Shown here piece after piece: positions 1-45,622 of a stretch of 45,622 nt of DNA. The DNA lies in contig JADLEX010000075.1 of the NCBI GenBank assembly GCA_020845895.1, positions 1 through 45,622 of the forward strand, read 5' to 3'. Below the pieces are notes generated by a model. The model was not told where the DNA came from. It saw only the letters and a program-made list of their open reading frames with translations, and did not search any database. How positions within the stretch are numbered: the stretch's first letter is position 1; the number at the start of each line of letters is the position of its first letter. Both the position numbers and the translations under genes were made by a program. Source of the stretch: Deltaproteobacteria bacterium (GTDB lineage Bacteria > Lernaellota > Lernaellaia > JACKCT01).

Positions 1-2
1 AG

Positions 3-698
3 CGCGGTTTCGAGTCGTTTGTCGGGCTGTATCCCGTGCCGACGCGCCACGGCATGACCGCAGGCGAGATCGCGCGGCACGTGCGTCGCGCGCACGACAT
101 CGACGTAGATCTCGACGTCATCCCGATGGAAGGATGGACGCGCGCGATGTGGTGGGACGAGACCGATCTGCCGTGGATTCCGCCCTCCCCCAACATGCCG
201 ACGCTACAGACAGCCATCGTTTATCCGGGCGGATGTCTGATCGAAGCGACGTCCCTCTCCGAGGGGCGCGGCACGACGACGCCGTTCGAACTGGTCGGCG
301 CGCCGGGCATCGATGGCGCGGTCGTGGCAAACGACCTACGCGATCGGCATCTGCCGGGGTGCGTCCTTCGTCCTGTCACGTTCGAGCCGCGTTTTCAGAA
401 ACACGCGGGTGTCCCGTGCGGCGGCGTCTTCGTCCACGTGACCGATCGGGACGTGTTCGACGCGCTGCGCACCTACACTCACCTGATCGACGCGGTCCGA
501 CGGCGGTTTCCGGAGTCTTTCGCCTGGCGTGGCGAGGCGTATGAATTCGTTCGGGACGTTCCCGCGATCGATCTTCTTTCGGGATCGTCGCGTTTACGTC
601 ACGCCATCGAGTCGGGCGGCGATATCGACGACGCGCTTCGCGACGATTTCTCCCGCCGTTTCCTGGTCGAGCGCGAAGCGGATCTCATCTACCCTTGA
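3..698 (+). CDS. namZ: Exo-beta-N-acetylmuramidase NamZ / DUF1343 family, C-terminal part (5' end outside window)
   Basis: The reading frame is open to the left edge, so this is the C-terminal ~231 residues of a longer protein. A GTG at 36 could be taken as a start, but the codons before it still read as family sequence (GLYPVPTRHGMT), so the gene continues upstream. The motifs PTRHGMTAGEIA, WIPPSPNMPTLQTA, YPGGCLIEATSLSEGRGTT and FELVGAPGID are typical of DUF1343/NamZ proteins. NamZ enzymes remove terminal N-acetylmuramic acid from peptidoglycan fragments during wall recycling or turnover. The catalytic N-terminal region is not visible, so activity cannot be judged. The stop is TGA at 696-698, and about 390 bp without a gene follow. 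Confidence 0.88.
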   Translation, partial: RGFESFVGLYPVPTRHGMTAGEIARHVRRAHDIDVDLDVIPMEGWTRAMWWDETDLPWIPPSPNMPTLQTAIVYPGGCLIEATSLSEGRGTTTPFELVGAPGIDGAVVANDLRDRHLPGCVLRPVTFEPRFQKHAGVPCGGVFVHVTDRDVFDALRTYTHLIDAVRRRFPESFAWRGEAYEFVRDVPAIDLLSGSSRLRHAIESGGDIDDALRDDFSRRFLVEREADLIYP

Positions 699-1084
699 GT
701 CGGCGCGGCGGTGTCGTTTTTCGCCGATCACTCGACGGTTTTCGCTGCAAATTTCAACGATTTGGAGAGCCGTTTCGCGCTTGACAATGCGAGACCCGGT
801 ATGTTTAATACGCCGTCCGTAATCGGCCCTTCGAGGCGGGGGATTCACCGGTTTTTTCGACTGAAGGTCCGTTCAAAACGCTGAGCGCCGTTCTCGCGGC
901 GCACGCGGCGCGAGCGGCATCGGCACAAAGAAACCGGCGGCGGCGCGAAGAGCGGGAACGACGTGGAGAGACTCGATTTCGGCACGCGCGGCAACGCACC
1001 GGAAGTCCACGCGATTCCACGATTCGGACAAGCGGTCCAATGCGGAACCACACGCGTACGGCGTGAGCCTTTTTGCCGGGATGG
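699..1084. other. Intergenic region with promoter and long leader
   Basis: This 386-bp stretch separates the NamZ-family gene from the exported-protein operon. It holds a sigma-70-type promoter (781-809), which would give an untranslated leader of about 270 nt. I see no convincing riboswitch or small RNA in the leader, and no gene. Confidence 0.6.
781..809 (+). promoter_or_regulatory. Sigma-70-type promoter of the exported-protein operon
   Basis: A perfect -35 TTGACA (781-786) is followed by exactly 17 nt and a -10 TTTAAT (804-809, 5 of 6 consensus bases). Transcription would start near 816, pointing at the four exported-protein genes. In such GC-rich DNA this match is unlikely to be accidental, but it is a sequence match only. 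Confidence 0.6.
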
Positions 1085-2134
1085 ATGATGAACTATCGAC
1101 GACTCGCAGGGGTACTCATCGCGATGGGTCTGGTGCTGGCGGTGGCGGGAGCCGCGTCGGCCGAGGGACTTCTCGATAAGAATCTGCACTACTTCGCCCC
1201 GACGGTGGACGGCAGCGGCCTGATCGTCTCCTACGGGTCCGAGCCGCTCGGCATGTTCCGCATGGCGTACGGCGTGTATGCCGACGTCGCGATGGACGTT
1301 CTCGACTACGCGGCGCCGCCCGACGGCGACGAGGCGACCCTCATCTCCACGCAGGCGGCCGCCCAACTCGTCTACAGCATCGGGTTCTGGAAGTACGTCA
1401 ACGTCGGTTTCGGGCTGTCCTACATCCCCTACCGCCAGTTCGACGACGCATTCTTCGACGAAGAGTATCCGCACCCCGACGCCGATCTGAATCCGGACCT
1501 GCCCGGCACCAACCTCAGCGACGATGAGGGTCTCGGCGACCCCACCGAGGAAACCGGTCTCGAAGACGTCCGCCTCGACCTCAAGCTCATCGGCATCGAC
1601 CGACAGGAACGCTGCATCGGCGCGGCGCTCATCACGACGTTCGGTTACCCGCTCAGCTACAAGCCCAATCAGTTCCTCTCCGATGGCGGCGCGACGATCG
1701 CCCCGCGTCTGGTCGTCGACTTCGGTCGTACCTGGTACACGCTCGTCTTCAACGGCGGGTACAAGTACTACGCCGAAAAGTCGCGCGTGCGTCTGCCGGA
1801 TTACTCCGAGGAGATCGATTCTCCGACGAACGGCGACCTGGAAACCAACGACGAGATCATGCTCGGCGGCGGCGCGAAATTCCGTTTCGCCTACGGCTCC
1901 GAGATCATTCTCGATTCCCAGTTCCGCACGCAGGCCACCGACGCGTTCGGCGACGACCGCGTGGACTATGGAGAGGTGATGGCCGCGTACCGAAAGTATT
2001 TCCGGGGCCTCAACTACACCGCGCTGACCGTCGGCGGCGGCATCGGGGTGATGGACGGCATGGGAACGCCGCTGGGCCGATTCTTCATCGGCATCACGCG
2101 CGACGAAAAGAGACTCTACATCGCGGGCCGGTGA
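1085..2134 (+). CDS. Exported beta-barrel-like outer-membrane protein
   Basis: The predicted protein has about 349 residues, with a signal peptide (MNYRR, hydrophobic core, then AGAASAEG as cleavage region). The rest alternates short beta-strand-like segments with polar turns (FGLSYIPYRQF, WYTLVFNGGYKYYAE, FGRTWY, GLNYTALTVGGG). This resembles the N-terminal barrel of deltaproteobacterial OmpA-like proteins, but no OmpA peptidoglycan-binding domain follows. The acidic loop around residues 115-150 is unusual. A TTG at 1073 is in frame, but the paired ATGs at 1085/1088 behind GGGA are better starts. It is first in a unit with three more exported-protein genes, downstream of the 781-809 promoter. 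The barrel assignment is inferred from composition; the specific function is unknown. Confidence 0.7.
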   Translation: MMNYRRLAGVLIAMGLVLAVAGAASAEGLLDKNLHYFAPTVDGSGLIVSYGSEPLGMFRMAYGVYADVAMDVLDYAAPPDGDEATLISTQAAAQLVYSIGFWKYVNVGFGLSYIPYRQFDDAFFDEEYPHPDADLNPDLPGTNLSDDEGLGDPTEETGLEDVRLDLKLIGIDRQERCIGAALITTFGYPLSYKPNQFLSDGGATIAPRLVVDFGRTWYTLVFNGGYKYYAEKSRVRLPDYSEEIDSPTNGDLETNDEIMLGGGAKFRFAYGSEIILDSQFRTQATDAFGDDRVDYGEVMAAYRKYFRGLNYTALTVGGGIGVMDGMGTPLGRFFIGITRDEKRLYIAGR

Positions 2135-2219
2135 CCGGACGCCCGGCGGGAATCCGCCGACGCCCCGGCTCCGACAAATGGACGGCGCGACGACATCGAT
2201 TCGAGGGAAGGTGTTGAAC

Positions 2220-3086
2220 ATGGCAAGCACTCTGAAGATCCGGGTTTCGTTCCTCCTCGCGCTGGTCGCCGCGTTGACCGTTTTCGGTTGCGCCGCGAAT
2301 CAGGTGCAGTCGCCCGATTCCGAAATGCAGGGCCTGGGCAACCAGGACTCCCTGATGCGCGAGCCCCTGAACGACCCACCCAGCTACGCCCTGCTTCACA
2401 AGTCGCTCGAGTTCTACGAGCAGAAGCTCGGCGTGAAGTTCTTCAAGAACGAAAAAGACCGCTACATGCCCTACACGTCGTCCACGTGGCGCTCCTTCGC
2501 GATCGCCGATCACCTGAACGACTGCCTCTGGACGATGCAGATGAAGGGCCTGATCGGGTTCCGCTCCCTCGAGGGCAAGTACAGCTACATCATCGAGATG
2601 GACGCGGAACGCGGCGGTTGCGGAGTGGTCGGTGATGACGCCGACTCCCAGGCCAAGGACCTTGTTTCCATCATGGAAACCTCCGTCGTGACGCCGTCGA
2701 TCCGCGACCAGATCAACCGCGGCGTCAACTTCTGCTCCGGCGAGAAGTTCATCCAGGATGTCCTTCAGCTTCCGTACAAGATCCGCATTCGGGGCGAGAG
2801 CCTGGAGAACGCGGTTTCGCGGCATGCCGCCGAGGTCCGCAATCCCCTCGACATCGCTTATGGCGACCTCGTCTTCTTCACCGAGTACTACGGCGAGCGC
2901 AACATCGCCGTGTACGTCGGCAACGGCGTCATCGTTTACAACTCGTGCTTCCGCGCGGATCCGCACCGGCTGAACACGAACATTTCCTACCGCGTGTACC
3001 GCCTGTATTCGGGCTTCGGCGCGATCAACTACCGGATGAGCACCGACGTGTTCATGCGGGAGATCGTCGGCCGTCCCGACCTGTAA
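2220..3086 (+). CDS. NlpC/P60-like lipoprotein lacking the catalytic His
   Basis: This 288-residue protein starts at the ATG at 2220, seven bases or so after GAGGGAAGG; an in-frame start at 2178 has no such site. The signal peptide ends in the lipobox VFGC (Cys 24), so it should be lipid-anchored. The C-terminal half reads as an NlpC/P60 papain-like fold: FCSGEKFIQDVLQLPY (Cys 172 at the nucleophile position), then YGDLVFF (about 214-220), then NIAVYVGNGVIVYNS (from about 228). Family members normally have His where this protein has Asn 228 (HVGIYLG versus NIAVYVG). It may be an inactive binding protein or have altered chemistry. It lies 85 bp after the barrel gene. The family call rests on motif reading alone. 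Confidence 0.72.
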   Translation: MASTLKIRVSFLLALVAALTVFGCAANQVQSPDSEMQGLGNQDSLMREPLNDPPSYALLHKSLEFYEQKLGVKFFKNEKDRYMPYTSSTWRSFAIADHLNDCLWTMQMKGLIGFRSLEGKYSYIIEMDAERGGCGVVGDDADSQAKDLVSIMETSVVTPSIRDQINRGVNFCSGEKFIQDVLQLPYKIRIRGESLENAVSRHAAEVRNPLDIAYGDLVFFTEYYGERNIAVYVGNGVIVYNSCFRADPHRLNTNISYRVYRLYSGFGAINYRMSTDVFMREIVGRPDL

Positions 3087-3110
3087 GAGCGCGCGGAAAA
3101 CTCGCGGCGC

Positions 3111-3134
3111 GGCCCCGCCCGGTGCGGGGCCTTT
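3111..3134 (+). terminator. Hairpin with short T-run (partial terminator or attenuator)
   Basis: GGCCCCGC (3111-3118) pairs perfectly with GCGGGGCC (3124-3131) across a 5-nt loop, followed by only three T. It lies between the second and third genes of the exported-protein unit. It could reduce read-through rather than stop transcription fully. Confidence 0.45.
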
Positions 3135-3215
3135 GCCGATGGACGGCAACAAAGCCGTCGCCGACGCACGGGCCGACTGACCGCCCGGGCGCGACGACCG
3201 AGGAGAACGGAACCG

Positions 3216-5033
3216 ATGCAGCGACGTGGAATCAAGCGACAGGTTTTGGTGATGGCCGCGGTGATGGCGGCGTCTTTGGTGTCGGCGACGTACGCCCTTG
3301 CGCTCGACGCGGCCGAACTCCAGGCGTTTCTGGAAGTCGGCATGTACGAGGAAGTGCAGGCGATGTGCGCCGAAAATGCCGCGGAAGTCGCGGCGAACGG
3401 CCAGCTCGCGTCGCTGTGCGCGAAGGCCAAGGGCGGCGGCGTGTCCTCGGCCCCGGCCCCTTCGGCGCCGGCTCCGTCCGCTCCGTCGGCGCCCGCCCCG
3501 TCAGCGCCCTCCGCACCGTCGATGTCGTCCCCGTCTCCGTCCGCGCCGTCAGCGCCCGTGCCCGTTCCCACCGCGCCCGCGCCGACCTTCGTCCCGGATG
3601 CCGGTGGCGGACTCGACGCCGGAATGTTGGAAAACATGGTGCGCTCGGGTCAGCACGGTGCGGCCGCGACGATCTGCAACGACAACGAGGGCAAGATCAA
3701 CTCCCATCCCGACCGCGACCGCATCCGCAAGGCCTGCGGTCAGGCCAAGATGGCCATGTACAGCTCGAACAAGATGGACTCGACGTCCATCACCGGCGCG
3801 GTGGGCGATCTCGAGCAGTCGCTCAAGATGAGCTATGACGGCGTCGCGTCGTTCGATCTCGGCAAGAGCCGGATTCTGACGCTCGACACCGTTCCGACCG
3901 AGGCCGAGAAGTCGGAAAAAGAAAAGCAGGCCGTGCGCGAGATGTGGGACGCGATCGTCATGCGTCACGCCGAAGAGAATTTCAATCCGGCCGTGTCCGA
4001 CCAAATCATCGTCTGGACGATCGGAAACGGAGCGGATCAGGTGGGCTACGTCGATCTCGTGATCGACCGCGTTTTCAAAGACGAGGGCAACCGCGCCCGG
4101 CAGCGCTGGATGGCGTCGCGCCTGCGCATGCTCTCCGACCGGTTCACGAACATCGACCCGAACCAGGGTGAGAGCGAAACGCGTCGCGGCAACCTGGAGA
4201 CGCTCAAGTTCTGGATGACGGAGCTTTACGAGTACACCTACTTCGACAACGACATCGAGGTCGGCATGTACCGGTACAAAGGCAATCGGTACGCCGAGAA
4301 GTACGACCAAACCGAAGCGACCGAGGAGCAGTTCCAGAAGGCGCTGTTCTTCTACTCCGAAGCCCGCAATCGGGCGGACACGCAAAAAGCCAAGGCCGCG
4401 CTCGACCGCGACCTCGCATACCTGTGCAGCCGCTACCGCTCCGACGACCAGCAAAAACTCGTGAAGGTGTACCAGCAGGGCTTCCTGAAGGCGCTTCGCG
4501 GTATTCAGATCATGGATCTCGTCAACCGCGTGCAGCCGGAACAGGGCAAGTCGTTCTACCGGTACGAAGAGGCGAACGCCGAGCTGGCCTCTGAGCTTCA
4601 GAAATCTTACGGCCAGTGCCTGACCGGGTACATCTACTACCTCTACCTGACGAAGAATTACGTGGGCGTCGTGGCGCTCAAGAATCGCACGCTCGATGCC
4701 GGGTTCGACTGGGAAGGCAAGTCCGAGGTGCTGCTGATCTTCGCCGAGTCCGCCAAGGAACTCGCGGCGGCGAGCATGAACAACGAGACGCAGTACCGCA
4801 AATACAAGGAAATGTGCCTGGCCGGCGGATCGCGCGCCCTGAAATTCGCGCTGCGCAAATACGGCGGCAAAGCCCCGACGGGTTACGATGAAACGTTCTG
4901 CCGGACGTTCAACACGTACTGGAACTACCTGACCGGATTCGGCCAGAAGGTCGAGGCGAAGGCGCTCGAGAACCAGTTCGGCGCCATCTGTCCGGCCGAG
5001 GGCGGCACCGCCCCGGCCGCTCCGGCTCAATAA
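3216..5033 (+). CDS. Exported 605-aa repeat protein with duplicated Cys-pair module and Pro/Ala/Ser linker
   Basis: Start ATG 3216 follows GAGGAGAACGG at good spacing. A signal peptide ends near residue 29 (ATYALA). Two related modules follow: residues 30-72 (LDAAELQAFLEVG..., Cys 51 and 68) and 133-178 (LDAGMLENMVRSG..., Cys 154 and 174). They are separated by a low-complexity APS-rich linker at 76-128. The remaining ~420 residues look helical, with repeated Tyr/Ala/Leu patterns suggesting TPR-like or solenoid helices (EEQFQKALFFYSEARNRA; NYVGVVALKNRTLDAG). I do not recognise a family. The linker and paired cysteines suggest two disulfide-stabilised domains tethered in the periplasm or cell envelope. 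It lies between a lipoprotein gene and another exported protein. Confidence 0.75.
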   Translation: MQRRGIKRQVLVMAAVMAASLVSATYALALDAAELQAFLEVGMYEEVQAMCAENAAEVAANGQLASLCAKAKGGGVSSAPAPSAPAPSAPSAPAPSAPSAPSMSSPSPSAPSAPVPVPTAPAPTFVPDAGGGLDAGMLENMVRSGQHGAAATICNDNEGKINSHPDRDRIRKACGQAKMAMYSSNKMDSTSITGAVGDLEQSLKMSYDGVASFDLGKSRILTLDTVPTEAEKSEKEKQAVREMWDAIVMRHAEENFNPAVSDQIIVWTIGNGADQVGYVDLVIDRVFKDEGNRARQRWMASRLRMLSDRFTNIDPNQGESETRRGNLETLKFWMTELYEYTYFDNDIEVGMYRYKGNRYAEKYDQTEATEEQFQKALFFYSEARNRADTQKAKAALDRDLAYLCSRYRSDDQQKLVKVYQQGFLKALRGIQIMDLVNRVQPEQGKSFYRYEEANAELASELQKSYGQCLTGYIYYLYLTKNYVGVVALKNRTLDAGFDWEGKSEVLLIFAESAKELAAASMNNETQYRKYKEMCLAGGSRALKFALRKYGGKAPTGYDETFCRTFNTYWNYLTGFGQKVEAKALENQFGAICPAEGGTAPAAPAQ

Positions 5034-5080
5034 CGCGTTAACGATCACACGACACCGAACCGGAAAGGGACGTCGTCATC

Positions 5081-6103
5081 ATGTCGAAACGAACCGTGTG
5101 GACCATGGGTGTGGCGCTGGCGCTGGCCGCGGTCATGACCGCGATGGCTTTCGCCCAGGGCGAGGCCCCCAAGGGCGATCCGATCAAGATCGCGTATATG
5201 CGCTGGCTCCAGAACGACATCATCCGAAACGTCGAGGAGATTCGCAGCGCCAAGGACCCGTGGGAGCGCCGCGACCTCGTCGAGGATATCGAAGAGATCA
5301 TCTGGGAACGCATCGAGTTCCCGATGTCGTACCAGCAGGCGGAACTGACGGACATGATGGACCTCGGCCGCATCGGCGTGACGTCGAATGTCGGCGAAGC
5401 GCGCGAGGCCGTGCCGGAGGCACCGTCGATCGCGGTTTCCTATGCCCTGCTCGGCATCGCCAAGGGCTATGAGGGCTTCGGCAACGCGGCCACCGACTAC
5501 TTCCAGAAGGCCAAGGAGATCTACCCCAACGTCATGGGCGCGGCGGTCAGCCTGGACCACTCCAAGGACAATCGCCCCCTGAACGAATGGATCAACGTCA
5601 GCCGCGCGTACTGGAGCACCTCGGCCACGACGCGCGTGACTTTTTACGGCAAGAACGTCGATCAGGACGTGGTTGACGCGCTCAACAACGACGAGGTCGC
5701 GATCCTCCCGGGCGAGCCCAAGGCGTCCAAGTACACCGTGTTCGTCGCCCGTCGGGATTTCGTCCGGGGGATGAAGCGATACATCCTGACCAGCGACACG
5801 CTCAAGGAACGCCGCGAAAACAAGTTCTCGATCTACCTCGAACCCGGCGATTACACGCTGAAGACCTCGATCACGAGCACGCTGCCGATCTCGTTTCGTG
5901 TATCGCGCAACTTCAACGAGAACAACTTCGTCATCGAGACGATGGCGCAGGGCGGCCTGACGATCTACCCGATCCCCGACATCCGCGTCTTCGAGGCCGA
6001 GATGAAGAAGGCCATGGCCTCCGCCCGCGAGCGTCAGGAATCGCAGGACGCGGCCACCGACCTGATGGCGCCCGAGGGCACCGAGGAACTCCCGATCCCC
6101 TGA
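5081..6103 (+). CDS. Exported 340-aa protein of unknown function
   Basis: Start ATG 5081 is preceded by GGAAAGGGA at slightly long spacing. There is a clear signal peptide (MSKRTVWTMGVALALAAVM..., cleavage near AMAFAQG). Residues 25-160 look helical and contain a TPR-like stretch (YALLGIAKGYEGFGNAATDY). Residues 170-300 are rich in beta-strand patterns (TRVTFYGKNV, KFSIYLEPGDYTLKTS, FVIETMAQGGLTIY), as in a beta-sandwich. The C-terminus is acidic and disordered-looking. I recognise no family. It is the last gene of the exported unit, 47 bp after the 605-aa protein and just before a strong terminator. Confidence 0.75.
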   Translation: MSKRTVWTMGVALALAAVMTAMAFAQGEAPKGDPIKIAYMRWLQNDIIRNVEEIRSAKDPWERRDLVEDIEEIIWERIEFPMSYQQAELTDMMDLGRIGVTSNVGEAREAVPEAPSIAVSYALLGIAKGYEGFGNAATDYFQKAKEIYPNVMGAAVSLDHSKDNRPLNEWINVSRAYWSTSATTRVTFYGKNVDQDVVDALNNDEVAILPGEPKASKYTVFVARRDFVRGMKRYILTSDTLKERRENKFSIYLEPGDYTLKTSITSTLPISFRVSRNFNENNFVIETMAQGGLTIYPIPDIRVFEAEMKKAMASARERQESQDAATDLMAPEGTEELPIP

Positions 6104-6123
6104 CGCCAGGGGTTCTCAGCGCA

Positions 6124-6157
6124 AAAACGCCCGGCCGCACTCGCGGTCGGGCGTTTT
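6124..6157. terminator. Bidirectional intrinsic terminator between convergent units
   Basis: A 15-bp stem, AAAACGCCCGGCCGC against GCGGTCGGGCGTTTT with one G-U wobble, closes a 4-nt loop (6139-6142). The T-run on one strand is matched by an A-run on the other, so it can serve both the exported-protein operon (+) and the end of the flagellar cluster at fliW (-). Confidence 0.9.
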
Positions 6158-6183
6158 GATTTCGGGCGTGGAGCCCGGCCCGG

Positions 6184-6696
6184 CTACTCGGCGGGCTCGG
6201 CGATCGGTTCGTCGAATTCGGGAAACAGGGGGTGGCGGGTCTGGTAACCCGAATCCTTGAGCACGAACTGCCGGCCCACGCGGGTTTTCGAGTTGAGCAG
6301 AATCGGTCCCTGAAGATTCGCGGTCATCGATTCGATACTGCCCCGGAGGGAGAGGATGACCAGCACGTCCAGATCCTCCCGGTCGACGATGCCCCGCGCC
6401 TCGAGTTCCTCCGCGCGTGCATCGACCTGGTACTCGGGGAAGAACGTCATCGGATCGGTCACCACGAACGCGAGGTCACCCTCGTCCAGCGACTGGAGCC
6501 ACCAGAACGGTGAATCCTGATCGGGTTCCAGCAACGCGTAGCGTGCGGAATCGGGAAAGCCGAGCAACCCACCGGGGATCTTGATGGCGCGACCGATCTC
6601 GACGTCGATGTCGCCGAATCGCGACGTGTGAAAGCGGACTCGCGGAGCGGGAGGAGCGGGCGTCGGGTCGGGAGCGTTGTTGTGAAGTTCACTCAT
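6184..6696 (-). CDS. fliW: Flagellar assembly factor FliW
   Basis: This 170-residue protein has the FliW pattern: [56 protein letters not shown], and [20 protein letters not shown] near the end. FliW binds flagellin and, when free, binds CsrA and relieves translational repression of flagellin. Its start overlaps the end of csrA by 8 bp, with AAGGAG as ribosome binding site, so the two partners are translationally coupled. The Pro-rich N-terminal extension (about residues 9-18) is unusual. It is the last gene of the flagellar cluster. Confidence 0.95.
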
Positions 6697-6943
6697 GGCT
6701 AGCTCCTTCGACCTTGCGCGTCTTGAAACGCGCCAGCGCGGCGCTCACCATGTCGGGAGTCACCGCCGCCGCCTGTTTGTTTTCTTCCTGAATGCGCAGA
6801 TAGATCTCCTCGCGATGCACCGCGACGCTCGCGGGCGCGCGAATGCCGATCTTGACCTGATTTCCGCGGACTTCCTGGATGTGGATGCGGATGTTGTCGC
6901 CGATCGTGATCGATTCGCCGACCTTGCGCGTGAGAACCAGCAT
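6689..6943 (-). CDS. csrA: Carbon storage regulator CsrA, RNA-binding translational repressor
   Basis: The 84-residue sequence begins [18 protein letters not shown] and contains [17 protein letters not shown], including the RNA-contacting VHREEIY region. The C-terminal tail (residues 60-84) is longer than in the ~61-residue E. coli protein; extended C-termini are common in bacteria that pair CsrA with FliW. It lies between flgL and fliW, the usual place for the CsrA-FliW-flagellin switch. A GGAGGG sequence precedes the ATG and could also be a CsrA contact site, but this is only a possibility. Confidence 0.97.
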
Positions 6944-6987
6944 GACGGGACGCCCTCCAATGGCGAACGCAAATTATAGGTCCGGGA

Positions 6988-7863
6988 TCAGAAGTAGTCC
7001 AGCAGGTTCTGTTGAACAACGCGGTTCGAGACGAGCAGCGTGGCCTGATAGACTTGCTCCATCAGGGCGAAGTCGGCAGTCGCCTTGGCGATGTCCACGT
7101 CCTCGGCGTCCGACAGGATCTTGTTCATCAGCTCGTTCATCTCCGAGTTCGCGTTCTCGGCCCGGTCGATGGCACTCGTGACCGCGCCGATCGCCGATCT
7201 GGCGCCGACCACCTGCTCGATGGCGTCTTCGACCTGCGGAATGAGCGCCGAGATCTGCGTCTGATCGCCCGCCGCGATGGCGGCTTCCAGATCGGTGAGC
7301 ACCTGAAAGACGTCGATCGGTCCCTTGAAGACCTCGTCGCCGCCCCGGTTGATCGTCACGAAGTTGGCTGACGTCACCTCGATGTCGATGCTCTGGCCCG
7401 TGCCGCCCGAGTATGCGCCGACGCCGTCGAAGGGCGGCGTGAGGGTCTCGTATCCGGCGAAGATGTAGCGCCGGTCGTCCCGCGCGTTGGCGCTCTTGAG
7501 CACGCTCTGGAAAATCCCCGCGATCTCCGCGGCGGCGGCCTGAAAGTCGGTCGTCGCGGCCGTTCCGCCGTTGATGTCCGTCGCCAGTTCGCGCGCGCGG
7601 GTCAGGTCGTCCGCCACCGACGAGAGGGCGCTTTCCATCAGCGTCGCAAAGTTGCGCGCATAGCCGACGTTGCGCTGGAACTGCTCGAAGCGTCCGATCT
7701 GGTTGCGCGTCCCGGTGATCCGCGCCGCGCCGACGGGATCGTCGGACGGGCGATTCACCTTCTTGTTCGTGATCAACGCCTCCTGCGCGTTCATGTAGCG
7801 CTCGCGGTTCTGATTCACGTTGATCGAGGCGTTGGCGAAAAGTTGGGCGGTGGTGACGCGCAT
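6988..7863 (-). CDS. flgL: Flagellar hook-filament junction protein FlgL (HAP3)
   Basis: The 291-residue protein begins MRVTTAQLFANASINVNQNRERYMNAQEAL and carries NRPSDDPVGAARI, the flagellin/FlgL N-terminal signature. The C-terminal coiled segment (ATADFALMEQVYQATLLVSNRVVQQNLLDYF) closes the D0/D1 helical bundle. FlgL joins FlgK to the flagellin filament and is exported by the flagellar type III apparatus. The start is an ATG behind GGGAG, 12 bp after flgK. The 44 bp to csrA hold no obvious terminator. Confidence 0.95.
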   Translation of the reverse strand: MRVTTAQLFANASINVNQNRERYMNAQEALITNKKVNRPSDDPVGAARITGTRNQIGRFEQFQRNVGYARNFATLMESALSSVADDLTRARELATDINGGTAATTDFQAAAAEIAGIFQSVLKSANARDDRRYIFAGYETLTPPFDGVGAYSGGTGQSIDIEVTSANFVTINRGGDEVFKGPIDVFQVLTDLEAAIAAGDQTQISALIPQVEDAIEQVVGARSAIGAVTSAIDRAENANSEMNELMNKILSDAEDVDIAKATADFALMEQVYQATLLVSNRVVQQNLLDYF

Positions 7864-7875
7864 GGAGATCTCCCG

Positions 7876-9273
7876 TTAACGCAGTTCCGACAGCGTCTGA
7901 AGCATTTCGTCGACGACCGTGAACAGCCGCGACGCCGCCTGGTAGCTGAATTGGTATTTCATCAGGTTCGACATCTCGTCCTCGAGCGACACGCCGACGA
8001 CGCTCTCTCGCAGGTTTACGAGTTGGTTCGTCATGGTCTGCTGGTGGCTCACGTCGCGAATGGCCGCCTGGGCATCCACGCCGATCTCGCCGACGATGGA
8101 GCTAAACGTGTCCTGAAACGTCCAGGTTCCGCCGTTGAAGATGAGCGCGTTCTCGATGGCGGAGACGGCGATCGCGTTCTGATTGTCGCCGGGTGCACCC
8201 GACGCCGACGCTGCGATATTGTTCGAATCGGCGGTGATGAGCGCATCGACCTCGATCATGCGCGACGCGTCCGCCGACGACGCCAGGGGCGCAAAGAAAT
8301 CGAGCCCGGTCGATCCGTTGAGGCCGAATCCCACGGCGTGCTGCGTGTTGACCGCGTTCACGAGCTCGTAGGCCATCTCGTCGAGCCGGTCGATCAGGTT
8401 TCGCGCATGCGTGTCGCGAGTGACGAGCGCGCCGCCGAGTTTTCCGCCGGAAATGCCCGCGGTGATATCGTTCGCTTGCCCGCCCGCCGAGACAAACTGC
8501 ACGTCGTAGAACCCGTCGACGTTGCCCGTGAGTTCCAGCGATCCCACCGCGTTCGATTCGACGAGCGGCGATCCGCCGGCTAGGATGATCGTCGCCTGCC
8601 CCCGGCTGTCCTCGAAGGTGTGGAAATCGACCAGCTCCGCCAGTTCCTTCATCCGTTGGGTGCGCGTCGCGCGGAAATCGCCCGCGCTCTGGCCGGAGAC
8701 TTCAATCGCCGCGACCTTGTCGTTGAGTTCCGCGATCTGCCGCGCGAGGTTGTTGATCTGCGTCACGTAGTCCTTGACGGCGTTGTTCGCCGAGTTCTGC
8801 ACGTCGCGCAGGCGCTCGTTCATCAGGTGAAACTGGTTCACCACCACCCGCGCCGCGCCCACCACGCCCACGCGCGGGGCTTCGTTTTCCGGGTTCGCCG
8901 ACAGGTCCTGCCACGACGCGAAGAAGTCGCCGAGATCGACTGACAGTCCGACCTCGTCACTCTCGTTGAAGATCTCCTGCAACGTGGTGAGGCCGTCGCT
9001 CTCCGAGTTGCGGAACCCCAACAGGGACGTGGCCACGAACATCTGGTAGTTGAGATAGCGGTCCTGCACCGAGCTGATGTCGGAGACTTGGACACCCGTG
9101 CCGAGGAACAGGCCCGCCGACTGGATCGGCACCTCGGGCGCGAGCACGAGGTTCTGGCGGATGTACCCCTCGGTGTTCATGTTGGCGATGTTGTGGCTCG
9201 TCACCTCGACGCCCATTTGGGACGCCCAGAGCGCGCGCGAGGCGATCGACAGGACGCCGGAGATCCCCGCCAT
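7876..9273 (-). CDS. flgK: Flagellar hook-associated protein FlgK (HAP1)
   Basis: The 465-residue protein starts with ISGVLSIASRALWASQMGVEVTSHNIANMNTEGY, the rod/hook family N-terminus with the ANxNTxGY motif. FlgK-type sequence follows (FFASWQDLSANPENEAPR; LARQIAELNDKVAAIE). The C-terminus (VNLRESVVGVSLEDEMSNLMKYQFSYQAASRLFTVVDEMLQTL) is classic. It joins the hook to FlgL. Its ATG shares bases with the flgN stop (TAATG), so the two are coupled; FlgN is the known export chaperone of FlgK/FlgL. Confidence 0.96.
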   Translation of the reverse strand: MAGISGVLSIASRALWASQMGVEVTSHNIANMNTEGYIRQNLVLAPEVPIQSAGLFLGTGVQVSDISSVQDRYLNYQMFVATSLLGFRNSESDGLTTLQEIFNESDEVGLSVDLGDFFASWQDLSANPENEAPRVGVVGAARVVVNQFHLMNERLRDVQNSANNAVKDYVTQINNLARQIAELNDKVAAIEVSGQSAGDFRATRTQRMKELAELVDFHTFEDSRGQATIILAGGSPLVESNAVGSLELTGNVDGFYDVQFVSAGGQANDITAGISGGKLGGALVTRDTHARNLIDRLDEMAYELVNAVNTQHAVGFGLNGSTGLDFFAPLASSADASRMIEVDALITADSNNIAASASGAPGDNQNAIAVSAIENALIFNGGTWTFQDTFSSIVGEIGVDAQAAIRDVSHQQTMTNQLVNLRESVVGVSLEDEMSNLMKYQFSYQAASRLFTVVDEMLQTLSELR

Positions 9274-9773
9274 TAGAGCCTCCCCTGGAGCCGGCCCGCC
9301 GTCGCCCCCGAACGCCGGACAGCGGCGGTCGGGCCATAGGTGACCGGCTGCTCCACGGTCTGGCGCATGAGACGCGCGAGGCCCCGCACCGCCAGCAGCG
9401 ACGACTGCGCCAGCGATCGGTTCTCTTCGTTTTGCGCCGAGATGTCGGGCACGAGAGATTGAATCTCATCGACCAGCGCGCGGATCGCCGCGCCAACCGT
9501 CGGCGACGCGAGACCCGCGACGCGCTCGATGCCGATCCGGGCGGGATCGAGGCCGAGCGATTCGGCCAGACGTCGATTCACGATGAAACGCGCCTCGACG
9601 AGCGCTTTGGCGCGCAGCGCGAGCGTCTCGACGACTTTGTTGAGTTCGTCCACCCGGGTCGTGTCGTACGCACGCATGGCGTCCGCGGACTCGCGCATCG
9701 CCGCGAGCATGTCGCGGTAAACGTCGCGCTGCCGCGAGAGAATCTCGTGCGTGGCCGCAATCAGCTTGTTCAT
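9273..9773 (-). CDS. flgN: FlgN-like export chaperone for FlgK/FlgL
   Basis: From the ATG at 9773 (with AAGGAGG six bases upstream) this encodes 166 residues; an upstream in-frame start lacks a ribosome site. The protein is mostly helical, with heptad patterning in residues 1-70 (THEILSRQRDVYRDMLAAMRES, then KVVETLALRAKALVEAR). A helical C-terminal half with many small residues and Gln/Glu follows. This is the shape of the FlgN family, which has weak sequence conservation. The position directly before flgK, stop-to-start coupled, and after flgM supports the call more than any motif does. Confidence 0.8.
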   Translation of the reverse strand: MNKLIAATHEILSRQRDVYRDMLAAMRESADAMRAYDTTRVDELNKVVETLALRAKALVEARFIVNRRLAESLGLDPARIGIERVAGLASPTVGAAIRALVDEIQSLVPDISAQNEENRSLAQSSLLAVRGLARLMRQTVEQPVTYGPTAAVRRSGATAGRLQGRL

Positions 9774-9853
9774 TCGGGCCTCCTTCGACCGCCTCCGCCG
9801 CACCGTATCGTCGGGTTTGACCGATTCAACGGGCGCGCGGGGCGGACAATCGA

Positions 9854-9886
9854 CGACGCGTTCCGAAAATCATTCGGAACGCGTCG
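9854..9886 (-). other. Perfect hairpin between flgM and flgN
   Basis: CGACGCGTTCCGAA (9854-9867) is the exact reverse complement of 9873-9886, leaving a 5-nt loop. There is no T-run on either strand, so it is not a standard intrinsic terminator. On the - strand it falls after the flgM stop and about 80 nt before flgN. It could be an mRNA stabiliser, a processing site, a Rho-related barrier or a protein-binding palindrome. Confidence 0.7.
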
Positions 9887-9908
9887 GAAGAAGGCGAATT
9901 CGGGGGGA

Positions 9909-10211
9909 TTAATGGTAGAGCGATTCCTGAAGCGAGCTGGTGATCATCTTCTCGGCGATGTCCGCCGCCGGGCGATGGTAACGGCCCGCATCGACCTCAG
10001 CCTTGATCTGCGCCACCTTCTCGGCGCGGATCTCCGGAATCCGCTCGAGCTCTTCCTTCACCCCGCTCAGACTGGCCGCCGACTTCGAAACCGACAGGGT
10101 TGCCGCCGGGTCGGCCTTGGCGACTTCCTTCGCCGCTTCGTTCGCCGCACCCGCGGCCGAAGTCAGTCGGGGATCCACATTCAGGGGGTGATTTCCGCCT
10201 TGGACTTTCAT
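9909..10211 (-). CDS. flgM: Anti-sigma-28 factor FlgM
   Basis: Starting at the ATG at 10211 (GGAGGACA upstream), the protein has 100 residues. The N-terminal half is Ala-rich and disordered-looking, as in FlgM. The C-terminal half VKEELERIPEIRAEKVAQIKAEVDAG...YHRPAADIAEKMITSSLQES is the FliA-binding DUF4/FlgM signature. FlgM holds FliA inactive until the hook is complete and FlgM is exported. A longer in-frame extension to 10436 would swallow a good sigma-28 promoter at 10276-10302, which argues for the short start. It sits between flgJ and flgN. Confidence 0.93.
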   Translation of the reverse strand: MKVQGGNHPLNVDPRLTSAAGAANEAAKEVAKADPAATLSVSKSAASLSGVKEELERIPEIRAEKVAQIKAEVDAGRYHRPAADIAEKMITSSLQESLYH

Positions 10212-10275
10212 GTCTGTCCTCCAGCCGCGAGGTCCTGCCGCTTCTGCGTCCGGCCTCTCTGGCGTCCTGCCATAC

Positions 10276-10302
10276 CTATCGGCAAAACGCAAGAAGACTT
10301 GA
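10276..10302 (-). promoter_or_regulatory. Sigma-28 (FliA)-type promoter of flgM
   Basis: Read on the - strand: TCAAGTCT (-35, 6 of 8 bases of TAAAGTTT), 11-nt spacer, GCCGATAG (-10, 7 of 8 bases of GCCGATAA). It gives a leader of about 60 nt before flgM. FliA control of flgM is the known feedback loop in other flagellated bacteria. This is a sequence match with the correct element order and spacing. Confidence 0.75.
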
Positions 10303-10440
10303 GAAAAAACGTCGTGATTTTGTCGCCGGACGGAAATTTCGTGCGGTTTGTGGAAAAACCGCTCGCCCGTATGCGCCTTCTTCCAGGTTGTAAAAGATCG
10401 ACAATTCAGGGACTTGACTAAAGTCCCCCGCGTCAATTTT

Positions 10441-10866
10441 TCAGTCGCGCATCAGATCCGTGATCCGCCCCACACGTGGAGTCGGATCGAGCAACTCTTC
10501 ATATCGTCGGAAATTTGACGTTTTTTCGATGGCGGAAAAATCCGAAATCGCCGGTTTCCTGACCAAGTGATCGTGAAGCATCCGGGCGATTCCAAACTGC
10601 CGCGCGTGTCCGCCGACCTCCGCGACCTTCTCGTCGAACATCGACTGGTACATCCGCGTGGCATGCGATGTGCCGATGGAATCCTCGGTCTCGAACGTCG
10701 TCGCGCGCATCTGCTTGAGCATCGAATGGAGAAAGAGCGTTTCGAAACCCTCGGCGACCTTCCATGCCGCCGCGTCCTTCTCATCGGCCGCCGAAACGAC
10801 CGGAGGTTGCGGACGCGTCGCGGCTTCCGGAGTCGGACCGAGAGGATCGAACGAAACGGCGTTCAT
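10441..10866 (-). CDS. flgJ: FlgJ-like rod-binding protein without muramidase domain
   Basis: The 141-residue protein contains the rod-binding core of FlgJ: AEGFETLFLHSMLKQMRAT, then SHATRMYQSMFDEKVAEVGG and FGIARMLHDHLVR. The C-terminal glucosaminidase domain of the ~310-residue enterobacterial FlgJ is missing, as in many non-enteric bacteria, so wall hydrolysis for rod passage must come from another enzyme. The ATG overlaps the flgI stop (ATGA). The next gene, flgM, is 230 bp away with its own promoter. Confidence 0.9.
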   Translation of the reverse strand: MNAVSFDPLGPTPEAATRPQPPVVSAADEKDAAAWKVAEGFETLFLHSMLKQMRATTFETEDSIGTSHATRMYQSMFDEKVAEVGGHARQFGIARMLHDHLVRKPAISDFSAIEKTSNFRRYEELLDPTPRVGRITDLMRD

Positions 10867-11966
10867 CAGATGATCTCCAACTGCGCCTCGAGCGCGCCCG
10901 CCGACTTGATCGACTGAAGAATCGCCACCAGATCGCGCGGCGTGACGCCGACCGCGTTGAGCGCTCGCACCAGGTCGCCGATCGTCGGCTCGGACTCGAC
11001 GACGAAAAGCTGGCCGGGGTCCTCGACCGCGGACACCGAGCCCTGCGTCGTCACTACCGTGCGACCGCCGGAGAGCGGCGCCGGCTGGCTGACGTTCTGC
11101 GTGGACCGGATGCGCACGTGCAGGTTTCCGTGGCTGATGGCGATGGTCGAAATCCGCACATTGGCGCCCATGACGACGGTGCCCGTCTTTTCGTTGACGA
11201 CCACCTTGGCGACGCGGTCGGTGACGATGTCGATGTTCTCGATCTGCGCCATCAACGCGACGACGTTTTGTCGGTACGACTCGGGCACCTGCACGCGGAT
11301 GGTGCGGGCGTCGAGGGGCTGGGCCACGGTCGCGCCGATCTGCTCGTTGATCGACGCGGCGGCGGCGGCGACGGTCGTGAAGTCGCCGGTGGTGAGCGAA
11401 AGACGCAGATCGCCCTGTGCGTTGAACTCGTACGGCAGATCGCGTTCGACGATCGCGCCGGACGGAATCGCACCGACGGTCGGATGATTCTTCGTCACCG
11501 AATCACCGGCACCCTCGGCCGCGAATCCGCCGACCGACACCGCCCCCTGCGCGACCGCGTAGATCTGGCCGTCGGAGCCCTTGAGCGGCGTGAGCAGCAA
11601 TGTGCCGCCCTGCAGCGATTTCGCGTCGCCGATCGAACTGACCGACACGTCGATGTTCATGCCCTGACGCGCGAAAGCGGGCAGTTCCGCGGTCACCATG
11701 ACGGATGCCGCGTTGCCGCTCTTTACGTCGTTCGGCGAAACGGTGACGCCCATGTTTTCGAGCATGTTGGAGATGGACGCCTTGGTGAACTTCACCGAGT
11801 TGCCGTCGCCGCTTTTTTGCAGGCCGACGACGAGGCCGTAGCCCACGAGCTTGTTCGTACGCACGCCCTCGATCGTGGCGACGTCCTTGATTCGCACGGC
11901 GTACGCGTCGGCGGCCACCGCCAGGGCGAGCATCGCGATTCCGATCGTCGTCAGTTTTCGCGCCAT
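10866..11966 (-). CDS. flgI: Flagellar P-ring protein FlgI
   Basis: FlgI forms the periplasmic P-ring around the rod. Conserved stretches include VRIKDVATIEGVRTNKLVGYGLVVGL, TKASISNMLENMGVTV, NAASVMVTAELPAFARQGMNIDVSVSS and GGTLLLTPLKG. The C-terminus (VEDPGQLFVVESEPTIGDLVRALNAVGVTPRDLVAILQSIKSAGALEAQLEII) is complete. I chose the ATG at 11966 because it directly starts a signal peptide (MARKLTTIGIAMLALAVAADAYA) and has GGAG nine bases upstream. An in-frame ATG at 12017, overlapping the flgH stop (TGATG), is the alternative and would add 17 charged residues. Confidence 0.95.
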   Translation of the reverse strand: MARKLTTIGIAMLALAVAADAYAVRIKDVATIEGVRTNKLVGYGLVVGLQKSGDGNSVKFTKASISNMLENMGVTVSPNDVKSGNAASVMVTAELPAFARQGMNIDVSVSSIGDAKSLQGGTLLLTPLKGSDGQIYAVAQGAVSVGGFAAEGAGDSVTKNHPTVGAIPSGAIVERDLPYEFNAQGDLRLSLTTGDFTTVAAAAASINEQIGATVAQPLDARTIRVQVPESYRQNVVALMAQIENIDIVTDRVAKVVVNEKTGTVVMGANVRISTIAISHGNLHVRIRSTQNVSQPAPLSGGRTVVTTQGSVSAVEDPGQLFVVESEPTIGDLVRALNAVGVTPRDLVAILQSIKSAGALEAQLEII

Positions 11967-12016
11967 GTCCCGCATCTCCGTCGCGCGTCGGGTGTGCCCG
12001 CCGCGCGTTCGCGTCA

Positions 12017-12757
12017 TCAGAAAGGCCAGACTTTGTCGAACGCGCGCGCGAACCAGCCGGGCTTCATCTTGTCGGCCAGCACGCCCTCACCGACGTATTC
12101 GATGCGCGCGTCGGCGACGAGCGTGGACGGCACCGAGTTCATCGCGTCCACATCGCGCGGGCGGACGAGGCCGGACAGCACCATCACGTAGTCCTCGTCG
12201 TTGAGCTTCATCCGCCGTTCGCCGCGGATGACGAGATTTCCGTTGGGCATCACGTCGACGACGATGCACGAGATGGTGCCGACGAGCTTGCCCGAGCGCG
12301 ACGTTTCGCCCTTGCCGTCGAACTTCGTGCCGACTTTCGATCCCACGAGCGTGTCGAGCTTCAGGTTGGGATTTCGCCGCGCGGCGATCTGCTCCATGCC
12401 GAAGAAGCCGTCCACGCCCGCGCCGATGGTCGAGGTCTTGTCGGTCTTCGTGTCGGCTTTTCCCTTGGCGTCCGACTGCTCGAGGATGTTGACGGTGATG
12501 ACGTCGTTGACCTGCTTCGCCTTGTGGTCGCTGAACAGGTAGTTGTTCGGATTATTCTCGACCCACAACGACGACCCGTGCCTCGCCGGGGCGGACACGG
12601 TGCGCGCGTCGGTCGCGCGAAAATCGACCGCCGAATACCCGGTCGCGCTCGCGCTGGGCGGCTTCTTCGACGAGCAGCCCGCGCTCGCCGCGACGAGCAG
12701 GCACGCGCACGCGATCGCCGCGGTCATTTCGATGGCACGTTTCATCGCTTCGCGCAT
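12017..12757 (-). CDS. flgH: Flagellar L-ring lipoprotein FlgH
   Basis: The 246-residue protein has a signal peptide ending in the lipobox ASAGC (Cys 28). FlgH hallmarks follow: GSSLWVENNPNNYLFSDHKAKQVNDVITVNI, TSRSGKLVGTISCIVVDVMPNGNLVIRGE and LSGLVRPRDVDAMNSVPS. It forms the outer-membrane L-ring. It starts 7 bp after the flgA stop with GAGG as ribosome site, and is followed by flgI. Together flgA, flgH and flgI form the ring-assembly block and imply a true outer membrane. Confidence 0.96.
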   Translation of the reverse strand: MREAMKRAIEMTAAIACACLLVAASAGCSSKKPPSASATGYSAVDFRATDARTVSAPARHGSSLWVENNPNNYLFSDHKAKQVNDVITVNILEQSDAKGKADTKTDKTSTIGAGVDGFFGMEQIAARRNPNLKLDTLVGSKVGTKFDGKGETSRSGKLVGTISCIVVDVMPNGNLVIRGERRMKLNDEDYVMVLSGLVRPRDVDAMNSVPSTLVADARIEYVGEGVLADKMKPGWFARAFDKVWPF

Positions 12758-12764
12758 CGTCGCC

Positions 12765-13703
12765 TCACAATTCCACGGTCACGGTGTGCGCGTCGCGCAC
12801 CCGCGCCTTGACGATCACGCCGCTGTCCATGTTCCGCACGTCGATGGTCTCGCCCTCGCGGCCTTCACGCTGGGCGACGGCGAACGCCGTCAGTTGCACG
12901 CCCTGCGACACGACCTGGAGCTTCACGACGTCGCCGCGCCGGATCACCGCGGCGGTGGTCAGCGCGTCCTCGCGCAGCGTTTCGCCGTTCGCCACGGCCC
13001 GGCGCGCCACGCGACCGACGACCATATCGGGCGAGCGCGCCACGCGGCCGCGCACGCGTTTCGCCGAAACGGGCTCAATGCGAATGTCGTCGCTCGTCAC
13101 GGCGCGGCCCTTGGGGATCGCGTTTTTCGCGACCACCACCTGTTGAGGGGTGTCGATCTCGACGTCGATCATCATTTTTTTCTCGAAGCCCGCGCCCGCG
13201 ATGCGCACCGTGGCGGGCCGACGGCCCGCGACGGGGACGCCGTCCGGCCATTCGCAACGGATCGTCACATCCCCCGGCGGGACGAGAGCATCGCGGACCT
13301 TCGCGGGAAATTTCACGGGAAGATTCGGATCGCCGGCGAGCTGCCGAAGCTGCGTCTCGATCTCGGCGCGCAGCGCATCGGCGCTGATCGTCTGCGCCGG
13401 GCTCGAGATCACGACCTGCGCCGGAATACGCACGGCCAAGTCCCGCCCGCCCGCCTGGCGGATGCGCCCGGCGATGAACGAGCCCGTGAGCACGCGCTCG
13501 TCGCCCAGCGGCGGGGCCTTGGCGACGAAGACATCCGCCAGCTCCGCCGGCAATCCCGCGAGAATCAGGTCGCCGAGCAGCACGCGGTCGCCGTGCGCTT
13601 CGATACGCTCGCGCACCGCCAGCTCCGCCGCGCTCGCAATCGTCGCCGTACCCACCAGGGTGGTGACGACGGCGAACAAGGCGATGGCGACGACGCGTTT
13701 CAA
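12765..13703 (-). CDS. flgA: P-ring assembly chaperone FlgA
   Basis: The predicted protein has 312 residues, a signal peptide (MKRVVAIALFAVVTTLVGTATIASA), and C-terminal SAF/ChapFlgA sequence: AKNAIPKGRAVTSDDIRIEP, DMVVGRVARRAVANGETL, then AVIRRGDVVKLQVVSQGVQLTA and DVRNMDSGVIVKARVRD. FlgA is the periplasmic chaperone for FlgI polymerisation. The start is TTG, with GAGGT overlapping the flgG stop seven bases upstream, so translation is coupled. The middle region (about residues 60-160) is longer and more divergent than in short FlgA proteins, which is common. Confidence 0.93.
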   Translation of the reverse strand: MKRVVAIALFAVVTTLVGTATIASAAELAVRERIEAHGDRVLLGDLILAGLPAELADVFVAKAPPLGDERVLTGSFIAGRIRQAGGRDLAVRIPAQVVISSPAQTISADALRAEIETQLRQLAGDPNLPVKFPAKVRDALVPPGDVTIRCEWPDGVPVAGRRPATVRIAGAGFEKKMMIDVEIDTPQQVVVAKNAIPKGRAVTSDDIRIEPVSAKRVRGRVARSPDMVVGRVARRAVANGETLREDALTTAAVIRRGDVVKLQVVSQGVQLTAFAVAQREGREGETIDVRNMDSGVIVKARVRDAHTVTVEL

Positions 13704-13710
13704 GACAACC

Positions 13711-14496
13711 TCAAACGATGCGGCTCGTGGCCTGGAGCATCTGGTCGGCGGTGGTGATGACGCGGCTCGCGGTCTCGTACGCCCGCTGCCCCACGATCAT
13801 CTGCACCATCTCCTCCACCAGATTGACGTTGCTGCCTTCGAGGAATCCCTGCGAGATCTCGCCGAAGCCTTCCTCTCCCGGAACGCCGGTCACCGGGTCG
13901 CCCGACGCGCCCGTGGCGACCGACAGGTTGTGGCCGATGAAGCGCAGTCCGTCGGGGTTGATGAATCGCGCGAGTTGAACGGTGCCGATCTCCTGCGCCT
14001 CGGTTTCGCCGTCGAGGATCACCGATACCGTGCCGTCCTGCCCGATCGTGATGTTGAGGGTGTTCTCGGGAATCTGGATCGACGGCTCGAGCGGATCGCC
14101 CGTGGCGGTGGTGATCGTGCCTTCGTTATTCACCTTGAAATTGCCGGCGCGCGTGTATGCGATCTCGCCGTTCGGCCGGGTGATCTGAAAGAACCCCGGA
14201 CCCTCGATGGCGAGATCGAGTTCGTTCGTCGTCTGCTGCGCCTCGCCCTGCTGGAAGATCTTCGAAACCGCGACGGTGCGCGTGCCGAGACCCACCTGCG
14301 TACCGCCCGGCGAGGTCACGCCCTCGGCCGTCGCGCCGCCCGGCGCGCGAAGCGTCTGATACAGCAGATCCTCGAAGTCCGCACGGCTGCGTTTGAACGC
14401 CGTGGTGTTCACGTTTGCCAAGTTGTTGGCGATCACGTCGATCTTGAGCTGCTGGGCCTGCATGCCCGTGGCCGATGTCCAGAGTGCCCGCATCAT
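13711..14496 (-). CDS. flgG: Distal rod protein FlgG
   Basis: At 261 residues this is the standard FlgG length. It opens MMRALWTSATGMQAQQLKIDVIANNLANVNTTAFKRSRADFEDLLYQ and ends QGFLEGSNVNLVEEMVQMIVGQRAYETASRVITTADQMLQATSRI, both diagnostic. GTRTVAVSKIFQQGEAQQTTNELDLAIEG is the FlgG-specific region. It polymerises as the distal rod. It lies 36 bp after flgF and 7 bp before flgA, so it should share the sigma-54 promoter ahead of flgF. Confidence 0.97.
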   Translation of the reverse strand: MMRALWTSATGMQAQQLKIDVIANNLANVNTTAFKRSRADFEDLLYQTLRAPGGATAEGVTSPGGTQVGLGTRTVAVSKIFQQGEAQQTTNELDLAIEGPGFFQITRPNGEIAYTRAGNFKVNNEGTITTATGDPLEPSIQIPENTLNITIGQDGTVSVILDGETEAQEIGTVQLARFINPDGLRFIGHNLSVATGASGDPVTGVPGEEGFGEISQGFLEGSNVNLVEEMVQMIVGQRAYETASRVITTADQMLQATSRIV

Positions 14497-14532
14497 GGCG
14501 CGTTTCTCCCCGTTAACCTGGGCGCGTGCCCG

Positions 14533-15270
14533 TTAAGCCTTCGCCAGCGTTTCGCCGGCACGCGAATTGACCTGACTCATTGTGCGAATGGCCGCCTGAA
14601 ACGCCTCGTACTGCCGACCCGCCGTCACCATCACGGCCATTTCGCGCATGACGTTGACGTTCGAGCCTTCGAGGGCTTTGTCGATGATTTGATAATCGGG
14701 CTCCGCGTTGATCGCGGCGGACGCCGACTTGACGAATAGCGACGCGCCCATCTTCCGGAGTTGACGCGGGTCCTGAACGTCCTCGATGCGGACACGGTCG
14801 ATCTCCTCCGCGCCCACGACGATGGTGCCGTCGGATCGGACCTCGAACTCGGCCCCGACCGGCAGGGTGATCGGGCCGCCCTGCCCCAGCACCGGATCGC
14901 CCGACGCGGTGACGAGATTGCCCTCGATATCGAGCCGGAAATTTCCCGCGCGGGTGTACGCCTCGCCGCGCTCCGACTGGACCACGAAATAGCCGCTGCC
15001 CTCGATCGCCAGATCGCCCGCCCGGCCCGTGCTCATGATCGGACCGGGGTTCTGATCGGTGGCCGAATCGAGATAGCGATTGATGTTTTTGAGGGAACGA
15101 CGCGAGAAGTCGAAGTCGCGCCGCGAGATGTAGTCGAGATGCGACTGAAAGACCGACGCGTCGGCCTTGAAGCCGGCCGTGTCGGCGTTGGCCAGATTGT
15201 TGGCGACGACATCGAGACGCTGCGTCTCGATTCGACTGCCCAAAACCGCAGCCCACATCGCATTGCTCAT
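14533..15270 (-). CDS. flgF: Proximal rod protein FlgF
   Basis: The 245-residue protein has the rod family N-terminus (MSNAMWAAVLGSRIETQRLDVVANNLANADTAGFK) and C-terminus (KALEGSNVNVMREMAVMVTAGRQYEAFQAAIRTMSQVN). The internal AIEGSGYFVVQSERGEAYTRAGNF motif is shared by FlgE/F/G. The ATG at 15270 follows GGAGGCC at ideal spacing; an in-frame start at 15333 would lie upstream of the sigma-54 site at 15303-15317 and is rejected. It is first in the flgFGAHIJ block. Confidence 0.93.
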   Translation of the reverse strand: MSNAMWAAVLGSRIETQRLDVVANNLANADTAGFKADASVFQSHLDYISRRDFDFSRRSLKNINRYLDSATDQNPGPIMSTGRAGDLAIEGSGYFVVQSERGEAYTRAGNFRLDIEGNLVTASGDPVLGQGGPITLPVGAEFEVRSDGTIVVGAEEIDRVRIEDVQDPRQLRKMGASLFVKSASAAINAEPDYQIIDKALEGSNVNVMREMAVMVTAGRQYEAFQAAIRTMSQVNSRAGETLAKA

Positions 15271-15302
15271 GGCGGCCTCCGATGACTCCACGTGGGACTG
15301 AA

Positions 15303-15317
15303 GCAATCGGGGTGCCA
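15303..15317 (-). promoter_or_regulatory. Sigma-54 (RpoN) promoter of flgFGAHIJ
   Basis: On the - strand the sequence is TGGCACC-CCGA-TTGC, giving the invariant GG and GC exactly 10 nt apart. It matches TGGCAC-N5-TTGC fully. Transcription should begin about 20 nt before the flgF ATG at 15270. Sigma-54 needs an activator of the FlrC/FleR type, which is not encoded in this window. Confidence 0.85.
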
Positions 15318-15431
15318 AACGACAAATCAGCATAACTCATTGATTAATATGGTCTATTTGTGCGCGTCGGACCGTTCGGCGAAGGCGCGGCCGGGCGTTC
15401 GGGGGGCAAGATTTGCCGGGGCGGGCCAGCT

Positions 15432-15785
15432 TCAGGGCTTCGTCGTCAGACCCGACGCGCGGCCCGCAGCCTCCCGATTCGCGCGATAGAGGATGGCCAG
15501 CACCTCGGCGACCGCGCGGTAGAGCTCCGGTGGAATGGGGGCGTCGAGCTTGAGCTTGGCGAGAAATCCCGTGAGATCGCGATCGATGTGGATGGGGATT
15601 CCGTGTTCGCGCGCGAGTTCCAGGATGCGTTCGGCGACCTTGCCGAAACCCTTGGCGACAAGTCGTGGCGCGGAGTCCTTGCCCGGTTCGTACTTCAGCG
15701 CGGCGGCGTGAAGACGCTCGGTCCCTTCGCCGTCTCCGTCCGCGTTCGTCTTCTCGGGAAGTTTGTCGCGTTCGTCGTCGGTCAT
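15432..15785 (-). CDS. Stand-alone FlhB cytoplasmic-domain paralogue (FhlB/YlqH-like)
   Basis: This 117-residue protein begins at an ATG overlapping the stop of the FliK-like gene (ATGA). Residues 35-105 match the FlhB C-terminal domain: ALKYEPGKDSAPRLVAKGFG, ILELAREHGIPIHIDRDLTGFLAKLKLDAPIPPELYRAVAEVLAILYRANR. Compare the full FlhB at 22969-24033, with ALRYDRGKDLAPVVIAKGKG and IPVHLYQAVAEILAYIYSMNR. There are no membrane helices, and the autocleavage motif NPTH is absent because homology begins just after it. Small FlhB-C homologues are known in several flagellated bacteria, where they may assist export or substrate switching. Its position next to the FliK-like gene suggests such a role. Confidence 0.88.
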   Translation of the reverse strand: MTDDERDKLPEKTNADGDGEGTERLHAAALKYEPGKDSAPRLVAKGFGKVAERILELAREHGIPIHIDRDLTGFLAKLKLDAPIPPELYRAVAEVLAILYRANREAAGRASGLTTKP

Positions 15786-16849
15786 ACCGTCATCCGAACG
15801 CGTCCGGCTTCGCCGCGGGCGCGCGCCAGCAGATGCGTGAGATCGGGAAAAGGCTCTTCGTCGTCCGTGAGTTCGGCGAATCGCACGACCACCGGTTCGG
15901 CCAGCGCCGTGAGCGCCGACGTCAGTGCCTCGCGGTGCGGTTCGATGGCATACAAGGCTTCGGCGCGCGCGCGAACCGTCAGGTCGATGCCCGGCATCGC
16001 CGCGAGCCGGAAACGCACCTCGCCGAGCCCCGACGTGTCGAGCATCATCTCCACGATGTGCCCGTGCACGTCGGCGCCCGCCTCGGCGTCCTTCTCCCCG
16101 CGCCGATATGTCATTCGCACGGGCGCTTCGTCGCCGCCGAGCAGCGGCCATTGCACGTAGAGCGGCTGGTCGAGCGAACGCAGCAGCCGATTCGCGGTTT
16201 CCGACGACTCGAGCCATCCCGAAAGCGAGGCAAGGCGCGAGCGGATCGCGTCGATCGTCTTGCCGGGCGATTCGCCTTCGAGCGTCCATGCGCTCTTCGG
16301 CAGGGCCAACAGACGCGCGAGAGCCTTCGAGGGACCCGGTCCTTTGGTCAATCCGCGCAACCGATCCATCACGCCGGGTTCGTCGACGCCGAAAAGCTGA
16401 AACAGCATCGCGATCGTGCCCGCGTCGGCCGATTTATCGGCGACGGGGTCCACGAGCAGGGAACGCAGGGACGCGAAGAGCGCGCCGGCCTCTCCGCCGG
16501 GGTCGAGTTTCCAGAGCGTGTCGCTCAAGATCGCGAGGGCTCGCTCGGCGACTCCCATGCCCGGCCGCCCGAGCGCATTTGGTGCGCCCTGCGCCTCGGC
16601 TGAGGTCGTGACCGTATCGGCCCGACGCAGAATCAGATGCGTTCCGGTCCGCTCGATCCGCGCGGTGAATCGCTCTCCCGCAGTCAGTCCGCCAGGGTCC
16701 ACGACCTCGAAGGTGCGCCCGTGCATTTCGAGTTCGAGCTTGCCGCCGCCCGAACGCAGCACGCGCACGTCGATCCGCGCGTCGTGCGCCGGACGTGTCG
16801 TACCCGCTTTCGCGGCATCGCGCAGCGGCAGGTGAATCTCGATGGGCAT
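15782..16849 (-). CDS. fliK: FliK-like hook-length control protein
   Basis: The predicted 355-residue protein has an acidic/hydrophobic middle and a C-terminal region resembling the Flg_hook/FliK-C domain: LYVQWPLLGGDEAPVRMTYRRG, EMMLDTSGLGEVRFRLAAMPGIDLTVRARAEAL, then HREALTSALTAL. FliK measures hook length and triggers FlhB to switch substrates. The N-terminal export region is divergent and I see no long Pro/Gln-rich ruler, so it may be short-ruled or only FliK-related. The gene is followed immediately by an FlhB-C paralogue and preceded by a small acidic-protein gene. Family assignment is moderate. Confidence 0.65.
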   Translation of the reverse strand: MPIEIHLPLRDAAKAGTTRPAHDARIDVRVLRSGGGKLELEMHGRTFEVVDPGGLTAGERFTARIERTGTHLILRRADTVTTSAEAQGAPNALGRPGMGVAERALAILSDTLWKLDPGGEAGALFASLRSLLVDPVADKSADAGTIAMLFQLFGVDEPGVMDRLRGLTKGPGPSKALARLLALPKSAWTLEGESPGKTIDAIRSRLASLSGWLESSETANRLLRSLDQPLYVQWPLLGGDEAPVRMTYRRGEKDAEAGADVHGHIVEMMLDTSGLGEVRFRLAAMPGIDLTVRARAEALYAIEPHREALTSALTALAEPVVVRFAELTDDEEPFPDLTHLLARARGEAGRVRMTV

Positions 16850-16867
16850 GCGGAAAGTATGCGGGGA

Positions 16868-17155
16868 TCAGGCCGTGATGTCGATGCGTTTACGAGGGGC
16901 TTCGTTCGTGTCATCGTCTTCGTCGTCTTCGCCGTCGCCTTTGTCTTTGCCTTCGCGTTTGGGGCGTTCGTCGCGGATCGTCACGCGCTCGGCGGTGGGC
17001 GGCGGCTTCACCTGTTCGTTCGCGCGGGCGTTTTTCTTGATCAGCGCTTCGGCTACCTGCGGGTTCGCGGTGCCGCCCTGCCCTTGATGGACCGACTGGA
17101 CGCGGTCGATCAGCGGTGCGGACGAAATGATCTGCGCGACACCGATGTTGGCCAT
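16868..17155 (-). CDS. Small acidic-tailed protein in flagellar cluster, unknown function
   Basis: The 95-residue protein starts at the ATG at 17155 behind a GGAG. Residues 1-30 (MANIGVAQIISSAPLIDRVQSV...) are mildly hydrophobic. The middle is charged, and residues 68-84 form a Lys/Gly/Glu/Asp-rich stretch with many consecutive acidic residues, ending KRIDITA. I recognise no family. It lies 18 bp before the FliK-like gene, on the same strand, with a possible FliA promoter in front. A secreted flagellar factor or chaperone is conceivable but unsupported. Codon usage looks like its neighbours. Confidence 0.65.
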   Translation of the reverse strand: MANIGVAQIISSAPLIDRVQSVHQGQGGTANPQVAEALIKKNARANEQVKPPPTAERVTIRDERPKREGKDKGDGEDDEDDDTNEAPRKRIDITA

Positions 17156-17176
17156 AGGCCGGACTCCTCGATCACG

Positions 17177-17201
17177 CTATCGGCAGAATCTTCCGACTTG
17201 A
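17177..17201 (-). promoter_or_regulatory. Possible sigma-28-type promoter
   Basis: On the - strand, TCAAGT (17196-17201) precedes GCCGATAG (17177-17184). Both elements equal those of the flgM promoter, but the gap between them is 11 nt rather than 13. It sits ~20 nt before the start of the acidic 95-aa gene. The shortened spacing lowers confidence. Confidence 0.45.
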
Positions 17202-17297
17202 ATAGCGGAAGACGCAACAATTGCGCGAAATGTGCGAATTGGGTCCAAATATTCTGATTTTTCTGCCAGGAACCGCCGGTTCATGCGTCGAGAAAAA

Positions 17298-17681
17298 TCA
17301 GCCCTCGTAAATCTTCGCGATTTTTTCCTGAAGCGTTTTGGCGGTGAACGGCTTGACGATGTAGTCGGTTACGCCGGCGTGCACGGCCTTGATGATCTTC
17401 TCTTTCTCCGACTCGGCCGTGATCATGACGAAGGGGATGTGACGCAGATCGGGATCGGACCGGACGATCTTGAGCAGGTCGAAGCCGTTGAGTTTCGGCA
17501 TGTTCCAGTCGCTGATGATTAAATCGACCTTCTCGGCGCGGATGATTTCGAGGGCCTTCTGGCCGTCCTCGGCCTCGAAGACGTTTTCGTACCCCGCCTG
17601 CTTGAGCAGGTTCTTGATGATCCGCCGCATCGTCGAGAAGTCATCGATGGCGATGATCTTCATATTGGGATTCGCGCTCAT
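17298..17681 (-). CDS. cheY: CheY-type single-domain response regulator
   Basis: The 127-residue receiver domain has all catalytic residues: Asp 13/14 (IIAIDDFSTMRR), phospho-acceptor Asp 58 (LIISDWNMPKLNG), Thr 88 (MITAES) and Lys 110 (IVKPF), matching E. coli CheY D12/D13/D57/T87/K109 shifted by one. There is no output domain. It most likely carries chemotaxis signals to the FliM N-terminal motif encoded at 27677-28678. Its ATG follows AAAGG. It is 161 bp downstream of fliA and probably co-transcribed. Other chemotaxis genes are not in this window. Confidence 0.93.
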   Translation of the reverse strand: MSANPNMKIIAIDDFSTMRRIIKNLLKQAGYENVFEAEDGQKALEIIRAEKVDLIISDWNMPKLNGFDLLKIVRSDPDLRHIPFVMITAESEKEKIIKAVHAGVTDYIVKPFTAKTLQEKIAKIYEG

Positions 17682-17842
17682 GCGAGCCTTTCTCCCGAGT
17701 ACCGCACGACCCCGCGGACCGCTCCGCGCGCGCCCGCGCGCTCCAACCGACCGGTTTCCGACGATACGGACGCCGGATGTTCCGTGCCGTGGTTCAGACT
17801 ACCTTGTCCCGCGGATCGGATCAACGACCCGTAACCGGTTTT

Positions 17843-18592
17843 TCAGGAAGCATCCTCGAGGTGGCGCTTCAGCTTTCCCCGCAGGCGCAGGACGGCCTTG
17901 TTGTGGATCTGGCTGACGCGGCTTTCGGTGATGCCGAGAACGAGCCCGATTTCCTTCATGGTCAATTCGTCGAAGTAGTACATGCTCACCACGAAACGCT
18001 CGTTTTTCGGCAGCTCGTCGATGGCCTCGGCCACGAGGTTTTTTACTTGACGCAGGTTGAGCAGGCTGATGATGTCCTGTTCGTGGGGCTCGCGAAAATA
18101 GTCCTGCACCTTGCGCTGAACGGCGCCCTGGCCCTTCTTGGCCGCGAGATCGTCGTAGCTGACCAGCGTGACGCCGTTCGCCTGGTCGTACATCTCGAAC
18201 AGTTCCTCGTGCGTCACGCCCATGTGCGCGGCGAGTTCGTCGTCGGTTCCGGGGCGGCCGTGCCTCGCGGCCATTTCTTCCATGGCGCGTTCGAGGTCGT
18301 TGAGGCGCTGGCGAATGGAACGCGGAACCCAATCCAGACTTCGCAGTTCGTCGAGAATCGCGCCGCGGATGCGATATTCGGCGTAGGTCGCGAACTTGAT
18401 GTCGCGCGACGGGTCGAACTTGTCGATGGCGTCCATCAGGCCGAGTACACCGGTATTGATCAGATCGTCCAGCTCGATCTGCGGCGGCAAACGGCGCAGA
18501 ATCCGCATCGCGACGAGCTTGATCAGCGGCGTGTATTGATGAATCAACTCGGCACGGGTCGTGTCATCGACCGCGCGCGATGCCTCGCTCAT
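17843..18592 (-). CDS. fliA: Flagellar sigma factor FliA (sigma-28)
   Basis: The 249-residue protein has sigma-70 regions in order: region 2 (LIHQYTPLIKLVAMRILRRLPPQIELDDLINTGVLGLMDAIDKF...FATYAEYRIRGAILDELRSLDWVPRSIRQ), region 3 (LERAMEEMAARHGRPGTDDELAAHMGV), and region 4 (LPKNERFVVSMYYFDELTMKEIGLVLGITESRVSQIHNKAVLRLR). The DWVPRS motif is FliA-specific. The start is ATG 18592, overlapping the stop of the 62-aa gene (ATGA); upstream in-frame extension is non-family sequence. FliA drives late flagellar genes and is inhibited by FlgM, also encoded here. Confidence 0.96.
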   Translation of the reverse strand: MSEASRAVDDTTRAELIHQYTPLIKLVAMRILRRLPPQIELDDLINTGVLGLMDAIDKFDPSRDIKFATYAEYRIRGAILDELRSLDWVPRSIRQRLNDLERAMEEMAARHGRPGTDDELAAHMGVTHEELFEMYDQANGVTLVSYDDLAAKKGQGAVQRKVQDYFREPHEQDIISLLNLRQVKNLVAEAIDELPKNERFVVSMYYFDELTMKEIGLVLGITESRVSQIHNKAVLRLRGKLKRHLEDAS

Positions 18593-18777
18593 TTCGTCCA
18601 GATCCTCTCGAAAACCCACGCGACCACGGCGGAAAGCGCACCGAGCGCCGCTCCGACCGCGAGTGAACGCAGCAGGATCGCGCCGGGCGGCACCGAGAAC
18701 ACGAGTCCCGTCGTGGCCGCCACCATAAACGATCCGAGCGAGATCGTCGAGACAATTCGGCGTGATGAGGCGTTCAT
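18589..18777 (-). CDS. Small two-helix membrane protein between flhG and fliA
   Basis: The 62-residue sequence has two hydrophobic segments (SLGSFMVAATTGLVFSV and LLRSLAVGAALGALSAVVAWVF), each long enough to span the membrane, joined by a Pro-Pro-Gly turn. It begins 9 bp after flhG and overlaps the fliA start by 4 bp, so it is translated between two regulators of flagellar number and gene expression. I do not recognise a family. The tight coupling on both sides argues that it is real. Confidence 0.75.
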   Translation of the reverse strand: MNASSRRIVSTISLGSFMVAATTGLVFSVPPGAILLRSLAVGAALGALSAVVAWVFERIWTK

Positions 18778-18786
18778 CGAGGATCC

Positions 18787-19677
18787 TTACAACAGGTCCA
18801 GCGTCTTGCGCCACATGAATTGCAGATTTCCCTTCGGCCCCGAGGGCACTTTCAACGCGAGCACGCGGTCTGCGAGACGATCGATCGCCTCGCTCGCGGG
18901 GGATTCGGGATAGGCCAGCACAAAGGCATGACGGCGACGCACCGCGCGGCTGATGTTGGGATCGGTCGGCACGAAACCGAGCAGGTCGATCGAGATGTTG
19001 AGAAACCGTTCGGCGACACCCGTGAGGTCCTGATAGATCTTCCGCGCGGCCTTCTCCCCCGAGACGTTGTTGGGCAGCAGGAAGAACCGGTTTTCGCCGT
19101 AGTTCGTCGAGAGCACCTTCATCACCGCGTACGCGTCGGTGATGCTGGTGGGCTCCGGCGTCGCCACGACGATCGCCGCCTGCGCCGCCGACGCGAAGTA
19201 CATGACGTTGGGGCTGATTCCCGCGCCGGTGTCGATGAGCAGGATGTCCACCTCGGATTCGTACGCCTCGAACTCCGAGATCAGCTTGAGCCGCTCGTCC
19301 TCGCCCAGATGCGTGAGACGCTCGACGCCCGACGACGACGGCAGCACCTTGATGTCGCCGGGTCCGTCGATCACCACGTCGCGCAACGAACGCTCTCCCG
19401 AGAGCACGTGCTCGATATTCGCGCTGTGCGTGATGTTGAGGATGACGTCGATGTTCGCGAGCCCGAGGTCGGCGTCGAGCACCAGCACGCGGAGGCCGCG
19501 CTTCGCGAGCGCGATCGCCAGATTCGCGGTGATGTTGGTCTTGCCCACGCCACCCTTGCCGCTCGTGACGGCGATGACACGCACCGCCCCCGCCGGACGA
19601 GGCCGTCCCGACCGGACACGGCGTTCCTGGGCCTCCCTGGCCTTCTCGATAAGCTGCGCAGCCTGATCCATGGCCAT
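18787..19677 (-). CDS. flhG: Flagellar number regulator FlhG/FleN, MinD-like ATPase
   Basis: The 296-residue protein has a deviant Walker A SGKGGVGKTN (residues 39-48), VLVLDADLGLANIDVIL, and a switch region DILLIDTGAGIS. The N-terminal DQAAQLIEKA matches the DQAxxL motif by which FlhG stimulates the FlhF GTPase, so the start at 19677 or the in-frame ATG two codons later is right. The C-terminal half carries LSTNYGENRFFLLPNNVSGEKAARKIY and LLGFVPTDPNISRAVRRR. FlhG limits the number of flagella. It starts 11 bp after flhF. Confidence 0.95.
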   Translation of the reverse strand: MAMDQAAQLIEKAREAQERRVRSGRPRPAGAVRVIAVTSGKGGVGKTNITANLAIALAKRGLRVLVLDADLGLANIDVILNITHSANIEHVLSGERSLRDVVIDGPGDIKVLPSSSGVERLTHLGEDERLKLISEFEAYESEVDILLIDTGAGISPNVMYFASAAQAAIVVATPEPTSITDAYAVMKVLSTNYGENRFFLLPNNVSGEKAARKIYQDLTGVAERFLNISIDLLGFVPTDPNISRAVRRRHAFVLAYPESPASEAIDRLADRVLALKVPSGPKGNLQFMWRKTLDLL

Positions 19678-19688
19678 CCCGTCGGCGT

Positions 19689-20891
19689 TCAGTGCGCCGT
19701 GATTCCCAGCAGTTGATCCACCACGCGCTCCGCCGTGGCGGGTTCGATGTCGTCGGGCACCTGTTGCCCGATCGTGAACCAGCTCAGCGGAAACGCGTGC
19801 GTCGCGGCGAGCGTGAACACGCCGCCCAGCGCGTTGCTCTCGTCGAGTTTCGAGGCGATGAGCGAGGACGGCGAAAAAATGCGGAACTGTTCGGCGATAT
19901 CCGCGAGATCGCGATACTGCGTCGTTGCCGAGACGATGAGGTGCGTCTCGAATCGCGCGTTCCCCGCGAAATACGCGGCCATTTTATTCAGCATCATCCG
20001 GTCTTTTTGCCCCACGCCCGCGGTGTCGACGAAGATCACGTCCTTGTCCGCGTGTCGCGCGATCTTTTCGGCCAGGTCGCGCTCGTCGCCGGCGATCTCG
20101 ACCGGCACATCCATGATGCGGCCGTACACGCGAAGCTGCTCGACCGCGCCGACGCGAAAGGTGTCGACCGTCAGAAACGCCGCGCGCTTGCGCCGATCGA
20201 GCACCTGCCCCGCCGCAAGCTTCGCGAGGGTTGTCGTCTTCCCGACCCCCGTCGGCCCCACGAGCGCGCAGACCGTTTGCCCCTTCGCGCCGGCGAAGGG
20301 GTCCTTCACCTTGATGCGATTCATGATCGCGCCCGCGATGTGCGGCAGGACCTCGAACTCGTCCGCCTCGAAATCGGCGCACGCCGCCTCGGCGACGATG
20401 TCACGGGCGAGATCGACGGCAACGCCCCGGTCCACGAGCCGAGCGAGTATCGATTCGTACACGCGCGAAACGGCGGGTGCGACCGGCGCGGACACTTCCG
20501 CCACCGCCGGAACTTCGCCCGCCTCGGTCAATCGCGCGAGCAGGCGGGTCACATCGTCGAGTTGCTCGCCCATGCGGTCGACACGCGCGCGCAGCGCATC
20601 GACGGCGCCCGAGGATTCGAGCGCCGCGAGACGCCGCGCGAGATCGTCCGGCCGCGGCTCTGCGGTCGTCGAAATTTCGGGGGAGTTCGCCGCCGGCTCC
20701 GCCGCTTTCGCCGCGCGCGCCGCGCGCTGCGGATCGGGCGCGGCGGTGATTTCGATCTCGACGCGGCCGAGCAATCCCTTGTGCGAACGCACCGAGCGCG
20801 TCGTGAGGATCACGGCCTCGGGCCCGAGCTCGGCCTTCACGAGCGCAATGGCGTCTTTCATCGTCGGCGCCCGGAATGATTTCGTCTGCAT
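19689..20891 (-). CDS. flhF: Flagellar biosynthesis GTPase FlhF
   Basis: This SRP-type GTPase has 400 residues. It begins MQTKSFRAPTMKDAIALVKAELGPEAVIL (FlhF B-domain start), has a variable Ala/Glu-rich linker and the NG domain with GPTGVGKTTTLAKLAA (P-loop at 212-221), LTVDTFRVGAVEQL, IFVDTAGVGQKD and IASKLDESNALG. It marks the site of flagellum assembly, usually a pole. I chose the ATG at 20891 because GGAGG lies seven bases upstream, inside the end of flhA; a GTG two codons upstream overlaps the flhA stop and has no room for that site. Confidence 0.96.
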   Translation of the reverse strand: MQTKSFRAPTMKDAIALVKAELGPEAVILTTRSVRSHKGLLGRVEIEITAAPDPQRAARAAKAAEPAANSPEISTTAEPRPDDLARRLAALESSGAVDALRARVDRMGEQLDDVTRLLARLTEAGEVPAVAEVSAPVAPAVSRVYESILARLVDRGVAVDLARDIVAEAACADFEADEFEVLPHIAGAIMNRIKVKDPFAGAKGQTVCALVGPTGVGKTTTLAKLAAGQVLDRRKRAAFLTVDTFRVGAVEQLRVYGRIMDVPVEIAGDERDLAEKIARHADKDVIFVDTAGVGQKDRMMLNKMAAYFAGNARFETHLIVSATTQYRDLADIAEQFRIFSPSSLIASKLDESNALGGVFTLAATHAFPLSWFTIGQQVPDDIEPATAERVVDQLLGITAH

Positions 20892-20893
20892 CG

Positions 20894-22972
20894 TCACGCC
20901 TCCACGGTGCCGAGCGAGTAAATCTTCGCCCGTGTGTCGATTTCATTGTGCGAAAGGATGGACCAGGACGGCAGGAACTTGTCGAGGAATCGCTTGAGGT
21001 GTCCGCGCAGGACGGGGTTCGTCAGCAGGATCGGCTGCTGACCGATGTTCTGGAATTTGCCCGCCGCGCTTTCGAGCGACTTGATGAGGCGCTGAGCGGT
21101 GTCCGGATCGATGTTGAGGAACGACGTGCCCTGGGCGGTCTGCACCGCGTCGGTCAGGCTGTTTTCGAGCCGCGACGCAAGCGTCATGAGCGCGACCGTG
21201 CCGTCGTTCGTCGAATACAGATCGGTGATCGTCCGCGAGAGAGCCTGACGCACGTACTCGGTCAGGATATCGGCGTCCTTCGTCACCGGCGCCCAGTCTG
21301 CGAGCGTTTCGAGCACCGTGAGCAGGTCGCGCACCGGCACGCCTTCCTTCACGAGATTCTGCAACACCTTCTGCACGATGCCGAGATTCACCATCGCGGG
21401 CGACAGCTCGGAAACGACCTTGGGATACTTCTTGCCGAAGTTGTCGAGCATCTCGGACACGTCCTGCCGCGATAGCAGCTCGTGCGAATGCGTGCGGAAG
21501 ATTTCCGTCAGGTGCGTGGTCATGACCGTGGCGAGATCGACGACGGTGTACCCCGAGAACTGCGCCTTCTCGCGGTCGGGCTTGCGAATCCAAACGGCGG
21601 GCAGCTTGAAAGCCGGCTCGACGGTGGGGATGCCGTCGATGGGCTTGTCCACGGTGCCGGGATCCATCGCGAGGAAGCGATCGACCATCAGCTCGCCGCC
21701 GCCGACCTCGACGCCTTTCACGAGGATGCGGTACTGCCCGGGTTTGAGCTGCAAGTTGTCGCGGATGTGGATGGGCGGAATCATGAGGCCCATCTTCTGC
21801 GCATACTGGCGGCGGATGGCGCGCACCTTGTCGAGCAGCTCGCCGCCCTGATCGCGGTCCACCAGATTGATGAGTCCATACCCGATCTCGAGTTCCACGA
21901 GATCGAGCGTGAGCAGGTCTTCCATGCGGTCGGGAACGAGCGTGTCAGCCGGGCGCTCGTCGATGATCGGCGCGCGCGCGGCCTCGATTTCCTCGACGCG
22001 CCGCCGGTATCCCGCGAGGCCGATGACGACGGCGAGGAGCAGGAACGGCGCCATGGGCAAGCCGGGAACGATCGCGAAGAATCCGAGAATTCCCGCGGTC
22101 ACGAGGAACACGCGCGACTTGCCCATGATCTGGTTGGCGAGCGAGCCCGCGAGGTCGGCTTCTCCGGTGGCGCGCGTGACGACGATGCCCGCGGCGGTGG
22201 AGATGACGAGGGCCGGGATCTGGCTGACGAGACCGTCGCCGATGGACAGGATCGTGTACACGCTCGCCGCTTCGGCGACCGGCATGTTCTGCTGTACCGC
22301 GCCGATGATGAATCCGCCGATGATGTTGACGAGCGTGATGATAATTCCGGCGATCGCGTCGCCGCGCACGAACTTCGCCGCGCCGTCCATCGAGCCGTAG
22401 AAGTCGGCTTCGCGCTCGATCGTGGTGCGCCGCGTGCGCGCGGTCTTTTCGTCGATCAGACCGCTGTTGAGATCGGCGTCGATCGCCATCTGCTTGCCGG
22501 GCATGGCGTCGAGAGTGAACCTGGCGGCGACCTCGGCGATGCGCGTCGAGCCCTTGGTGATGACGACGAAGTTGATGACGACGAGCACGATGAAGACGAT
22601 GACGCCGACGACGTAGTTGCCCCCGACGACGAACTGGCCGAACGCCTGGATCACGTGTCCCGCCGCGTCGGTGCCCTCGGAACCCTTCATCAGGATCAGG
22701 CGGGTCGAGGCGACGTTGAGCGAGAGGCGGTAGAGCGTCGCCATCAGGAGCATCGTGGGAAACGACGAGAATTCGAGCGGCGACTCGGTGTAGAGCGCGA
22801 CGAGCAGAATGAGAATGGAGAGCGTGATCGAGACCGTCAGCAGGAGGTCGAGCAGGACCGTCGGCACCGGCAGGATCATCACGATGAGGATGCCGACGAC
22901 CGCGAGCGCCAGCACCACCGGCGACATGGTCGCGGCGGCGGGTTTTCCCGCGATGGCTTCCGTGGCGCTCAC
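20894..22972 (-). CDS. flhA: Flagellar export gate protein FlhA
   Basis: The 692-residue protein matches FlhA length. The N-terminal third holds about eight membrane helices, with the FHIPEP-family signature region RLSLNVASTRLIL, and EVAARFTLDAMPGKQMAIDADLNSGLI and GDGLVSQIPALVISTAAGIVVTRA. The C-terminal cytoplasmic domain includes KMGLMIPPIHIRDNLQLKPGQYRI and NLGIVQKVLQNLVKEGVPVRDLLTVLETLADWAP. It forms the export ring that receives chaperone-substrate complexes. The start is GTG overlapping the flhB stop by 4 bp (GTGA). Confidence 0.98.
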   Translation of the reverse strand: MSATEAIAGKPAAATMSPVVLALAVVGILIVMILPVPTVLLDLLLTVSITLSILILLVALYTESPLEFSSFPTMLLMATLYRLSLNVASTRLILMKGSEGTDAAGHVIQAFGQFVVGGNYVVGVIVFIVLVVINFVVITKGSTRIAEVAARFTLDAMPGKQMAIDADLNSGLIDEKTARTRRTTIEREADFYGSMDGAAKFVRGDAIAGIIITLVNIIGGFIIGAVQQNMPVAEAASVYTILSIGDGLVSQIPALVISTAAGIVVTRATGEADLAGSLANQIMGKSRVFLVTAGILGFFAIVPGLPMAPFLLLAVVIGLAGYRRRVEEIEAARAPIIDERPADTLVPDRMEDLLTLDLVELEIGYGLINLVDRDQGGELLDKVRAIRRQYAQKMGLMIPPIHIRDNLQLKPGQYRILVKGVEVGGGELMVDRFLAMDPGTVDKPIDGIPTVEPAFKLPAVWIRKPDREKAQFSGYTVVDLATVMTTHLTEIFRTHSHELLSRQDVSEMLDNFGKKYPKVVSELSPAMVNLGIVQKVLQNLVKEGVPVRDLLTVLETLADWAPVTKDADILTEYVRQALSRTITDLYSTNDGTVALMTLASRLENSLTDAVQTAQGTSFLNIDPDTAQRLIKSLESAAGKFQNIGQQPILLTNPVLRGHLKRFLDKFLPSWSILSHNEIDTRAKIYSLGTVEA

Positions 22973-24033
22973 GCGGCCCCCTGACGGCGGTTCATGCTGT
23001 AGATGTACGCGAGGATCTCGGCGACGGCCTGATACAGGTGCACGGGGATCGACGCGCCGAGCTTGCAGGATTTCTCGAGTTCACGCGCGAGCGGCGGACG
23101 TTCGAGAATCGGGATGCGGCTCGCTTCGGCGACCTCGCGGATGCGCAGCGCCACGAAACCCTTGCCTTTGGCGATCACGACGGGCGCGAGATCCTTGCCG
23201 CGGTCGTAACGCAGCGCCACGGCGACGTGCGTGGGGTTGGTGATGACCACGTCGGCTTTCGGGACTTCGTGCATCATGCGGCGCTGCGCCATCTCGACCT
23301 GCAAGCGGCGGATGCGCGACTTGACCTTCGGGTCGCCCTCCATGTTCTTGAACTCGTCCTTGACCTCCTGGCGGGTCATCTTCTGTTTTTCGAGGTAGTC
23401 GTACCGCTGAAAGACGTAGTCGATCACCGCGATGACGGCCATCGCGATGATGACCTTCACGGTCATGCCGAAGGTGCTGTCCCACAGGATTTCCATGATG
23501 CCCTGGGCGCCCTGCCCCGCGCTGTCGAGGAACGCGCCGATGTCGTCGCGAATGGCGAAATAGACGATGAGCCCGATCGCCGCGACCTTGGCCGAGCCCT
23601 TGATCATGTCCATGAAGGCGCGCAGCGAAAAAAACCGCGACATGCCGGAGATGGGGTTGAGCCGGTTGAGATCGGGCGTGATCGCCTCGGACGACGCTAG
23701 AAACCCGAACTGCGCCACGTAGGAGAGCGTGCCGAAGATCGCCACGGCGACGACGATGGGAGTGAGCAGCAGCGCCGTGTCGAAGAGAAAGGGAACCATC
23801 GCGCCGAGCCACGTCTCGGCGGTGAAATTCGCGTTCGCCGTGATGAACGCCTCGCGCATGAGGGCGATGATCCGGCCTCCCATCCACGGGCCGAACGCGG
23901 CGAAGACCGCGAGCGCCGTCGTCATCACGACGACCGTCGGGATCTCCTGCGACTGGATGACGCTGCCTTCCTGGCGCGCCTTCTCCAGCTTTCGCCCGGT
24001 CGGTTGTTCGGTTTTTTCGGCGTCGTCGGCCAA
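22969..24033 (-). CDS. flhB: Flagellar export switch protein FlhB
   Basis: The 354-residue protein begins MADDAEKTEQPTGRKLEKARQEG, the FlhB start, followed by four membrane helices up to about residue 210. The cytoplasmic domain has the self-cleaving motif NPTH at 266-269 (VVITNPTHVAVALRYDRG). Cleavage between Asn and Pro after a FliK signal switches export from hook to filament proteins. It lies between fliR (9 bp) and flhA (4-bp overlap). A second FlhB-C homologue without NPTH is encoded at 15432-15785. Confidence 0.98.
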   Translation of the reverse strand: MADDAEKTEQPTGRKLEKARQEGSVIQSQEIPTVVVMTTALAVFAAFGPWMGGRIIALMREAFITANANFTAETWLGAMVPFLFDTALLLTPIVVAVAIFGTLSYVAQFGFLASSEAITPDLNRLNPISGMSRFFSLRAFMDMIKGSAKVAAIGLIVYFAIRDDIGAFLDSAGQGAQGIMEILWDSTFGMTVKVIIAMAVIAVIDYVFQRYDYLEKQKMTRQEVKDEFKNMEGDPKVKSRIRRLQVEMAQRRMMHEVPKADVVITNPTHVAVALRYDRGKDLAPVVIAKGKGFVALRIREVAEASRIPILERPPLARELEKSCKLGASIPVHLYQAVAEILAYIYSMNRRQGAA

Positions 24034-24042
24034 CCGAATCTC

Positions 24043-24834
24043 CTATTGCACGCCGGGCGCGGACGCTTTCACCAGCGTCCAGAACTGCCCGGGCGTGTCG
24101 CCGAGCACCGATGCCACCGACGCATAGAACATGGGCATGCCGATCGAGATGATGACGAGGCCCAGCGCGACGGTGACGGGGAACCCGACGAAAAAGACGT
24201 TCATTTGAGGAAAGGTTCGCGCCACGAGGCCGAACCCGATCTTGGTGACGAGCAGGACGAGGATCCACGGCGCGCCGATCGCGAGCGAGTTGACGAACAT
24301 GGCCGCGCCCCACGCCGTGAAGGACTCGAAAGCCGCCGCGCCCGGTTGCGCGAGGCCCGGCCCCACGATCTCGAAGCTGCGCAGCACGCCCTCGACGAAT
24401 CCGTCGAACAGGCCGCTCATGAAGAAGATCAGCGCGGCGGCGAGCATCTGAAACGTGGCGATCACCGACACCTGATCGCCCGTGACCGGATCGACGACGT
24501 TCGCGATGGTGAACCCCATCTGGAATCCGGCCATCGCGCCGGCGATGTTGACCGCCTCCATGGCGACGCGCACGGTGAAACCCATGGCGAGGCCGAGCAG
24601 GATCTCGCCGCCCATCGCCGCCGTGAGACTCAGAAGGTCGTGCGGAAGTTCATCGGTGTTCACGCCGCGAAACGCCAGGACGACGAGTGCCATGAACAGT
24701 CCGAGCCCGACCTTGACCGGGTCGTACACCGAAAACGTGCCGGTGAGCGGCAGCATGGACACCAGCGCCAGCACCCGGCTCATGACGAGCAGGATCAGGA
24801 TGATCGGCGCGGCGGAGACGATCGGCAGGTCCAT
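24043..24834 (-). CDS. fliR: Flagellar export gate protein FliR
   Basis: The 263-residue membrane protein has about six helices and FliR signatures: LVMSRVLALVSMLPLTGTFSVYDPVKVGLGLFMA, EILLGLAMGFTVRVAMEAVNIAGAMAGFQMGF, LALPWILVLLVTKIGFGLVART-like sequence and FPQMNVFFVGFPVTVALGL. FliR forms the export gate core with FliP and FliQ. It follows fliQ by 6 bp and precedes flhB by 9 bp. Confidence 0.96.
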   Translation of the reverse strand: MDLPIVSAAPIILILLVMSRVLALVSMLPLTGTFSVYDPVKVGLGLFMALVVLAFRGVNTDELPHDLLSLTAAMGGEILLGLAMGFTVRVAMEAVNIAGAMAGFQMGFTIANVVDPVTGDQVSVIATFQMLAAALIFFMSGLFDGFVEGVLRSFEIVGPGLAQPGAAAFESFTAWGAAMFVNSLAIGAPWILVLLVTKIGFGLVARTFPQMNVFFVGFPVTVALGLVIISIGMPMFYASVASVLGDTPGQFWTLVKASAPGVQ

Positions 24835-24840
24835 GCGCTC

Positions 24841-25110
24841 CTACCGGATGTAGTCGGGAAAGGTCGTGAGCATCTGAACCGTGAAATCGAGCAGGGCGTT
24901 CATCATCATGTTGAAAAAGATGGCGGTCGCGATGCCGACCGCGATGATCTTGGGGATAAAGGTGAGCGTCATCTCGTGGATCTGCGTGACCGCCTGGAAG
25001 ACCGAGATCAGAAGACCGGCCACCAGACCCGCGACGAGCACGGGCGTGCTCACCACCAGCGTCGTGTTGATCGCGAGTTGCGAAATCTGAATGACCTGCT
25101 CGATCGTCAA
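24841..25110 (-). CDS. fliQ: Flagellar export gate protein FliQ
   Basis: The 89-residue protein has two membrane helices and typical sequence (MTIEQVIQISQLAINTTLVVSTPVLVAGLVAGLLISVFQAVTQIHEMTLTFIPKI). It is the usual FliQ length. The start codon is TTG, with AGGGG six bases upstream. It is packed between fliP and fliR. Confidence 0.96.
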   Translation of the reverse strand: MTIEQVIQISQLAINTTLVVSTPVLVAGLVAGLLISVFQAVTQIHEMTLTFIPKIIAVGIATAIFFNMMMNALLDFTVQMLTTFPDYIR

Positions 25111-25119
25111 CGCGAGCCC

Positions 25120-25887
25120 CTACCCGGTGAAAAAGCTCTGGACCAAAGACCCGATGACGAGGAACCACCCGTCGGCCAGGACGAAGATGAGCAGCTTGAA
25201 CGGCAGCGAAATCAGGATCGGCGGGAGCATCATCATGCCCATGCTCATCAGGATCGTCGCGATGACGAGGTCGATGATGAGAAAGGGCAGATAGATCATG
25301 AAGCCGATGACGAAGGACGTCTTGAGCTCGCTGATGATGAACGCCGGGATCACGACGTAGCTCGGGATGTCGTCCACGGTTCCGGGCTTGTCGAGCCCGC
25401 TCACGCGCATGAAAAGGCCCAGGTCCTTTTCGCGCGTCTGACGGAGCATGAAGTCGCGCAGCGGCTCCATGGCGCGGTCCGCGGCGATCTCGTACCCGAT
25501 CTCGGCCTTGGTGTAGGGCACGTAGGCGTCGTGATAAATCTGCTGGAACGCCGGCATCATGATGAACGCCGTGAGAAACATGCCGAGCCCGATGACGATC
25601 TGATTCGACGGCACCTGATGCGTACCGAGCGCCTGGCGCAAAAGGCCGATCACGATCACGATCCGCGTGAAACACGTCATCATCACGAGGATCGACGGAG
25701 CGATCCCGAGCACCGTAATGATGAGCAGGATCTTGACGGGGGTGGACAGGTCCGAGGGCTTGCCGTCCTCGAGCACATCGACGCGAATCTGCGGAAACGC
25801 GGGGGCGGCGGTCTGGGCGTGCGCGGACGCCGCGAGCGCGAGCGTCGCGACCGTCACCACCATCAGCATCGCCGCGACGCGCGCCAT
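25120..25887 (-). CDS. fliP: Flagellar export gate protein FliP
   Basis: From the ATG at 25887 the protein has 255 residues, with a cleavable signal peptide (MARVAAMLMVVTVATLALAASAHAQ), known for FliP. FliP signatures follow: MMTCFTRIVIVIGLLRQALGTHQVPSNQIVIGLGMFLTAFIM and SELKTSFVIGFMIYLPFLIIDLVIATILMSMGMMMLPPILISLPFKLLIFVLADGW. AGGGG overlapping the fliO stop serves this ATG; a GTG two codons upstream is possible. It starts the FliPQR gate block. Confidence 0.97.
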   Translation of the reverse strand: MARVAAMLMVVTVATLALAASAHAQTAAPAFPQIRVDVLEDGKPSDLSTPVKILLIITVLGIAPSILVMMTCFTRIVIVIGLLRQALGTHQVPSNQIVIGLGMFLTAFIMMPAFQQIYHDAYVPYTKAEIGYEIAADRAMEPLRDFMLRQTREKDLGLFMRVSGLDKPGTVDDIPSYVVIPAFIISELKTSFVIGFMIYLPFLIIDLVIATILMSMGMMMLPPILISLPFKLLIFVLADGWFLVIGSLVQSFFTG

Positions 25888-25895
25888 GTTCACCC

Positions 25896-27125
25896 CTACT
25901 GCAAGCGCTTCATGCCGGCGAGGCGTTCGCGAATCGCGCGCAGGGCGTCGTCGCGTTCACGATCCATCTCCGACGCACCGGACATCTCGGAATGCTGCTG
26001 ATACTGGCGCAGTTCGCGCGCGAAGGGTGACTCCGCAGGACGCTGCGCGGGCGGCGTCGGTTCGGCGAAGTCCTCGAAACGCTCCGCCGTCCCGGGTTCC
26101 GGTCTTTCGACCAAAGGTTTCGTGTCGTCGCCCAAAAACCGGCGGCGCACCTCGGGGTCCTCGATCCGCGCGAGCAGGTTCACCGACTGCTCGCTCACGC
26201 CGAGCACCAGCAATTCGCCCGCCACTTCGACGAGGCTGACCTGTTTCTTGAGTCCCAGCGGCGCGGTCGCGATGAGGCGCAGCGGACGCGCACCGGAACC
26301 GCCCGCCGAGCGCGTCGCGACGGGCACAAACTTGGCGTATCGACGCACCACCCACGCGATCAGGAAGATCAGGCCCACGACGCCCACGAGCGCGCTCGCC
26401 ATTTTCACCGCCCCGGCCCACAGATCGGGCACCGCGGAACCCGCGACGGCGGGCTTCGGAACTGAGTCGGCTTCGGGCTCGGCCTGAGTCGTCGCGGGAT
26501 TCGGAGCGGACTTCGGCGCGGACTGCGCAAAGATGCGATCGATGTCGATGGGTGCCTGTGCGTCGGCAATGCCCCCGCTCGCCACCGGCGGCGCGGGTTC
26601 GCTCTTCGCTTCAAGCTCCGCCGTCCTCGCGGCCGGCAAATCGCCCTCGATCGCATTCACGTCCCGCGGTTCGGTGCGCCACAAACGCACCACGACGCCG
26701 CCGGCGGTCTTGGCGACCGTGACGCGGCCGGGCTTCAGATCCAGTTTCGGCGTGGAGACGATCTTCACCGCCGTTTTGCTCTCGCCGGCCTGATACGTGA
26801 AGACGCGGTTGAGCGCGTCGATCCCGAGCTGCCGATATGCCTTCTTGCCGGGCAGCATCGTCGTGTTGCCCAGAAGCAGCAGCACTTCGCGCGACTTGAA
26901 ATTGACCTGCGGCTCGAGCGCGCCGAGATCCCGGTTCTCCTCCACCGTCAGCGTCAGTTCCACATAGTCCGGCGCGTCCTTCGCTTCGACGCCCTTCAGG
27001 CGGTTCAGTTTGGATGCCGGGAGTGCATACGCGGCACAAGCCCATAGGGCTGCGAGGGCGACGATCGAGACGACCGTGAGGCGTTTCATCATTCGGGACT
27101 GCGTCCTGATTTGGGACTGCGTCAT
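25896..27125 (-). CDS. fliO: FliO family protein with extra AMIN-like periplasmic domain
   Basis: At 409 residues this is several times longer than enteric FliO (~120). It starts at an ATG behind AAGGAG. A signal peptide or anchor (residues 14-35) is followed by an AMIN-like beta-rich segment at about 50-150 (DYVELTLTVEENRD, SREVLLLLGNT, NRVFTYQAGESKTAVKIVS), a Pro/Ala-rich linker (170-230), one membrane helix (about 240-261) and the FliO domain: ARPLRLIATAPLGLKKQVSLVEVAGELLVLGVSEQSVNLLARI. FliO helps assemble the FliP gate ring. AMIN domains bind peptidoglycan or localise cell-envelope proteins, so this one may anchor the export gate. The AMIN call is by pattern only. Confidence 0.85.
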   Translation of the reverse strand: MTQSQIRTQSRMMKRLTVVSIVALAALWACAAYALPASKLNRLKGVEAKDAPDYVELTLTVEENRDLGALEPQVNFKSREVLLLLGNTTMLPGKKAYRQLGIDALNRVFTYQAGESKTAVKIVSTPKLDLKPGRVTVAKTAGGVVVRLWRTEPRDVNAIEGDLPAARTAELEAKSEPAPPVASGGIADAQAPIDIDRIFAQSAPKSAPNPATTQAEPEADSVPKPAVAGSAVPDLWAGAVKMASALVGVVGLIFLIAWVVRRYAKFVPVATRSAGGSGARPLRLIATAPLGLKKQVSLVEVAGELLVLGVSEQSVNLLARIEDPEVRRRFLGDDTKPLVERPEPGTAERFEDFAEPTPPAQRPAESPFARELRQYQQHSEMSGASEMDRERDDALRAIRERLAGMKRLQ

Positions 27126-27135
27126 GGCGCGCTCC

Positions 27136-27642
27136 TTACGCCTTCAGGTTCTGGATGCGTTCGACGCGGCTGACGACATCGGTCAGGCGTACGCCGAACT
27201 TCTCGTTGACGATGACGGCTTCGCCGCGGGCCACGAGCTTGCGGTTGATGTAGACTTCGAGCGGCTCGCCGGCGAGTTTGTCGAGTTCCACGAGGGATCC
27301 GGGCCCGAGCGTCAGCAGGTCGCCGATAGTCATGTGCGTGCGCCCGACCTCGACCGACACCTGCAACGGAACATCGAGCAAGAAGTCGATGTCCCTCGGC
27401 CCGTCGGCCGAAAAATTGCGCTGCGGCGCGGCCTGGACCCGTAGCGTCTCGGACTCGACCTGCCGCACGTTCGCGTTTTTGCTCGCGCCGCCGTCGTCGA
27501 ATACCTCATCGTCGGCAACGGTCGGCTGCGCGCCCTTGCGCGCGGTCGGCGCGGAGTCGGCCGGGCGGCCCTGGGTCTGCTCCTGCTCGATTTCGGAAAG
27601 CAGACTGTCGATATCGTCTTGCGTGATCGTTCCCGATGCCAT
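27136..27642 (-). CDS. fliN: Flagellar motor switch protein FliN
   Basis: The 168-residue protein has a C-terminal SpoA domain: FLLDVPLQVSVEVGRTHMTIGDLLTLGPGSLVELDKLAGEPLEVYINRKLVARGEAVIVNEKFGVRLTDV, diagnostic of FliN. The N-terminal ~80 residues are acidic and flexible, starting with ITQDDIDSLLSEIEQEQ, which resembles the FliM/FliY N-terminal CheY-binding type motif (xxxDxxDSLLxE). That might allow CheY contact, but this is inference. It is in the fliLMNOPQR run. Confidence 0.95.
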   Translation of the reverse strand: MASGTITQDDIDSLLSEIEQEQTQGRPADSAPTARKGAQPTVADDEVFDDGGASKNANVRQVESETLRVQAAPQRNFSADGPRDIDFLLDVPLQVSVEVGRTHMTIGDLLTLGPGSLVELDKLAGEPLEVYINRKLVARGEAVIVNEKFGVRLTDVVSRVERIQNLKA

Positions 27643-27676
27643 GCGTCACTCCTGCCGGGCAGTGTGCCCGCGTCGC

Positions 27677-28678
27677 TCAGTCGGTCTTCCCGACGACCTG
27701 CAGCGCCTTGTAACCGCGAAAAAGGCCCGACTCGACCTTGAACTTGTTGACACCCTCGACCATCAGGTCGATAGGCTCGTCCGCGAACTGGTCGAGCGAG
27801 AGGATCTCGCCTTCCTTCAGGTCCAAAATCCGCTCGATCGACAGCTCCGCGCTGCCCATGATCGCGCGCAATTCGACCGACGACTCCATGATGTGCCCGC
27901 GCACCTCGTTCTTCCACAATTTGTCGAGGTCGCTCTTTTCTCCGACGTAGTTCTTGGTGAGCAGATCCTTGATCGGTTCGATTGTCGCGTAGGGCAGCAC
28001 GGTCTGGAATCGCCCGAACGCGCCTTCCACGTCCACCTTGCTCTCCAGACTGATGACCGCCTCGGTCGGGTGGGCGATCGACACGAACTGCGGATTGATC
28101 TCGGTGCGCAGGAAATCGATTTGCGTGGGAAAAACCGGCGCCCACGCCTTTTCGAGATCGGCCAGGGCCTTGCGCACGATGCGGCGCAGGATGCCCAGTT
28201 CGATCGACGAAAAATCGCGCCCTTCGACGCGGAAGCGGCTCGATCCCGACCCGCCGCAAAAAATGTCCACCAGTGTGAACACGAACTGGCTGTCGACGAC
28301 GACCACCCCGTTGCCCGGCAGCGGTTCGATCTTGAACAGCGACAGGCACGACGGAACGGGGAGGCTGTTGATGAACTCCTGATACTTCATCAGGCGGATC
28401 TTTTCGGCGACGAGTTCGGAGAGATGGCCGACCTCGAGCGACAGCGTGCCCGAAAAATCGCGGCAAAATTTTTCGTGGATGACGTCCAGCATCGGCATGT
28501 TGCCGCGCAGGATGCGCTCTTGGCTCGTCAGGTCGTAGGGACGCACATCCGCCACGCGGCCGTCCCGGCGGCGAGCCGTCGACGATGCGGCGGGCGTTTC
28601 GGGTTCGTCGTCGATCGCGCCGTCGGAAACGGCGGCGAGAAGGGCGTCGACCTCGTTTTGCGACAGGATCTGGTTCAT
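27677..28678 (-). CDS. fliM: Flagellar motor switch protein FliM
   Basis: The 333-residue protein starts MNQILSQNEVDALLAAVSDG, containing the LSQxEVDALL motif that binds phospho-CheY. The middle CheC-like domain includes VDIFCGGSGSSRFRVEGRDFSSIE and YATIEPIKDLLTKNYVGEKSDLD. The C-terminal SpoA domain reads VELRAIMGSAELSIERILDLKEGEILSLDQFADEPIDLMVEGVNKFK. It lies 27 bp after fliL and 34 bp before fliN. Confidence 0.97.
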   Translation of the reverse strand: MNQILSQNEVDALLAAVSDGAIDDEPETPAASSTARRRDGRVADVRPYDLTSQERILRGNMPMLDVIHEKFCRDFSGTLSLEVGHLSELVAEKIRLMKYQEFINSLPVPSCLSLFKIEPLPGNGVVVVDSQFVFTLVDIFCGGSGSSRFRVEGRDFSSIELGILRRIVRKALADLEKAWAPVFPTQIDFLRTEINPQFVSIAHPTEAVISLESKVDVEGAFGRFQTVLPYATIEPIKDLLTKNYVGEKSDLDKLWKNEVRGHIMESSVELRAIMGSAELSIERILDLKEGEILSLDQFADEPIDLMVEGVNKFKVESGLFRGYKALQVVGKTD

Positions 28679-28705
28679 GCCCGTTCCGCCAAGGGATGAT
28701 GTCCG

Positions 28706-29212
28706 TTATTGGATGATGAAGTCGGTGAAATAGACCTGCGTGACGCCGCTCATGCCGAGGATCTCGTTGAGGCGCACGGTAATCTCATGACGCAGTCGCG
28801 TCTTGCCCTTGATGTCCTTGACTTCGGCGTAGGACTTGCTCGACAGCAGTTCGACGAGGGTGCTGCGGATCGGCGCCATCGACTTCTCGCACGCGGCCTT
28901 GACCGGATCGCTGGTGAGTTCGAGAACGATGACGGCTTTGAGGTAGCGGGGGGTGTCCGAGTCGGCGAGGTTGACGACGAACTCCTTGAGTTCGAGCGCG
29001 GGCCGCGGGGCTTCCTTGAGCTTGGCCTCCTCGGCCTTGGCGTGCTCGTCGCCCTCGCCATCCTTCTTGTGTCCGCCGACAATGCCCGTGAGAAACAGCG
29101 CCACGACAACTGCCGCGATCACGGCGACACCGATGCCGACGAAGATGAAGAGCTTCTTTTTGCTTTTCTTTTCACCCTCGGCCGGTGCCCCGGCTTTTTC
29201 TTCGTCCGCCAT
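28706..29212 (-). CDS. fliL: Flagellar basal-body protein FliL
   Basis: The 168-residue protein has a charged Lys/Glu-rich cytoplasmic N-terminus, one membrane helix (LFIFVGIGVAVIAAVVVALFLTGIV), a charged stalk and the FliL periplasmic domain: LELKEFVVNLADSDTPRYLKAVIVLEL, MAPIRSTLVELLSSKSYAEVKDIKGKTRLRHEITVRLNEIL, TQVYFTDFIIQ. FliL surrounds stators and tunes motor function. It starts behind GGAGGGG and is the first gene after the sigma-54 promoter at 29301-29315. Confidence 0.96.
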   Translation of the reverse strand: MADEEKAGAPAEGEKKSKKKLFIFVGIGVAVIAAVVVALFLTGIVGGHKKDGEGDEHAKAEEAKLKEAPRPALELKEFVVNLADSDTPRYLKAVIVLELTSDPVKAACEKSMAPIRSTLVELLSSKSYAEVKDIKGKTRLRHEITVRLNEILGMSGVTQVYFTDFIIQ

Positions 29213-29528
29213 TGCCCCTCCCGACCCGTGGTTTCCCCGAAAGTGGGGAAGTCAAACTATTGACGAAATCTTGCCCATGACCAATTCGCGGTATCGTAAA
29301 GCAAGCCGCGTGCCAGTTAATCGTCGATTCGACCGTGAACAAGGCGACCGTCACATGGCACCAAATGTTGCGACGACGGGCTAGGACCATGCCGGGAGTT
29401 CGACATTTTCATTAGTAATTACAATGAGATAAGAACGATGTACCTGCGGAATCCGTGCCAATTTCCCCGGAGGGAAGGCAAGGTTCCAGCGAGCATTATC
29501 CAAAGCAGCCTGTCGAAATATTGACGTT
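29213..29528. other. Intergenic region upstream of fliL, AT-richer than surroundings
   Basis: This 316-bp stretch holds the sigma-54 promoter of the fliL run and about 180 bp further upstream that could take activator binding sites. The part at 29401-29450 is AT-rich (ATTAGTAATTACAATGAGAT). No gene or terminator stands out. Confidence 0.6.
29301..29315 (-). promoter_or_regulatory. Perfect sigma-54 (RpoN) promoter of the fliL operon
   Basis: On the - strand the sequence is TGGCACG-CGGC-TTGC, followed by T: every base of the TGGCACG-N4-TTGC consensus, with GG and GC 10 nt apart. Transcription would start near 29289, about 77 nt before fliL. It likely drives fliLMNOPQR-flhBAFG and perhaps fliA and cheY, since genes in that run overlap or nearly touch. 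Confidence 0.92.
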
Positions 29529-30176
29529 TCAAGCGGTCGGAATCGGCCAACTCAGATGGTAGCCGAAGCCGCGACCGCCCGCGTCGTCGTCCACTAGACG
29601 CAGATCCGTCTCGATCACGACCTTGCGGATCAGGTCCCACTCCGCCGTCGAAAGCGCCATCGCGCGCGTCGTGGCGGCTGCGGCGTCGAGCGGTCGCGGC
29701 CGAATCCTCAGCACCGCCGATCCGTCGGTCACGCGCACGTCCAGGCGAATTTCGCACGGTGAGACGTGTCGCGCTGCGATCTGAACGACGAGCGCGGCGA
29801 TCGCGACCGCCTGATCCACGGGCTTGACGAGCACGGTGGCGGACTGGTCGACGCCCATTGCAATGATGTGCCCGGCGCGGCGGATTTCGTCTCGCAGCCC
29901 GTCCACGACCGAGGCGACGAACGCGCCCAGATCGATCGGCGCGACGACTCCCGCGCCGTCGGCATCCGCCTTGAATCGTGCGATTGAATGCCGCGCGCGC
30001 TGCAGCGCCGGTTCGATGACGTCCACGGCCTGCCGGTAATCCGCCGGGTCGCCCGTCATGTGCGCGAGCTGCGCGTAGCCGATGACCGCGCCGACGACGT
30101 TCGACAGGTCGTGCACCGTCATGCCCGCGTCGAACCCGACGCGCGCGAGTCGCCGGACGTGGTCGTCGTCGTTCAT
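29529..30176 (-). CDS. Histidine-kinase-like protein with degenerate ATPase domain
   Basis: The 215-residue protein opens with a DHp-like helix containing VHDLSNVVGAVIGYAQLAHM; His 22 is where the phosphorylated His of an H-box would be, and the HD-x-x-N-x-x-x-x-I-x-G spacing fits. The second half has the size of a HATPase domain, but I see no N-box, no DxGxG and no G-rich lid. It resembles histidine phosphotransferase proteins of the ChpT type, which keep the fold and lose ATP binding. No sensor or membrane segment is present. It is the last gene of the HDOD unit, 12 bp after the IPT lipoprotein. Confidence 0.68.
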   Translation of the reverse strand: MNDDDHVRRLARVGFDAGMTVHDLSNVVGAVIGYAQLAHMTGDPADYRQAVDVIEPALQRARHSIARFKADADGAGVVAPIDLGAFVASVVDGLRDEIRRAGHIIAMGVDQSATVLVKPVDQAVAIAALVVQIAARHVSPCEIRLDVRVTDGSAVLRIRPRPLDAAAATTRAMALSTAEWDLIRKVVIETDLRLVDDDAGGRGFGYHLSWPIPTA

Positions 30177-30188
30177 GCGCCCCTCCCG

Positions 30189-31208
30189 TCAGACCGTATC
30201 GTCGTCGGTGGTGTCGTCGTCCGTCGTGTCATCGTCCGTTGTATCGTCGTCCGCATCATCGTCCGTATCGTCGTCGGTGTCGTCGTCGGTGTCGTCGTCG
30301 CCGCCCGCGTCGATCACCGTATAGGCGTCGTCGAGCGTGTCGCTCGTGTCGTCGGGGTTCACGAGCGTGATGGAATACAGGCCCGGGGTCGTGCCCGCCG
30401 GAACCGTGACCACCACACGCGTCGTGGACTGGAAGACCGGCTCGGGCTCGGTGAGCGCCGTCCCGCCCAAGTACACGGTGACGGGGTTCGTGAAGTTCGC
30501 GCCGATGATCGTCACCAGCACGTCCTCGTCGTTCTCTCCCGACGTCGGCTCCACCGAGTCGATGCGCACCGCGTCCGCGGAAATCACTTCGAAGGCGTCG
30601 AGCAGCGTGGCCGTCGAGCCGTCCGAGTTCGACACGCTCACGTCGTAGGTATCCGGTGTCAGGCCGGCCGGAACCACTGCGGTAATCGTACTCGCGTCCA
30701 CCAATTCGATCTGCGACAGCGTGGTGTCGCCAATCAACGCGGTCGCCCCCGCCAGAAAGCTCGCGCCGATCAGCGTCACGGCGGTTTCCTCGCTGTCGAG
30801 CCCTTCGCTCGGCGTGATCGACGTGAGCTGGATTTCGCCCGGGTCGACGACCGTGAATGCATCCGCGCGCACGCCGCTCGCGCCGGTCGAGGACACCGCC
30901 GTCACGTCGTACACGCCCGCCGTCATGCCGGAGGGCACCAACGCGGTCAGCACCGTCGCCGAGACCTGCGTGACGGCCGTGCACAGCGTCGCGCCGACGT
31001 AGATCTCCATCGTGCCGCCGAAACCCGTGCCGCGCACCGTGATCGCCGTCTCGGCGGTGTTCGCGCCCTCCGCCGGCTCCACCGAGTCCACCGTCAGCCC
31101 GCCAGAACTCTTCGATGCGATCCGCCCGAAATCCCGCGAGCACGTCGCGAAGACCGCGACAGCGGCCAGCGCCGTGATCCACACGAACGGGGAATGTCGT
31201 TTCTTCAT
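30189..31208 (-). CDS. IPT/TIG-domain lipoprotein with Asp-rich C-terminal tail
   Basis: From the ATG at 31208 the protein has 339 residues. The signal peptide ends VFATC (Cys 23), a plausible though imperfect lipobox. Three IPT/TIG repeats follow, each opening with a similar line: VDSVEPAEGANTAETAITV, LTSITPSEGLDSEETAVTL and IDSVEPTSGENDEDVLVTI, and each containing G-A/T-x-F and VVVxVPAG-like strands. The last ~37 residues are nearly pure DDDT repeats. IPT domains are Ig-like surface modules. The gene starts 23 bp after the CsgG-like lipoprotein stop. A start 27 bp upstream that overlaps that stop is possible. Confidence 0.82.
   Translation of the reverse strand: MKKRHSPFVWITALAAVAVFATCSRDFGRIASKSSGGLTVDSVEPAEGANTAETAITVRGTGFGGTMEIYVGATLCTAVTQVSATVLTALVPSGMTAGVYDVTAVSSTGASGVRADAFTVVDPGEIQLTSITPSEGLDSEETAVTLIGASFLAGATALIGDTTLSQIELVDASTITAVVPAGLTPDTYDVSVSNSDGSTATLLDAFEVISADAVRIDSVEPTSGENDEDVLVTIIGANFTNPVTVYLGGTALTEPEPVFQSTTRVVVTVPAGTTPGLYSITLVNPDDTSDTLDDAYTVIDAGGDDDTDDDTDDDTDDDADDDTTDDDTTDDDTTDDDTV
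30192..30302 (-). repeat. Asp-rich (DDDT)n coding repeat, C-terminal tail
   Basis: An imperfect 12-15 bp repeat of GAC/GAT codons with ACG/ACA/GCG spacers encodes DDDT, DDDA and DDDTT units at the extreme C-terminus of the IPT lipoprotein. Confidence 0.9.
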
Positions 31209-31231
31209 GATTCGATCCCGATCAGGCGAAT

Positions 31232-32215
31232 TCATCGAAATCGCCAAACGGCCATGACACCCTGGGCATCCGGTGTGACCAGAGCGGGCGACCATGCAAA
31301 TTTTGGTTCCGGTTCGTTGTCCGCCGAACGCAGCGTCTGGTCCGTCAGAATCAGGTAGATGCCAGCTCCGATCGCCGCGACGCCCATCGCGCCGGTGATC
31401 TGCCACGCGTTGTCGTATTCCTCGGTCTGCTTCTTGTACCGCGCCAGATCGACGTCGGAGTCCGCGTCGCGATAGCGGCTGTACGAGTCCTCCGACATCG
31501 CGAAAAAGTACCCGCCCGTCGCCGTCATGACGACGCCGCCCGCGAGCACGCCATAGCCCCACGCCCGGCGGTGCGACGTGCCCACGACATCGATCGGCCC
31601 GCCCGCCGCCTGGATGCGCGCGACCTGATCCGCCGCCGCCACGCTCGCATGCTCCGAGAGCACCGCCGGCGACGGCGCGATATCCGGCTCGGCCAGCCAG
31701 CGCTTGCCGCCGCGACCGATCACGGTCTGGCGCACGGTCCACAGACGCACGTTGCCCGAGGTGTCCACGCACGTCACTTCCATCTCGAATTCGCTGTCGG
31801 TCAGGTTTCCGTGCACGTACTTGGTGATGCGCCCGAAGACCGCCGCGTCCGCGCCGACCTGCCGGGCGATGCGCGCGGCCTCGGCCTGCGTGCCGTGGAA
31901 GATCCAGTCGCGCGGCGTGGGGTACGACGCGGTGATGGCGTCGCGCACCTTCGCGCCGTCCACCTGACGATACACGCCGTCGCGGGCGAGCTCCTCGATG
32001 AAGCGGTTGGTCGCGTCGACGCTCACGGCCTCCGCGCCGTCTTTGAATTGCAGGTAATCCGGCACGACAAACGGCAGCACGGCGACCGCGCCGATGCGCC
32101 GCGACGGCAGCGCCGAGTCCACGTATGGGTTGATGGGCACGTTCACGATCTGGCTGGAACAACCGGCCAGCGCGAGCACCGCGACGCAAAGGGCGATCCG
32201 AAGCGCGCGTTTCAC
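31232..32215 (-). CDS. CsgG/LpoB-like lipoprotein with two C-terminal hydrophobic segments
   Basis: The GTG at 32215 (GAGGGGGG upstream, 4-bp GTGA overlap with the HDOD stop) starts a 327-residue protein with signal peptide and lipobox LALAGC (Cys 19). Residues 35-200 follow the pattern of CsgG/LpoB/TolB-N-like envelope lipoproteins: IGAVAVLPFVVPDYLQF, NRFIEELARDGVYRQVDGAKVRDAI, ARQVGADAAVFGRITKYV. Two glycine-rich hydrophobic stretches follow (GYGVLAGGVVMTATGGYFFAM and ITGAMGVAAIGAGIYLIL). Such proteins form pores or act as cofactors of envelope enzymes; which applies here is unknown. Confidence 0.75.
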   Translation of the reverse strand: MKRALRIALCVAVLALAGCSSQIVNVPINPYVDSALPSRRIGAVAVLPFVVPDYLQFKDGAEAVSVDATNRFIEELARDGVYRQVDGAKVRDAITASYPTPRDWIFHGTQAEAARIARQVGADAAVFGRITKYVHGNLTDSEFEMEVTCVDTSGNVRLWTVRQTVIGRGGKRWLAEPDIAPSPAVLSEHASVAAADQVARIQAAGGPIDVVGTSHRRAWGYGVLAGGVVMTATGGYFFAMSEDSYSRYRDADSDVDLARYKKQTEEYDNAWQITGAMGVAAIGAGIYLILTDQTLRSADNEPEPKFAWSPALVTPDAQGVMAVWRFR

Positions 32216-33195
32216 AAAAAGACCCCCCTCGCCTGCTCGTGGATCTGATCGAAACGCACGAGCAATTCGTCGCAGGCTTCCACCGAGAGATTGAGCAGCC
32301 GCGCCCCCGGCGTGTCCACGAGCGCGATCTCGGCCCGATCCGGCCCGATGCCGCGGATCACGGCGATGTCGTTGGCGAGCGCCACGGCGGCCGTCTCGGG
32401 CGCCGCCTCGCGCATTTCGTGCAAGTGCGGCATCCGCGCGATCGCATCGGCCATGTGGTGCGGCATGTCCCACGATTTGGCCACCATCTCGCCCACGTCC
32501 GCACCGTATTGCGCGAGGATCGCGTGCACCGTTCGGTCAGACGGCATGAAGCCCGGCGCAACCAACTTTTGCGCGCTCTCCATGATCGTCAGCAGCACCA
32601 TCTTGCCCACGTCGTGCATGAGCCCGGCCAGAAACGCCTCCTCGCGCGGCAGACGCAGCGCGTTCGCCACCACGCGCGCCGCGAACGCGACCGCGATGGA
32701 GTGCTCCCAGAGCTGCTGCGCGAGCTTCTTGTACACGGCCGACTTGAAGATGCGCGAGTGCATCGAGATCGCCAGCATGAGGTTCTTCACCTCGTTCTGT
32801 CCGAGTCGCACCAGCGCCTGGCTGATCGTCTGGATCTCCACCGCCGCGCCGTACACGGGGCTGTTGGCGATCTGCAAAATGCGCGACGAGATGCCCTGGT
32901 CGGTCAGGATCACCTTGGCCATGTCCTGCATCGAGACGCTCGCGTCGCCCGTCAGGCGCATGACCCGCAGCGCGACGTGCGGCAGCAGCGGCACCTCGTA
33001 GTTCTTCGCCAGGATGCGCTCGACGATCTTCTCGCGAAACGCCTCGTCGCGCTCCGCGAAAAGCCCCGCGTCCGACTCGCCCTCTTCCACTTCGATGAGC
33101 TTGACGTCGCGGCCGATGCGCAGGCGTTTGCCGCACCCCGGGCACACCACCTCGAAGATCCGTTTTTTCTCGGACGCAGACCCCGACCCGGACAT
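32212..33195 (-). CDS. HDOD-domain signalling protein with N-terminal Cys motif
   Basis: The ATG at 33195 follows GGAAGGG and gives 327 residues. Residues 10-35 contain VCPGCGKRLRIGRD, a single CxxC knuckle as in half zinc ribbons. From about residue 55 it is an HDOD domain: VERILAKNYEVPLLPHVALRVMRLTGD, DQGISSRILQIANSPVYGAAVEIQTISQALVRLGQNEVKNLML, FLAGLMHDVGKMVLL. HDOD proteins are HD-fold-related regulators without a catalytic HD pair in most members; here AGLMHDVGK does retain an HD dipeptide. Such proteins control motility and signalling in several bacteria. It is the first gene of the four-gene - strand unit. Confidence 0.88.
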   Translation of the reverse strand: MSGSGSASEKKRIFEVVCPGCGKRLRIGRDVKLIEVEEGESDAGLFAERDEAFREKIVERILAKNYEVPLLPHVALRVMRLTGDASVSMQDMAKVILTDQGISSRILQIANSPVYGAAVEIQTISQALVRLGQNEVKNLMLAISMHSRIFKSAVYKKLAQQLWEHSIAVAFAARVVANALRLPREEAFLAGLMHDVGKMVLLTIMESAQKLVAPGFMPSDRTVHAILAQYGADVGEMVAKSWDMPHHMADAIARMPHLHEMREAAPETAAVALANDIAVIRGIGPDRAEIALVDTPGARLLNLSVEACDELLVRFDQIHEQARGVFL

Positions 33196-33550
33196 TCCGC
33201 AACCCTTCCGACGCACGGCGAACGCACGCCGCGCTTTGCCCAAGCAATCCGTGTGCCGCGCCCGCATTGCGCACCGGCCCGTTGCCGCTCGCCCGCACCG
33301 CGCGCGCAAACCCCTTGGAAACGCAAGACTTTCTTAGCACGAATGCACGCGCGGCGACATAATTGGGGCAAAGAATTCCCCTCTGCGCTGCCTGCCGCCT
33401 GCCAAGGCGACGCCTTTTTGACACCGAGGTGGGCAAGATTGAGCGGAGGGGAAGCAGACCGTTCAAATTCGAAAGAGGTGCCGTTCCGCCCGCGTCGCGG
33501 CTCACGAAACGCGCATCGCGTTTGGCGGCGCGGCGGCGAGTGTGGTACAA
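33196..33550. other. Divergent intergenic region
   Basis: This 355-bp region separates the HDOD unit (-) from the lytic transglycosylase (+), so it must hold promoters for both. I see no sigma-54 or sigma-28 site and only weak sigma-70 candidates (for example a CATAAT at 33356-33361). No gene stands out. Confidence 0.5.
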
Positions 33551-35821
33551 ATGGAGTCGATGTTCAGCGTTGCTCGAAATGTCGTGCGCCTGTGCGCGAC
33601 GATTCTGTTTGTCGTCTTCGCGGCGGCGATGGCGATACCCGCCCACGCGGCGCAGGATGCCTTGGGACCCGGCGGCGCTCCGATCGGCGGGTCCGGCGGA
33701 TTTTCCGGCGAGCCGAGTTTCGAGGCCGCCCTCGCCGACTATCACGCCAAACGCTACGCCACGGCGATTTTACAGCTCTTCGCCTATGTGGAGAAAACCC
33801 CGCCGCCCGCGGATCTGGGCGAGGCGGAGTTCCTGCTCGGTCTCGCGCTCATGGACAGCGGCGGAGCGAAGGACGCGTCGTTTTTCTTCGCCGAGGCCGA
33901 GAAGCATTTTTCGGGGTTCGAGGACGTCGCCGCGCTGTATCTGGTGAAGAGTCTGGAGCGCGCGGGCGACCACGGCGCGGCCGGCGCGGCGCTCGATGCG
34001 GCGCTCGGGCGGCATGCGTCGTCGCCGATGTTTTCGGACGCGCCCGAGTGGCGCGCGCGGCTGCAGGCGGCGAGCCGCGATCACGCGCGCGCGGCGAAGA
34101 CCTACGAGGCGCTGGCGGGCGGCTCGTCCGGCACGGCCGAGTTCAACGAGAACATGTATCTGGCAGGCGAGCAATGGGCACTCGCGGGTCGCTACGCGGC
34201 GTCGGCCGCTGCGTTTCGGCGCGTGCTCGATTCGGAGCGCATCGACCGCTTTTCGACGCGGGCGATCGGCGGCTGGGAAAACGCCCTTCGCGCGATGAGC
34301 GACGGCCGGGTGACGGACGAATTCCGCGCATACATGGAGACGTGGGCCGACGCGCGCATCAAGGCGTCTCACCACCGGCAGGCGCAGCCCGCGCTCGAGG
34401 CAGTTCGTCGGGCGTCGGGCGGCGTGCTCGATGCTCCGCGACAGTTCCAACTCGGCCTCGCGGCGTTTCACAATCACGACAACGACGCGGCCATCCGCGA
34501 GTTCACGGCGTTGGCCGAATCGGCCACGGAGTACGCCGACGACGCGCGCTATCGCCTCGGCAAGGTCCGCACGCGCCAGGGCGACAACGAGGGCAGCCGC
34601 GCCGAGTTTCAGACGCTGCTGCGCGCGCATCCCGGCAGCGGCCTGCGCGGCGCGGCGCACTACCAGCTCGCGCTGATCGACATGGAGGACAACCGCTACG
34701 AGAGCGCATGGCGCTATTTCGACCAACGCCTCGCCAAACCCGCCGGCGGTCAGGAAGAGTATTTGACGTGGCTCAAGGCGTGGACGGCGTATCGTGCGGG
34801 CAAGCTCGACGCGGCAGAGACGACCATCGACGGCCTGCTCAAGAAATTCGCCAAGTCGCAAAACGGCGACCGCTACCGCTACTGGCGCGCGGCGATCCGC
34901 CAGGCGCGCGGCGAGACCGAACCGGCGGCGGCGGACTGGACCGAGATCAACGGCGACCCGCGCAGCTACTACGGCATGCGCGCGGGCGAGCGGCTCGCGT
35001 CGATGCGTCGGACGCATCGGAATCCGGCGGGCGATTTTCGCGCGCGGGGGGTTGGATCGTCGCCGGTGCCTTCACCGAAGCCCGAGGATTTTCCGGAGGC
35101 GGTACGTTCGCTGGTGCAAAAGACGATCAAGCTGGAGCGGCTGGACTGCCGCGCCGAGGCGTCGGTGCTGTCGAAGAGGATCCTCGAAATTCTCGACAAG
35201 CCCGACGTCGAGCGCTCGCGACGCTGGGCGGCGGCCGAGCTCTTGCGTATGACCGGCCACTACGCGATCGCGAAGAAGCTGGCGATCGACGGCGGGCTCT
35301 ACGGCCACCTGCGCGCCTATTCGAATCCGCTGTCGGAGAGTTACTGGCCGCTCATCTATCCGCGCGCGTACGACTGGGCGGTGAGCGACTACGCCGGGCA
35401 GCGCGGAGTGCGTCAGGAGTTGGTGTGGGCGATCATGTACAATGAGAGCAGGTTCCAGCCGCACGTGGTGTCGCCGGCGAACGCCATCGGGCTGATGCAG
35501 ATCGTGCCGCGCACGGGGTTCGAGATCGCGCAGGCGCTGGGCGAGACGGGCTTCGCGCCGGACGACCTCTACGACCCGGTCACGAATATCCGCTACGGCA
35601 CGTGGTATCTGCGCAGCATGCTCGACCGCTTCGAGGGCAACGAAATCTGCGCGATGGCGAGCTACAACGCGGGGCCGGACGTGGTCTCGAAGTGGTGGCG
35701 CAACAAGGGCGCGTTTTCGGAGGAGATCTTCATCGAGGAGATTCCCTACAAGGAAACGAACAACTACGTGAAGCAGGTGCTGCTGACGTACCGGATCTAC
35801 CGGGACCTGTACGGGGGTTGA
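33551..35821 (+). CDS. Soluble lytic murein transglycosylase, Slt family
   Basis: The protein has about 756 residues. After a signal peptide (ARNVVRLCATILFVVFAAAMAIPAHA) a long superhelical region with many Ala-rich and TPR-like helices spans about 40-560 (for example DDARYRLGKVRTRQGDNEGS), as the doughnut domain of Slt70. The C-terminal catalytic domain is complete: ELVWAIMYNESRFQPHVVSPANAIGLMQI, with the catalytic Glu near residue 632, then YDPVTNIRYGTWYLRSML and MASYNAGP. It cleaves peptidoglycan glycan strands to 1,6-anhydro products. I chose ATG 33551 over the in-frame GTG at 33542. It may supply the wall-opening activity missing from FlgJ, though nothing here proves that. Confidence 0.92.
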   Translation: MESMFSVARNVVRLCATILFVVFAAAMAIPAHAAQDALGPGGAPIGGSGGFSGEPSFEAALADYHAKRYATAILQLFAYVEKTPPPADLGEAEFLLGLALMDSGGAKDASFFFAEAEKHFSGFEDVAALYLVKSLERAGDHGAAGAALDAALGRHASSPMFSDAPEWRARLQAASRDHARAAKTYEALAGGSSGTAEFNENMYLAGEQWALAGRYAASAAAFRRVLDSERIDRFSTRAIGGWENALRAMSDGRVTDEFRAYMETWADARIKASHHRQAQPALEAVRRASGGVLDAPRQFQLGLAAFHNHDNDAAIREFTALAESATEYADDARYRLGKVRTRQGDNEGSRAEFQTLLRAHPGSGLRGAAHYQLALIDMEDNRYESAWRYFDQRLAKPAGGQEEYLTWLKAWTAYRAGKLDAAETTIDGLLKKFAKSQNGDRYRYWRAAIRQARGETEPAAADWTEINGDPRSYYGMRAGERLASMRRTHRNPAGDFRARGVGSSPVPSPKPEDFPEAVRSLVQKTIKLERLDCRAEASVLSKRILEILDKPDVERSRRWAAAELLRMTGHYAIAKKLAIDGGLYGHLRAYSNPLSESYWPLIYPRAYDWAVSDYAGQRGVRQELVWAIMYNESRFQPHVVSPANAIGLMQIVPRTGFEIAQALGETGFAPDDLYDPVTNIRYGTWYLRSMLDRFEGNEICAMASYNAGPDVVSKWWRNKGAFSEEIFIEEIPYKETNNYVKQVLLTYRIYRDLYGG

Positions 35822-35934
35822 CCCGCGGGGACTTGGGCGGTGCCGGCGACTTGGGTTTTCGCGGCGGTTGCGATACGATTTTGGTGCTGGATCGATGGTC
35901 GGGAGTGCGTTCTCGAAACTTGGGTGAGGTGGAG

Positions 35935-36945
35935 ATGTTGACGATGCGGTATGGAATTCATCGGAGTGGTGTGGCGGTCTTGGCTCTGTGGCTCGCGCTG
36001 CTGGTCTTTACGGCCGGCTGCGGCGGCGGGGACGACGAGAACTCGCGAGGCGGAACCGTGGACGGCGACGATGACGCCGCTGACGACGACGATTACACGC
36101 CCGGGGACGACGACGGCACGGACGACGATTCGGACGATGACACGGATGACGATTCCGACGACGACACGGGCGATGACGACGCGGGCGATGACGACACGGC
36201 GGACGACGATACCGGCGACGACGATACCGGCGACGACGATACCGGCGACGACGATACCGGCGACGACGATACCGGCGACGACGACACGGAGGACGCGACC
36301 GTCACTCTGCATGTGACGGACGGCGAAACGCAGGACGACATCGAGGGTGCGACCTGTACGCTGATTGATTCTGAGAGCGGACAGCCGGTCGCCCCGGAGA
36401 ACTCCGACGAGTCGGACGCGGATGGCATTTGCACGCTGACGCTCGCGGCCGGCGGAGGCGTGGAGGCGATACGCATCACGGCGACGGACTATGTCACCGC
36501 GTACAACTTCGAAGTGGCCACGAACGCGACGGTCGAGCAGATACTCGTCAAGGAAGCCAGCCGGAATGCGCTCGCGGCCTTGCTGAGCGTCACCATCGAT
36601 CCGGCGGACGGACTCGTCATCGGCGTGGTGCTTTGGTCGAGCGAATCCGGCGTCGATTTCGTCGGGTGCACGGAGATCGCAAACGATTCCGGGCAAAACG
36701 ACGTTTTTTACTCCGACGATTCGGGCGCACCCGGCGACAGCCGCACAAGTACAAATCCGGTTAACTCGTCGTACCTGCTCTTCAACGTGCCGGCCGGCGG
36801 TCCTTACACGTTTACCGGCGACACCGCCGGCGATATCGTCGAGAACGTTGCGCCGAAGGTGTTCGCCGAGGCCATGACGTTTGTTTATCTGATCTACGAC
36901 GCGGCGACGTGGCCAACCAACCCAACGCCCGGCGGGTGCAGCTGA
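35935..36945 (+). CDS. Lipoprotein with Asp-rich linker and carboxypeptidase-regulatory-like domain
   Basis: The start at 35935 (or in-frame ATG 35944) follows GAGGTGGAG. The signal peptide ends VFTAGC (Cys 29). Residues ~30-120 are an Asp-rich stretch of DDDT, DDDS and GDDDT units. The rest begins VTLHVTDGETQDDIEGATCTLID and continues with TLAAGGGVEAIRITATDYVTAYNFEV, a pattern of carboxypeptidase-regulatory-like or Ig-like beta domains. The C-terminal ~140 residues (FVGCTEIANDSGQNDVFYSD...; AATWPTNPTPGGCS) have no family I know. It likely sits on the cell surface or in the periplasm, held away from the lipid anchor by the acidic spacer. Confidence 0.82.
   Translation: MLTMRYGIHRSGVAVLALWLALLVFTAGCGGGDDENSRGGTVDGDDDAADDDDYTPGDDDGTDDDSDDDTDDDSDDDTGDDDAGDDDTADDDTGDDDTGDDDTGDDDTGDDDTGDDDTEDATVTLHVTDGETQDDIEGATCTLIDSESGQPVAPENSDESDADGICTLTLAAGGGVEAIRITATDYVTAYNFEVATNATVEQILVKEASRNALAALLSVTIDPADGLVIGVVLWSSESGVDFVGCTEIANDSGQNDVFYSDDSGAPGDSRTSTNPVNSSYLLFNVPAGGPYTFTGDTAGDIVENVAPKVFAEAMTFVYLIYDAATWPTNPTPGGCS
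36061..36294 (+). repeat. Asp-rich (DDDT)n coding repeat with five exact 15-bp copies
   Basis: The tract encodes the acidic linker of the 35935-36945 lipoprotein. Within it, the 15-mer GACGACGATACCGGC occurs five times in exact tandem at 36202-36276, encoding DDDTG repeats. The flanking parts are less regular. Identical copies suggest recent slippage or expansion. Confidence 0.92.
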
Positions 36946-37048
36946 TCCATTCGGCGATGTTCTGCCGACTTGGCCGGCGCACTCGGCTGCGCATGGACAT
37001 TCGTTCGCCTTTCGGTCGATAACGGCGTCTGCAAACCGGGGCCATGCC

Positions 37049-38374
37049 ATGACCGACCGACCGACGATTCCCGCAACTGGGACCGACAAGGAACAACTGC
37101 TCGCCGAAATGACGGCGATGAAGGCCGGCGACGCCGACTGGCGGCACGGACGCACCTTCAGCCTCGTGTACAACGTGTCGGAAGAGCACGAGGATCTCGT
37201 CAAGCGGGCTTACGGCCTTTATCTCGCCGAGAATGGCCTCAGCCCCATCGCGTTTCCGAGCTTGCGGAAAATGGAGATCGACGTGGTCGCCATGACGGCA
37301 TCGATGCTGCGGGGCGACGAGGGCGTCGTCGGCTCGATGACCTCGGGCGGCACCGAGAGCATCCTGATGGCGATGAAGGCGTACCGCGAGTGGGCGCGCA
37401 TGGCGAAACCGCACATCGCGAATCCCGAGGTCGTCCTGCCCGTCAGCGCGCACCCCGCGTTCGAAAAAGCCGCGCATTACCTCGGACTCAAGAACGTGCA
37501 TGTTCGAGTCGGCGACGACTTTCGCGTTGACGTCACCGCCGCGCGTGAAGCGATCACGCCAAACACAATTCTGATCGTCGGCTCCGCGCCGGGCTATCCC
37601 GCGGGCGTGATCGACCCCATCGCCGATCTCGCGGCGCTCGCGACCGAGCACGACCTGGGCATGCATGTCGATGCGTGCCTCGGCGGATTCTGCCTGCCGT
37701 GGGTGCGCGAACTGGGTTATCCGGTCGTCGATTTCGACTTCGCCGTTCGGGGCGTCACGTCGATCAGCGCCGACGTGCACAAATACGGTTACGCGGCCAA
37801 GGGCGCTTCGACGATCTTGTATCGCAACGCCGAGCTGCGCCGCCATATGTTCTACGCATACACCGAGTGGCCGGGCGGGCTCTACGGCACGCCGACGATG
37901 ACCGGCGCGCGGCCCGGCGGGGCGATCGCGGCGGCGTGGGCGGCGATGCAGGGCCTCGGGCGCGACGGATACCTCTCCCTCGCGAAGCGAATCATGGACG
38001 CCCGCGCGCGAATCTTCGAGGGATTCGCGTCGATCCCCGCGATCGAAGTTCTCGGCGAACCCGCGATGGGTGTTTTCGCGATTCGTCACGCGGGCGGCGG
38101 GGAATTCGCGATCGCCGAGGCGATGGACGAGCGCGGTTGGAAGCTCGACCGCCAGCAGAACCCCACCGCCCTGCACATGATGCTCTCGCCAGCGCATCTC
38201 GATTTCGTGGACGCGTTTCTCGCGGATCTTCGGACGTGCGTTGCGCTGGTCGAGGCCGAACCGGCGCGCATCACCGACGGCGCGGCGGCGATGTACGGTG
38301 CGATGGCGACGATGCCCGATCGCGGCGTCGTCGGCGATTTCGTGCTCGATTTTCTCGACGGCGTGTGGCGATAG
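37049..38374 (+). CDS. PLP-dependent decarboxylase/lyase, sphingosine-1-phosphate-lyase-like
   Basis: The 441-residue protein is a fold-type I PLP enzyme of the group II decarboxylase/sphingosine-phosphate lyase family. Visible features are TSGGTESI (98-105, phosphate binding), AHPAFEKAAHYLG, HVDACLGGFCLP (Asp 208, pyridine N contact) and SISADVHKYGYAAKG with the Schiff-base Lys at 245. The ADVHKYGYAxKG block and the AYTEWPGGLYGTPTMTGARPGG stretch are closer to sphingosine-phosphate lyases than to glutamate decarboxylases. The substrate is not proven. There is no membrane helix, unlike eukaryotic lyases. It stands alone between the Asp-rich lipoprotein and a DUF2892 gene. Confidence 0.88.
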   Translation: MTDRPTIPATGTDKEQLLAEMTAMKAGDADWRHGRTFSLVYNVSEEHEDLVKRAYGLYLAENGLSPIAFPSLRKMEIDVVAMTASMLRGDEGVVGSMTSGGTESILMAMKAYREWARMAKPHIANPEVVLPVSAHPAFEKAAHYLGLKNVHVRVGDDFRVDVTAAREAITPNTILIVGSAPGYPAGVIDPIADLAALATEHDLGMHVDACLGGFCLPWVRELGYPVVDFDFAVRGVTSISADVHKYGYAAKGASTILYRNAELRRHMFYAYTEWPGGLYGTPTMTGARPGGAIAAAWAAMQGLGRDGYLSLAKRIMDARARIFEGFASIPAIEVLGEPAMGVFAIRHAGGGEFAIAEAMDERGWKLDRQQNPTALHMMLSPAHLDFVDAFLADLRTCVALVEAEPARITDGAAAMYGAMATMPDRGVVGDFVLDFLDGVWR

Positions 38375-38409
38375 GCGCGAAGTTCGCGCGATCCTGATGT
38401 TTGTCAACG

Positions 38410-38428
38410 CGCGAATCGGCGATTCGCG
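38410..38428 (+). promoter_or_regulatory. Perfect inverted repeat upstream of the DUF2892 gene
   Basis: CGCGAATC and GATTCGCG (8-bp arms) flank a 3-nt centre, between TTGTCA (38401-38406) and TATGTT (38429-38434). The gap between those two hexamers is 22 nt, too long for a normal promoter. The palindrome could be an operator for the small gene 54 bp downstream. Confidence 0.4.
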
Positions 38429-38481
38429 TATGTTGTCCGCATGACGCGAATGGCGTTGTCAACGAACCTGGGAGGGGTCAC

Positions 38482-38694
38482 ATGAGCGCAACCGAAAAGT
38501 GGCTGCCGGTGAATGAGCACATGGTGGAGCGCGTCGTGCGCGTCATCGCGGGCGTTGCGATTCTGAGCCTGACGGTGATCGGTCCGAAGTCCCTCTGGGG
38601 ACTCATCGGGCTCGCGCCGATCACGACGGGGCTGCTCGGCAGTTGCCCGCTCTACACGGTCTTCGGGATCAGCACCTGTCCGATGAAGAAGTAG
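38482..38694 (+). CDS. DUF2892 (YgaP-type transmembrane domain) small membrane protein
   Basis: The 70-residue protein starts at an ATG behind GGGAGGGG. It reads MSATEKWLPVNEHMVERVVRVIAGVAILSL, then a second hydrophobic stretch ending GSCPLYTVFGISTCPMKK. The NVxRxxRxxxGxxLL-like start, two membrane helices and CPLYxxxGxxTC ending are typical of DUF2892, the domain fused to rhodanese in YgaP. The two cysteines near the end are conserved in the family. Function of stand-alone members is unclear; a link to sulfur or redox chemistry is inferred from YgaP. Confidence 0.88.
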   Translation: MSATEKWLPVNEHMVERVVRVIAGVAILSLTVIGPKSLWGLIGLAPITTGLLGSCPLYTVFGISTCPMKK

Positions 38695-38712
38695 CGGCCC
38701 GCGCGCGCGACA

Positions 38713-38741
38713 AAAAAGGCGGCCGGAATGGCCGCCTTTTT
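38713..38741. terminator. Bidirectional intrinsic terminator
   Basis: AAAAAGGCGGCC (38713-38724) pairs perfectly with GGCCGCCTTTTT (38730-38741) around a 5-nt loop. It lies between the convergent DUF2892 gene (+) and the SUMF1-like lipoprotein gene (-), and the A and T runs allow it to stop both. Confidence 0.93.
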
Positions 38742-38760
38742 CGTTTCGTCTGGAGTTACG

Positions 38761-41376
38761 TCACCACTGCGACGGATCGAGAAGCACGTCGCAGTCAATG
38801 AAGTCGGCGCCGGCATCGTTTCGGAACGGCGACTGGCAATACTCGAACAGATACAGAAACTCCTCGTGCGGCGGCACGAGTCCGTCGGGTCCGTTGCGCG
38901 ACGGCTCGTAGGGGAACGGTCCGTCGGCAACGGAGCCGTCCCACGGATCCCAGTAATCCCAGTCTTCATACAGATCGACGGCCTTCGTGTAAAAGTCGAC
39001 GACCTGCTGTGCTTCCGCCGACGTGAGCGGCAGACCGTAGGACGCCGCCGCCACGCAGTACGAAGCGGTGTCCACATCCCAGGCCGGGTCGTCGGACTGG
39101 CTGCCCTGATGGTTCATCATGCGGTCCACACGATACGCCATGCCGTCCATCAATTCTTCCGCCGCGTCGTCCTCGCCCGCAACGAGCGCAAGGCCGAGCG
39201 CCGAAAGATGGAAGTAACGGATGATCGCGTAGTTGTAGTAATGCTGGAGCGTGGCGACCGTTTCGTAGATCAATTCCGCGCCGTCGTTGCAGTCGTTGCC
39301 CATCGGATCGTCATAGCCGATCAGCGCCGCGGAGAGCTTCGCGTCGCACTCGCCATTGGGCGCGAGGGGATCGAACAGCACGAACGACGCGAGGTCGGCG
39401 ACGAGCCCGTTGTCGGGATTGATCGGCACCTCGGCGTTGCCCCATTCGTCCTTCGTGCGAATGTGATAACCGGAGTCGGTGATGTCCTTGGCGAAGCCGC
39501 GCAGCGCCGCCAGCGCATCCTCGGCCGCGTCGCGCACATCCGTGTCCTCGCCGTCCTGCGCCACGTACGACAGCATCGGCACGGTGCGGAAAATGTGCGG
39601 CACGTCGTCCTTGCTGCGCCAGTTGCGCACCCAAATCGGGCCGTAATACGGATTGGTCGCGTTCGGCACCGTGTGCGCATTCCAGTCGTAGGAGTAGTGC
39701 TTCGCGCCGTCGTAGTTCACGGTGATGTCGCGCCCGTCCACCTCGTAGCTGTGATTGAAGGGGAAGAGCGTGCGGACCATGATGGTCGTCTCGGGATCTT
39801 CCTCGTCGTGCGCCATGCCCCAGAACAGCGCCTGCACGCCCTTGCACAGGTCGATCAGCAGTTCGCCGATCTCGTCATCGCCCGTCGCCAGATAGAGCGC
39901 CGACACGTTGTTGATGATCTTGCCGGTCTGGATCATCAGGTTGTCCGACGCGCCGGTGTGCGCGTACGTGACCACGCCGCCGCTCTTCGACGCGCCGAAA
40001 TCCTGAAGGTGCAGCTTGTAGTCCGGCGAATCCATCACGTTGTCCGCCGCCATGCCATGGGCGAGCCGGCGCATCCAGTCGAAGTAATCGACATCGGCGA
40101 GGAAGCCCGTCACCGCCGCCGTGAAGTCGTCGATCTCCTGCTCGGTCAGCGGCGTGCCGACGTCGGGCCGCGTGTACGCGAACGGAAGCGTCGTCGGCAG
40201 CGCGCGCGGCGGCGCGGGAATCGGCGCGACGTCATTCGCTCGGGGCGCGGCGAAGAACTTCGCCGACTTGTCGGGGGGCAGCGTGCGGACGAGGCGGAAT
40301 CCCACGAACCGATCGCGCCGGTCGGGCGTGTGCACCTGTCGATGCGCCGCGCGCAGACGCAGCGCGCCGTCCCAGCGGGCCGATCCGCCGCGCACCGAGC
40401 GGAAGTGATCTTCGATCGACTCCGCCGGATCGTCGCCGTCCGCGGGATCGGTCGAGTAGCCGTCCCACGTCCACTCTTTCACGTTGCCGAGCATGTCGAA
40501 CAAATCCCAGTCGTTGGGCAGCTTTCCTCCAACCGGGTGCGTGTAGTTGTTGGAATTCGCGCAGTACCATGCAATGGCTTCAAGGTTCGGATCGAGCGGC
40601 AAGCAGGCCGTGTGCGTGATGTCGCCGTTGTAAAACGCGGTCGTCGATCCCGCCCGCGCGGCGTACTCCCACTCCGCTTCCGTGGGAAGCCGGAACCCCT
40701 CGCACTCGTAGATCGTCGCCGCATCGAGGGAAACGTCCGCCGCCGCGACGCCGCCATGCCCGGCGCAATCCGTCGGATCGGTCACCGGAGTGTCATCCTC
40801 GCAAACGACGTTTGCGAAGACGAAACACGGATCAAAGTCGTGCGCGATCGACATGGCGTTTGCGAACAGCAGGGCGTCGAACCACGTGACCCCGTCCACC
40901 GGGCGGTCGGGGCTGTCGCCGACGAGTGGAAAATGGCTGGGGTTGAAGCCGAGCAGGGTGTCGAACAGTTCCTGCCGGACTTCGGTCGCCATCATCTCGA
41001 AGTGGCGCGTGATCGTTACGTCATGCAGCATTTCATTGGCGTTGCGCCCCGACTCGTTCGACGGGCTGCCCATTGAGAACGATCCGGCGGGGATGTACTC
41101 GAATCCTTCCGTCGTCGGGTACGTATCGTCGTCGTCCGCATCGTCGTCGGCGTCGTCGTCGGCGTCGTCGTCGGGCAGGGGCGGCCACGTGTCATCATCG
41201 CCCGTGTCGTCGTCGGAGTCGTCATCCGTATCGTCATCGATGGTGTCGTCGTCCGCCGCGTCGTCGTCGGGCGCGGCGGCATCGTCATCGTCGTCGTCGC
41301 CGCAACCGCACCCGATTGCGAGGACCGCGGCGAAAAGGGCGAGGATCAGCCGAAAATCCAAGCGAAATTTGCCCAT
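38761..41376 (-). CDS. Large lipoprotein: Asp-rich linker, SUMF1/FGE-like domain, unknown C-terminal half
   Basis: From the ATG at 41376 (GGGGGAGAACG upstream) the protein has 871 residues. The lipobox is LAIGC (Cys 23), followed by an Asp-rich linker at 27-85. Residues ~90-330 are a formylglycine-generating-enzyme-like domain: FEYIPAGSFSMGSPSNE, ATEVRQELFDTLLGFNPSHFP, PVDGVTWFDALLFANAMS, FRLPTEAEWEYAARAG, LGNVKEWTWDGY, RSVRGGSARWDGALRLRAAHR, VGFRLVR. The paired active-site cysteines of true FGE, expected after the RGGS motif, are absent, so it is probably a binding or other SUMF-family module. The last ~500 residues are unrecognised, with helical, Trp/Tyr/Asp-rich repeats suggesting an alpha/alpha barrel of carbohydrate-active type; that is a guess. 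Confidence 0.82.
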   Translation of the reverse strand: MGKFRLDFRLILALFAAVLAIGCGCGDDDDDDAAAPDDDAADDDTIDDDTDDDSDDDTGDDDTWPPLPDDDADDDADDDADDDDTYPTTEGFEYIPAGSFSMGSPSNESGRNANEMLHDVTITRHFEMMATEVRQELFDTLLGFNPSHFPLVGDSPDRPVDGVTWFDALLFANAMSIAHDFDPCFVFANVVCEDDTPVTDPTDCAGHGGVAAADVSLDAATIYECEGFRLPTEAEWEYAARAGSTTAFYNGDITHTACLPLDPNLEAIAWYCANSNNYTHPVGGKLPNDWDLFDMLGNVKEWTWDGYSTDPADGDDPAESIEDHFRSVRGGSARWDGALRLRAAHRQVHTPDRRDRFVGFRLVRTLPPDKSAKFFAAPRANDVAPIPAPPRALPTTLPFAYTRPDVGTPLTEQEIDDFTAAVTGFLADVDYFDWMRRLAHGMAADNVMDSPDYKLHLQDFGASKSGGVVTYAHTGASDNLMIQTGKIINNVSALYLATGDDEIGELLIDLCKGVQALFWGMAHDEEDPETTIMVRTLFPFNHSYEVDGRDITVNYDGAKHYSYDWNAHTVPNATNPYYGPIWVRNWRSKDDVPHIFRTVPMLSYVAQDGEDTDVRDAAEDALAALRGFAKDITDSGYHIRTKDEWGNAEVPINPDNGLVADLASFVLFDPLAPNGECDAKLSAALIGYDDPMGNDCNDGAELIYETVATLQHYYNYAIIRYFHLSALGLALVAGEDDAAEELMDGMAYRVDRMMNHQGSQSDDPAWDVDTASYCVAAASYGLPLTSAEAQQVVDFYTKAVDLYEDWDYWDPWDGSVADGPFPYEPSRNGPDGLVPPHEEFLYLFEYCQSPFRNDAGADFIDCDVLLDPSQW
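41124..41310 (-). repeat. Asp-rich coding repeat of the SUMF1-like lipoprotein
   Basis: Imperfect GAC/GAT-rich repeats encode DDDDDD, DDDT, DDDS and DDDA units between the lipobox and the SUMF1-like domain. A short WPPLP break divides the tract in two. Confidence 0.9.
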
Positions 41377-41438
41377 CGTTCTCCCCCGAAAATTCGATCC
41401 AAGGATCGCAAAGAATGCCGTCTGTCGCAAACGCGGGC

Positions 41439-41467
41439 ATTGTCCGCGCGACCCCGCGCGGTGTCAA
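41439..41467 (-). promoter_or_regulatory. Sigma-70-type promoter of the SUMF1-like lipoprotein gene
   Basis: On the - strand, TTGACA (41462-41467) is followed by exactly 17 nt and GACAAT (41439-41444, 4 of 6 consensus bases). This gives a leader of about 55 nt before the ATG at 41376. Confidence 0.5.
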
Positions 41468-41503
41468 CGCGCCGGGAGTGCATCGCCATGTTTCGCAATC
41501 CTG

Positions 41504-41532
41504 AAAAAATGAGGCCGGGAAAACTCCCGGCC
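41504..41532 (-). terminator. Intrinsic terminator after the porin gene
   Basis: On the - strand GGCCGGGA pairs with TCCCGGCC across a 4-nt loop (41513-41532), followed after three bases by TTTTTT (41504-41509). It lies 29 nt after the porin stop. Confidence 0.85.
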
Positions 41533-41560
41533 CCGCTGAAAGCTCGAAGGTGACTGAGGA

Positions 41561-42772
41561 TCAGAACGCGATGTCGGTGTGCAGGCCCAGGATCTGGTCG
41601 GGGCCCTTGGTCACCATCTCGCCCTTGTCGTCGGCGATCTCGGCCGTATAGCTCGTGCGCTGCAGGTCGAGGGCGATCTTCACGTTCTTGATCGGCTTCA
41701 CGTAGAACGCCGCGAGGATGTACGACGTCTCGTCCTGGTAGCCGATGCCGGTGTCCTCTTCGTTCTGCGTGTTCGGGTCATAGGAGTCGTAGCGGAGCGC
41801 GACGCCGTAGTGCGTGGCGAACCAGAAATCGACCCATCCCGCCATCGACTGCGAGACCACATCGTCGGTGCCCTCGATATCGATGGTGTACGTGCTCTGC
41901 ACGAAGTCGCCGGCGACGATGAAGCCCATCTCGTCCTTCTTCACGTCGTAGCGATACGCGAGGTTGCCGCGCATCGTGGTGCGCAACTCCTCGGGGTGAT
42001 CGGGCTGGATTTTGTCGTAGTTGAAGCCGCCCCACAGGGACAGGCCCTTGGCGGCGTCGATGCTCGCCAACGGACGCACCAACACGCTTGCCTGAACCGC
42101 CTTGCCGGCGTTGACCTCGGCGGTCGATCCGCCCTCGCCGTTGCCGAACATCACGCCCCACTTGCCGTAACCCTTGGGGAAGTTGCCGCCGAGCGAAACG
42201 CCCAGGTCGTTCAGCCCGTTGCGGGTGAACGCGTACTTGAACCACGGTTCACCGGTGATGTACGCGAGGTACCACACGTCGGTGTAGTGGTCGTACACGG
42301 GGGTCTTGATCTGGCCGAACGTGACGCCGAACTCGTCGTACGGCTGAAACGTGGCGTACGCGAATCGCATGTACACCGTGTACTGGCCGGTGCGCGCGCC
42401 CGTCGTGCCGAACACCTCGGTCTCGCTCTCGTCCACGTCCGCCGTGGCGGGGTCGTCCGCGACGCCCGTCGAAACGGTCGTCTTGGAGTAGGCGTAGTCG
42501 CGGCGGGAGTCGAACGTCACGTTCGCGCTCCACTGCTTGTTGAGCTGCGCCTTGAGGCCGATATAGCTGCGCGTCACCTCGAACGAGTTGTAGTCGTTGG
42601 TCGGGAACCGCGTGTCGTAGTCCTCGTAACCGGAAGCGTTGTAAGTGTAGTTCGCGTAGATCTGGCCGAACGGCGTGACCGTCGGTTTGGCGTCTTCGGC
42701 CAGGGCCGAACCCGCCGCCAGCAGCACGGCCAACGCGGTCGTCAGGAGGAGCAAGCCCGAAATCCGTCTCAT
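41561..42772 (-). CDS. Outer-membrane porin, phosphate-selective OprO/OprP-like
   Basis: The 403-residue protein starts at the ATG at 42772, six bases after AAGGAG. A signal peptide ends at AGSALAED. A beta-barrel pattern follows throughout (TPFGQIYANYTYNASGY, FEVTRSYIGLKAQLNKQWSANVTFDSRRDY, FGVTFGQIKTPVYDHY, LSLWGGFNYDKIQ, YGVALRYDSYDPN), ending with a terminal aromatic, LGLHTDIAF, as recognised by the BAM machinery. The FEVTRSYIGLKA and FGQIKTP segments are typical of OprO/P-type porins, although substrate specificity cannot be read from sequence. It is a single-gene unit with its own terminator. Confidence 0.85.
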   Translation of the reverse strand: MRRISGLLLLTTALAVLLAAGSALAEDAKPTVTPFGQIYANYTYNASGYEDYDTRFPTNDYNSFEVTRSYIGLKAQLNKQWSANVTFDSRRDYAYSKTTVSTGVADDPATADVDESETEVFGTTGARTGQYTVYMRFAYATFQPYDEFGVTFGQIKTPVYDHYTDVWYLAYITGEPWFKYAFTRNGLNDLGVSLGGNFPKGYGKWGVMFGNGEGGSTAEVNAGKAVQASVLVRPLASIDAAKGLSLWGGFNYDKIQPDHPEELRTTMRGNLAYRYDVKKDEMGFIVAGDFVQSTYTIDIEGTDDVVSQSMAGWVDFWFATHYGVALRYDSYDPNTQNEEDTGIGYQDETSYILAAFYVKPIKNVKIALDLQRTSYTAEIADDKGEMVTKGPDQILGLHTDIAF

Positions 42773-42838
42773 GCACGTCTCCTTGATGATTGGATGGAAC
42801 CCAATTGCAATCACACCGTCACCCACACGAGCTATCGT

Positions 42839-42867
42839 GACATAGCACACTTTCGGACGGTGAGCAA
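42839..42867 (-). promoter_or_regulatory. Candidate sigma-70-type promoter of the porin gene
   Basis: On the - strand, TTGCTC (42862-42867), 17 nt, then TATGTC (42839-42844) preceded by TGC, an extended -10 arrangement. A small inverted repeat (GCTAT at 42831-42835 with ATAGC at 42842-42846) overlaps the -10 and might be an operator. Weak match. Confidence 0.35.
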
Positions 42868-43024
42868 AAGAACTTCAGCGGATTTTGACCTTCGTCAACC
42901 CACCGGGGCACCGAACGACTTGTCACGCGATGGCCTTGTCTATGGCGACCGCACGGCGAAAGAAAGTCCCTGTCGTGACGATCCTGTGACGACTCGTCCG
43001 TTTATGCGAAAGCTGTGAATTTCT

Positions 43025-44209
43025 TTACGTTTTTTCGCGGTTAGGGCCGAAATCGCTTGACGGATTGTCTCTCCGCGCGGCCACCAAGGCCATCACATAG
43101 GCGACGGTCGCCGCGGCCACGCCCGTCAGCCAAAAATCGCGCGCCGCGAGCCGCATTCCCACCGCCAGATACGTCCCGATGCCGATCGGATTGGCGACGA
43201 ACCCCGCGAGGATCATCACGACCGCGATCGATGAGTGCGGCGAACGCGCGTTTCCGATCGACTGCGGCGCGGCGACGAGGGCGACGGTGTACGCGCCTAC
43301 CACGAACGAATAACAAACGCGCACCCACCGCGTGACGTCGCCCGTCTCGTTCGCCAACAGCGCCAGCGCCGCGAGGACCATGCCCGCCGCGCCGATGGCG
43401 ACCACCCTTCGAAAGCCAATCCACGCGTAGAGAACCCCGACGATCAGCGCGAAGACCACGTGCCAGACGCCGTTCGAAACCCAGTCGCCCGCCGACGCGA
43501 ACACGGGATGCGCCGCAACATCACCCTGCCCCACCGGATAGAACACGAAGCTATCGACGGCCACGAGGAGCGCGAGCGGCGCCACGGCGACCGCGGTTTT
43601 TCCGATCGAGCGCGGTTCCGGACACACCGGGTGCGTCGGAGCTTCGATCAACGCGTTTCGAAAGGCGGCAACGATGACGACGCCGAAGGCGAGTGCGAGC
43701 GCGCACACCAGTCCCGCCGCCTCGGGCGACGGAGCGAAGCCCGCGACCAGATTCGCGAACAGATAGGTGGCCGCCGTCACGCCGCCCGCGTAAACCCCTC
43801 GCGCCGGGGCGGGAATCCGCGTGTGAAACGCCGCGAGGAGCAGAACGATCTGCGTGCCGAGCAGCGCGCCGAGCGCGGCGAAAAGCGCCGCGATCGCGCC
43901 GACCGAGCGAAGGAGAAAACCGATGAGTCCGAACGAGCCGATGGCGATCGCCAGAACCGCGATCGAGCCGAACAAGGCGAGTGGAGAGATCGTCGTGCGA
44001 TCGAGTCGTCGGCCGGTCATCCACGCCGACGCGATGCCGCCCGCCGTCAGCAATCCCAGCGGTACACGTAGTGCGTCGATGGCGAGGCCGAGGCCCGCGT
44101 AATGCCCGAGCAACGCGAACTGGACGATGACGATGTAGTAGGCAAGGTGTGCGGCCAGCAGTGCCGACACCGCGACGGGCGCGACGTGATCCGCGCGCCG
44201 ACCGATCAC
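43025..44209 (-). CDS. Polytopic membrane protein, MFS/BCD-transporter-like
   Basis: The 394-residue protein is almost entirely hydrophobic, with about 11-12 membrane helices and an internal duplication feel at a central loop (residues ~195-215). Segments such as HLAYYIVIVQFALLGHYAGLGLAIDALRVPLGLLTAGGIASAW and RSIGKTAVAVAPLALLVAVDSFVFYPV fit a major-facilitator-like transporter, but I see no definite family motif. The GTG start lies 4 bp after the UbiA stop, so the two are co-transcribed and may work on related lipid or quinone substrates. The start codon context is weak. Confidence 0.65.
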   Translation of the reverse strand: MIGRRADHVAPVAVSALLAAHLAYYIVIVQFALLGHYAGLGLAIDALRVPLGLLTAGGIASAWMTGRRLDRTTISPLALFGSIAVLAIAIGSFGLIGFLLRSVGAIAALFAALGALLGTQIVLLLAAFHTRIPAPARGVYAGGVTAATYLFANLVAGFAPSPEAAGLVCALALAFGVVIVAAFRNALIEAPTHPVCPEPRSIGKTAVAVAPLALLVAVDSFVFYPVGQGDVAAHPVFASAGDWVSNGVWHVVFALIVGVLYAWIGFRRVVAIGAAGMVLAALALLANETGDVTRWVRVCYSFVVGAYTVALVAAPQSIGNARSPHSSIAVVMILAGFVANPIGIGTYLAVGMRLAARDFWLTGVAAATVAYVMALVAARRDNPSSDFGPNREKT

Positions 44210-44213
44210 GGCG

Positions 44214-45206
44214 TCAGTTCCCGCGCGATGCGAAGAAAAGCGCGGCGAGCAGCAGGACCCAATAGCCGATGTACGCGAGGACCGTATTCCGGCACGCAGC
44301 GACGATGTCCTCGAGAAACTCGGTTCGCGTCTCCGGGTCGCGGGTGACGAAAAAGATCGGGAAGACGATCAGGAGCGCCACGACCATGCGTCGAGGCAAA
44401 AATCCCAACAGCACCCCGGCGAATAGCACCGCCGCCGTGAGCCACAGAAGCACAAGCCACAAACGCACTCCGGCGTCCTCGCCGAAACGCACCACGAGAT
44501 TGCGCTTGCCGACCTTCTCGTCCGCCTCGACGTCGGGGATTTCGTTGATGGTGATGATCGCCGCGGACCAGAGTCCGAGCGTGAGGCCAAGCACCCATGC
44601 GGAGACCGGGACCGAACCCATCTGCACGTAGCACCCGAGTGCCGTGAGCGCGGGACCGAAGTTGAGCCCGACCATCAGTTCCCCGAGCCCCCGGTACGCG
44701 AGCCAGATCGGACGCATGGTGTAGAACACACCGGAAAGCAGCCCGAAAAACGCGAGCCCCCATACCGCCGCGCCGCGCTCGTAACCGAGCCAAACGAACA
44801 CGCCGCACCCGACCGCGTAGGCCGCGAACCCCGCGTTGCGGATCGCGCCCGCGCCGATCAGGCCGTCCTGAATGACGCGCGTGCCGCCCGAAAACGGCGT
44901 GCGGACCTCGTTGATGTCGTCGGTGCCCGACACGTGATCGTAGTAGTCGTTGAGCAGGTTCGCGCCTGCGTGGAAACACCACACCGCGAGGGCGGTGACG
45001 GCGAGCCATCCCAGGTCGAGCGTGGCGCTGTTTTGATACGCGGTCGCCGCGCCCACCGAAACAGGAATCAGGCTGACGAGCAAGAAACCGCGAAAGACGC
45101 CGATCGCACGCGCCCAAGCCATCATGGGGCCGACGCGCGGTGCGGCAGTGTCGCCGGAGGATTCGGCGCGATCGGCGCCGAGGTCGTTTTCGATTGGGGC
45201 GTTCAT
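44214..45206 (-). CDS. UbiA-family prenyltransferase, MenA-like
   Basis: The 330-residue membrane protein has the two Asp-rich motifs of UbiA enzymes: NLLNDYYDHVSGTDD and INEIPDVEADEKVGKRNL, the latter with the DxxxD and the GKR pattern of 1,4-dihydroxy-2-naphthoate polyprenyltransferase (MenA). About eight or nine membrane helices are present. The reaction would attach a polyprenyl chain to an aromatic acceptor; menaquinone synthesis is the likeliest but not proven, as no other men gene is here. Start at 45206 is uncertain: GATAAT of a possible promoter lies only 12-18 bp upstream, and an in-frame ATG at 45127 or 45124 (M-M-A-W-A-R-A) could be the real start. Confidence 0.85.
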   Translation of the reverse strand: MNAPIENDLGADRAESSGDTAAPRVGPMMAWARAIGVFRGFLLVSLIPVSVGAATAYQNSATLDLGWLAVTALAVWCFHAGANLLNDYYDHVSGTDDINEVRTPFSGGTRVIQDGLIGAGAIRNAGFAAYAVGCGVFVWLGYERGAAVWGLAFFGLLSGVFYTMRPIWLAYRGLGELMVGLNFGPALTALGCYVQMGSVPVSAWVLGLTLGLWSAAIITINEIPDVEADEKVGKRNLVVRFGEDAGVRLWLVLLWLTAAVLFAGVLLGFLPRRMVVALLIVFPIFFVTRDPETRTEFLEDIVAACRNTVLAYIGYWVLLLAALFFASRGN

Positions 45207-45218
45207 GCGGCCACGGAC

Positions 45219-45245
45219 ATTATCCCGCCGGGCCGCGCCTGACAA
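45219..45245 (-). promoter_or_regulatory. Candidate promoter of the prenyltransferase operon
   Basis: On the - strand TTGTCA (45240-45245) and GATAAT (45219-45224, 5 of 6 bases) are separated by 15 nt, shorter than ideal. Transcription would start very close to the ATG at 45206, which leaves either a near-leaderless mRNA or a downstream start codon. Confidence 0.4.
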
Positions 45246-45405
45246 CAACCACGAGGTCCGCGTGCGCGCGTCAGCGCGTTCCCCGTCGACGAATTCGCCC
45301 GGGGAATCGCCGCGAGCCCGGAACCGTCGCCGTGTCTTGAAAAACCGATTAACGCGCCGACAACCTGGGGACCCAATGACGTGGATGTCTTCTTTGGGAG
45401 TGCAC

Positions 45406-45501
45406 ATGAATTCCCGGATGATTCTGTCGATGTTGGCGTTATTACTCATCTTCGACCGTTGTCGGCGGTTTGAATTTCAAGACCTGAATAAAATTGCATA
45501 G
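45406..45501 (+). CDS. Doubtful 31-aa hydrophobic small protein
   Basis: A reading frame of 31 residues starts at an ATG five bases after GGGAG. It opens with MNSRMILSMLALLLIF, one hydrophobic helix, and ends with charged residues. There is no terminator after it and no known family. Its only support is the good ribosome site and the helix, so it may be chance. Confidence 0.2.
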   Translation: MNSRMILSMLALLLIFDRCRRFEFQDLNKIA

Positions 45502-45622
45502 TTACGCTGCGATTTTTCGAATTTTCGCAAAATTGTAGTGCCTAATATCGTCTCGGCAGGCTCAAATCAGTCTTGACATATCCCTTGCTGCCATTGGAAA
45601 TGGCGGCGTGTTCGTTCGCGCC

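Follow-up and report, generated by a model that had tools for sequence, protein, structure and literature searches.

A four-gene envelope cluster of Candidatus Lernaellota as the probable output module of an ion-motive-force-driven machine

What do four consecutive genes for exported proteins, which the initial annotation had proposed as one undescribed envelope complex, do in a bacterium of the poorly studied Candidatus Lernaellota? The genes lie near the start of contig JADLEX010000075.1 of the reference genome (G000), and the 45,622-nucleotide stretch analysed is called the window here. The comparison covered seven genomes of the class (G000 to G006), which is placed in phylum FEN-1099/Ca. 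Lernaellota, and the co-occurrence and synteny claims are based on these seven. The features of the locus are as follows.

54 to 698, plus strand: 3' part of a NamZ-type exo-beta-N-acetylmuramidase gene, cut at the contig edge (context only)
781 to 809, plus strand: sigma-70-type promoter, TTGACA-17 nt-TTTAAT
1085 to 2134, plus strand: barrel gene (alternative start TTG at 1073)
2220 to 3086, plus strand: lipoprotein gene
about 3103 to 3141, plus strand: GC-rich hairpin, possible weak terminator (-26.6 kcal/mol, z -2.1)
3216 to 5033, plus strand: gene of the 605-aa protein
5081 to 6103, plus strand: gene of the 340-aa protein
6122 to 6157, plus strand: strong terminator hairpin (-29.3 kcal/mol, z -6.1)

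All four genes are intact, and each product has a single hydrophobic N-terminal segment that fits a signal sequence, in agreement with the proposal of four exported proteins in a row. The promoter named in the initial annotation was recovered with 11 of 12 consensus positions, a site with two mismatches or fewer being expected 0.24 times by chance across the whole window. In G001 and G002, identical hexamers at the same 17-nt spacing lie upstream of the barrel gene, within DNA that otherwise aligns poorly, and this strong promoter is kept in three genera. The strong terminator was equally recovered, and its position also suits the convergent fliW. A single transcript for all four genes is uncertain because of the internal hairpin, which sits in the 129-nt gap between the lipoprotein and 605-aa genes, where relatives have a transducer gene. 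An Rfam search of window positions 1-7100 gave no match. The truncated product of the first gene matched PF20732 (E 3.7e-42) and PF07075 (E 1.6e-16).

Rather than being scattered, which would have spoken against the initial annotation, the four genes were found together and in the same order in six of the seven genomes, spanning three families; G006 is the one genome that lacks them. Four of these six clusters include, in addition, a TonB-like transducer and divergent MotA/ExbB-type and ExbD proteins. The full arrangement in G003 and G004 is a seven-gene run of barrel, lipoprotein, transducer, 605-aa-type, 340-aa-type, MotA/ExbB-like and ExbD-like genes, spaced by -4 to 71 nt. G001, where the cluster is spread over two contigs, and G002, where it is frameshifted and has ExbD-like genes in tandem, agree with this order. 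The cluster motor proteins matched PF01618 (E 1.5e-11) and, above the cut-off in G003, PF02472 (E 1.3e-6); the MotA-like protein has a conserved Thr in its membrane helices, and the ExbD-like protein an invariant Asp14 where its membrane helix starts. The motor of the relatives, and that found on contig C136 of G000 (below), is assigned by sequence to the Mot/Tol/Exb superfamily, with a PF01618 subunit and a PF02472 subunit bearing the membrane aspartate. The idea of one conserved envelope unit for which no described counterpart was found therefore stood, but the unit as first drawn was incomplete: it appears to be the outer half only, to which relatives add motor and transducer.

The barrel protein, with orthologues in six genomes, is by prediction an outer-membrane beta-barrel of the TraB/OmpA type without the OmpA domain. 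It had no Pfam match and no features of a TonB-dependent receptor were found. The window protein matched the TraB model at E 7.2e-05 and its G003 orthologue at E 1.9e-17 over model positions 2-292 of 522; the match stops there, and the OmpA C-terminal half of TraB was not found. The protein, a predicted barrel as had been suggested, is no orphan: the N-terminal half of TraB is its relative. The likeness to TraB-type outer-membrane exchange is confined to the similar sequence of the barrel half, and none of the cluster genes seen is TraA.

The second protein looks like an outer-membrane lipoprotein with a degenerate NlpC/P60 domain, a putative pseudoenzyme. It has a lipobox-like ...FGC, with the Cys there or at most one residue away in all aligned orthologues. 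Its own match to PF00877 (E 0.0017) was below the cut-off, three of five orthologues matched NlpC/P60, and solved structures gave a weak NlpC match, with CwlO at E 0.035; an AlphaFold (AF2) model from a thin alignment reached pLDDT 38. The earlier description as a pseudo-hydrolase could be sharpened, as all five aligned lipoproteins have Asn or Thr in the position of the catalytic His and those of G004 and G005 have also lost the catalytic Cys. The lipoprotein may bind peptidoglycan, and the system as a whole may act in outer-membrane and peptidoglycan mechanics.

The exported 605-aa protein is probably helical. Its N-terminal module of about 45 aa is duplicated, as the initial annotation had noted, with a Pro/Ala/Ser linker between the copies (residues 29-75 against 129-182; 0 of 1000 shuffles were equally good), and the window protein had no Pfam match. 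The 340-aa protein appears to be helical in its N-terminal half and beta-rich in its C-terminal half according to a low-confidence AF2 model (pLDDT 40.6); this model, from a thin alignment, is the sole basis for the suggested beta-sandwich. Both proteins have orthologues in six genomes and no convincing relative in about 380 genomes outside the class, the search with the 605-aa protein covering 386 genomes. The few weak outside matches were short, with E values of 2.5e-4 or worse, and the neighborhood of one of them, in G261, held nothing similar (only one gene was called there, by a program whose training set was GC-rich DNA). Solved structures gave no match for the barrel, the 605-aa and 340-aa proteins or the terminal domain of the transducer, and the one named relative found in a scan of public genomes was G002.

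The transducer would link the cluster to a motor. Its C-terminal domain, about 50 residues with two conserved cysteines, was found only in class genomes that have the cluster: in five of the six, with one copy each and two in G002, the transducer gene of the sixth, G001, being cut by the contig end. The domain is absent from G006 and had no convincing match in about 380 other genomes. Neither the domain nor the whole transducers matched a vWA domain, and the transducers had no FHA match. The anchor and motor differ between genomes. The divergent pair is present in G001, G003 and G004. In G000 and its distant relative G005 only, the terminal domain stands on a Ton-type transducer (membrane helix GSVVLH) beside Ton-type ExbB and ExbD. 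This set is 63 nt from the cluster in G005, and in G000 it is on another contig, C136, with no motor or transducer adjoining the four genes. The C136 transducer and that of C100 in G005 had no match to PF03544 (TonB_C), in whose place the new domain stands; the ordinary Ton loci of G002, G003 and G005 do end in PF03544. In our tree, the G000 and G005 ExbBs fell within the Ton clade, well separated from that of the divergent MotA proteins, and were not each other's sisters; the cluster MotA-like protein formed a clade of its own, and neither type grouped with TolQ.

Motor and anchor thus vary while the terminal domain and the four-gene module are constant, which led us to conclude that the four genes probably encode an output module, periplasmic and outer-membrane, for an envelope machine that belongs to the Mot/Tol/Exb superfamily and is driven by ion-motive force. 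The same outer half joined to two different motors looks like a natural engine swap. Activity of Escherichia coli TolA/TonB chimaeras goes with the C-terminal domain, according to work cited in PMC12204202, and on that account a terminal domain that stays the same suggests that the target does too.

The model builds on what the genomes compared show: which genes are present and in what order, which domains they encode, the exclusive co-occurrence of terminal domain and cluster, and the exchange of motors. An inner-membrane motor of MotA/TolQ/ExbB-type and ExbD-type subunits would move a TonB-like transducer made of a membrane helix, a proline- or glycine-rich linker and the new C-terminal domain. 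This domain would make contact with the two periplasmic proteins, of 605 and 340 aa, through which force could pass to the pseudoenzyme lipoprotein and the barrel, and so to the outer membrane. In the window organism, motor and transducer would be the ExbB-ExbD-TonB-type set of C136 with the TonB C-terminal domain swapped out, a link suggested by the shared terminal domain and by the relatives, the window itself having no motor gene.

We give somewhat less than even weight to a Tol-Pal-like role. The machine would then tie the outer membrane to peptidoglycan and help the membrane keep up with the wall as the cell grows or divides, and the pseudo-NlpC lipoprotein would stand in for Pal as the part that binds the wall. 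The motor would correspond to TolQR, the transducer to TolA, the periplasmic proteins to TolB/CpoB and the lipoprotein to Pal, which likewise share an operon in TolQRA-TolB-CpoB-Pal. NamZ opens the window, and genes for an M23 (EnvC-like) protein, a CtpA-like protease, a YibQ-type deacetylase and NamZ lie upstream of the G002 cluster, but the other two families showed no such neighborhood of peptidoglycan genes. The cluster, however, has neither a TolB propeller nor a Pal/OmpA domain, and its terminal domain is unrelated. The Tol-Pal role is also not vacant, because complete Tol-Pal operons coexist in G000, G001, G003, G004 and G005; with these five read and TolB present in all seven genomes, replacement of Tol-Pal was rejected. 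A Tol-Pal-like role would be a functional refinement of the output-module explanation and no alternative to it.

That the four proteins form a self-contained, static complex, beside which motor genes lie by chance in some relatives, would suit the lack of an adjacent motor gene in G000. We consider this unlikely, since in the genomes compared the terminal domain and the cluster co-occur exclusively, and two lineages have the domain attached to a second type of motor. Energised, Ton-like transport by way of the barrel is slightly more doubtful still. The Ton-type motor and transducer anchor of G000 and G005 do resemble ExbB-ExbD-TonB, but the barrel is of the TraB/OmpA kind, the cluster has no TonB-dependent receptor and four dedicated envelope proteins instead, and the TonB C-terminal domain is replaced while ordinary TonB is retained in G002, G003 and G005.

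A machine for gliding or other surface motility, on the pattern of Myxococcus Agl-Glt, is improbable too. The Glt machinery combines a TolQR-like motor, a TonB-like transducer, periplasmic proteins and an outer-membrane barrel (PMC3169522), a make-up that the cluster shares, and the tandem ExbD-like genes of G002 would fit. However, the four window proteins matched no Glt NCBIfam model at E up to 5, the transducer lacks FHA, and the separate MotA clade speaks against this reading. Relatives G003, G004 and G005 moreover have a separate Agl-like set, in which a MotA and a pair of ExbD proteins accompany one that is GltG-like (in G004 recognized by sequence) and which in G003 and G004 includes TPR proteins matching GltE among other TPR families. 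A flagellar accessory structure, considered because fliW, csrA, flgL, flgK and more flagellar genes directly follow from 6184 on the opposite strand, is very improbable and was rejected, as this linkage exists in the window genome only, the cluster lacks flanking flagellar genes in G001-G005, and it is transcribed toward them with a terminator between.

The proposed output module would belong to a machine separate from Tol-Pal, ordinary Ton and the Agl/Glt-like set of the relatives. A parallel to its transducer is offered by the vWA-type force transducers (PMC12204202), in which a TonB-like anchor, encoded next to TolQR-like genes, likewise bears a terminal domain other than that of TolA or TonB; here no vWA was found, the domain is of about 50 residues with two cysteines, and the partners are others.

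Few ion-driven envelope machines are known: Tol-Pal, Ton, Agl-Glt, Gld, flagellar stators and Zorya. To these a poorly studied phylum would add both an outer-membrane module and a domain of the transducer for which no relative was found. The chances seem to us evenly balanced that the ion-driven force-transduction machine of Ca. Lernaellota forms a class of its own, with its own transducer terminal domain and outer-membrane module, and that its motor was replaced at least twice with the output module unchanged. If so, motor exchange under a constant output would be direct evolutionary evidence for interchangeable motors, and the terminal domain of the transducer would set the target, in line with the engineered TolA/TonB chimaeras.

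The four genes that the initial annotation read as a cell-envelope operon are intact in the window, at the place given for them:

1085-2134, + strand, barrel gene (gene 1)
2220-3086, + strand, lipoprotein gene (gene 2)
3216-5033, + strand, gene for the 605-aa protein (gene 3)
5081-6103, + strand, gene for the 340-aa protein (gene 4)

Each product begins with a single hydrophobic segment, in keeping with the signal peptides claimed for all four. The proposed sigma-70-type promoter (TTGACA-17-TTTAAT, 781-809) matches 11 of 12 consensus bases, and two further genera show its hexamers and spacer length 5' of their barrel gene; the strong terminator (6122-6157, folding energy -29.3 kcal/mol, z -6.1) also stands. 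Less sure is the claim of one promoter-to-terminator unit: because of a hairpin between genes 2 and 3, weaker than the terminator (z -2.1), a single transcript for all four genes may not hold.

All four genes, with order kept, were found in 6 of the 7 genomes examined from the class; the seventh (84% complete) has none of them. They are split over two contigs in G001 and frameshifted in G002 (record JAOSJX010000001.1, same family as the window's genome, G000), possibly through sequencing errors. This record carries the label FEN-1099, a phylum equivalent to Ca. Lernaellota (PMC13248872). For the 605-aa and 340-aa proteins, profile searches of 386 genomes gave no convincing match outside the class.

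The cluster is thus conserved, as expected of one envelope unit, but the set of four was incomplete: in four relatives (G001-G004) it extends further. A gene between genes 2 and 3 encodes a transducer with a cytoplasmic part, a single membrane helix, a Pro-rich linker and a conserved end (in G001 it extends past the contig end). Genes 3' of gene 4 encode a divergent MotA/ExbB-like protein (PF01618, E 1.5e-11) and a divergent ExbD-like protein (PF02472, E 1.3e-6 in G003), the latter with an invariant Asp where its membrane helix begins. The seven-gene run is complete in G003 and G004, with intergenic gaps of -4 to 71 nt. The ExbD-like and transducer genes are both in tandem copies in G002 (L038 6116-7306 and G002:C1:393047-394862).

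The divergent ExbD was not found in G000 or G005, and the best matches to the divergent MotA there were weak. The ~50-residue terminal domain of the transducer was located on C136 of G000, a contig other than the window's, and on C100 of G005, in the latter 63 nt from the four-gene cluster. At both loci it caps a transducer whose membrane helix (GSVVLH) is of TonB type, and ExbB and ExbD lie alongside. PF03544, which closes the ordinary Ton loci of G002, G003 and G005, was not found on these two transducers. The G000 ExbB is 77% identical to the ordinary ExbB of G002 versus 24% to the divergent MotA, and in the ExbB tree the proteins of both loci fall inside the Ton clade but are not sisters. 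Judged by sequence, both are of Ton type. The motor was likely exchanged twice, independently, a count unproven since several tree branches are weakly supported. Among the 386 genomes, the terminal domain was convincing only in cluster-bearing ones. In TolA/TonB chimaeras, according to work cited in PMC12204202, the terminal domain determines what the transducer acts on; this result, together with the same terminal domain and four-gene set under two motors, is the main argument for joint working.

As for the four proteins, the G003 barrel orthologue matched the TraB model over positions 2-292 of 522 (E 1.9e-17), so that the barrel half is present without the OmpA half. The NlpC/P60-like assignment fell below the cut-off for the window lipoprotein (E 0.0017); since two genomes have lost the Cys and all of them the His, it is probably a pseudoenzyme, which perhaps binds the wall. 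The duplicated module with a Pro/Ala/Ser linker was borne out: the N-terminal module of the 605-aa protein is doubled in the window and G002, and single, with no linker, in the G003-G005 orthologues. On the helical plus beta-sandwich claim for the 340-aa protein, a model of low confidence showed helices followed by strands. No family was assigned to either protein.

An Agl-Glt-like identity is unlikely: G003, G004 and G005 have distinct sets in which a MotA-type protein stands with two ExbD proteins and one that is GltG-like (L116 1479-4500, L114 1-2766, L118 1852-4501); these sets resemble the Agl-Glt core. By phylogeny, the divergent MotA forms a clade separate from TolQ, Ton ExbB and AglR-like proteins. 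Nor is the cluster Tol-Pal, separate operons for which, identified by gene order and sequence with a TolB search as anchor, occur in all five genomes read (TolB in 7/7 genomes of the class). A flagellar association was dismissed, flagellar genes lying beside the cluster in the window only. No described system with this set came to light: the cluster is real and conserved, and a full-text literature search for the combination found no description. Excerpts of the literature on such motors and transducers do not mention such a terminal domain.

In a genome of 5 Mb, the window is contig C75. The four genes and a large flagellar gene cluster (6184-29212, - strand) are convergent. The genes at 30189-31208, 35971-36945 and 38761-41376 encode exported proteins that carry long runs rich in Asp and Thr (DDDTDDD), frequent in relatives too, and 33551-35821 encodes tetratricopeptide repeats followed by a transglycosylase SLT domain in one protein. 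Barrel-gene paralogues (G000:C11:46863-47669, or L042 6699-7706; L036 4199-5131; G002:C1:387195-388008) lie near the cluster in G001 and G002, and in G000 on a different contig, close to a fliD-like gene. M23 (EnvC-like), CtpA-like, YibQ-type deacetylase and NamZ genes lie 5' of the cluster in G002 (L072 2-4939).

The best-supported mechanism is one where ion flow would drive motor movement, the transducer would span the periplasm from the motor, and its terminal domain would engage the 605-aa and 340-aa proteins, with force passed on to the lipoprotein and the outer-membrane barrel. Given the murein-related genes that precede the cluster both in G002 and in the window, its purpose would most likely be outer-membrane/peptidoglycan mechanics.
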